From a virus, in the IMG/VR virus record IMGVR_UViG_3300006484_000033, positions 1 to 33,287 of that record: a DNA stretch of 33,287 nt. One strand, given 5' to 3'. The notes under the pieces are model-generated. The model had not been told where the DNA came from, ran no database searches, and saw only the letters and a program-made list of their open reading frames with translations. Of the stretch, positions 1-33,287 are shown piece by piece. Positions within the stretch are counted from its first letter, which is position 1, and every line of letters starts with the position of its first letter. A program made the translations under genes and the position numbers.

Positions 1-955
1 TCTGCACATTAGCCGGGCCAGTTGAATTCATATGTAATGGGCCATCAGTTGCAGCGCGTATACCATCACCACCCGCCTGAATGTTAATGCCTTGGTCTGC
101 TTGCATATTGATATTGCCTTGCGCATGGAAATTAATATCCTGTGCTGATGCAACACTAAAGCTATTCTCACTATAAATGTCAATGCAGCCAGCGGCGTTC
201 ATTTCAATATGTGTGCTACCGCCTTGGTTAGTAATAAAAATAATACCAGTACTGTCGTCAATAAGTATTTGTCCACCACCAGGTGTGCGTATACGAATGT
301 TCTGACTACCACTGCCATCAGCTGCGCCGTCATCCATTGTTAGTACTGCGCCGCCAGCAGTAGTAATGCCCATTACTTTACTTGGACTTTCACGTCTAGC
401 ACTACTCATGCTGTGACCGCGAACATAGTCTTGATCTAATCCTTGCTCAACTAATTTATCTTTGCGTTTCGTATCAGATGGCTTTGTTTGCGGAGCAGTA
501 TCATATGGATTCTGTTCTGCTACTGGTCCTAGCTCACCATCTTTGTTTTCACCACTTGCATTTCCACCCATATTATGGTTGGTTGGAGCAGTAATTAGGC
601 CGCCCATTAGTACACCTTGTGGCATACTTGGACTAAATTGAACCACTACGTTTGTGCCTGGACTAGGCGGCTGTGGCCAAATACCAAAACTTGATGTTGA
701 AGATTCTTCGTCACCAACATCTTGCGATGTATTCTTTTGTCCAGACTGTCCACCCATAGGCGTGACCAGAAGAATAGTGTGTTCAGTAGGGGCTGAGTCT
801 AGTGATCCCAACTCGCCTATTCTAACAGTGATGCGACCAGTGCTGTTTACATCTGCATTATTAACAACAGTAGCAGTATACATACCATTTAAAATATTTG
901 TACTTGGAGAAACGCCGCGCTGAGTTGGTGTTACGTTGCCTGTTCTTGTTGCCAT
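1..955 (-). CDS. 5: gp5-like baseplate central spike (partial, 3' end outside window)
   Basis: Read on the minus strand from an ATG at 955 and open through base 1, giving 318 visible codons. Residues about 20-130 look like the OB-fold of the gp5/VgrG spike family, with a short beta-rich start (ILNGMYTATVVNN), GRITVRIGELG, and a closing stretch GTNVVVQFSP...GVLMGGLI. After a charged linker (KRKDKLVEQGLDQDYVRGHS) the protein goes directly into beta-helix-like sequence (GGGQILIDDSTGIIFITNQG, then alternating INFHAQGNINMQAD), as in the needle part of gp5. In T4 a lysozyme domain lies between these two parts. None is visible here. The ATG overlaps the stop of the upstream 593-aa gene by one base (TAATG), so translation is probably coupled. 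A lysozyme beyond base 1 cannot be excluded. The family call rests on fold-like pattern and context, not on a catalytic motif. Confidence 0.72.
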   Translation of the reverse strand, partial: MATRTGNVTPTQRGVSPSTNILNGMYTATVVNNADVNSTGRITVRIGELGSLDSAPTEHTILLVTPMGGQSGQKNTSQDVGDEESSTSSFGIWPQPPSPGTNVVVQFSPSMPQGVLMGGLITAPTNHNMGGNASGENKDGELGPVAEQNPYDTAPQTKPSDTKRKDKLVEQGLDQDYVRGHSMSSARRESPSKVMGITTAGGAVLTMDDGAADGSGSQNIRIRTPGGGQILIDDSTGIIFITNQGGSTHIEMNAAGCIDIYSENSFSVASAQDINFHAQGNINMQADQGINIQAGGDGIRAATDGPLHMNSTGPANVQ

Positions 956-2736
956 TATCTAAATCCCATCAATCTGTTCTTTACTACTTCTGTAGTCAAC
1001 TGTGTTTCTTTATTACTTGATAAAACTTGCGTAAATTTTCCATTTTGAAATCTTGAAACAATTTTCCAAACTCTGTATATTCCGCTAGTAGCTATATCTA
1101 ATCTTCCTCTATGTTGTCCAATTGGCGCAACTAAAGATTCATGTGGCAAATAATTTAAAAACACTATTAACGAATCTTGAGTAGCACTAGCTACACTATT
1201 AGTAACCAAGGGTTGGCCGCCGTCATCTACACCAGGCAATCCCATCCAGAACGGGTCACCTTTAATTGTCATATCAAATTGCATAAATGTACTGTTTAAT
1301 AGTGATTGATTTTCAGATTCGTCTTGCATTCTGACAGCATCAGTAGTACCAGTTGTTTCAGTCACACGTTGGGCAGTTGAACTTACTCCTTGATAATCGT
1401 ATACTGGCGCTATTGTTCCAACCAATGGTTTAAGTATTGAGTTTTCTAAAAATCCAGCCAACGCTGCAAATGGATTTTCTGTTGATGTTGTTTGCGGTTG
1501 AAAATCCTGATTAGCATCAGTGTATCCGACGCCACGAGACGGACTTAATGCATTGAAATAATTAAAATCATAAGACAAGTCAACGTTGAGTATTTCAGTG
1601 TTCAGGCCAGTAAACAGGTAGTCATATCTTTTGTTAGTAAATTGGGACATGTTACTAACTAATCTATTCTGACGTATTACGTCCTGTCTAAATGCAGTTT
1701 CAACAGCAGGAATGTCATTATCAATTCTTTCAAATGATTGAAATAAAACTACATTATATATAATTATTTCTCTTCTTTGATTTGTAGTTGGATCAGTTCT
1801 ATCATCTTGGTATTCCATATCTAAATTAACACGTATATAAGGTAGGTCCACAGTGCCGTCTGCTCGATTAGCATCATATAATAACTGATACCCTACTGAT
1901 TCTTTTGTAAGTGTTTCTTTAATAAAATTTGCTATGTTACTATTCGGACCGATAGTAAATGCTTTTTCTAAATTAGTGGTACTCGATGTTGCTGTGCCAT
2001 CAGAGTTTAAATCTGATATACCGCGCATGTTAGTTGGGATTAATCCAGCCATAGATCGATCTATCACAATTCTATGAATTTTTTGCGGTATTGCTGTTTG
2101 CGAGGTATCTGTAACTCTGATATTTGTTTCGTGTTGATTTAATGCCAGCTCTAAATTGCTTAGGAAATTGCCAACTGTTCTGGCACTGAAACTTATATCA
2201 GTTGATGTGATTGCACGTTCAACAGCGATGCGGTTGTTTAGGTTACCAGTCATATGATATCTTGCTCCTTCTGGACCAACTGTGGCATTTAATGCCGTCA
2301 GTCTAAATGGATAAAAAAACTTTCCTGGGTAATTAACAGGAATGCTTGATCCTGACTTTAACCCTTTAAACTCTAGCCGTAATACAAACAATATATTTTG
2401 TATTGCACTTGCATTTAGTGCGTTGCTATAACGCATTAATCTATCTGCCAATTCAAACCCCAAAGGTTCTGATAAATCAAAGTCAATAACAGACGTTTGT
2501 ACTGCGGTAGCTGCATCATTGCTAACAAGCGTACTGTGTAGCACTACGTTATCAATTAGATAAGAAGTAGTCACTCCTGACTTTGCTATAAGTATAGCCT
2601 TTCCAGAAGATAATGCACCTGCATCTTGACTTAACCATTGTAGTGGATCATCAGAAACTGCTGCCGTTACTGCATATAATGCGAAGTTATATGTCGGACT
2701 GTCTACTGTAGACATCCAATTATCTAATATTGCCAT
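955..2736 (-). CDS. large baseplate/hub structural protein (gp27 position)
   Basis: 593 aa, starting at an ATG 2 bp after the stop of the gp53-like gene. It is a soluble protein without signal peptide or membrane segment, with mixed alpha/beta composition. The N-terminus reads MAILDNWMSTVDSPTYNF and is followed by GKAILIAKSGVTTSYLIDN, which looks like a structural virion protein. It lies directly upstream of the gp5-like spike and overlaps it by one base. In contractile tails the hub protein that holds the spike (gp27 in T4, 391 aa) is usually encoded next to it, so by position this is the best hub candidate, though longer than T4 gp27. No residue-level motif proves this. A wedge component is the main alternative. 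Confidence 0.5.
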   Translation of the reverse strand: MAILDNWMSTVDSPTYNFALYAVTAAVSDDPLQWLSQDAGALSSGKAILIAKSGVTTSYLIDNVVLHSTLVSNDAATAVQTSVIDFDLSEPLGFELADRLMRYSNALNASAIQNILFVLRLEFKGLKSGSSIPVNYPGKFFYPFRLTALNATVGPEGARYHMTGNLNNRIAVERAITSTDISFSARTVGNFLSNLELALNQHETNIRVTDTSQTAIPQKIHRIVIDRSMAGLIPTNMRGISDLNSDGTATSSTTNLEKAFTIGPNSNIANFIKETLTKESVGYQLLYDANRADGTVDLPYIRVNLDMEYQDDRTDPTTNQRREIIIYNVVLFQSFERIDNDIPAVETAFRQDVIRQNRLVSNMSQFTNKRYDYLFTGLNTEILNVDLSYDFNYFNALSPSRGVGYTDANQDFQPQTTSTENPFAALAGFLENSILKPLVGTIAPVYDYQGVSSTAQRVTETTGTTDAVRMQDESENQSLLNSTFMQFDMTIKGDPFWMGLPGVDDGGQPLVTNSVASATQDSLIVFLNYLPHESLVAPIGQHRGRLDIATSGIYRVWKIVSRFQNGKFTQVLSSNKETQLTTEVVKNRLMGFR

Positions 2737-2738
2737 TA

Positions 2739-3026
2739 TTACCCAAACCTTATTGGTACTATTATCGTAATACCACTTTCGAAATCAATTATAGGATCTT
2801 TAAGTGTGTCGGGATTAAATTCTGCAAATACCCACCATAACTTGGAATTTCCGTACAAGCTGTGAGCAAGCAAGTCAGGCCTATTATTAAATTTATTTTC
2901 TATTATAATATTTTTTGTTTCATGATCCGCGACATCAACTACTGGTGAATTGTAAATACCTAAATATTTATTGTCAATTATAGCAGTGTTTCTATAGTTG
3001 CTGTCTGGGCTGTATTCAATTGCCAT
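2739..3026 (-). CDS. 53: gp53-like baseplate wedge protein, LysM-like
   Basis: 95 aa. The second half has the pattern of gp53 and tail LysM-type proteins: NRPDLLAHSLYGNSKLWWVF, then AEFNPDTLKDPIIDFESG and ITIIVPIRFG. This is the 'short-lived fold, YG-x-LWW, N-x-DP, hydrophobic P' layout seen in baseplate wedge or tail LysM proteins that clamp neighbouring subunits. T4 gp53 is about twice as long, so this is a minimal version. The ATG overlaps the stop of the upstream tube-cap gene by one base (TAATG), and the gene is followed 2 bp later by the large baseplate gene. It is part of the leftward late operon. Confidence 0.72.
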   Translation of the reverse strand: MAIEYSPDSNYRNTAIIDNKYLGIYNSPVVDVADHETKNIIIENKFNNRPDLLAHSLYGNSKLWWVFAEFNPDTLKDPIIDFESGITIIVPIRFG

Positions 3027-3634
3027 TACATAAATCCTCTGTTTAATCCAAGTCCGCTTTTATAATTACGTAATGAAAACCCGTTTCTAACTTTTGTAGG
3101 AGTATATTGTGTTGTTAACTCTATACTAACAATAAAGATACTAGGTATTGATGATCTCCCAATAACAGGTAAATCAAATGTAAGATAGTCACTGTCTTCA
3201 GGTAGAGCGTAGCTAAAACTTTTTACAATTACCGGCACGTTTCTTGCATGCAATGCCCCGTATGCACTAAGCATTAACACTCCAGGCGGTACTCCTGGAT
3301 TATTAGATGTTGCACCAAAGTCTGGCTTTGTTGCAGATTTAAAGAAATGCAATGCTGCGGCACTATATTGTGCTTCTGATTTGGTTTGTGCAGTAAATGT
3401 ACCAGTTAAACTAATACTGGGATTATTAGTGTTTATGAAGTAGTTTTGCTGATATACACTGTGTGTCATATCATATGATCCATAGTTTGCACTATGACTA
3501 ATCTGTATTGTAGGAGTATATGGAAAAACTACCCCACCTGCTGATGATAAAGGAGATAACACGCCGGTGAAACCGCCAAAGCCAGGGGCTAATAGCTTTA
3601 CCTTTTGATCACTAAGTACGCCGCTTGTTGTCAT
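3026..3634 (-). CDS. baseplate tail-tube cap/initiator protein (gp48/gp54-like)
   Basis: 202 aa. The N-terminus is flexible and Gly/Ser-rich (APGFGGFTGVLSPLSSAGG). It is followed by a beta-rich tube-like domain: PTIQISHSANYGSYDMTHS, QQNYFINTNNPSISLTGTFT, a helix with AALHFFKSATKPDFG, and VPVIVKSFSYALPEDSDYL. This matches the T4-like proteins that cap the baseplate and start tube growth (gp48/gp54 group, whose fold resembles the tube protein). It is shorter than T4 gp48 and gp54 (both above 300 aa), so which of the two it replaces is uncertain. It overlaps the genes on both sides by one base, which fits coupled translation with gp53 and the nucleotidyltransferase. Confidence 0.62.
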   Translation of the reverse strand: MTTSGVLSDQKVKLLAPGFGGFTGVLSPLSSAGGVVFPYTPTIQISHSANYGSYDMTHSVYQQNYFINTNNPSISLTGTFTAQTKSEAQYSAAALHFFKSATKPDFGATSNNPGVPPGVLMLSAYGALHARNVPVIVKSFSYALPEDSDYLTFDLPVIGRSSIPSIFIVSIELTTQYTPTKVRNGFSLRNYKSGLGLNRGFM

Positions 3635-4242
3635 TATGTCAATCTCTCTTCAATAAAATTAAAAATTTCTTGATCAAACTTGCCAAAAAACTGCTGAAAT
3701 ACTTGTGCTTTTTGCTTTGGGTCTGCGTCACTAGCCATCGTATCACGAAAATCTGTTGCACTCATCCCACCTGCTTCAACTGGCATTTTTACAAAATATA
3801 CACGATTCTCATCAGCTGCCTGTAATTCACCATGCGCATCAGGCAGAGGCGCAAGGGCGCCGCCACTCATTAACCTATCGTCATCTTTTTCACTAAACGC
3901 CAACACTACCGCAGTTTCGTTTGGTTTACGGCCTATAAGTTCTATGTTTGGGCGGTATGGGCTTGTGTTCAATATATGATTTGCTGGTATGTTAAACATT
4001 TTACTGATAATCGCTGCCTTCTCATCAAAATTAAATGGGTTCTTACTATAGTCACCCGCCATTTGTTGTTTTTGCGCATCTTTGCTAAAAGTGGTAGCAA
4101 TAAATACATTAGCAGCGCCAAAACGTGACACTAGCTTTTTGTATAATGCATAATGTCCTTGGTGCATAGGTTGAAAACGACCTCCGTAGAATACGGCGAC
4201 GTTGTTAGTTGTACTTTCAGCGATAAGGTCATGATAGCGCAT
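3634..4242 (-). CDS. nucleotidyltransferase (cytidylyltransferase/NadR-like fold)
   Basis: 202 aa from the ATG at 4242, chosen over an in-frame start at 4284 because AGGAG lies 7 nt upstream of it and a late promoter lies between the two. Residues 15-36 carry the hallmark VAVFYGGRFQPMHQGHYALY with the H27-x-x-H30 (HxGH-type) nucleotide-binding motif. MSATDFRD near residue 165 resembles the C-terminal (I/M)SxTxxR motif of the family. Members transfer NMP groups to make NAD, FAD, CoA or CDP-alcohols. Phage versions are often NMN adenylyltransferase-like, but the substrate here is not decided by the sequence. It is first in a late operon whose other members are all baseplate proteins, with one-base overlap to the next gene, which is unusual for a metabolic enzyme. 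Confidence 0.8.
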   Translation of the reverse strand: MRYHDLIAESTTNNVAVFYGGRFQPMHQGHYALYKKLVSRFGAANVFIATTFSKDAQKQQMAGDYSKNPFNFDEKAAIISKMFNIPANHILNTSPYRPNIELIGRKPNETAVVLAFSEKDDDRLMSGGALAPLPDAHGELQAADENRVYFVKMPVEAGGMSATDFRDTMASDADPKQKAQVFQQFFGKFDQEIFNFIEERLT

Positions 4243-4268
4243 TTGGGATCTCCTGTGTATTGTATATG

Positions 4269-4276
4269 TATTTATT
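4269..4276 (-). promoter_or_regulatory. late promoter, AATAAATA
   Basis: Minus-strand AATAAATAC, close to the T4 late consensus TATAAATA. Transcription would start near 4262, about 20 nt before the nucleotidyltransferase ATG, leaving room for the AGGAG ribosome site. Confidence 0.6.
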
Positions 4277-4291
4277 ACTATCAAATACCGG

Positions 4292-4320
4292 TTGACACAT
4301 AAAAGTAGATGTGCTATGCT
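4292..4320 (+). promoter_or_regulatory. sigma70-type promoter with extended -10
   Basis: A perfect -35 TTGACA at 4292-4297, a 17-bp spacer, and -10 TATGCT at 4315-4320 preceded by TG (4312-4313), the extended -10 form. The predicted start lies near 4327, giving a leader of about 20 nt before the gp55 ATG at 4347, with AGGAG at 4331-4335. This is the form expected of a host-RNA-polymerase early promoter. Confidence 0.72.
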
Positions 4321-4346
4321 AAAAGTTAATAGGAGAATTATTCTGA

Positions 4347-5186
4347 ATGGCTAGATCAACTACACATTACCTTTCCAACAAAGAAATACTAAAAGAAATA
4401 CACAATAGTAAAATGAGTTACTGCTGGGTCAAAGATGAAAAATATTATTACTTTGATCATATTGTCGACTCAATTGACGAGATTAATCCAGAAGCAATAC
4501 AATTAGCCAAGGAGAATCGAGCAGCACGTATGCAAAAACTTGCGTATGAAGCTGAAGTAAGAGAATGGGAAAAGGGCTTAACTGGCAAAAAAACAAAGCC
4601 ACGTGCAGCTGAGTTTATAGTCGATGTAGAATCCATCGCTGACACTGATGTAGTCTTTAGGCTTATGACATTCGAGCATGTTCCGGAAGAAAAGCGTAAG
4701 ACAAATCCAAAAACAGTAGCAGACCATCATACTAAATGCAATTTTCCGCCATTTAAGCATTATGCTATAATGGATGGAGATCTAGGTGAAGTTTCACGTA
4801 GTCACTGGGAAGGTGGCCTAGATAACGGAAACTTTAGCGTTGAACACGGTAAAACTAACAATCGTTTGGCAACTATGTATATCAAATTATGTGAACGTTA
4901 CAGCATGCGTGGTAACTGGCGCGGATACACTTACGTAGATGAAATGCGAGGCCAAGCACTGTTACAATTATCTCAGATTGGTCTACAATTTAATGAAGCA
5001 AAAAGCCAGAATCCGTTTGCATATTATACTGCTGCGGTCAACAATAGCTTTACCCGAGTGCTTAACTTAGAAAAGCGTGGGCAAAACATTAGAGACGACT
5101 TATTGGAGCAAGCAGGATTAGACCCAAGTTCAACCCGTCTGTTTGGTGCAGAATGGGAAGCAATGCAACGAGAAAACTTAGAATAA
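4347..5186 (+). CDS. 55: late-transcription sigma factor, gp55-like
   Basis: 279 aa. The C-terminal 120 residues resemble T4 gp55, the sigma-like protein that directs RNA polymerase to TAAATA late promoters: NNRLATMYIKLCERYSMRGN, YTYVDEMRGQALLQLSQIGL, then NPFAYYTAAVNNSFTRVLN, matching the helical sigma region 2 layout (NPhAYhTxxhxNxFxR). The N-terminus also starts as expected with a short helix, YLSNKEILKEIHNSK. It is longer than T4 gp55 (185 aa) because of about 100 extra residues before the core, including a Lys-rich stretch and a segment with the pair CNFPPFKHY. The gene is led by a sigma70-type promoter and followed 12 bp later by gp47. The many TAAATA sites in this window are its expected targets. 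Confidence 0.85.
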   Translation: MARSTTHYLSNKEILKEIHNSKMSYCWVKDEKYYYFDHIVDSIDEINPEAIQLAKENRAARMQKLAYEAEVREWEKGLTGKKTKPRAAEFIVDVESIADTDVVFRLMTFEHVPEEKRKTNPKTVADHHTKCNFPPFKHYAIMDGDLGEVSRSHWEGGLDNGNFSVEHGKTNNRLATMYIKLCERYSMRGNWRGYTYVDEMRGQALLQLSQIGLQFNEAKSQNPFAYYTAAVNNSFTRVLNLEKRGQNIRDDLLEQAGLDPSSTRLFGAEWEAMQRENLE

Positions 5187-5198
5187 GAGTAAAAATAC

Positions 5199-6224
5199 AT
5201 GATGTTTGATGAAGCGGTATTATTTACCGATATCCACTTTGGTATGAAAAACAATAGTCGGCAACATAACGATGATTGTGAACAATTTATATACTGGATG
5301 ATTGACGAGGCACAACGGAGAGGTATTCGCAAATGCTTCTTTTTAGGAGATTGGCATCATAATCGTGCCAACATTAATGTAAGCACACTTAACTATACTA
5401 CTAGTAACTTACAACGTCTAAATGATGCTTTTGATGAAGTTATTATGATTACCGGCAACCACGACCTGTTCTATAGAGAGAAGCGTGAAATTCATAGTAT
5501 TCCCATGGTGGATTGCTACAGCAATATCCGTATGATCAATGATGGAATCTTTGAAGAAGACGGTGTTGCGTTTATTCCATGGCTTGTGGAAGATGAATGG
5601 AAAAGATTAAAAGAACTAAAATCGAAGTTTATTTTCGGTCATTTTGAACTTCCAAATTTTTACATGAACGCTATGGTACAAATGCCAGATCATGGACATG
5701 GTTTGAAAGCATCTGATATGTCCAAAGCAGACAAAGTTTTTTCAGGACACTTCCATAAGCGACAGGAACGCGGCAATGTCATTTATATGGGCAATGCTTT
5801 TCCTCACAACTTTAGTGATGCGTGGGACGATGCTCGTGGACTAGTTTTCCTCAAATGGGATGGTACGGTCGAATATAAAACGTGGCCGCAGGCGCCAAAG
5901 TATCGCAATATTGCGCTCAGTAAACTTATTGACAAACCTGATGAAATATTGTCTAATAACACATATTGTCGCATTAGTCTTGATGTTCCTATCAGTTACG
6001 AAGAAGCTAACTTTATTAAGGAAACATTTGCAAAGCAATACAATCTACGCGAGATTGCTCTTATGCCCAGCAAGAAGGACGATTTGTCACAAGAATGGCA
6101 GGAGAATGGAGATATTGCAATTGAAAATGTCGACAGTATTGTACTAACCCAACTCAACGCTATTGAAAGCACAACTATTCGCAACTCAATGCTAATTGAT
6201 ATCTATAATGGACTAAACAAGTAA
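5199..6224 (+). CDS. 47: gp47-like Mre11-type recombination nuclease subunit
   Basis: 341 aa, almost the same length as T4 gp47 (339). All metallophosphoesterase motifs are present in order: D11-x-H13 (FTDIHFG), G50-D51-W-H-H, G86-N-H-D89, G147-H-F, and S182-G-H-F-H186. With gp46 it forms the Mre11/Rad50-type complex that resects DNA ends for recombination-dependent replication. The start could be either of two adjacent ATGs (5199 or 5202). A weak AAGAG lies upstream. Its stop overlaps the gp46 start by one base, so the two subunits are probably made in step. Confidence 0.93.
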   Translation: MMFDEAVLFTDIHFGMKNNSRQHNDDCEQFIYWMIDEAQRRGIRKCFFLGDWHHNRANINVSTLNYTTSNLQRLNDAFDEVIMITGNHDLFYREKREIHSIPMVDCYSNIRMINDGIFEEDGVAFIPWLVEDEWKRLKELKSKFIFGHFELPNFYMNAMVQMPDHGHGLKASDMSKADKVFSGHFHKRQERGNVIYMGNAFPHNFSDAWDDARGLVFLKWDGTVEYKTWPQAPKYRNIALSKLIDKPDEILSNNTYCRISLDVPISYEEANFIKETFAKQYNLREIALMPSKKDDLSQEWQENGDIAIENVDSIVLTQLNAIESTTIRNSMLIDIYNGLNK

Positions 6225-7999
6225 TGATGAAAATTAAAAATATTACCGTAAAAAACTTCATGAGCGTGGGGAACGTCACACAAGCCGTGCAGTTTGACAA
6301 TGCTGGTCTTACCTTAGTTCTAGGAAACAATCTTGACTTAGGAGGTGATGGTTCACGTAATGGTACTGGAAAAACTACTATCATTAACGCACTGAGCTTT
6401 GCACTTTATGGCAATGCATTGTATAACATTAAAAAAGACAACTTGGTTAACAAAACAAACAACAAGCAAATGCTAGTGACTTGTGAGTTGCAAAAGGACG
6501 GTGTTAGCTATCGCATTGAACGTGGCCGGAGACCTAACGTATTTAGATTCATTGTCAATGACATTGAAAGCAATGCTGAAAGCACTGATGAAATGCAGGG
6601 CGAAGGACGTTTAAGTCAAGAAGCTATTGAACGTATGCTAGGCATGAGCCATACGATGTTTAAGCATATTCTAGCACTAAACACTTATACTGATCCTTTT
6701 CTAAGTATGCGGGCTAACGAGCAGCGTGAACTTATCGAACAGTTACTTGGTATCACACAACTTAGTGAAAAGGCTGAAATCCTCAAAGAACTAGTGAAAG
6801 CAACTAAAGAGGCAGTTCAGGAAGAAACATACAAAATACGTGCTATTGAAGAAGCTAATACGCGCATCGGTACTACCATTAAAGATCTAGAACGCCGGCA
6901 ACGTGTCTGGCTCAACAATAAAGAAAAAGTAATTGTTGATTTGGGTGTTGAACTATTGGCATTAGAACATATTGATGTTGAAGCTGAATTAAACGCACAC
7001 GCCGAGTTTGACAAATGGTCATTTAAAAAGACACAGTTTGATACAATTACTAGCGAAATTGCTAAACTTACTACTGCTAAAGAGCGCGAAAGTAAACGCC
7101 TAGTTAAAGCTGAAGAAGATTTGGCTGCGGCGCTTGCACACAAATGTTATGCATGTGGACAGGATTTGCACGATGACGCACATGACAAAATCGTTGCAGT
7201 AAAAACAGACATTGTCGCAGAATCTAAAGGCATTGTTGCTGAAAGTGAAAGCCAATTGACTGAATTCAAAGAGGGCCTTGTGCTTATTGGCGAAGTCGGA
7301 CCTGCTCCAAGACTGCACTATAATACAGTACAAGCAGCATATGAACACCAAGGAAAACTAAGTAAAATTAAAACAGATATTGAACGCAAGGAAGCTGAAG
7401 ACGATCCGTATGATGAACAGATTGCAATTATGCGCGACACTGGCTTGCAAGCTGTCGACTGGGATGAAGTAAACCGGTATGCCGATTTGAAGGAACATCA
7501 AGAATTCCTTCTTAAATTGCTAACCAGTAAGGATAGCTTTATTCGTAAAAAGATTATTGAACAGAACTTGAGCTTTCTAAATAATCGTTTAGAATACTAC
7601 ATTACTAAACTTGGCTTGCCACATGAAGTACAATTCCAGAGCGACTTGAATGTAAGTATTACACAACTTGGACAGGACTTGGATTTTGATAATTTAAGCC
7701 GTGGTGAACGAAATCGATTGATACTAGGTCTTAGCTGGTCTTTCCGCGATGTGTTTGAGAGTATGAATTATCCTGTTAACTTGATGTGTATTGACGAACT
7801 AGTTGATAGCGGCCTTGATACAGTTGGAGTAGAAAATGCCATGTCTGTTTTGAAAAAGATGTGCAGGGACCGACAGAAAAGTATCTTGTTGATCTCACAC
7901 CGTGACGAACTAATAGGCAGAACCGATAATGTCTTGAACGTCACCAAAGAAAATGGATTTACTACATTTGACACTGAAATAGAAGTTACTTCTATGTAA
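6224..7999 (+). CDS. 46: gp46-like Rad50-type ATPase of the recombination nuclease
   Basis: 591 aa. It has the split ABC-ATPase layout of Rad50/SbcC: Walker A GSRNGTGKTT at residues 43-52, two helical arms with a zinc hook C308-Y-A-C311 in the middle, the ABC signature LSRGE at 491-495, Walker B LMCIDE at 520-525, and an H-loop (LLISHRDE) near 555. The coiled-coil arms are short, as in T4 gp46 (560 aa). It powers end resection with gp47. The first ATG overlaps the gp47 stop, and a second ATG follows directly (6227). Confidence 0.94.
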   Translation: MMKIKNITVKNFMSVGNVTQAVQFDNAGLTLVLGNNLDLGGDGSRNGTGKTTIINALSFALYGNALYNIKKDNLVNKTNNKQMLVTCELQKDGVSYRIERGRRPNVFRFIVNDIESNAESTDEMQGEGRLSQEAIERMLGMSHTMFKHILALNTYTDPFLSMRANEQRELIEQLLGITQLSEKAEILKELVKATKEAVQEETYKIRAIEEANTRIGTTIKDLERRQRVWLNNKEKVIVDLGVELLALEHIDVEAELNAHAEFDKWSFKKTQFDTITSEIAKLTTAKERESKRLVKAEEDLAAALAHKCYACGQDLHDDAHDKIVAVKTDIVAESKGIVAESESQLTEFKEGLVLIGEVGPAPRLHYNTVQAAYEHQGKLSKIKTDIERKEAEDDPYDEQIAIMRDTGLQAVDWDEVNRYADLKEHQEFLLKLLTSKDSFIRKKIIEQNLSFLNNRLEYYITKLGLPHEVQFQSDLNVSITQLGQDLDFDNLSRGERNRLILGLSWSFRDVFESMNYPVNLMCIDELVDSGLDTVGVENAMSVLKKMCRDRQKSILLISHRDELIGRTDNVLNVTKENGFTTFDTEIEVTSM

Positions 8000-8009
8000 A
8001 CAACAACGG

Positions 8010-8017
8010 TATAAATA
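8010..8017 (+). promoter_or_regulatory. late promoter, TATAAATA
   Basis: An exact match to the T4 late consensus TATAAATA, ending 4 nt before the next ATG (8022). The expected start of transcription falls on or just after that ATG, so the mRNA would be leaderless or the translated start lies further on. Confidence 0.55.
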
Positions 8018-8021
8018 TAAG

Positions 8022-8318
8022 ATGCAAAAGGGCGTCGACAAATACATTTACGAGTCGCCTGACCGCGGTAACAATATAACCCGGCGTCCTTTTGGTTCTC
8101 AAGAAAAAGAAATTATTTCTGATATTGACATTGACGTCAATCATGCTATACTGATTAATAGTATGTCGTCAATAGATGGTACGATGCCTTCAGTCAGACT
8201 TAACAATAAAGAGTTATGGGACATTCCTGTGGACTTGTACTCAACAAAGGTTAAAACCATGTTGTCTGAAGATATTCTTCAACAACTTGAAAAAATGATT
8301 AATGGCAGCAAAGAGTAA
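8022..8318 (+). CDS. small hypothetical protein
   Basis: 98 aa, not recognised. It is a soluble, charged protein with an acidic centre (DIDIDVNHA), no membrane segment and no cysteine. The C-terminal part (LWDIPVDLYSTKVKTMLSED) looks helical. It follows gp46 after 22 bp, behind a perfect late-promoter match that overlaps its own start region, and its last 17 bp overlap the nuclease gene in another frame. If the mRNA begins at the late promoter, this ATG would have no leader. The alternative is that it is expressed only by read-through from gp46, or starts at Met48 (8163). Confidence 0.6.
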   Translation: MQKGVDKYIYESPDRGNNITRRPFGSQEKEIISDIDIDVNHAILINSMSSIDGTMPSVRLNNKELWDIPVDLYSTKVKTMLSEDILQQLEKMINGSKE

Positions 8319-8835
8319 AAATAAAGGCAAAGGATTTGAACGTGAAGTATGTAAAATCCTAGGCAATGTATACGGCGATAATTTTGAACGTGTTCCACAT
8401 AGTGGCGCGTTTGTCGGTGGCATTAATGCTGCACGTAAGAGTACACTTACGGAAAATCAAATCAAGGCATTTAAAGGTGATATCATTCCGCCCGATGATT
8501 GGAGATACTTCAATTGTGAGTGCAAAAATTATAAAGATTTCCCTTTCCATCATCTACTACAAAACAAAACCATTCCGTTACTTGAAACTTGGTTCCAACA
8601 AACACTAGATGCACATGACGATAAAGATATTGATCTACTTTTTATGAAGTTTGATCGCAAAGGCATTTATTTGGCATTTCCAAAAAGACACAAACCAAAA
8701 TTCTTTTTAGACCGGCACATTACGTATCAAAGCAAAGATTACGGTCTCTGGACTATTACATTCTGGGAAGACTTCAAGGCTACAAAACTTAATACTGATG
8801 CTATACAAACAATGGCTATCAAAGGCACAGATTAA
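8302..8835 (+). CDS. PD-(D/E)XK-type nuclease (putative resolvase-like)
   Basis: 177 aa. The pattern fits the PD-(D/E)XK nuclease fold: GKGFEREVCKILG (E13/E15) in the first helix, then F-K-G-D60 and C-E73-C-K75 on the central strands, giving the D...ExK metal site. RVPHSGAF between them is like the loop of archaeal-type Holliday-junction resolvases and related nucleases. The role (junction resolution, DNA processing or restriction) is not settled by sequence, but the location just after gp46/47 favours recombination or repair. The ATG lies inside the end of the preceding gene with no clear ribosome site, so translation is likely coupled to it. Confidence 0.68.
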   Translation: MAAKSKNKGKGFEREVCKILGNVYGDNFERVPHSGAFVGGINAARKSTLTENQIKAFKGDIIPPDDWRYFNCECKNYKDFPFHHLLQNKTIPLLETWFQQTLDAHDDKDIDLLFMKFDRKGIYLAFPKRHKPKFFLDRHITYQSKDYGLWTITFWEDFKATKLNTDAIQTMAIKGTD

Positions 8836-8846
8836 TACTAACATCT

Positions 8847-8914
8847 ACTAATACAATTCCCAACACAAAACTAATACAATACTAATACAATACCCCGCAC
8901 AATACTAATAAAAT
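8847..8914. repeat. ACTAATACAAT direct repeats
   Basis: Three exact copies of ACTAATACAAT at 8847-8857, 8870-8880 and 8881-8891, and a one-mismatch copy (ACTAATAAAAT) at 8904-8914. They begin 12 bp after the nuclease stop. The 9-mer AAAGGCACA brackets the block at 8821-8829 and 8921-8929. The layout is like iterons or protein-binding sites. The function is unknown. Confidence 0.6.
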
Positions 8915-8940
8915 ACTATTAAAGGCACATACAAACTAGA

Positions 8941-9312
8941 CTTAAGGTTGGCACGCCAGTAATCAGTGCCGCGAATCCGTTCCTGAACGAGACGGTATGC
9001 AAACGGTTTATCTAGTTAACCGCTTCAACAGACTATCCCTGGTGACGTCAGGGACGCCTTAAGCACACTGCTTCTGTTGTCGTAATGGTAATAAAAGATC
9101 AAGCTCTATTGACAATAATATCTTGAGGGTAACCGGAAAAAGCTGATACCATGGCATCCGGTGTTCCTGCGCTGATTAGACGCATCGTAATAGGAGGTAC
9201 AGTTCAACCGCCTCCCCCTGTTGTAAGGTTATGTTATGGTATTGTGGATGTGGGGCGACTGGAAAGTTGTTTTATTTTTTTCACACTGTGGCCTGAATCA
9301 GGCTTAGTGTGA
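8941..9312 (+). ncRNA. candidate large structured noncoding RNA
   Basis: This is the GC-rich core of the only long gene-free region. Pairings visible by eye, in order: GGCAC 8950-8954 with GTGCC 8966-8970; CCGT 8977-8980 with ACGG 8992-8995; CGGTT 9004-9008 with AACCG 9018-9022; TCCCTG 9036-9041 with CAGGGA 9049-9054. All are enclosed by CTTAAGG 8941-8947 and CCTTAAG 9057-9063. Further stems are ACCGGA 9132-9137/TCCGGT 9157-9162, TGCG 9168-9171/CGCA 9181-9184, GGAGG 9193-9197/CCTCC 9211-9215, and TCACACT 9281-9287/AGTGTGA 9306-9312 with an inner GCCTG/CAGGC. CAACAG 9026-9031 could pair with CTGTTG 9074-9079 across the closing stem, as a pseudoknot. There is no coding frame of note on either strand. 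The strand is assumed from the flanking genes. It could be a phage regulatory RNA of the large ornate kind (GOLLD/ROOL-like). No known family was recognised. Confidence 0.45.
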
Positions 9313-9529
9313 TTGAAAAAGCTCATGGAAAACATAATAGTTATAGAAATAATAATTCAGTATTAGATATTATATATTATCGATATTAACAATAAATTAA
9401 TGTAACAACAAAGTAATTGAAGATTACTGAAGTTGCAATTGCTCGAAGAGCAATTAGAAGGTTAATAAATATTATTAATAATAACATTACCTTTTGGTGA
9501 CAGTTATGACTTCATGAAAGATTAATCCA
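9313..9529. other. AT-rich gene-free segment with two perfect hairpins
   Basis: AT-rich DNA after the structured block. It contains AGTAAT 9412-9417/ATTACT 9423-9428 (loop TGAAG) and AATTGCTC 9437-9444/GAGCAATT 9448-9455 (loop GAA), then a late-promoter-like AATAAATA at 9464-9471. The AT-rich stretch 9355-9400 could also serve as an unwinding element if the region were an origin. Nothing proves that. Confidence 0.45.
9464..9471 (+). promoter_or_regulatory. late promoter, AATAAATA
   Basis: AATAAATAT, 58 bp before the ATG at 9530, with no other signal in between. It matches the late-promoter form seen elsewhere in the window, but the surrounding DNA is so AT-rich that chance is a real possibility. 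Confidence 0.4.
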
Positions 9530-9985
9530 ATGACATTCCAAGAATTCTGTCAGGCCTTTATATTATGGTCTGAATCAATTATTGAAGAGAAAAAAATCGA
9601 TGGCTTCCCAGTGTGTCCATATGCCAAACATGCAAGGTTGACCAATGCAGTACAGTTTATCGATGCCCGAGTAGATATACAAGCACTGCGTGAGTTTGAT
9701 AAAACAAAATATGAAATAGGTATTGCTTGGATAGGTGATAATGATATACAATTAAAATCTGCAGAAAAATATGCAGATTATTTGGTGAATCTAGATCCAG
9801 AGTTACTATATTTTACAAGTACACCAGATAGCGGGTTCTTTGCAAAGAATTTCACCAATTGCGTTTTTATTCAGCTTAAAGCTGATATTTTAGAAAGAAG
9901 AAGCCAGCTACATAATACAACGTATTACGATAGCTGGCCAGCTGAGTATTATAAAGCTATTACTGGTCATGATAAACTATCATGA
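9530..9985 (+). CDS. hypothetical protein with CPYA motif
   Basis: 151 aa, not recognised. Near the N-terminus, after an amphipathic helix (TFQEFCQAFILWSESIIEE), is the motif GFPVCPYAKHARL. A Cys-Pro-Tyr/Phe-Ala motif in this position recalls redox or metal-binding small proteins, but no second metal ligand pattern is obvious. There is no signal peptide. There is no good ribosome site before the ATG. The gene ends inside the stop region of the convergent chaperone extension: the two stop codons overlap by 6 bp (9980-9985), with no terminator between them. Confidence 0.62.
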   Translation: MTFQEFCQAFILWSESIIEEKKIDGFPVCPYAKHARLTNAVQFIDARVDIQALREFDKTKYEIGIAWIGDNDIQLKSAEKYADYLVNLDPELLYFTSTPDSGFFAKNFTNCVFIQLKADILERRSQLHNTTYYDSWPAEYYKAITGHDKLS

Positions 9986-10189
9986 GCTGCGTGATTTTTG
10001 TATAGCTGCGTTTTTAGCTTCATTTCGTTTATTAATTGATTCAATTAGTAATTGGATTGCAGGGACTGGCATAGTCATTACATCCTGATAACTTACTGCG
10101 CCCCCACTATGTAGTATTAGATCTGTGTATGATGTCTCAGTAGCAACAAGATCTTTATTGTAGCGCTCTATTATTTTTTCAATACCCAC
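9980..10189 (-). CDS. frameshift extension of gp26-like chaperone (GT-like tail)
   Basis: 69 codons from a GTG at 10189, with no ribosome binding site in front of it. The frame is open upstream without a stop back through CCG CAG AGT ACT GCC to the slippery site in the gp26-like gene at 10225-10219. It is in the -1 frame relative to that gene. It is therefore best read as the T part of a G/GT pair: a -1 shift would yield a 353-residue product (274 codons of the gp26-like frame plus 79). The tail is helical and charged (IEKIIERYNKDLVATETSY ... LLIESINKRNEAKNAAIQ). Independent initiation at the GTG is the alternative. Confidence 0.66.
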   Translation of the reverse strand: MGIEKIIERYNKDLVATETSYTDLILHSGGAVSYQDVMTMPVPAIQLLIESINKRNEAKNAAIQKSRSS

Positions 10190-10190
10190 C

Positions 10191-10225
10191 GGCTGACTAG
10201 TGGCGATCAGCCTACGAAAAAATTT
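10191..10225 (-). promoter_or_regulatory. programmed -1 ribosomal frameshift signal
   Basis: Minus strand. The heptamer A AAT TTT at 10225-10219 is aligned with the zero frame as X XXY YYZ (Asn273-Phe274 of the gp26-like protein) and lies in a run of six T. After a 6-nt spacer (TTCGTA) comes a perfect 6-bp stem GGCTGA (10212-10207)/TCAGCC (10196-10191) with a 10-nt loop. The zero-frame TGA is part of the stem. In the -1 frame no stop occurs before the downstream 69-codon frame, which continues to 9980. All three parts (slippery site, spacer and stem) fall within the ranges typical of bacterial -1 frameshifting. Confidence 0.72.
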
Positions 10226-11040
10226 GCAATATCTAAATCAACATCAGTTGACCAATTGTGGCCGCATGTCTGGCATGTTGCTTTGAAGTTAGTGTCAATT
10301 GCTGGCTTTGATAATTGCTCCACCAAGTCTTTGATCATTTCATAGTCAACTTTTGTGATTGTTTGCAGCCATTCGTCAATTGTTTCTGCGTCAGTCACAA
10401 TTTCTCCAGATTCTGCAAGCGTAACTGATGTAATAGAATTTGCTACAAGTTTAATTGTTAGTTCTGCTAATTCTACAAACGTGCGTCCAAAAATATCGCC
10501 GCGTTGATCTTCATCAATTTCTGTTGAAATTAAACTTTCAATCATTTTCTTTTGTTTTATTTGTTGAATTTGCAAGAGTGTTCTATCTTTTAAATTATAT
10601 GGTTTAAGACCTATTTTAAATTCATTTTTAAGAACAATACAATCATCTATTTTAATCTGCTTTGCAGATGCCAACACACGGTTAGCATCAACTGCTAGCA
10701 TGTTTAGTTCACTGCATGATGGACATTTTACATCAACGTTCAAATCTTTACCATATGTTGCTTGTCTAATAGCAAGCAAAATAACAAGTAAATCATTAAC
10801 TGGTACAGTGTCGGGATTCGCAATATCTGGACAACAGCTACGAATAATAGCACTCGTAGCTTCACCGTTAAACAATGCATCTGGCGTCTTTGTAATCAAT
10901 TCATCTCTGGCAGTCATAGCATATACTGCTAAATCACCATCTACACTTAATTTTGGTTTTATATCGTAGTACTTTCCACCACTTGGTAAAGTAACGTATA
11001 GCGAAGGCTTTCTATAAGCCTGTATCAATAAGTTTGACAT
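10207..11040 (-). CDS. 26: gp26-like baseplate hub/tail assembly chaperone
   Basis: 277 aa from the ATG at 11040, preceded by GGAG 9 nt upstream. A TTG five codons earlier is possible but less likely. The N-terminus follows the T4-like gp26 pattern: KPSLYVTLPSGGKYY, MTARDEL, and then LLAIRQATYGKDLNVDVKCP. Two CxxC pairs, C106-x-x-C109 and C256-x-x-C259, suggest a zinc knuckle formed between the two ends. In T4 gp26 is needed for hub assembly. In other long-tailed phages the proteins at this place act as tape-measure chaperones made in two forms by frameshifting, and a frameshift signal is present at this gene's end. It is transcribed divergently from the tape-measure-like genes, from a late promoter at 11086-11093. 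Confidence 0.8.
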   Translation of the reverse strand: MSNLLIQAYRKPSLYVTLPSGGKYYDIKPKLSVDGDLAVYAMTARDELITKTPDALFNGEATSAIIRSCCPDIANPDTVPVNDLLVILLAIRQATYGKDLNVDVKCPSCSELNMLAVDANRVLASAKQIKIDDCIVLKNEFKIGLKPYNLKDRTLLQIQQIKQKKMIESLISTEIDEDQRGDIFGRTFVELAELTIKLVANSITSVTLAESGEIVTDAETIDEWLQTITKVDYEMIKDLVEQLSKPAIDTNFKATCQTCGHNWSTDVDLDIANFFVG

Positions 11041-11054
11041 AAAGGTTTTCTCCA

Positions 11055-11062
11055 AATAAATA
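11055..11062 (+). promoter_or_regulatory. late promoter for tape-measure cassette
   Basis: AATAAATAC on the plus strand, with a predicted start near 11069. AAATAC 11058-11063 forms an inverted repeat with GTATTT 11069-11074. It faces the opposing promoter at 11086-11093. Confidence 0.55.
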
Positions 11063-11085
11063 CTGTAAGTATTTGCATTATATTG

Positions 11086-11093
11086 TATTTATG
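11086..11093 (-). promoter_or_regulatory. late promoter for gp26-like gene
   Basis: CATAAATAC on the minus strand, with a predicted start near 11079. The resulting leader of about 40 nt carries GGAG before the ATG at 11040. Confidence 0.55.
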
Positions 11094-11115
11094 CTTATTA
11101 AGTGGGTAGTTAATT

Positions 11116-13776
11116 GTGAACATTGAACGAGAACTAAAACGTATACAAAGTCAACATAAGTGGGCCAGTGAGCAGACTCTATCTAGAGTTATGAATTTGC
11201 TCGGGGCTAACACTAAGCAAATAACAAAAGCTATTAATGATATTCAAATACAACAATATAACGAAAAAGACTTACTTAAAATAATTAACAGTCAAAAATC
11301 TAAAATTGCAAAATTTACTTCAACTTCCAAGAGTTTAAATGAAGTATTAAAAACTACAGTTTATGGACGTGACACAAATCCAATAACAGCTACTTCTGAA
11401 TTAGTTGAAATGGCCGCCGGCGCAATTGCTGATCATGGTTTATCAAGTAACGCAGCCGCTGATGGAATACAAACTGTTTTTTCTAAAATTGGCGGAGTTG
11501 CAACTGGGATAGCTGGTATCACTGCCAGCACTGCTGGAGTAATAGCAATTTATGGCCAAATATTCAGTGAACAGGAAAAGGTTTTACGTGCAGGCATTAA
11601 CATGGGTGTATCATTAAATACTTCCAAGTACACTGAAATGAATACTACGTTTGCAGGATTAGGAAGATCTATTAATGAAATTTTTTCTGAATATAGACGG
11701 CAAATGCCAATGTTTGCAAATTTACCAGGAACCGCAGGTGATAACTTAATCAAATTTGCAAATTTGACAACTGTTATAAAAAATGATAATTCTTTTCCTG
11801 ACTTTGGATATACTACTGGGCAGGTCATGCGAAGACTTGTGGATGAAGCAGAGATTATTAGACGTTACGGCGGGTTAGCTGATATGAATACCCAATCAGA
11901 AAAAATAGTTTATGACAGATTTATCAAGAGTTCCACCGCAGCTACCGTAATGGCTAATTTATTAGGCGTTAAACGAGATGACTTACTGTCCACTCGTCAA
12001 GAGGCAGCAAATGATTTAAACTTTACGATAACTGCAAGATATGCCCAATCTGATTTAATAGACCGATATGGCGCCACCGCATACGATAATGTAGTTGATT
12101 TTCAAACAAATGTATATACTGTGTTTAGTACCATTTTTGATGGGAAGTTTGCTAAAGAAACATCTAATCTGATGACCCGAGCTATAAACGATCAGAATTT
12201 TGATGATGTGATGGCAAACATGAGTCCAGAATTAAATCAAATTTTGAATTTTATGGGCGATAATGTTAAAGAACAATATGTAGCAATGATACAGTCAGCT
12301 GTCAAGGGAAATTTAAGCGGGGTTGATTCAGACTTAGCTATACAGGGATTTATACAATTAGTTGCGAAATCAACACCGTTAGAATCAATAGGAAACATAT
12401 CAGATCCTATAGTGCAGGAAGTTATGGAAATGCAAGCACAAGCACGCCTTGCACCTGAAAGTTATATAAATGCAACTAGATCATTACTTGAACAACATCG
12501 CAATAACGTTGCAGCATACACTGAATCAGCAGATGGTATTGTAGACGGTATGGATAGCATACGTAGAGCATTTTTACAGATATCAAGAATTGCATCCCCT
12601 GGTTTTGGTACCACTGGTGATATAGTTGATGGTTTTGGAGACACTCTACGTTGGCTAACTGATGTTATTGGAGAAGTTTTAGGCCCATTAGTTAACTTTG
12701 ATCCGGTAGTTGATGATGAAGGATCCGGTGTTATATCAGCCCCACCTCGCCCAAGTTGGTGGCAAAGTAATGGATATATTCATTCTAGTCCAAGACATCC
12801 GCAAAATGAATGGGACAGTCAATTTGGCGAATACTTTAGTGAAGATGGGACACTAATAGAAGGCGCAGATGTACAACTTGCTGCTCAGGCAGTTTCTGTA
12901 GGTCCAACTGGTGCTACGACTGCTGAGTTATCAGGAATATCAGCTGATCCAAGTTCAGGCGGAACACTTCAAAATGGACGACTTCCCGCAGGTGAATTGC
13001 AGTCAATCACTGGCGGCGGCAGATTGCGCGCCGGCGCTGCTGATGCGTTTAACAGAATGGCCTCCGCTGCTGCTGCTGACGGTGTTACTATAACACCAAG
13101 TTCGACATACCGAGATATAGAAAAACAACAACACTTATGGAATACATCAACTAGGCCATTATCAGAAAGAAGAAAATGGGTAGCATATCCAGGCGGTTCG
13201 AATCATGGATGGGGGCTTGCTTTTGATGAAGGTAATATATACCGACAGCATGAATCCGCTCCACAATATCAATGGTTACGTAATCATGGTATTGAGTATG
13301 GATTTTATCAGAGAATGGCACATGAGACTTGGCATTGGGAATACACTGGAGCCCCGGGTACATCAGATGTTACAACTGCTGACCCAGCATCACCATCAGT
13401 TGCAACTTTGCCAGTTGATACTGATCCAGTAAATAATGACGCCACTGCCGTTTCCTTGCCAGTAATACCATCGTTATCTACAGTAGATAATAATACATCT
13501 TTATTGCCAGTACCAGTAACACCATCGTTATTTGCTGTAGATAATGACGCCACTGCCGTTTCCTTACCAGTAATACCATCGTTACCTACTGTAGATAATA
13601 CTGAAGTTTCTGATGATACATCTTCTTTAATTGATACTTACAGTAATTCACAAGATGCATCTATTACTGCCTTACTTGAAGACGAATTACAATCCACATC
13701 ATTAATTGAACAAAGCTGGGCATCTATTGTGGAATTCTTTAATAATGAAGAAACAAATGAAAGGATTACACAATAA
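11116..13776 (+). CDS. tape-measure-like protein A with M15 (VanY-type) peptidase domain
   Basis: 886 codons from a GTG (ribosome site weak; no better start nearby). Residues about 1-500 are helical with a hydrophobic segment near 124-150 (GVATGIAGITASTAGVIAIY). They share blocks with the two following genes: GRDTNPI, SEQEKVLRAGINMGV, DFGYTTGQVMRRLVDEAE, LLGVKRDDLLSTRQEA. A Gly/Ser linker leads to a zinc DD/LD-peptidase domain of the M15B family at about 640-745: SSTYRDIEKQQHLWN, GGSNHGWGLAFDEG (ligands H697 and D704), and HETWHWEY (E737, ligand H740). It would cut stem peptides of peptidoglycan. A Pro/Val-rich tail with three 18-residue repeats follows. The stop overlaps the next ATG by one base. 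The role is inferred: tail protein that opens the cell wall during DNA entry. Confidence 0.8.
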   Translation: MNIERELKRIQSQHKWASEQTLSRVMNLLGANTKQITKAINDIQIQQYNEKDLLKIINSQKSKIAKFTSTSKSLNEVLKTTVYGRDTNPITATSELVEMAAGAIADHGLSSNAAADGIQTVFSKIGGVATGIAGITASTAGVIAIYGQIFSEQEKVLRAGINMGVSLNTSKYTEMNTTFAGLGRSINEIFSEYRRQMPMFANLPGTAGDNLIKFANLTTVIKNDNSFPDFGYTTGQVMRRLVDEAEIIRRYGGLADMNTQSEKIVYDRFIKSSTAATVMANLLGVKRDDLLSTRQEAANDLNFTITARYAQSDLIDRYGATAYDNVVDFQTNVYTVFSTIFDGKFAKETSNLMTRAINDQNFDDVMANMSPELNQILNFMGDNVKEQYVAMIQSAVKGNLSGVDSDLAIQGFIQLVAKSTPLESIGNISDPIVQEVMEMQAQARLAPESYINATRSLLEQHRNNVAAYTESADGIVDGMDSIRRAFLQISRIASPGFGTTGDIVDGFGDTLRWLTDVIGEVLGPLVNFDPVVDDEGSGVISAPPRPSWWQSNGYIHSSPRHPQNEWDSQFGEYFSEDGTLIEGADVQLAAQAVSVGPTGATTAELSGISADPSSGGTLQNGRLPAGELQSITGGGRLRAGAADAFNRMASAAAADGVTITPSSTYRDIEKQQHLWNTSTRPLSERRKWVAYPGGSNHGWGLAFDEGNIYRQHESAPQYQWLRNHGIEYGFYQRMAHETWHWEYTGAPGTSDVTTADPASPSVATLPVDTDPVNNDATAVSLPVIPSLSTVDNNTSLLPVPVTPSLFAVDNDATAVSLPVIPSLPTVDNTEVSDDTSSLIDTYSNSQDASITALLEDELQSTSLIEQSWASIVEFFNNEETNERITQ
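13438..13599. repeat. 54-bp in-frame tandem repeat, 3 units
   Basis: Units at 13438-13491, 13492-13545 and 13546-13599 encode 18-residue blocks of the form DATAVSLPVIPSLSTVDN. The first and third are nearly identical at DNA level, the middle one is diverged. It is the C-terminal linker of the M15-bearing protein, and its length is likely variable. Confidence 0.85.
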
Positions 13777-16604
13777 TGTCATCACCTATTGAAAATGCAG
13801 TTCTTACAATTGATTCTATGTATCCATGGGCAAAAGAAGTCACGTTAGACAAAGTATTTGCACATGCATTAAAAACCAATTTATTATTGAATCAAGCATT
13901 AGTACAAATGGGAAAAGGCAAGGATATTTCAGCTGATATTGTTAACGCCTTTAATATAGAACGTGATGGTGCTCTGACTTCAATTTTAAAAAAATCATCA
14001 ACTGGATTTGATAAAACTATCAAAGGTATAAGCAGAGACACAAATCCGCTGTCAACTGTTGCTAATATTGCTGAAGACTTTGCATGGGCAGTACAGGAAT
14101 CCACTGATAACCTTGCCAGAAACAGTATCATAAGCACACTTGCTCCGGTAGTATCCAAGACAGCTATTATAGCAGGAGTAGGAGTTGCAGGAACTTTTAC
14201 TGTTGCACGAATGATAGCCGAATATGCAACAGAACAAGAAAAATCATTAAGGGCAATGATTGGCTTAGGAATAGTCGCCGGCGATATGAATATGTATACT
14301 GATTTTAGAGACTCTGCTGCTTCATTGTCAATGAGTTTTGGATCAATGATAGATACATTGCAAGAATTTAATATGTCTATAGCACGATTGAGCAATAATA
14401 CAACAACTGGGTATAATAATTTTTTAGACTTTGTTAATAATGTTGATTCTGGAGAAGCTGGAATATCAAATTTTGGTTACACTGGGCAACAGCTTGCTAG
14501 AAGATTGTCTGAAGAAGCGCGGGTGCTAACAAGGTCAGGACAAATAGATAGTCTTAATAATTCAGCCAGGGCAAAGATAGCTGATAGTTTTCAAAAAATA
14601 ACTGCATTTGCTATAGGTATGGCAAATTCTACTGGTATTGAAAGAGACAAATTATTAGAAGCACGTAGTAATGCTCTTAATGAAGTATCTCATATAGTTG
14701 CTATTAATAAATTTGCAGGATTATTAATAAACGATGAAAATAAAAATGCAGTAAGACGCAGTGAAATGGCATATGGAGAACTTGCACAAGTAAGCGAAAT
14801 GCTTGGTCCTGACATGGCAAAGCAATTGCTAGAATGGGTTGATAGAACACAATATGATATTGATGTTAATACAACATCACTGGATAATATTCAACAATCA
14901 TTACAAAATACTTTAACTTTTCTAGGCCCTGACGCTGTAGGAATATTTGCTAGCATTGTTGAAAAAACAGCATTTGGACATTATGAAAATCCAGGAGAAC
15001 TGTCATATGACTTCCAGCAAGCATTGACTTATCTTCGTGAATCTCGGCCAGACTTTAGAATAACATTTAATGAAACAACTTCGGCTGCCGGCCACGTGAG
15101 AGATATGGCATGGCTAGCTTCTGAAGAATTTATGAATGCATCCAAGTCGCAATTAAACTTTACTCCTGAATTAGTAAACCGCGCAACTGTAACCGCTGGT
15201 GCAGTTGTACAAGGAATTGATGATGCACGTGAAGCAATGCTACGTGTATATTCTGATCTGGCTCCAGGGTTTGAGGCAACTGGAAATGTTGCATCTACGT
15301 TCGGAAACAAATTGACTGCACTACAAGATATATGGAGTGATATATTTAATGTAACAGAAATAAACGTAACCACACGACAAGATCGAGCTGCACAAGCAAG
15401 ACAAGATCGTATACAATCTAATAATTTTTTACAAGGTAAAACAGATCTATCGTACGATGATGCAGTAAGATTATCCAGTAGCATGGCTTCACAAACAGGT
15501 GTTGTTAGTGGATCAACCCTAGGCTATTCTGGTATATCGTCAACAACATCTGGTGCATCAAGAAGTGGCGGTGGGTATTCGCCCATTAATGTCACTTCAA
15601 GTCAACCATGGGCGCAAGACAGGGAATTTTTAGCAGAAGTAGACAGAGTAGCACAGCGTTTTGGGTTTAATCCAAATGCGCTATTAGGACTTATGGCTTC
15701 TGAAAGTGGGATAAACCCGCAAGCAAGAAATACAAACGGCGGCGCGACTGGATTAATACAATTTATGCCGTCTACAGCACGTGGGCTAGGGACAACGACT
15801 GATCATTTGATTACACTCACCAGAGCACAACAAATGCCTTGGGTAGAAAAGTATTTTGAACCTTATGCTAGTAATTTAGCTGGTGCTAGTGCTGGTAAAC
15901 TATACGCATATGTATTCCTGCCAGGCAGAGCGCACAGAGACGTATTAACATCACGTGGTGAAAATTACTATAATCAAAACGTTGGATTGGATATGAACCG
16001 CGACGGTGCAATAACCATTTCTGACTTAGATCAAAGAGTTGCAAAATCCGCTAGCAGTCGAGGTATTGATTTGTCATCATCCTCTGTTCCAGAAGTACAA
16101 ATTGAAAATACAACACCTGTCCCTGTCCCTGTCGACATACACCCAACTGATTTTGAACCACCTGATCCAGTAGATAGAACATCAGCACCAGCATTGCCAC
16201 CACCAGAAGGTGTCGCACCTGTGCGCGAAACGGTTGTTACCCCTATGACGACAGAAGTGCCAGCCGCGCCGAACATGCCAGAGCTAGCGCTAGAGCCAGA
16301 GCCAGCATTGGCGCCTGAATCAGCGATACCAAACACTAATGGGACATGGCTAGAAAGATTAATGGATTGGCCTTCTGTTTTTGGTGGAGATGATGAAATA
16401 TCGGCACCAATACAGCCAACGGCTCCATTATTAGCACCAACAGCAATAGAAGATCCAATAAATACAAATACAATACCAGACACTGCTTTAGATAATGAAA
16501 CTCTTGAAGATTTGCGCAGCGTTGATGAAGAAATACGCAATACAGCACTCCGAATAACAGACACGATGATTACAAACGAAGCAGTAGAGAGAACAACTAA
16601 CTAA
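13776..16604 (+). CDS. tape-measure-like protein B with lytic transglycosylase domain
   Basis: 942 codons. The first half is a paralogue of the upstream gene: GISRDTNPLSTVAN, TEQEKSLRAMIGLGI, NFGYTGQQLARRLSEEARVL and GIERDKLLEARSNAL, with a hydrophobic segment TAIIAGVGVAGTFTVARMI near 128-147. At about 620-720 there is an SLT-type goose-lysozyme-like domain: FGFNPNALLGLMASE with catalytic E643, then GGATGLIQFMPSTARGLG. It would cleave the glycan strands. Directly after it lies a calcium-loop-like motif D739-M-N-R-D-G-A-I-T-I-S-D750 (EF-hand/dockerin type), then a Pro-rich tail. The stop overlaps the next ATG. Glycan cutting here complements the peptidase on the previous protein. Confidence 0.82.
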   Translation: MSSPIENAVLTIDSMYPWAKEVTLDKVFAHALKTNLLLNQALVQMGKGKDISADIVNAFNIERDGALTSILKKSSTGFDKTIKGISRDTNPLSTVANIAEDFAWAVQESTDNLARNSIISTLAPVVSKTAIIAGVGVAGTFTVARMIAEYATEQEKSLRAMIGLGIVAGDMNMYTDFRDSAASLSMSFGSMIDTLQEFNMSIARLSNNTTTGYNNFLDFVNNVDSGEAGISNFGYTGQQLARRLSEEARVLTRSGQIDSLNNSARAKIADSFQKITAFAIGMANSTGIERDKLLEARSNALNEVSHIVAINKFAGLLINDENKNAVRRSEMAYGELAQVSEMLGPDMAKQLLEWVDRTQYDIDVNTTSLDNIQQSLQNTLTFLGPDAVGIFASIVEKTAFGHYENPGELSYDFQQALTYLRESRPDFRITFNETTSAAGHVRDMAWLASEEFMNASKSQLNFTPELVNRATVTAGAVVQGIDDAREAMLRVYSDLAPGFEATGNVASTFGNKLTALQDIWSDIFNVTEINVTTRQDRAAQARQDRIQSNNFLQGKTDLSYDDAVRLSSSMASQTGVVSGSTLGYSGISSTTSGASRSGGGYSPINVTSSQPWAQDREFLAEVDRVAQRFGFNPNALLGLMASESGINPQARNTNGGATGLIQFMPSTARGLGTTTDHLITLTRAQQMPWVEKYFEPYASNLAGASAGKLYAYVFLPGRAHRDVLTSRGENYYNQNVGLDMNRDGAITISDLDQRVAKSASSRGIDLSSSSVPEVQIENTTPVPVPVDIHPTDFEPPDPVDRTSAPALPPPEGVAPVRETVVTPMTTEVPAAPNMPELALEPEPALAPESAIPNTNGTWLERLMDWPSVFGGDDEISAPIQPTAPLLAPTAIEDPINTNTIPDTALDNETLEDLRSVDEEIRNTALRITDTMITNEAVERTTN

Positions 16605-19225
16605 TGGCAGATAGCACAAATAATATTACATTACCTACCGGTGAAACAATTGCTATCCCTGCTTGGGCTAGTGAAACTACACTTCTGGGATTAGTTGCAC
16701 AAATGCAACTCAGTAATGACATTGATAAAAAACTTGTAGATGTTATTAAAGGAAATGCTGTTGACACCAGCAACATTAGCCAATCTGTCAGAGATGCATT
16801 TAAAAAATTAAGAGAACGCCGCCAACAAGATTCTGAAGATGAAAATAAAAGAACAGCGCAGTTAGCAAAATCACTTGCTAAACGAACATCTGATATTGTT
16901 GGAAAATTTAGTAATACTGAAGCACCTCTTACTAGTCTAGTCGACGCAGCTAAAACAGCATCTGCTGGTTTTGGAAAATCATTAACTGGGCTGAAAGATG
17001 CTGGCGGCAGCATGGGCGCTCTAGGCAAAACACTAAGCAATTGGGCTCCTGGTGTAGAAGCATTGGGCGATGCCGCATTCGCATGGTTGGGTTTTAATGC
17101 TGCAAAAATAGAACAATTTGCAAAAGCTCAAGAATCTATGATAAATTCTGGTGTAGTTTTCAATCAAGGCGCCGCTACATACGAGGATCTATATACTACT
17201 GCTAGGAAAGGTGGTATTACTTATACTCAATTAGCTGGTATAGCTGGAGAATATGGACAAACACTTCAAATGTTTGGTGGTGGAGTTTCCAGAGGAACAC
17301 AAGTTTTTGCTGAAATGTTTAAGGAAGTAAACCGCTCAGCAGATTCATTTGGTGACTTTGGTATGAGTAATGAACAAATGGCCAAGGCATTTGCTGACTA
17401 CATTACAGTAGCACGTAATACTGGTGAAGTCAATAGAAATACAAACAATGCGCAGGTAAAACTACAGAATGGATTCAGAGACTTAATGCTAGAAACTGGT
17501 GCATTGGCTAGTTTAACCGGTAAAAGTCGTGATGAATTGCTACAAGCACGTGCCGCTGCACTTAGCGCCCCTCAAATAGCAGCAGCATTACGTAGAATGG
17601 AAGAAAATTACGGCGAAGGTGCTAAATTTACTACAGGTGCTAAAGAAGTATTAACCCAGCTAGCATATGGGCAAGAGCAGCTTGGTGGGGTAGGAACAAT
17701 ATTATCAAACGCAATTGGTGCTGCACTAGCCACAACCGCTGATCACATTGAAGATTTCGACGTCAAAGATGCTCTAGTAGGAATGGGCGGCGAAGCGACT
17801 ACTATGATGCAAGCATTGCAAACATCTGGATCACCAGTACTAGATCAAATTAACGAAGCTATTAGAACTGGACAAGTTGCAGGCAACGACATAAGCAAAT
17901 TTATTTTAGACGGCATTAGAACAGCAGGGCAAAATACTATTATTATGGCACAAGGCGCTGGAGATGCACTGAGTCCAATTAACCAAGCATTGATTGAATT
18001 GAGAACTGCGGGAACATTGCTGGATACTGACATGGGCAACTATTTAAACATGTCCGAAGAACAAACATCTGCTGCACTTAGTCAATATAAGCGTGATATT
18101 GAGGAAGCAGGAAAGACTACAGAAGGCTTCAATAACGCTACTATGGCAGTGTTAGCAGTACAGGATGCATTAACTGTTCCACTGGATTTTGCAGGAGACG
18201 CAGCAGATGCACTGGGAAGTGCAATGCTAGCTAGTGTGCAAGCGTTTGACAGTCTTTTTGGCGAAAAAACTACAGAAGAAACTCCAATTGCTAGCCCAGT
18301 AGATCAAGCTGATATTTCCGCTACGGCTGTCAGAAGTATGGGCGTCGATGGTTTTGATCCCACTGACCCATATAGAGATCCAGCACTTGATAGCATGTAC
18401 CAAAGTAATGTAATTACTATTCGAAATATTGAACCATTTGATCAAGCTAGATTTGACGAGTTAGGCGGCGAATACGAATGGCAAACACACAGAGAAGCAG
18501 CACTTGACGGCCAACAAATATACAAACACCAATCAGGTATCACAATGTATATGCCGCCTGGTAGATTTAGCGGCGGCTCAGTATCTGCAAATACGCCATA
18601 TATGGTGGGAGAAAATCGTCCAGGTGGATTAGGTGAACTTTTTGTTCCAGACCAGTCTGGATTTATCATGTCACATGAACAAACATCAGAAATGATGCAA
18701 AATAGAATTAATACAGTTTTAGGTCTTGCTAATGCATTTAATACACTACAGGGGTCAATACCAAATGTAGAAATAGCTGCAAAACAAATAGTTCAATTAA
18801 CTGAACTAGCATCAACTATAGGCAACAGTATAGGCAAGATAATAAACTTTGGAGGATCTAGCTCACCAAACAGTACGGTGTTCGACAATGCAACATCGCA
18901 AATGCCCGCTGCTAATAATGCAGACCCAATTGGAATTCGTGAATCACAAGCAACTGTCAATAATGCAGACCCAATTGGAATTCGTGAATCACAAGCAACT
19001 GTCAATAATGCAGAACCAATTGGAATTCGTGCATCACAAGCAGCACGAATCAATACCGATACAATTGCTGACGCAGCAAAAAGTAATAATACTTCAAGTA
19101 ATTCATCAATTGATGAACAAGTAAGACAGATAACAGAAATAAAACGTAAAAATCTTGAGATTATGCGAAATCTTGAAGAGATAATAAAACGTTATACTCG
19201 ACGATCTGATCCTCTGAGAGCATAA
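16604..19225 (+). CDS. tape-measure-like protein C
   Basis: 873 codons. The shared region is again recognisable though more diverged: AKAQESMINSGVVFNQGA, GDFGMSNEQMAKAFADYITV and TGKSRDELLQARAAAL. No enzyme domain is seen. At about 640-690 it has the C-terminal signature common in tape-measure proteins: FSGGSVSANTPYMVGENRPG followed by GELFVPDQSGFIMS. A 15-residue repeat (three copies of NNADPIGIRESQATV type) and a charged helix end the protein. By this signature it is the best candidate for the actual length ruler (gp29 role in T4), though larger than T4 gp29 (590 aa). It overlaps the previous gene by one base and ends the operon. Confidence 0.75.
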   Translation: MADSTNNITLPTGETIAIPAWASETTLLGLVAQMQLSNDIDKKLVDVIKGNAVDTSNISQSVRDAFKKLRERRQQDSEDENKRTAQLAKSLAKRTSDIVGKFSNTEAPLTSLVDAAKTASAGFGKSLTGLKDAGGSMGALGKTLSNWAPGVEALGDAAFAWLGFNAAKIEQFAKAQESMINSGVVFNQGAATYEDLYTTARKGGITYTQLAGIAGEYGQTLQMFGGGVSRGTQVFAEMFKEVNRSADSFGDFGMSNEQMAKAFADYITVARNTGEVNRNTNNAQVKLQNGFRDLMLETGALASLTGKSRDELLQARAAALSAPQIAAALRRMEENYGEGAKFTTGAKEVLTQLAYGQEQLGGVGTILSNAIGAALATTADHIEDFDVKDALVGMGGEATTMMQALQTSGSPVLDQINEAIRTGQVAGNDISKFILDGIRTAGQNTIIMAQGAGDALSPINQALIELRTAGTLLDTDMGNYLNMSEEQTSAALSQYKRDIEEAGKTTEGFNNATMAVLAVQDALTVPLDFAGDAADALGSAMLASVQAFDSLFGEKTTEETPIASPVDQADISATAVRSMGVDGFDPTDPYRDPALDSMYQSNVITIRNIEPFDQARFDELGGEYEWQTHREAALDGQQIYKHQSGITMYMPPGRFSGGSVSANTPYMVGENRPGGLGELFVPDQSGFIMSHEQTSEMMQNRINTVLGLANAFNTLQGSIPNVEIAAKQIVQLTELASTIGNSIGKIINFGGSSSPNSTVFDNATSQMPAANNADPIGIRESQATVNNADPIGIRESQATVNNAEPIGIRASQAARINTDTIADAAKSNNTSSNSSIDEQVRQITEIKRKNLEIMRNLEEIIKRYTRRSDPLRA
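18914..19048. repeat. 45-bp in-frame tandem repeat, 3 units
   Basis: Units at 18914-18958, 18959-19003 and 19004-19048. The first two are identical by eye and the third has a few changes. They encode NNADPIGIRESQATV near the end of protein C, so slippage would change its length in steps of 15 residues without breaking the frame. Confidence 0.92.
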
Positions 19226-19234
19226 TTATTTTTT

Positions 19235-19242
19235 GCTAAATA
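19235..19242 (+). promoter_or_regulatory. late promoter, GCTAAATA
   Basis: GCTAAATAC, 33 bp before the portal ATG at 19276. It is the only signal in the 50-bp gap, with TATAAT-like sequence 8 bp downstream. Confidence 0.55.
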
Positions 19243-19275
19243 CACTATAATTATAAGGTTAAAGGTATACCACTC

Positions 19276-20943
19276 ATGAGCTGGAAAAAGCATTTTACAA
19301 AATATGAATCTAGTAATGGAATTCGGGCCAAAGCAAATAGTTGGCAAAGTTGGCTCCCTGAGGTTTACTCAGGGCAACCAAACCGTGTTGAGCGTTACGC
19401 ACAGTATGACCAAATGGACATGGACAGTGAAATCAATGCTGCATTAGACACTATTGCTGAATTTTCAACACAATCCAATTCAGAAACCCGCCTGCCTTTT
19501 GAAATCAATTATAAAGATGATGCAACTGAAAGCGAAGTAAGTGCTATCACTACAGCATTGAATCAGTGGTGCAATATTAACGATTGGGAACGTAGAGTAT
19601 TTGGATTGTTCCGATCGTCCATCAAATATGGTGACCAATTCTTTATTCGTGATCCAGAAACATTTAAGTTAATTTGGCTTGATCCTGTTGATGTAAGTAA
19701 AGCAATTGTCAACGAAAGCAAGGGCAAAGAAATTGACCAGTATATGGTGAAAAACATCAATCTAAATTTAACCGATTTAGTTACTACTGATACTAAAAAG
19801 CTAAACAATATGTCTGGTGTTAGTGCATCAGCATTTACTACAATGCCGTCATCGCAATCAGGAGTTTACCAAGGTGGACTTAGTTCAAACAATACTGAAT
19901 ATGCAGTAGATTCAACACATGTATTACATATTTCATTAACAGATGGCATGAGTGCAAACTGGCCATTTGGTAACAGTATACTGGACAGTATTTTTAAAGT
20001 TTATAAACAAAAAGAACTACTGGAAGATAGTATTATTATCTACCGTGTACAACGTGCGCCAGAACGTCGTGTGTTCTATATTGACGTAGGCAACATGCCA
20101 GCACACAAAGCAATGGGCTTTGTTGAACGTGTTAAAAATGAAGTACACCAAACACGTATTCCAAGCAAAACTGGCGGCGGCGCAAGTGTAATTGATGCAT
20201 CATATAACCCACTAAGTATTATGGAAGACTACTTTTTTGCTCAAACAGCAGAAGGTCGTGGTTCAAAAGTTGAAGTATTGCCAGGTGGTGACAACTTAGG
20301 TGATATTGATGATTTAAAATATTTCAACAATAAGTTGATGCGTGGATTACGTATTCCAAGCAGTTATTTGCCAACTGGTCCAGAAGATGGTACTACCACT
20401 TATCAGGACGGGAAAATGGGTGCTGCGCTTATTCAAGAATTCCGGTTCAGTAAATATTGTGAACGCCTGCAATTAGTCCTACAGCCAAGTCTAGACAAAG
20501 AATTTAAACGTTTCTTAAAGCACAAAGGTATTGAAATTCCAAGCAGTCTTTTTGACTTACACTTTACTGAGCCACAGAGCTTTAGTAAGTACCGTGAGGT
20601 TGAAATCGAATCAGCACGTGCTAGTGTATTTGGTAGCTTGGAAGGCGTAAGTTATCTAAGCCGTAGATTCCTAATGAGTAAATATTTAGGATTAAACGAA
20701 AATGAGATTAAAGAAAACGAACGTATGTGGCGTGAAGAAGCTTCAGCTGACGCCTCCGGTTCAGAAACTTTTGATTCCAAAGGAGAATTAGGCGGCTTGG
20801 GTGTCCGAGCCGGTGACGTAGAGGGCTTTGAACCAACAGAACTTGACACTGGTGAAGAAGATCTTGGCGGCGACTTAGATATTGAAGCAGGCGGTGAATC
20901 ACCACTTGGCGGCACCACAGGGGGAGCAGAAAATGAGATTTAA
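19276..20943 (+). CDS. 20: portal vertex protein gp20
   Basis: 555 aa (T4 gp20: 524). A recognisable T4-like portal: WLPEVYSGQPNRVERYAQYD, MDMDSEINAALDTIAEFSTQ, EDSIIIYRVQRAPERRVFYI, then GDIDDLKYFNNKLMRGLRIP and SYLPTGPEDGTTTYQDGKMG. It forms the twelve-subunit ring through which DNA enters and to which the neck attaches. The C-terminal 70 residues are acidic and Gly-rich (GGDLDIEAGGESPLGGT), a flexible tail. It heads the head operon behind a late promoter. Its last four codons overlap the start of the next small gene. Confidence 0.95.
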   Translation: MSWKKHFTKYESSNGIRAKANSWQSWLPEVYSGQPNRVERYAQYDQMDMDSEINAALDTIAEFSTQSNSETRLPFEINYKDDATESEVSAITTALNQWCNINDWERRVFGLFRSSIKYGDQFFIRDPETFKLIWLDPVDVSKAIVNESKGKEIDQYMVKNINLNLTDLVTTDTKKLNNMSGVSASAFTTMPSSQSGVYQGGLSSNNTEYAVDSTHVLHISLTDGMSANWPFGNSILDSIFKVYKQKELLEDSIIIYRVQRAPERRVFYIDVGNMPAHKAMGFVERVKNEVHQTRIPSKTGGGASVIDASYNPLSIMEDYFFAQTAEGRGSKVEVLPGGDNLGDIDDLKYFNNKLMRGLRIPSSYLPTGPEDGTTTYQDGKMGAALIQEFRFSKYCERLQLVLQPSLDKEFKRFLKHKGIEIPSSLFDLHFTEPQSFSKYREVEIESARASVFGSLEGVSYLSRRFLMSKYLGLNENEIKENERMWREEASADASGSETFDSKGELGGLGVRAGDVEGFEPTELDTGEEDLGGDLDIEAGGESPLGGTTGGAENEI

Positions 20944-21136
20944 AGAAGTAGATAACGGAACACGAAAAGCAGAAAATGACAAATATGGAAGTTGGGAAAT
21001 TGATGATACCCGACGTCCGCGGTTAACACTGCGACATATTAATAAAATGAGAAATAGTCGCGAAATGAAACGCGCTGAACATAATCGCGAAGTCGAGCAA
21101 TATCGCGATATGTATACCCCCAATGATGGCGGTTAA
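20933..21136 (+). CDS. small basic protein between portal and prohead core
   Basis: 67 aa from the ATG at 20933, preceded by GGGGGAG 6 nt upstream, which favours this start over one at 20882. It is highly charged and basic: DTRRPRLTLRHINKMRNSRE, MKRAEHNREVEQYRDMYTP. In marine T4-like phages a small protein of this kind sits between gp20 and the core genes. The position is that of T4 gp67, but T4 gp67 is acidic, so no homology is claimed. It is probably a head-assembly accessory protein. The function is unproven. Confidence 0.65.
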   Translation: MRFKEVDNGTRKAENDKYGSWEIDDTRRPRLTLRHINKMRNSREMKRAEHNREVEQYRDMYTPNDGG

Positions 21137-21172
21137 CTACTTATTTTAAGCATAAATTCTAGTAATATAATC

Positions 21173-21197
21173 AAAACTGCGGTTTAAACTGCGTTTT
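21173..21197 (+). terminator. possible weak terminator after portal operon
   Basis: AAAAC 21173-21177 pairs with GTTTT 21193-21197, with an inner GCGGTTTAAACTGC stem containing one G-U pair. It is followed by TTATATTCTT rather than a clean T run, so termination would be partial at best. Confidence 0.35.
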
Positions 21198-21219
21198 GTT
21201 ATATTCTTGACCAAAGTGT

Positions 21220-21227
21220 CTTAAATA
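21220..21227 (+). promoter_or_regulatory. late promoter, CTTAAATA
   Basis: CTTAAATAAG, 40 bp before the prohead core ATG at 21268. It lies in a 131-bp gap that also contains the hairpin above. Confidence 0.5.
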
Positions 21228-21267
21228 AGTATGTTATAACCTATATCTAATAGAAGGAGATTTAACA

Positions 21268-22173
21268 ATGAGAGCTCATGACCGATATACTAAGATTATC
21301 GAAAGCCTAGTAAATGGTGATTCAGTTTCAGCTGAAGATCTACTACACGAAGCATTTGTTGAGAAAGCCCGCGAGATCTGGAGTGATCTTGTTGAGCAAG
21401 ATGAAATCGTTGAAGATGACATCGCAGAAGAAGAATTAGACGAAGCATTTGGTGATGAAGAATCAGATGACTTCCTAAACGACATCGAAACATCAGACGA
21501 CGAAATCGAAGCTGAAGAAGCATTCGGCGAAGCTGAAGATGAAGATGGCGGCGAATTAGATGCAGACCTAGAGCTAGCAGCTGATGACGGTTTCGACACT
21601 GACGAAACTGAAACTGAAGATGGCGACGACCGTATTGAAAATGCTATGATGAGTGTTGAAGATGCGTTGTCAGATCTAAAAGCAGAATTTGCAAAGCTAA
21701 TGGGCGACGACATGAATGACGACATGGACAGTGACGAAGAAGGCGACGAAGAAGGCGCAGACTTTGAAGTTGGCATGGACGACGAGATGTCAGATGACTC
21801 AGAGGTTGAAGAAGAATTTACTTTTGAAGCTGAAGAAGACTTAGAAGAAGATGCTGAAGAACTAGATGAATCAGCTGAACTACACAAAGTCGGTGCAGAT
21901 AAAAAAATCCATCCAGTTGCAATGCCAGCAGGCGATGACGGCAAATCATCACCAGTTAAAGGCAAGCCAGCAATGGGCGGTTCACTACTAAACACAGGCC
22001 ATGCTAAAGAAGCAGGTCGTCCAGCACCAAAAGTACAAACAATGTCAGGTTTCAAACACCCAGGCGAAGGCGCATCACTAAACACGATGTCCAAAGGCCA
22101 CGGCGCAGAGAAAAAAGGCCAAGCACCAGCTAAGCCAGGCACTGATTCAATGATTAACAAGGCTCCTAGGTAA
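21268..22173 (+). CDS. acidic prohead core protein (gp67/gp68-like)
   Basis: 301 aa, with a strong ribosome site (AAGGAG at 21255-21260). After a short ordered start (MRAHDRYTKIIESLVNGDSV) residues about 45-205 are extremely acidic, with runs such as DEEGDEEGADFEVGMDDEMS. The C-terminal 95 residues are Gly/Pro/Lys-rich and basic. It lies directly before gp21, where T4 has its core proteins gp67 (acidic) and gp68. It would fill the procapsid and be cut up by gp21. LDE|A near residue 57 fits the (L/I)xE cleavage rule. It is longer than either T4 counterpart. The exact equivalence is uncertain. Confidence 0.65.
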   Translation: MRAHDRYTKIIESLVNGDSVSAEDLLHEAFVEKAREIWSDLVEQDEIVEDDIAEEELDEAFGDEESDDFLNDIETSDDEIEAEEAFGEAEDEDGGELDADLELAADDGFDTDETETEDGDDRIENAMMSVEDALSDLKAEFAKLMGDDMNDDMDSDEEGDEEGADFEVGMDDEMSDDSEVEEEFTFEAEEDLEEDAEELDESAELHKVGADKKIHPVAMPAGDDGKSSPVKGKPAMGGSLLNTGHAKEAGRPAPKVQTMSGFKHPGEGASLNTMSKGHGAEKKGQAPAKPGTDSMINKAPR

Positions 22174-22174
22174 C

Positions 22175-22819
22175 ATGCATATGCGAACACTTAACGAACA
22201 ACTTTCATTTGGACAAGCAAGTATCGTAACTGAGGCCGTCGACGACGGTCGCGGCGGTAAAAGCTTGTACATGGAAGGAATTTTCGTTCAGGGTGATAAG
22301 CGCAATCAAAACCAAAGAGTTTACCCAGTTAATGAAATTGCAAAGGCAGTTAAATCAATCCAAAGCAAAATCGAAACTGGATATCCAGTTTTGGGCGAGG
22401 CAGATCATCCAGAAGATCTACAAGTTAACCTAGACCGTGTAAGCCATATTATCGAAAAAATGTGGATGAACGGGGCAGATGGTTACGGTCGCCTAAAGTT
22501 ACTGCCAACTCCAATGGGCAATATTTGCCGTACACTATTGGAGAACGGAGTAAAACTTGGCGTGTCAAGTCGTGGTAGCGGCAACGTCAATGAAAGTGGG
22601 CAAGTATCAGAGTTTGAAATTCAGACGGTTGATATTGTGGCTAATCCATCAGCACCTGATGCTTATCCGCACCCAATATACGAAGCTATCATGAATGGCA
22701 AACGCGGAAATATTCTAATGGACGTTGCTAGCGCATCGACCCCTGATAACGCCGCACAAAAGTACCTGCAAGAAGAGGTATTAAAATTTATAAACAACCT
22801 AGACATTAGGAGAAGATAA
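22175..22819 (+). CDS. 21: prohead maturation protease gp21
   Basis: 214 aa, close to T4 gp21 (212). The serine protease fold of this family is indicated by GYPVLGEADHP (catalytic His78), KLGVSSRGSGN (Ser132) and the following IQTVDIVANPSAPDA. It cleaves scaffold, core and capsid proteins after (L/I)xE during head maturation. The start is either ATG 22175 or ATG 22181; the latter (MRTLNEQL) is plausible because of an AGG 10 nt upstream. It begins 1 bp after the core gene and its stop overlaps the gp22 ATG by one base. Confidence 0.93.
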   Translation: MHMRTLNEQLSFGQASIVTEAVDDGRGGKSLYMEGIFVQGDKRNQNQRVYPVNEIAKAVKSIQSKIETGYPVLGEADHPEDLQVNLDRVSHIIEKMWMNGADGYGRLKLLPTPMGNICRTLLENGVKLGVSSRGSGNVNESGQVSEFEIQTVDIVANPSAPDAYPHPIYEAIMNGKRGNILMDVASASTPDNAAQKYLQEEVLKFINNLDIRRR

Positions 22820-23913
22820 TGGCTCATGCAATCGAACAACTCCTAAGTTCAGAAGTTTTAAGTGAAGAAGTACGTTCAACACTTTCAGAGGCTTGGAATT
22901 CCAAGCTAACCGAAGCACGTGAAGAAATCACAGCAGAACTACGTGAAGAATTTGCAAATCGTTATGAATCAGATAAAGAGCAGATGGTGGAAGCACTTGA
23001 TGCAATGTTATCTGATACGATTAAAGCAGAATTAGTAGAATTTGCTGAAGATAAAAAAGCAGCAGTTTCAGCAAAAGTTGAATATCAGCGTAAGCTAAAA
23101 GAACATGCTGTACTTTTAGACCAGTTCGTAATGGAAACTCTAAAAAGAGAAATCGCCGAACTACGTGACGACCGTAAACTTCAAGAATCAAACTTCGTGA
23201 AGCTAGAAGACTTCGTAATGGAGCAACTAACTTCAGAACTTAACGAATTCCACCAAGACAAGAAAGAACTTATCGCAGAGAAAGTTCGCTTGGTGAAAGA
23301 AGGTAAAGAAATGATTGCTGAAGCTAAACGTGAATTTATACTAAAAGCAAGTGGTAAGCTAGCAAAGATTGTAGAATCAACTCTAAAATCAGAGCTATCA
23401 ACACTTAAAGAAGACATTCAAACTGCAAAAGAGAATATGTTTGGTCGCAAGCTATTCGAAACTTTCGCAGTTGAATTTATGAGTTCACACCTAGCCGAAG
23501 GCACACAAATTTCTAAACTATCACAGGAACTACTAACAGTGAAGTCAGAACTATCTGAATCACAAACTGTAATTTCTGCCAAAGAGGCACTAATTGAAGA
23601 AGCACAGAAAAAAGCACGCCGTATTGCAGAATCAAACGAGCGTAAAGAAATAATGGATGAACTTCTAAGCCCTCTATCCAAAGATAAACGTGATTTAATG
23701 AAAAACCTACTTGAGTCAGTAGCAACAAGCAAGCTACAGACTGCATATAACAAGTATTTGCCAACAGTGCTTAACGAAACAGTTAAAGCATCAACAGCAT
23801 CTATCATTAATGAGACTCAGAAGACTGAGATCACAGGTAACAAGGCCCGCACACAGGATACTGAAAGCGAAGCCGAAATTATTAACCTTAAAAAACTAGC
23901 TGGTATCAATTAA
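22819..23913 (+). CDS. 22: prohead core scaffold gp22
   Basis: 364 aa (T4 gp22: 269). Almost entirely helical and charged, with long heptad-like stretches (LREEFANRYESDKEQMVEAL, KLAKIVESTLKSELSTLKED), as expected of the internal scaffold that shapes the prohead and is then degraded by gp21. Many (L/I)xE sites are present. AGGAG at 22808-22812 lies 6 nt before the ATG. It sits between gp21 and gp23 exactly as in T4. Confidence 0.88.
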   Translation: MAHAIEQLLSSEVLSEEVRSTLSEAWNSKLTEAREEITAELREEFANRYESDKEQMVEALDAMLSDTIKAELVEFAEDKKAAVSAKVEYQRKLKEHAVLLDQFVMETLKREIAELRDDRKLQESNFVKLEDFVMEQLTSELNEFHQDKKELIAEKVRLVKEGKEMIAEAKREFILKASGKLAKIVESTLKSELSTLKEDIQTAKENMFGRKLFETFAVEFMSSHLAEGTQISKLSQELLTVKSELSESQTVISAKEALIEEAQKKARRIAESNERKEIMDELLSPLSKDKRDLMKNLLESVATSKLQTAYNKYLPTVLNETVKASTASIINETQKTEITGNKARTQDTESEAEIINLKKLAGIN

Positions 23914-23928
23914 TAAGGAGTATACCAA

Positions 23929-25092
23929 ATGTCACAAAACCTATTTGAAAACTGGGGCGCAGCAAAAGAAGCTCTAACTGATGGTTTGCACGGCAACAAG
24001 AAGGTAGTAATGGAAACAGTTCTTGAAAACACAAAGAGCTACCTTTCAGAAGCCGCACTATCAGGCACAACAATGGCAGGAAACATTGCAACACTAAACA
24101 AAGTTATCCTACCGGTAATTCGTCGTGTTATGCCAACTGTTATTGCAAACGAACTTGTTGGTGTTCAACCAATGACTGGCCCAGTAGGCCAAATCCACAC
24201 ACTACGTGTGCGTTATTCAGAAACAGCAGCTGGCGTTAACGCTGGTGATGAAGCACTATCACCATTTGCAATCGCAGCAGGCTATTCAGGTGATGCAGCA
24301 GCAGCCAAAGCAGTTTCAACTTCATCATTAGAAGCAGCAGCAGGCCGTCGTATGAGTATCCAGGTACTAAAGCAGACTGTTGAAGCTAAAACACGCAAGC
24401 TATCAGCACGTTGGACATTCGAAGCAGCACAAGATGCTAATTCAATGCACGGCTTGGACGTAGAAGCAGAAATCATGCAAGCACTTGCACAAGAGATCAC
24501 TGCTGAAATCGATCAGGAAATCATCAGTTCACTACTTGCTCTTTCAGGTACAGCAACAGATACATACGATCAAGGCAACGTATCAGGTCAAGCAACTTTT
24601 GTTGGTGACCAGCATGCTGCTCTAGCAGTTCTAATCAACCGCTCAGCAAACCTAATTGCATCACGTACACGTCGTGGCGCAGGTAACTATGTTGTAGTAT
24701 CTCCAACAATCCTAACTGTTCTTCAGTCAGCAACTACATCAGCATTTGCTCGCACAACAGAAGGCCCATTCGAAGCACCAACAAATACAAAGTTCGTTGG
24801 TACTCTAAACGGCACAATGAAAGTGTTTGTAAACCAGTATGCAGCAGACGATGCAGACATCCTAGTAGGTTATAAGGGCGATGGCGAAATGGACGCAGCA
24901 GCATTCTACTGCCCATACATCCCACTTATGTCTTCAGGTACAGTTCTAGACCCACAAACATTCGAGCCAACAGTATCATTCATGACACGTTACGGCTATG
25001 TGGAACTAAACAACCAAGCATCATCACTAGGCAACGCAGCAGACTACCTTTCAAAGATCGGTGTCAACGGCGGCGCACTATCATTCCAGTAA
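23929..25092 (+). CDS. 23: major capsid protein gp23
   Basis: 387 aa, shorter than T4 gp23 (521) but recognisable: MSQNLFENWGAAKEAL at the start, LNKVILPVIRRVMPTVIANE, LVGVQPMTGPVGQIHTLRVR, and near the end DPQTFEPTVSFMTRYGYVEL. YLSE41|A42 is a good (L/I)xE site for removal of the N-terminal segment by gp21. It has the strongest ribosome site of the region (AAGGAG, 8-nt spacer) and marked codon bias: leucine is mostly CTA, with no CTG or CTC noticed. This fits the most abundant virion protein. A strong terminator follows 32 bp after the stop. Confidence 0.95.
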   Translation: MSQNLFENWGAAKEALTDGLHGNKKVVMETVLENTKSYLSEAALSGTTMAGNIATLNKVILPVIRRVMPTVIANELVGVQPMTGPVGQIHTLRVRYSETAAGVNAGDEALSPFAIAAGYSGDAAAAKAVSTSSLEAAAGRRMSIQVLKQTVEAKTRKLSARWTFEAAQDANSMHGLDVEAEIMQALAQEITAEIDQEIISSLLALSGTATDTYDQGNVSGQATFVGDQHAALAVLINRSANLIASRTRRGAGNYVVVSPTILTVLQSATTSAFARTTEGPFEAPTNTKFVGTLNGTMKVFVNQYAADDADILVGYKGDGEMDAAAFYCPYIPLMSSGTVLDPQTFEPTVSFMTRYGYVELNNQASSLGNAADYLSKIGVNGGALSFQ

Positions 25093-25124
25093 TTAGTAAT
25101 TTTTTACAGGAATACAGTATAAGG

Positions 25125-25150
25125 AAGCAGGGCTTAGGCCCTGCTTTTTT
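25125..25150 (+). terminator. rho-independent terminator of the head operon
   Basis: A perfect 9-bp stem AAGCAGGGC/GCCCTGCTT with loop TTAG, followed by a run of six T (25145-25150). It ends transcription after gp23. Confidence 0.92.
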
Positions 25151-25187
25151 ATTATATGTAGCTATAATTTTATAATTATAATTTTAA

Positions 25188-25195
25188 CATAAATA
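25188..25195 (+). promoter_or_regulatory. late promoter, CATAAATA
   Basis: CATAAATAC, 28 bp before the ATG at 25224, directly after the gp23 terminator. It restarts transcription for the appendage genes. Confidence 0.6.
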
Positions 25196-25223
25196 CATAT
25201 GTAGAAATATTTCGGAGAACATT

Positions 25224-25874
25224 ATGGCATCAGTTATCAATCCAGACAATGGAGAATTGAAAATTTTAGGCGCATTGGCAGTTGCCAATGGTTTAACATT
25301 ATCCGGAAAATTATCAATTGATAATTTATCGGACATTGATCTAAATACCCCAACATACGGCGACGGTGCATTAAATGTATTAGGCGGCGGTTACTTTGGC
25401 GGCCATGTATATGTAGGCGGCACCCTTGTTGCAAACGGCGACGTGATCACTCTTGGTAACAGCGGCGGAAGCCTAACACTTAACTCAAACATTAGTAGTG
25501 ACATATTGCCTGCCTCTACTAGCACTTATGATATTGGATCGCCAACCTCAGAATGGAATTATGCATTCTTTAAAAATGTCGTATTAGATTCAGCTGAAGA
25601 ATATGTTAATACTAGTATTTCTATTTTACAAGCAGTATCTTATATTAATTCATCCACTAATAACGCCGTCACAATGCTCAATGGACAACATAATGGTCAA
25701 ATAAAAGTTCTAGTGGCCGTTGAAACGCCTATATCAGCAGTACAAGTAACACCAGATAATTTACTAGGGTTTACTAGTATTATTTTTGATACCGAAGGCC
25801 AAACTATCACTTTAATGTATACTTACGCTGGCTGGGCAGTTATTTCTAACCGCGGCGCCAGCTTGGTTATATAA
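25224..25874 (+). CDS. short fibre/appendage structural protein
   Basis: 216 aa, with GGAG 6 nt before the ATG. Beta-rich repeats typical of trimeric fibres: LKILGALAVANGLTLSGKLS, VGGTLVANGDVITLGNSGGS, and then DILPASTSTYDIGSPTSEWN. The last block recurs in the 393-aa protein at 27601 (DILPSTDNTYDLGSAAQSW), so the two are related fibre components. The C-terminal 80 residues (SISILQAVSYINSSTNNAVT ... YAGWAVISNRGASLVI) form a distinct beta domain, probably a tip or capping domain. The host receptor is unknown. Confidence 0.7.
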   Translation: MASVINPDNGELKILGALAVANGLTLSGKLSIDNLSDIDLNTPTYGDGALNVLGGGYFGGHVYVGGTLVANGDVITLGNSGGSLTLNSNISSDILPASTSTYDIGSPTSEWNYAFFKNVVLDSAEEYVNTSISILQAVSYINSSTNNAVTMLNGQHNGQIKVLVAVETPISAVQVTPDNLLGFTSIIFDTEGQTITLMYTYAGWAVISNRGASLVI

Positions 25875-25875
25875 T

Positions 25876-25883
25876 GATAAATA
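25876..25883 (+). promoter_or_regulatory. late promoter, GATAAATA
   Basis: GATAAATAT, immediately after the stop of the previous gene and 42 bp before the TTG start at 25926. Confidence 0.5.
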
Positions 25884-25925
25884 TCGACATAGTGAAAATT
25901 AAACAAGTACAAGGAATCCATAGCT

Positions 25926-26855
25926 TTGGCAATTAATATAAATCATAGTAAAAACAAGATTAAGACGGAAGATAAGTTAACTATCGAAGCCGTTAATGAA
26001 GTTTCAGTTACTAATACTCGTATTACCGAATTAAATGATCCAATTGCTGACCAAGATGCAGTTAATAAACGATTCCTAGACCAGACACTATTGGCAAGTG
26101 TTCAAACAAATACCTTCTTGTATTCAAACTTAACTCCTATGCCCGAGGAAGTTGGCGGATATGAATCTGGTAATACATTCGATAATACTACACTTCAGCA
26201 ACTTTTCACAAATTTACTTTACCCTTATCAATATCCAAATGTACAAACATTTTTGATGTTGGCTCAACCTACTGTAATTGAAGTAGGTGATATGATAACC
26301 GGAGGAAATAAAACATTTTCTTGGACCATTTTAAATGATGAAAATATATCAGCCAATACGGTTGCAATTGAAGATGTGACAAATAATATATTGTACAGTA
26401 ATATATATAGTAACGATGGTACAGAAATTATTAATATTGGCAATGATATTATTAAAACATCTGCACAAAAAAATACATGGAAAATTTCAGCACAAAATAC
26501 CAAAGGACAAATTATCTCTAAAACCTTTAGTGTTGATTGGCGCTGGCGAACATATCATGGTGCAAGCGTTTTAGAATCATTAAATGAAACTGAGATTAAG
26601 ACATTAATATCATCTTCATTAGATCTAAACTTTACAGGAAATAAAGCAGTTGCCAATGAGGGGTATAAATATTTTATATATCCAGTAGCTTTTGGTCTAA
26701 AAACAATTTTTCAAGATATATCAAGCGGGTTTGCAGTTGCAATGAATCCCGCAATAACTGTGAATATTACTAATGAGTACGGAATTAATAATGAATATTA
26801 TGTACACCGAACAACTAACCCCATTGTTAGTTCATTAACGATTGCAGTAAAGTGA
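25926..26855 (+). CDS. virion structural protein, Ig-like/appendage
   Basis: 309 aa from a TTG start at 25926, with AAGGA 10 nt upstream. No nearby ATG gives the same N-terminus (AININHSKNKIKTEDKLTIE). The middle (TFSWTILNDENISANTVAIE ... KNTWKISAQNTKGQIISKTF) reads like a beta-sandwich repeat with paired Trp strands, common in phage surface proteins. TTLQQLFTNLLYPYQYP precedes it. A C-terminal domain (KYFIYPVAFGLKTIFQD) follows. It is a likely fibre adaptor or baseplate decoration, flanked by fibre genes and cotranscribed with them. Confidence 0.62.
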   Translation: MAININHSKNKIKTEDKLTIEAVNEVSVTNTRITELNDPIADQDAVNKRFLDQTLLASVQTNTFLYSNLTPMPEEVGGYESGNTFDNTTLQQLFTNLLYPYQYPNVQTFLMLAQPTVIEVGDMITGGNKTFSWTILNDENISANTVAIEDVTNNILYSNIYSNDGTEIINIGNDIIKTSAQKNTWKISAQNTKGQIISKTFSVDWRWRTYHGASVLESLNETEIKTLISSSLDLNFTGNKAVANEGYKYFIYPVAFGLKTIFQDISSGFAVAMNPAITVNITNEYGINNEYYVHRTTNPIVSSLTIAVK

Positions 26856-26865
26856 GGTATGTGAC

Positions 26866-27585
26866 ATGGCATTAATATCAGGTGCAGTAAATATAACAGG
26901 TGTTATAGCACCAACAGACACAACTGATGTATATGCAACACATGACAGCATATATGGCAAAGGCGGATATCGTGAAGTTGATAACATAACAGACAGAAAT
27001 TCTATTACATTAGCCCGCCGTTCAAATGGCATGTTGGTATATGTAAAATCTGAAGATACAGTTTACAAACTATTAAATGGCGTAACAAATGCAAACTGGG
27101 TCGAATTTGAAATAGATTCAACAGCAGTCAATTATGATAATTCAAATAGTGTTTTAACTTCAGATAATATCCAGGACGCAGTTGATGAACTATCAGCAAG
27201 CGTACATACTTTTAAAACTAAATCAGTAACTTACGACCTATCTGGCGGCGCTACTGGTACAGTTACGGTAACACAGGGCGATGACGTAAATATTGATATC
27301 ACTGTTGAGTATGCTGAAAATAGTTTTTCAGTAGGTCCGACAGAAAAAACAGCAGTACTGCATTCATTTGTAACTGGTAAATACAATATAGCAAAAGAAG
27401 ACTCAATTGTTGAAGTTGGCATCGGCGACGATTCACTAAACAAGCGAAATGCTTTTGAAATATCCGAGACAGGCGTCGTAAGTGCCCCTGCGATGGAAAA
27501 TAGTATGATAACACAGGATGGTAATTTAACTACCAAGAGGTATATAGATTATCTTATTATTGACTGTGGTATCTATGATACTTAA
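26866..27585 (+). CDS. fibre/baseplate appendage protein
   Basis: 239 aa, 10 bp after the previous stop. The N-terminal 75 residues carry a block seen in many T4-like tail appendage proteins: GYREVDNITDRNSITLARRS, NGMLVYVKSEDTVYKLLNG, then ANWVEFEID. SVLTSDNIQDAVDELSASVH is a short coiled segment leading to a beta domain. It is probably a fibre attachment or short tail-fibre subunit. There is no own promoter, and it is 15 bp from the next gene. Confidence 0.62.
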   Translation: MALISGAVNITGVIAPTDTTDVYATHDSIYGKGGYREVDNITDRNSITLARRSNGMLVYVKSEDTVYKLLNGVTNANWVEFEIDSTAVNYDNSNSVLTSDNIQDAVDELSASVHTFKTKSVTYDLSGGATGTVTVTQGDDVNIDITVEYAENSFSVGPTEKTAVLHSFVTGKYNIAKEDSIVEVGIGDDSLNKRNAFEISETGVVSAPAMENSMITQDGNLTTKRYIDYLIIDCGIYDT

Positions 27586-27600
27586 TTAAAGGAGAGCGTG

Positions 27601-28782
27601 ATGACGCAAACAATTAAATTAAAACGCGGTTTAGAATCAAACCGTACGAGTATTACACCAGTCGCTGGTGAACTTGTATACACAACAGATAATTTGGAAA
27701 TTTTCTTTGGTAATGGCGCTCTTGCTGGCGGTAGTGAAATCGGTTACCTTAACACACGTACTGGTGGCCAGGTAAACGGCAAAACTAGTATTAATTCTGC
27801 AGTTACTATTGCTGCTGGAAGTGATTCAGTAAACGTATTTGAAGTACTAGATTCAGCTGGTGCTGGTCTATTTGAAGTTACTGAATCTGGCAATGCTATC
27901 ATTGGCGGTAAGCTAACAGTTAATGGCACTGGACAATCAAGTTTTGCTGGCGATGTTCTAATTGGTGGATCGCTAACTGTAAATGGTGATGCAACTGTTG
28001 CAGTTGACTTGGCCGCAGATACTCTAGTGATAACAGGAGACCTTAATGTAAATGGTAACACATATTTAGGTAACGAAGCAACAGATACAATTTCACTAAC
28101 TGGTGGTGTAATCACAGACATATTGCCAAGTACTGATAATACATACGATCTTGGTTCAGCTGCACAATCATGGGCCGAACTATGGGCAGGTAACATTGAG
28201 TCAACCCTAGCTAAAACATCAATCACAGGCACAGTTGGCAAAGCAGCAGGTACTGGCGAAGTACTATTTGAAGTTGTTGACGTAAACGATGTTAACTTAC
28301 TCAGCGTAAAAGACAATGGTGATGTAACTGTTGCTGGTACATTAACTGTAAATGGTACACAGTCAGCATTTGACGGCGATGTAACTGTCACAGGTAACCT
28401 AACAGTTAACGGTACAACTACTACAGTTAACTCAAACGAAGTCAATATTGGTGACTCAATCATCCTTCTAAACAGTAATGAAATTCTTGCACCAACACAA
28501 AACGGCGGTATTGAAATTGAGCGCGGCACTGATGATAACGTTTCTATCTTCTGGAACGAAGCAGCAGATGCTTGGTATATTACAAAAGACACAAATGATG
28601 TAGTAAGTAATGTACGTATTCTAGATACTGACGACCTTGCAGATTTGCAAAACGCATTAGGTACTACAAATCTTGGCGATCTTGCAGATGTCACATTGAC
28701 AACTATTTCAGAATCAGACATGATTATGTGGTCAGGTTCTGAGTGGGTAAACTCAAGCACCATCGATGGCGGCACTTTCTAA
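27601..28782 (+). CDS. tail fibre protein with beta-repeat shaft
   Basis: 393 aa from the ATG at 27601 (AAAGGAG ends 6 nt upstream; a GTG directly before it is less likely). The N-terminus TQTIKLKRGLESNRTSITPV and AGELVYTTDNLEIFFGNG is a common fibre docking region, shared in outline with the protein at 28883. The shaft has repeated LTVNGT-type strands (GKLTVNGTGQSSFAGDVLIG, GSLTVNGDATV, GTLTVNGTQSAFDGDVTVTG, NLTVNGTTTTV). It ends with LGDLADVTLTTISESDMIMW and SGSEWVNSSTIDGG, another frequent fibre motif. Its role is binding the cell surface. Confidence 0.75.
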   Translation: MTQTIKLKRGLESNRTSITPVAGELVYTTDNLEIFFGNGALAGGSEIGYLNTRTGGQVNGKTSINSAVTIAAGSDSVNVFEVLDSAGAGLFEVTESGNAIIGGKLTVNGTGQSSFAGDVLIGGSLTVNGDATVAVDLAADTLVITGDLNVNGNTYLGNEATDTISLTGGVITDILPSTDNTYDLGSAAQSWAELWAGNIESTLAKTSITGTVGKAAGTGEVLFEVVDVNDVNLLSVKDNGDVTVAGTLTVNGTQSAFDGDVTVTGNLTVNGTTTTVNSNEVNIGDSIILLNSNEILAPTQNGGIEIERGTDDNVSIFWNEAADAWYITKDTNDVVSNVRILDTDDLADLQNALGTTNLGDLADVTLTTISESDMIMWSGSEWVNSSTIDGGTF

Positions 28783-28790
28783 GCTAAATA
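28783..28790 (+). promoter_or_regulatory. late promoter, GCTAAATA
   Basis: GCTAAATAA directly after the previous stop. The predicted leader to the ATG at 28883 is about 85 nt and contains the large palindrome at 28815-28840. Confidence 0.5.
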
Positions 28791-28814
28791 AAATTAAGTA
28801 CGTAGATATTAGTC

Positions 28815-28840
28815 ATAGTCTGGGATGCATCCCAGACTAT
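28815..28840. terminator. 26-bp perfect palindrome (hairpin)
   Basis: ATAGTCTGGG then ATGCAT then CCCAGACTAT: every base is matched on the other strand. As RNA it gives a 10-bp stem. Only a weak T-rich tail (TGATT) follows, so it could be a partial terminator for the upstream fibre operon, a leader hairpin for the next gene, or a site for a dimeric protein. Confidence 0.6.
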
Positions 28841-28882
28841 TGATTAAAAATATTATATACTCAACACTGAGAGAAGTTATAC

Positions 28883-29611
28883 ATGTCGCAGAAAATTAGA
28901 TTAAAACGAACAGAAATTTCTGGAAAAACTGCCGTTGATGCAGACTTGCTTGCTGGCGAACTTGCTATGAATACTATTGATGGATTGCTTTGGGGCAAAG
29001 GACACGAACTATTTGAAATTATTACTGAAAAAAGAGTATATAGTCCAGTAACTGATATTAATAAAGTAGTAACTGAAGCCGAATTAGATACGTTAGTAAC
29101 TGATTATCAACTTAATAATGTAGTAACTTACGACCAAAACACGTTGCCAGTACCACAAACCTTTGTTGGTGATGGTGAGACAACAGCATATCTATTAGCA
29201 ACTGTTCCTGCGTCTAGTGATGCAGTAGATGTTTATGTGAATGATGTATTACAAAGACCAGGTGAAGTTTTTTATCTAGATGGCGCGAATTTAGTATTTT
29301 TGGAAACGCCGCCATCTGATACTGACATATACGTAAAACATCGTTATCCATTCGCAAGTATTGTTGACAATCCTAACAAAAGTATTGAAAATCGCCATCT
29401 AAATTTAGTATACAATAGTAATCAGTATACAAACGATGGGACTGAAACCGTTTATGGCATTGAAGCAGGACATTCTGTTAATGATGTATTGGTAATTATA
29501 AACGGATTAATACTACCGCCGTATGCGTATAGCATAGTGGATACAACTCTTACCTTGGATACTGCTCCAATGGTAGGATCGATTATAGATTTTAGATACC
29601 TTCCAGTCTAA
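28883..29611 (+). CDS. fibre-associated structural protein
   Basis: 242 aa. The start SQKIRLKRTEISGKTAVDAD with GELAMNTIDGLLWGKG resembles the N-terminus of the 393-aa fibre (both have QxIxLKR, then GEL, then a hydrophobic G-x-G). The rest holds two similar blocks around VDVYVNDVLQRPGEVFYLDG and VLVIINGLILPPYAYSIVD, each followed by an L...TAP/TPP strand and closing strands, as in small beta domains of tail fibres that are often doubled. It is likely a docking or hinge subunit between baseplate and the long fibre encoded next. Confidence 0.62.
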   Translation: MSQKIRLKRTEISGKTAVDADLLAGELAMNTIDGLLWGKGHELFEIITEKRVYSPVTDINKVVTEAELDTLVTDYQLNNVVTYDQNTLPVPQTFVGDGETTAYLLATVPASSDAVDVYVNDVLQRPGEVFYLDGANLVFLETPPSDTDIYVKHRYPFASIVDNPNKSIENRHLNLVYNSNQYTNDGTETVYGIEAGHSVNDVLVIINGLILPPYAYSIVDTTLTLDTAPMVGSIIDFRYLPV

Positions 29612-29645
29612 TATATACCAAGCAGTTAATACTAACAGCATCTAT

Positions 29646-29653
29646 TATAAATA
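29646..29653 (+). promoter_or_regulatory. late promoter, TATAAATA
   Basis: An exact late consensus, 34 bp after the previous stop. The predicted start (about 29660) falls at the foot of the hairpin at 29659-29679. Confidence 0.65.
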
Positions 29654-29658
29654 TTTGC

Positions 29659-29732
29659 AGCTAACTCCCTGAGTTAGCTAACTTGTTTTGACCACATAGT
29701 GGAACGGGCATGAAAGTCCACTCTTTACGTGG
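29659..29732 (+). promoter_or_regulatory. structured 5' leader of the long fibre gene
   Basis: AGCTAACTC 29659-29667 pairs perfectly with GAGTTAGCT 29671-29679 (loop CCT), at the very 5' end of the predicted transcript. Further on, CCAC 29692-29695 with GTGG 29729-29732 encloses AGTGGA 29698-29703/TCCACT 29717-29722. The ribosome site GGAG (29756-29759) lies downstream, unpaired. The first hairpin could also be a terminator for the upstream gene (TTGTTTT follows). Confidence 0.5.
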
Positions 29733-29768
29733 ATAATCAATATATTGATCAATATGGAGAAAAATCAA

Positions 29769-32700
29769 ATGGCTTTTAGACAAATTAAGTCAGCAGCGCT
29801 AGCTAATCAAGCAGTCATCAACAGTAAACTATCAGTTACGGCAATTACAGGCCAGAACGCTAAGAACTCAACAGCACTAACAGGTACACTGCTATTAGCT
29901 GACATTGAGACAGGTAGTCTTGCAAAGATCACCGCGGGCGCACTGATCGGTTCATTTACAACCGACAACCTAGCAGAAGGTTCAAACCTTTACTTCTCAG
30001 ATGCACGTGCGCAAGCCGCAGTTGCAACTGACATTTCAGATGCTGTATCAGCAGAAGCAGCATTACGTGTTGCAGCAGACGCAGCACTAAACACTGCTAT
30101 TTCCAATGAAATAGCAGCACGTACATCAGCTGATACGACACTACAGTCAAACATTAGCGCAGAGGCAACTGCACGTGCAGGCGCCGACACAGTTTTACGT
30201 ACAGATTTCGAAGCAGCTGACGCTGGTCTACAAACACAGATCAACAACATTATCAGCAACACTGATCCAGCCGCACTAGATTCACTAGCTGAAATCGTTG
30301 CTGCATACCAAGAAGCAGACGATGTATTTACAGCAGCGATTACATCAAACGCAACTGCTATCTCAGCAGAGACAGTAGCTCGCATTAGTGCTGTCAATGC
30401 TCTACAAGCAAGCATCGATTCAGAAGCATCTGCACGTTCAGCATCTGACATTACACTACAGGATAACGTCGATGCAGAAGAAGCAGCACGTATTGCAGCA
30501 GATGGTGTTATAACTACAAACCTATCAGCAGAAGTAACACGTGCATCAGGCGTTGAAACAGGCCTGGACACACGTCTAACAACAGCAGAAGCAGACATTG
30601 ACGCTCTAGAAGTAGATCTAGCAGCAGAAGTAACACGTGCAACAACAGCAGAAGCAGCAAACGCTGGTAACATTACTGCTGAAATTTCAGCACGTGCCGT
30701 TGCAGATACTGCTGTTCGTGCAGAATTTGCATCAGCAGATGCATTACTAGACTCATCACTAAAATCATATGCTGATCAAGCTGAACTAGATGCAATTGCA
30801 TCAGCTGAATCATACACAGACGGTGAAATTGTTACACTAGGTGCTGCACAAACGCTATACACAGACGGTGAAATTGCTACACTAGATGCTGCACTGAAGC
30901 TATATGCAGATACAGCAGAAGCAGATGCAAAATCACACAGTGATTCACAAGATGTTGCACAAACATCAGCAATCACAACAGCATACCAAATATATGCAGA
31001 CCAAGCAGAAGTAGATGCAAAAGCATATACAGATACTCGTGAAGTTGCAATTACAACAGCATATGAACTAGCAGACGCTAACCTACAGTCACAGATCGAC
31101 TTTATTGTTTCAAACACAGATGAGGTAGCACTAGACTCACTAACAGAGATTGTTACAGCATTCCAAGCAGCAGACTCATCTCTACTAGGTACAATCACTG
31201 CTAACACAACTGCAATCAATAGCGAAGCAGCATCACGCGCCGCAGCTGATTCAACACTAACAGCAAACCTAGCTACAGAAGTATCAACACGTACAACAGC
31301 AGATGCAACTCTACAAACAAACATCAACGCTGAAGCAACTACACGTGGAACAGCAGACACTGCACTACAAACAAACATCACTTCAGAAGCAACAACCCGT
31401 GCAGCAAATGACGTTGTACTACAAGGCAACATCGACGCAGAAGAAGCAGCACGTATTGCAGCAGACTCAGCACTAAGTGGCCGTACAACTACACTAGAAG
31501 GTGATATGGACATTGTTGAATCAGGACTAGCATCTGAAATCACATCACGTACAAACGCTGACAACACACTACAGTCAAACATCAACGCAGAAGCATCAGC
31601 ACGTACAAGTGCAGATACTTCACTAAACTTAGCAGTTACCTCACTAGATGGCCGTGTAACAACTAACGAAGGTGATGTTGCTCAACTAGAGCTAGATCTG
31701 GCTCAAGAAGTTGCAGACCGTGGTGCAGCAGATACAACTCTACAAACAAACATCACTTCAGAAGCAACTACACGTTCAGCAGCTGATGTTGCACTTCAAA
31801 ACAATATCAATGCAGAAGCAACTGCACGTTCAAATGCAGATGCACAATTGCAAACTGCTATCAATGCAGAAGCAACAGCACGTATTGCAGCAGATGGTGT
31901 TATAACAACAAACGTTACAACAAACGCAGAAAACATTGCTAACAACACTGCAAATCTAACAATTGAGAGTTCAGCACGTATTGCAGCAGACTCAGCACTA
32001 GACACCCGTCTAACAACCGCAGAAGGTGACATTGATGCAAATACACTTGCTATTGATGCAGAAGCAGTAACTGCTCGTGCAGCAGAACTAGCAAACGCAA
32101 CAGCAATTGCTGACGAAGAAACTCGTGCAACAGCAGCTGAAGGTGTTCTAAGTGCAAGTATCACAGCAGAAGCAACAACTGCTCGTGCAGCAGAACTAGC
32201 AAATGCAAACGCAATTGACGCAGAAGAAGCAGCACGTATTGCAGCAGATGGTGTTCTAACTACAAACCTATCAGCAGAAGTAACACGTGCAACAACAGCA
32301 GAAGCAGCAAACGCAACAGCAATTGCTGACGAAGAAACTCGTGCAACAGCAGCTGAAGGTGTTCTACAAACAAACATCACAGCAGAAGCAACAACTGCTC
32401 GTGCAGCAGAAGGTGTTCTAACTACAAACCTAGCAGCAGAAGTAACACGTGCATCTGGTATAGAAGCAGGCCTACGTACAGATGTTGATGCAGGCGCAGC
32501 AGCACTCACAACAGAAGCCGCAGCACGTGTATCAGGTGATGCAGCGTCACTAGCTAGTGCGCAAACATACACTGATTCAGCAATCACTAACCTAGTTAAC
32601 GGTGCAGACGCAGCACTAGACACACTAAAAGAGATTGGTGACGCATATGCAGCAGCAGATAGTAATCTACAATCATTAATCACTTCAAACAGTACACGTG

Positions 32701-33287
32701 TAACAACACTAGAAGGTGAAATGAATACAGCAGAAGGCCGCCTAGATACAGCAGAATCAGACATTGTATCACTAGAAGGTCGTACGGACACAACCGAAGC
32801 AAACATTGCTACAAACGTAACAGCAATTTCCGCAGAGACAACCCGTGCAACAACAGCTGAAGGTACTCTAACTTCAAACCTATCAGCAGAAGTAACACGT
32901 GCAACAACAGCTGAAGGTACTCTAACTTCAAACCTAGCAGCAGAAACAGCGGCACGTATTGCAGCAGACTCAGCACTAACAGCAGCACTACAAACATATG
33001 CAGATACAGCAGAAACAGATGCTAATGCATTCTCAACACTTGCAATTGCTGACGAAGAAGCAGCACGTATTGCAGCAGATGGTGTTCTAAGTGCAAGTAT
33101 CACAGCAGAAGCAACAACTGCTCGTGCAGCAGAACTAGCAAATGCAACAGCAATTACCGCAGAAGCAACAACTGCTCGTGCGGCAGAAGGTGTTCTAACT
33201 ACAAACCTAGCAGCAGAAGCAACAACTGCTCGTGCAGCAGAACTAGCAAATGCAAACGCAATTGACGCAGAAGAAGCAGCACGTATT
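29769..33287 (+). CDS. very long repetitive tail fibre (partial, open at window end)
   Basis: 1173 visible codons from the ATG at 29769 (GGAG 9 nt upstream), still open at the window edge. The N-terminus contains TTDNLAEGSNLYFSDARAQA, a common fibre motif. The rest is Ala/Thr-rich, made of degenerate units such as AEEAARIAADGV and AEVTRATTAEA, which predict a long trimeric coiled rod. Three spaced copies of a different motif appear at residues about 157 (QINNIISNTDPAALDSLAEI), 442 (QIDFIVSNTDEVALDSLTEI) and 939 (ITNLVNGADAALDTLKEIGD), a type often found in tail fibres. Codon use is extremely uniform (GCA, ACA, CTA, CGT, TCA), as in gp23. The receptor-binding tip is not in the window. Confidence 0.85.
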   Translation, partial: MAFRQIKSAALANQAVINSKLSVTAITGQNAKNSTALTGTLLLADIETGSLAKITAGALIGSFTTDNLAEGSNLYFSDARAQAAVATDISDAVSAEAALRVAADAALNTAISNEIAARTSADTTLQSNISAEATARAGADTVLRTDFEAADAGLQTQINNIISNTDPAALDSLAEIVAAYQEADDVFTAAITSNATAISAETVARISAVNALQASIDSEASARSASDITLQDNVDAEEAARIAADGVITTNLSAEVTRASGVETGLDTRLTTAEADIDALEVDLAAEVTRATTAEAANAGNITAEISARAVADTAVRAEFASADALLDSSLKSYADQAELDAIASAESYTDGEIVTLGAAQTLYTDGEIATLDAALKLYADTAEADAKSHSDSQDVAQTSAITTAYQIYADQAEVDAKAYTDTREVAITTAYELADANLQSQIDFIVSNTDEVALDSLTEIVTAFQAADSSLLGTITANTTAINSEAASRAAADSTLTANLATEVSTRTTADATLQTNINAEATTRGTADTALQTNITSEATTRAANDVVLQGNIDAEEAARIAADSALSGRTTTLEGDMDIVESGLASEITSRTNADNTLQSNINAEASARTSADTSLNLAVTSLDGRVTTNEGDVAQLELDLAQEVADRGAADTTLQTNITSEATTRSAADVALQNNINAEATARSNADAQLQTAINAEATARIAADGVITTNVTTNAENIANNTANLTIESSARIAADSALDTRLTTAEGDIDANTLAIDAEAVTARAAELANATAIADEETRATAAEGVLSASITAEATTARAAELANANAIDAEEAARIAADGVLTTNLSAEVTRATTAEAANATAIADEETRATAAEGVLQTNITAEATTARAAEGVLTTNLAAEVTRASGIEAGLRTDVDAGAAALTTEAAARVSGDAASLASAQTYTDSAITNLVNGADAALDTLKEIGDAYAAADSNLQSLITSNSTRVTTLEGEMNTAEGRLDTAESDIVSLEGRTDTTEANIATNVTAISAETTRATTAEGTLTSNLSAEVTRATTAEGTLTSNLAAETAARIAADSALTAALQTYADTAETDANAFSTLAIADEEAARIAADGVLSASITAEATTARAAELANATAITAEATTARAAEGVLTTNLAAEATTARAAELANANAIDAEEAARI
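30474..33287. repeat. internal DNA repeats in the long fibre gene
   Basis: Stretches of near-identical DNA recur in frame. An AGAAGCAGCACGTATTGCAG-type unit appears near 30478, 31442, 32223, 33058 and 33270. A 60-bp exact repeat lies at 32091-32150 and 32307-32366, 216 bp apart. These can recombine without breaking the frame. Confidence 0.85.

Follow-up and report, generated by a model that had tools for sequence, protein, structure and literature searches.

We analyzed a 33,287-base IMG/VR virus record (IMGVR_UViG_3300006484_000033), the whole of which is referred to here as the window, from a T4-like myovirus. The gene order of the window runs from a gp25-like wedge gene and a gp55-like late sigma factor gene through gp47/gp46 (SbcD/SbcC-like) to a RusA-like resolvase gene, which is followed by a gene-free stretch. 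Past this stretch lie a gene encoding 151 aa, a gp26-like hub gene, tail genes, the portal gene and the prohead protease gene. The cultured phages with the closest portals, only 45-52% identical to that of the window, are T4-like jumbo phages, among them PA5oct, Phosso, Atu_ph07, GAP32, CBB and 121Q. There are no ORFs of 60 aa or more in 8836-9529, and the GC content is 0.43-0.45 at 8900-9300 compared to 0.24-0.35 on the flanks. TRF reported the TACTAATACAA tract upstream of the RNA as a repeat of period 11 with 6.5 copies at 8846-8918; a loose form of these A/C-rich repeats is kept in the window-like (type A) relatives described below. The features of the locus are listed in Table 1.

Table 1. 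Coordinates of the features at the RNA locus of the window.
Feature	Position	Strand	Basis or remark
RusA-like Holliday junction resolvase gene, upstream neighbor	8302-8835	+	PHROG 244, E 1e-19; neighbor conserved in relatives
A/C-rich TACTAATACAA-type repeat tract, resolvase-RNA interval	8836-8933	+	TRF; similar tracts in relatives
5' domain of the RNA	8934-9088	+	Pair counts on 10 relatives
5' domain helices	8950-8954/8966-8970; 8977-8980/8992-8995; 9004-9008/9018-9022; 9037-9041/9049-9053	+	
5' domain pseudoknots	8934-8939/9012-9017; 9026-9032/9073-9079 (CAACAG/CTGTTG)	+	
Closing helix TTAAGG/CCTTAA	8942-9062 (8942-8947 with 9057-9062)	+	74% of cells paired, no both-side changes
Conserved core	9092-9250	+	Covariation in 30 relatives; covariance model R1, 131 bits
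Core elements: hairpin A; stem G/C; stem D	9099-9126; 9128-9135 with 9159-9167; 9168-9184	+	
Core elements: hairpin E (loop ACAGnnCAACC); hairpin F	9193-9215; 9216-9229	+	
Pseudoknot B	9146-9242 (9146-9154 with 9234-9242)	+	9 bp; covariation in 30 relatives; same pseudoknot in type C
Direct-repeat copy 1 (TGGAAA 9260-9265), then T run 9270-9281	9260-9281	+	Concerted repeats
Hairpin H (CACACTGTGGCCTGAATCAGGCTTAGTGTG)	9282-9311	+	In relatives with changed sequence
Direct-repeat copy 2 (TGGAAA)	9326-9331	+	Concerted repeats
AT-rich stretch with small hairpins	9320-9529	.	GC 0.24 at 9300-9499
Downstream gene of unknown function, 151 aa	9530-9985	+	

The sequence-only reading had described 8941-9312 as a gene-free, GC-richer block of hairpins, and this held against both the ORF list and the GC profile. 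The stems it had listed are real: in the 5' domain, compared across the window and nine relatives, 92.9% of cells were paired and 17 of the 38 pairs had changes on both sides, with a covariation score of 0.421 compared to 0.182 when shuffled and at most 0.11 when slid. The CAACAG/CTGTTG pseudoknot it had proposed also held, pairing in all sequences with three pairs changed on both sides. The proposed closing pairing (CTTAAGG/CCTTAAG) held only in part, as reflected in its row of Table 1. The limits of the block had to be corrected; the RNA runs on through a better conserved core that contains another pseudoknot, and hairpin H lies past this core.

A folding energy no better than that of shuffled sequence had been named as grounds for refuting the structure. 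The folding energy of 8930-9320 was -112.8 kcal/mol compared to -106.6 +/- 5.1 for shuffled sequence (z -1.22, 12 of 100), with pseudoknots lying outside the energy model. The shuffles were not beaten, and folding energy alone is no evidence for structure here. An energy criterion would have missed this RNA because its single-sequence folding energy is no better than that of shuffles. The check on covariation in relatives, also proposed in that reading, did find compensatory changes and supported a structured RNA.

We used the resolvase as bait and obtained 59 IMG/VR loci, in which the stretch downstream of the resolvase was conserved in about 16 distinct sequences ranging from 83% identity to barely alignable. 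A loop-and-stem motif scan with GGTACMGYNYAACCGCCTC fetched 104 stretches, most of which share the neighbor order gp55, gp47, gp46, resolvase, RNA, gp26 hub and portal. The fetched stretches comprise type A, a second type (type B) and a few chance hits. The pattern matches at loci L079, L089, L091, L132 and L165 were judged to be chance, having the motif only and no syntenic genes.

The conserved core was evaluated in 30 type A sequences (set A2), where 92.2% of cells were paired compared to 74.0% when shuffled and 34-48% when slid. Changes on both sides were found in 235 cells, compared to 75.9 when shuffled, and affected 26 of the 38 named pairs, the 9-bp pseudoknot included; the covariation score was 0.560 compared to 0.218 when shuffled. 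Pseudoknot B was paired in 94% of cells, with both-side changes in 6 of its 9 pairs. The U-G pair that closes hairpin E was invariant (30/30), which fixes the plus strand as that of the RNA. The structures were drawn from the same sequences on which they were tested and the slid controls are thus somewhat favorable to them; the both-side changes and the separate type C set described below are stronger evidence than the slid controls. Taken with the relatives, 8934-9250 of the window is very probably a structured RNA on the plus strand, its transcription being inferred.

We built a covariance model (R1) from set A2. R1 found type B (for most members, E 8e-9 to 4e-5), and it located the RNA at the expected spot in L031, L034, L035 and L048 (E 1.7e-5 to 3e-8), loci that were fetched only via the resolvase. 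Nine long IMG/VR records (96-316 kb) contained exactly one R1 copy each. Nothing significant was found with R1 in T4, S-PM2 or HTVC008M (E 0.2 or worse). An R1 match far from the portal region was observed in Atu_ph07 (L211; NC_042013, 490087-490271, minus strand; E 1.4e-4).

A blastn comparison of the type A and type B RNAs with cultured phages gave no useful match; the link to cultured isolates came via portal synteny. In the jumbo phages 121Q, GAP32, CBB, XaC1 and XbC2, gp46/endonuclease VII and the hub gene are separated by a gene-free gap of about 770-840 nt, and this slot holds a more distant form of the RNA (type C) with the same pseudoknot layout. The gaps of 121Q and GAP32 have 82% mean column identity across the RNA. 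With the 121Q RNA as blastn query we recovered 41 phage records, most of them with four or five places each, from phages of Escherichia, Salmonella, Klebsiella, Erwinia, Serratia, Xanthomonas, Pectobacterium and Cronobacter. Whole-record searches placed four copies in 121Q (at about 90, 193, 247 and 327 kb) and five each in GAP32, CBB, XaC1 and XbC2 (about 5 by blastn for the latter two), all on one strand. A second covariance model (R2), built from type C, confirmed 4, 5 and 5 copies in 121Q, GAP32 and CBB. The type C paralogues adjoin different genes and lie in gene-free gaps. Their covariation score was 0.545 compared to 0.218 when shuffled, and a pseudoknot of at least 6 pairs was present at the same two places in 24 of 24 copies with mostly different sequences (permutation, 0 of 5000).

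R2 matched the type B loci L074 and L097 at the right place, albeit weakly (E 0.37 and 1.0), and did not find the type A element of the window. Besides the score, types B and C are alike in layout, in a common CCGUUG stretch, in the E loop and in genomic slot. Types A, B and C likely constitute one family with the same pseudoknotted core in the same slot, the link from B to C being statistically weak. We do not claim homology for PA5oct and Phosso, which have a gene-poor gap in the slot but no RNA found by R1 or R2. In PA5oct (L170) the gene-poor gap at 9797-10800 has a perfect TTGACA-17-TATAAT, a terminator-like hairpin with a T run and then a strong hairpin; in Phosso (L171) the gap lies at 7760-8773 and the next gene is RNase HI. 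No RNA was found in SCTP-2 or Vibrio 2.275.

Searches with 4,227 Rfam models gave no gathering-level match in the window and none up to E 5 in 8830-9540. The element was likewise unmatched by Rfam in 22 related loci and five jumbo-phage loci, and the best Rfam matches to a 121Q copy were at chance level (E 0.46 or worse). The GOLLD and ROOL covariance models had no match in the window, the relatives or the jumbo-phage loci. ARAGORN found no tRNA or tmRNA in the window and no tRNA in 50 of 51 related loci, the exception being a tRNA-Pyl-like call in L074. A tmRNA or tRNA-like RNA was rejected on the ARAGORN and Rfam results, and a group I or group II intron was rejected on the absence of an Rfam intron match and the position of the element between genes. 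The L074 call (13432-13505) lies close to the capsid genes of this 166-kb type B phage, as does a freshwater-2 RNA (RF02980) at 13570-13650. The sequence-only reading had left two possibilities, a known large ornate phage RNA or an undescribed one. No family matched among the 4,227 Rfam models and the covariation is present, therefore the undescribed alternative is supported, with transcription inferred. We found no earlier description of the RNA in the open-access literature searched; subscription papers and most preprints were outside our reach.

We further analyzed the signals around the RNA. A TATAAT occurs within the first 140 bases of 21 of the 24 type C copies, and several of these copies have TGAAAC or TGAAACG at the -35 position. 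The CBB genome paper described a TGAAACG promoter class, also found in GAP32, that precedes many DNA-synthesis genes (PMC5259590). In eight type C loci (L189, L192, L199, L200, L201, L202, L205 and L207) a hairpin, often with a T run, lies right after the -10 box or at the 5' end of the RNA; it could be a protective hairpin or an attenuator. The window has no promoter above chance by consensus, and a terminator scan found none at its thresholds. The type A RNA might be transcribed by read-through from the upstream operon, and the T run after the first direct repeat might be its 3' end, although no terminator was called there.

The core is followed by a short direct repeat (5-9 bases), in many cases by a T run, then by hairpin H and finally by the repeat again. 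Within one phage or paralogue both copies of the repeat match, but from phage to phage they vary (mean longest match 6.64 compared to 5.19 when swapped). In type C the pairs are CGTCAA/CGTCAA or CGTCAG/CGTCAG, and 24 of 24 are concordant by eye. We found no third strand inside the RNA complementary to these concerted repeats, and placement of both repeats in hairpin loops was not above control (mean stem score 10.4 and 8.4 compared to 9.5). The GC content after the core is 0.24-0.29 in type A and 0.33-0.36 in type B, and the drop is weak in type C. At 9404-9465 of the window, and similarly in L002, L013, L074, L161 and L173, there are small paired hairpins with GA steps whose layout is kept as the sequence changes (for example TTGATGAGCGCAAGCGAATCAA in type B). 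The copies in GAP32, CBB and XbC2 are evenly spaced (minimum-gap p 0.002-0.005); they are orthologous and so count as one observation. No GC-skew switch was found at three GAP32 copies, which is weak evidence in T4-like phages.

What the results establish is a pseudoknotted RNA fold that is strand-specific and conserved, as is the locus that holds it. By covariation, model searches and synteny, this RNA follows gp47-gp46-resolvase/endonuclease VII, precedes the gp26-like hub gene and has several copies in the jumbo members. We are highly confident that the element is a plus-strand gene, about 320-350 nt long, for a structured noncoding RNA, and that its family is an undescribed one of the T4-like lineage to which the Rak2/121Q/GAP32 jumbo phages belong; transcription is inferred, there being no expression data, and function is inferred as well. 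By analogy with the ColE1 RNAII primer or the T4 oriF/oriG transcripts, we tentatively propose a replication-associated RNA (primer/R-loop), a reading that we would not yet call probable. The RNA would be made from early or middle promoters at dispersed loci and would fold into the conserved pseudoknotted structure. Beyond its own 3' end, at the hairpin/AT-rich region, it may then base-pair with the template and prime phage DNA synthesis, the two identical repeats, one in the RNA and one past hairpin H, providing the putative annealing register. What favors this reading is the promoter class, the dispersal and even spacing of the copies, the AT-rich flank and the concerted repeats; we hold it only tentatively because there is no GC-skew switch at three copies. 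The weak AT-rich flank in type C speaks against a primer mechanism, and deep conservation of the paralogues would also fit a trans-acting RNA. A bolder form of the proposal, for which our confidence likewise stays below the balance point, is that these are a new family of folded replication-initiator RNAs and that jumbo T4-like phages start DNA synthesis at several scattered sites in the genome; the pseudoknotted primer RNA encoded at each of them would re-anneal to the matching repeat just past the hairpin at AT-rich DNA.

The closest competitor is a trans-acting ornate RNA like GOLLD or ROOL, which would fold, perhaps oligomerize or bind proteins, and act as an RNA particle or scaffold in infection. 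GOLLD and ROOL form RNA cages (PMC12286853), and the present RNA is a similar object, being several hundred nt in length with several pseudoknots, phage-borne and of unknown function; its strong structural conservation and its paralogues also fit. Against this are the lack of any sequence or structure match to the GOLLD or ROOL models, the absence of a nearby tRNA gene in the 51 related loci (bar the L074 call) and the dispersal of the copies in jumbo phages. We rank this scaffold reading only slightly behind the replication-associated RNA, and it too remains more doubtful than not.

The other explanations are weaker. An RNA that regulates host or phage gene expression, for instance by binding RNA polymerase (6S-like), ribosomes or mRNAs, would agree with the sigma-70-like promoters ahead of most jumbo-phage copies in gene-free gaps, but it is unlikely given that there is no similarity to 6S or other Rfam regulators and that the fold is far larger than is usual for base-pairing RNAs. 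The element might instead act in cis on the gp47-gp46-resolvase mRNA or on the downstream gene (riboswitch-like or in 3' UTR processing) without being an RNA gene, and the type A RNA does lie on the strand of the upstream operon with no promoter of its own recognized. However, the endonuclease VII gene upstream in the jumbo phages is on the opposite strand, a TATAAT precedes most jumbo copies, and the four or five copies adjoin unrelated genes, leaving a cis-acting element very improbable. That the hairpins matter only as DNA, or are a chance pattern, finds support in the failure of the window's folding energy alone to fall below shuffles; the conserved one-strand G-U pairs, together with covariation and the pseudoknot in three sequence types, all but rule this out.

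An unannotated RNA gene thus keeps an elaborate fold and its position through extreme divergence, in phages whose portal proteins are about 50% identical, and therefore points to an important role during the phage cycle, one that is missed by current annotation. Cultured members include phages of E. coli, Salmonella and Klebsiella, and the 121Q relatives Sharanji and slurp01 grow on E. coli K-12 MG1655. Because cultured members exist, transcription, structure and deletion phenotype are directly testable. Should the RNA prime replication, phages would have a further, new means of initiating DNA synthesis; should it be a scaffold RNA, GOLLD and ROOL would be joined by a third phage class.

Among known systems, ColE1 RNAII is offered as an analogy only, being a folded transcript of several hundred nt that ends near AT-rich, origin-like DNA. 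Statements on ColE1 RNAII beyond the cited review are general background. We claim no homology with it, the genetic context differs, and priming by the new RNA is inferred without evidence. T4 oriF/oriG, made up of a middle-mode promoter and an unwinding element (PMC4412123), resemble the new locus in that a T4-like phage has a promoter of middle type (not recognized in the window) ahead of AT-rich DNA (weakly so in type C), with several loci per genome in the jumbo members; they differ in that R1 finds nothing in T4 and that no GC-skew switch accompanies the new RNA. The oriF/oriG transcripts are not known to need a conserved pseudoknotted fold. GOLLD, too, is a large noncoding RNA that phages encode, has several pseudoknots and an unknown function, and is more conserved in its 3' part than in its 5' part; the new RNA shares this trait, its core being retained across types whose 5' domains differ. 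Unlike GOLLD, it has no covariance-model match, lies away from tRNA islands, is shorter (about 320-350 nt in the window), has its own conserved position and is multi-copy in jumbo phages. ROOL is also a phage-encoded ornate RNA with several pseudoknots, from which the new RNA differs in lacking a model match and a tRNA-island association and in having different helices. By the tests available the RNA is likely a member of neither GOLLD nor ROOL, and likely represents a new class among the large structured phage RNAs of unknown function.

Follow-up and report, generated by a model that had tools for sequence, protein, structure and literature searches.

A predicted −1 frameshift yielding short and long tail-assembly chaperones from gp26-type genes of T4-like phages

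The gp26-like gene of the viral contig analyzed here very probably encodes a short and a long tail-assembly chaperone (TAC-N and TAC-NC), the latter made by programmed −1 frameshifting, as judged from sequence conservation. The contig comprises 33,287 bases and was analyzed over its whole length (the window); the genes adjoining the gp26-like gene are T4-like and encode a portal protein, a prohead protease, a major head protein, a late sigma factor and an SbcC/D-like nuclease. A first-pass annotation of this DNA had proposed that this T4-like phage uses a −1 shift on a gp26-type gene. The shift was supported by our analysis, but not as a device peculiar to this phage, since it is near-universal among the sampled gp26 genes of non-T4-even phages: a U_UUU_UU(C/U/G) site followed by an unannotated or mis-annotated C-terminal domain was present in nearly every one of them, including those of jumbo phages of 300-490 kb. 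The features of the locus are as follows.

10207..11040, minus strand: gp26-like gene, short form TAC-N, ATG start, 277 amino acids; PF12322, PHROG 150, ribosome site GGAG.
10219..10225, minus strand: overlapping heptamer A_AAU_UUU, in phase; limited to the window and two close relatives, L007 and L010.
10216..10222, minus strand: likeliest slippery heptamer, U_UUU_UUC, codons Phe274-Phe275, chosen by its in-phase conservation.
10191..10212, minus strand: stem-loop GGCTGAT-CGCCACTA-GTCAGCC, 3 nt past U_UUU_UUC; arms invariant in the clade.
10209-10207, minus strand: zero-frame stop codon TGA, within the 5' arm of the stem.
10187..10189, minus strand: GTG of the 69-codon ORF, an unlikely start; absent in L007 and L010, no Shine-Dalgarno-like sequence.
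9980..10222, minus strand: −1 frame, predicted TAC-C domain, 80 codons plus stop; ends with TGA at 9982-9980.
11116..13776, plus strand: divergent neighbor, 886-amino-acid tail protein with a partial tape-measure match (PHROG 16823).

The protein of 277 amino acids matched PF12322 (T4_baseplate; E = 8.5e-23, 81.6 bits versus a curated cut-off of 24.5) and PHROG 150 (baseplate hub; 1.8e-23), and the ribosome site GGAG was found shortly 5' of its ATG. An AlphaFold model of this protein (pLDDT 80.7) matched T4-like baseplate hub assembly proteins with E-values down to 6e-25; a comparison with solved structures in the PDB gave no significant match. Among 159 weak Foldseek matches, the HK97 tail assembly chaperone 2ob9 ranked seventh with a probability of 0.35; its TM of 0.47 on the target goes with a non-significant E of 1.6, and a likeness of the HK97 protein to the predicted gp26-like fold is at most hinted at. 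The 3' end of the gp26-like gene reads GCA AAT TTT TTC GTA GGC TGA on the minus strand. Slippage would fuse the 273 residues up to Asn273 to 80 residues starting with FFRRLI, giving a TAC-NC of 353 amino acids with the predicted fusion-junction peptides ...DIANFFR and LIATSQPVGIEK.

In the 886-amino-acid neighbor, the match to PHROG 16823 (tail length tape measure; 2.4e-22) was confined to residues 618-751, a segment of 134 residues which is also matched by peptidase and endolysin families. A lambda-like gene order was not found in the window, where the gp26-like gene lies neither directly upstream of an evident tape-measure gene nor on the same strand as one; T4 gene 26 likewise is not located just upstream of a tape-measure gene. 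A convergent ORF of 151 amino acids (9530-9985, plus strand) overlaps the final 6 bases of the −1 frame and gave weak matches to PHROGs of unknown function. Three large ORFs among the structural genes (16604-19225, 21268-22173 and 25224-25874, all on the plus strand) gave no PHROG match.

A survey of 76 non-identical gp26 3' ends, taken from named phages and IMG/VR and grouped at 70% protein identity into 32 lineages, was used to compare the homologues. The slip site, its phase and the open −1 frame were very strongly conserved, and so was the lack of a usable start. The refuting evidence named in the first-pass annotation, relatives without the heptamer or with stops in the −1 frame, was looked for in this survey, and the proposed shift withstood the check. 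As claimed in the first-pass annotation, the −1 frame of the window runs without a stop from the slip site into a 69-codon ORF; it continues to the TGA at 9982-9980, and the product sizes of 277 and 353 residues were recovered as well. All relatives bearing the run of six T had 58-82 codons of open −1 frame. Furthermore, purifying selection acts on the −1 frame beyond the zero-frame stop, with a pN/pS of about 0.3, the values for the pairs formed by the window, L007 and L010 being 0.12/0.38, 0.19/0.57 and 0.16/0.62. The other two frames showed no synonymous excess or a reversed one, save that one pair had a slight excess when read in the +1 frame. Between slip site and stem, a block of 22 then 13 nt was invariant in the window, L007 and L010; just 5' of the slip region, gp26 synonymous sites differed at 72-95% within this clade. 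With the −1 product as query, tblastn hit the corresponding frame and position in SCTP-2 (E = 2e-3) and, weakly, in Hallingskeid (E = 0.8), and a homologous C-domain was also present at the equivalent place in alignment A2. PHROG and Pfam searches with the −1 domain alone did not recognize it. It is practically impossible that the −1 frame is a non-functional overlap left open by chance. In first-order Markov simulations, a random −1 frame remained free of stops over 76 codons in 0.6% of cases, so that such a frame is not impossible at a single locus; chance, however, would have to produce the frame again in 30 of the 32 lineages and would not leave purifying selection in that frame.

The first-pass annotation had placed the slip on A_AAT_TTT at 10225-10219, and direct reading of the minus strand verified that this heptamer is in phase. 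A second canonical heptamer, T_TTT_TTC at 10222-10216, which overlaps the first in phase, had been overlooked. Within the final 15 codons, 30/32 gp26 lineages carried an in-phase T_TTT_TT(C/T/G), against a background of 3 T_TTT_TTN among 7797 codons in the remainder of the same genes; A_AAU_UUU occurred in the survey only in the window, L007 and L010. The two Phe belong to the few residues that are invariant in alignments of the gp26 family, most members of which are 18-32% identical to the window protein. Because of this conservation in phase, the restriction of A_AAU_UUU to one clade and the invariance of Phe-Phe, the slip is most likely to be assigned to U_UUU_UUC, and the earlier choice was not upheld. 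The 6-nt spacer given with it holds as counted from A_AAU_UUU; counted from U_UUU_UUC, the spacer to the stem is short, namely 3 nt. Proximity to a stop codon was also examined across the window (27 main ORFs with 9,819 codon positions): the pattern X_XXY_YYZ with Y = A/T occurred 33 times in phase, and only the two gp26 heptamers were located ≤60 nt from a stop.

Slippage on A_AAU_UUU (10225-10219) instead of U_UUU_UUC is improbable. This heptamer is canonical and in phase, its spacer of 6 nt is the more usual one, and it is kept in all three members of the clade; however, it is missing from all other lineages even though U_UUU_UUC is retained there. It exists because the window clade has an Asn ahead of Phe-Phe, and by that codon it arises by chance. 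The codons that follow are identical after either slip, and therefore the same protein would result from both heptamers, which could both contribute. Possibly, A_AAU_UUU is an accident of the Asn codon that adds to slippage on U_UUU_UUC.

Downstream of the slip site, the 6-bp stem described earlier, GGCTGA (10212-10207) with TCAGCC (10196-10191), was found as stated including the zero-frame stop, and a U-G pair extends it to 7 bp (GGCTGAT/GTCAGCC). Both arms are invariant in the window, L007 and L010 amid about 70% nucleotide identity. In L010 the stem reaches 10 bp with a folding z of −7.9 over 35 nt; over the same length, z is only −1.0 in the window, which is unremarkable, and −1.5 in L007. 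An additional CCAC/GTGG pairing between the loop and downstream bases had been suggested, but the downstream bases are GCAG in L007 and TACA in L010. Since this pairing is not conserved, a pseudoknot was rejected, whereas the sequence supports a simple stem as a putative stimulator.

Other lineages possess different hairpins at similar positions, for example GCCCTC/GAGGGC in Prochlorococcus phage P-HM1, and in many lineages a strong hairpin follows the slip site. In Atu_ph07 (L003, 2326-2425) a long paired element starts right after the slip site and folds with −34.7 kcal/mol over 100 nt. Phosso (L014) has a paired element at the matching place; this one and that of Atu_ph07 reach about −33 to −35 kcal/mol and enclose a second hairpin. 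A Shine-Dalgarno-like GAGGG or AAGGG was observed 8-10 nt 5' of the heptamer in L006, L025-L028, L030, L032, L034 and the cyanophage-like L035-L086. These carriers are cyanophages and several relatives of 160-250 kb; the cyanophage GAGGG is located at 9-10 nt, as is usual for −1 stimulators in bacteria. Such an element upstream of the heptamer was absent in the jumbo group, the window included, and several jumbo relatives showed neither a strong downstream structure nor a Shine-Dalgarno-like element.

No start codon is conserved in the −1 frame. The 69-codon ORF had been described as lacking a ribosome site and, indeed, no Shine-Dalgarno-like sequence precedes its GTG at 10189-10187 (TTTTCGTAGGCTGATCGCCACTAGTCAGCCGGTG). 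L007 and L010 have lost this GTG, and their −1 frame offers no start codon before residue 47-48 of 81; separate initiation at the GTG was therefore rejected. In PA5oct the C-domain contains no ATG, GTG or TTG anywhere. For these reasons a free-standing C-domain gene, whose translation would begin close to the gp26 stop (in the window from the GTG at 10189) by reinitiation or translational coupling, is very unlikely. Public annotations do treat the C-domain as a separate small gene, and an ATG overlaps the gp26 stop in 121Q, RHph_I1_9, Ps15, D490, K364 and S-CRM01, in which a free C-domain and the frameshift could both operate. Against a separate gene, the conserved FFRxxLL residues lie upstream of most candidate starts, and T4 gp51 has the C-domain fused to a gp26-like N-domain. 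It is very unlikely that RNA polymerase, by adding or dropping bases on the run of six T, creates mRNAs with fused frames. The conserved element is a homopolymer run, as transcriptional slippage would need; yet polymerase slippage is indifferent to codon phase and usually needs longer runs, whereas the T run always stands in the X_XXY_YYZ phase and measures 6-7 in all lineages. Downstream hairpins and an upstream Shine-Dalgarno-like element at a fixed distance also suit ribosomal shifting.

Public annotations of SCTP-2 (gene 87; L001), Hallingskeid (CDS0411; L002), PA5oct (L004) and Syn19 (gp51; L006) either omit the −1 domain or list it as a truncated gene of its own. The 'gp51' annotated in cyanophages (e.g., 45 amino acids in Syn19) is the −1-frame tail counted from an internal ATG. 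The near-universal slip site and C-domain provide a simple annotation rule for gp26 and gp51 in T4-like phages.

Profile comparisons related the fusion product to T4 gp51. The fused profile of the cyanophage group aligned with gp51 along its entire length and across the junction (98.3%, E = 9e-14); T4 gp26 matched only the N-domain of this profile (E = 1.6e-21). An end-to-end alignment was also obtained between the fused profiles of jumbo phages and cyanophages (E = 4.6e-32); a direct comparison of the jumbo fusion profile with T4 gp51 was not significant (6%). Across the family, the fused protein is collinear with gp51, and by way of the cyanophage profile the predicted fusion product of the window is as well. 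T4 carries 26 and 51 as two separate genes in divergent orientation, and gene 26 ends with GAG TTC TTT GAG TTA CTA, in which there is no slippery heptamer. Hence, gp51 would be a natural one-frame version, with N- and C-domain, of the product predicted for the window, and the phage of the window differs from T4 in using a frameshift and a clade-specific stem. Otherwise the gp26/gp51 chaperones of T4-like phages resemble those of the window: they belong to PF12322, share the N-domain between the short and the long form, and have a poly-T site near the 3' end. T4 gp26 and gp51 have been listed as hub assembly chaperones (PMC3004832). The long form would give the poorly understood but essential gp51 a testable role.

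We infer that slippage occurs, at which rate, what the stem contributes, and that the products act as chaperones. One gene would thereby provide two forms of the tail or baseplate-hub assembly chaperone of the T4 superfamily. Most ribosomes would read gp26 to its stop and produce the TAC-N of 277 amino acids. A minority would pause with Phe-tRNAs on U_UUU_UUC, probably through the stem-loop 3 nt downstream that contains the stop, slip back by one base onto UUU UUU and continue in the −1 frame, which would yield the TAC-NC of 353 amino acids with a gp51-type domain at its C-terminus. In the manner of lambda G/GT, the tape-measure or hub protein would be coated with many copies of the short form and few of the long one, whose C-domain would bring in a tail-tube or baseplate partner.

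The lambda G/GT system and the window have in common a short zero-frame protein, a −1 extension and a slippery heptamer near the stop. This likeness lies in the arrangement: the heptamers differ, that of lambda being G-rich, and the window gene is not directly upstream of a tape-measure gene on the same strand. According to a 2016 review, lambda-type G/GT frameshifting is widely conserved in long-tailed phages with T4 as the exception, and neither the G nor the GT form is found in the virion of lambda (PMC5009743). In Vandenendeviridae and Andersonviridae, among them phage Adele, a −1 shift likewise takes place where TAC-N ends, on a T-rich sequence that is conserved, and the C-domain is routinely mis-annotated as a separate gene, as in relatives of the window (PMC12846349). 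These are other phage families, and their slip site is GTTTTT and not U_UUU_UUC (PMC12846349). Vladimirov et al. (2022), in the form in which later papers cite them, described, for T4-like phages, TAC-N genes with poly-T slip signals (PMC12846349) and, in some of these phages, a short gene accompanied by a long fused gene located separately (PMC10885494). Because frameshifting in T4-like phages has, by these citations, already been reported, the mechanism is not new; our survey firmly extends gp26 frameshifting to jumbo phages. The study by Vladimirov, Gautam and Davidson reportedly found frameshifting conserved in several T4-like groups, T4 using genes 26 and 51.

Vibrio phage K364 (L033, 1380-1460) has no run of six T but CTTTTTGCGTAATGATGG, and an ATG overlaps the stop. 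Relatives of K364 were sought in viral contigs and none were found.

A sister clade that includes L020 (LR756508.1, a 484-kb uncultured phage), L099-L109, L111-L113, L115 and L116 carries the C-domain homologue in the +1 (or −2) frame. The gp26 genes of this clade end with a conserved TTC TTT TGG CCT, or AAC TTT CTA in L020. Their C-domain aligned with the −1 C-domain of jumbo phages (97%, E = 3.5e-11), and the fused products aligned end to end (E = 1.4e-31). Purifying selection was restricted to the +1 frame (e.g., pN 0.15 vs. pS 0.87 for L099/L104), and the +1-frame C-domain of L099 and L104 contains no start codon before +76. The shift would probably take place at UUU U/C ahead of the UGG or CUA codon. 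A −2 shift is formally possible, but as far as the sequences can be read, re-pairing after −2 would be poor in most members.

L110 and L114, which belong to the same sister clade, carry the C-domain in the −1 frame, where it begins with an ATG located beyond the zero-frame stop; no slip site was seen, and this arrangement looks like a split into two genes. In the gene tree, a single clade (100/100) held the +1 and separate-gene members, and the −1 jumbo phages (94/88) lay outside it, with mixed support inside the jumbo group. Quite likely these chaperones are orthologous and keep the short/long pair while the recoding varies among −1 (U_UUU_UUC, in the majority of T4-like and jumbo phages), +1 (sister clade) and separate genes (T4, L110 and L114). 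They would represent a natural series in which recoding signals change and the product stays constant. The sister clade with its +1 C-domain is a new-looking lead; its members are huge and marine phages.
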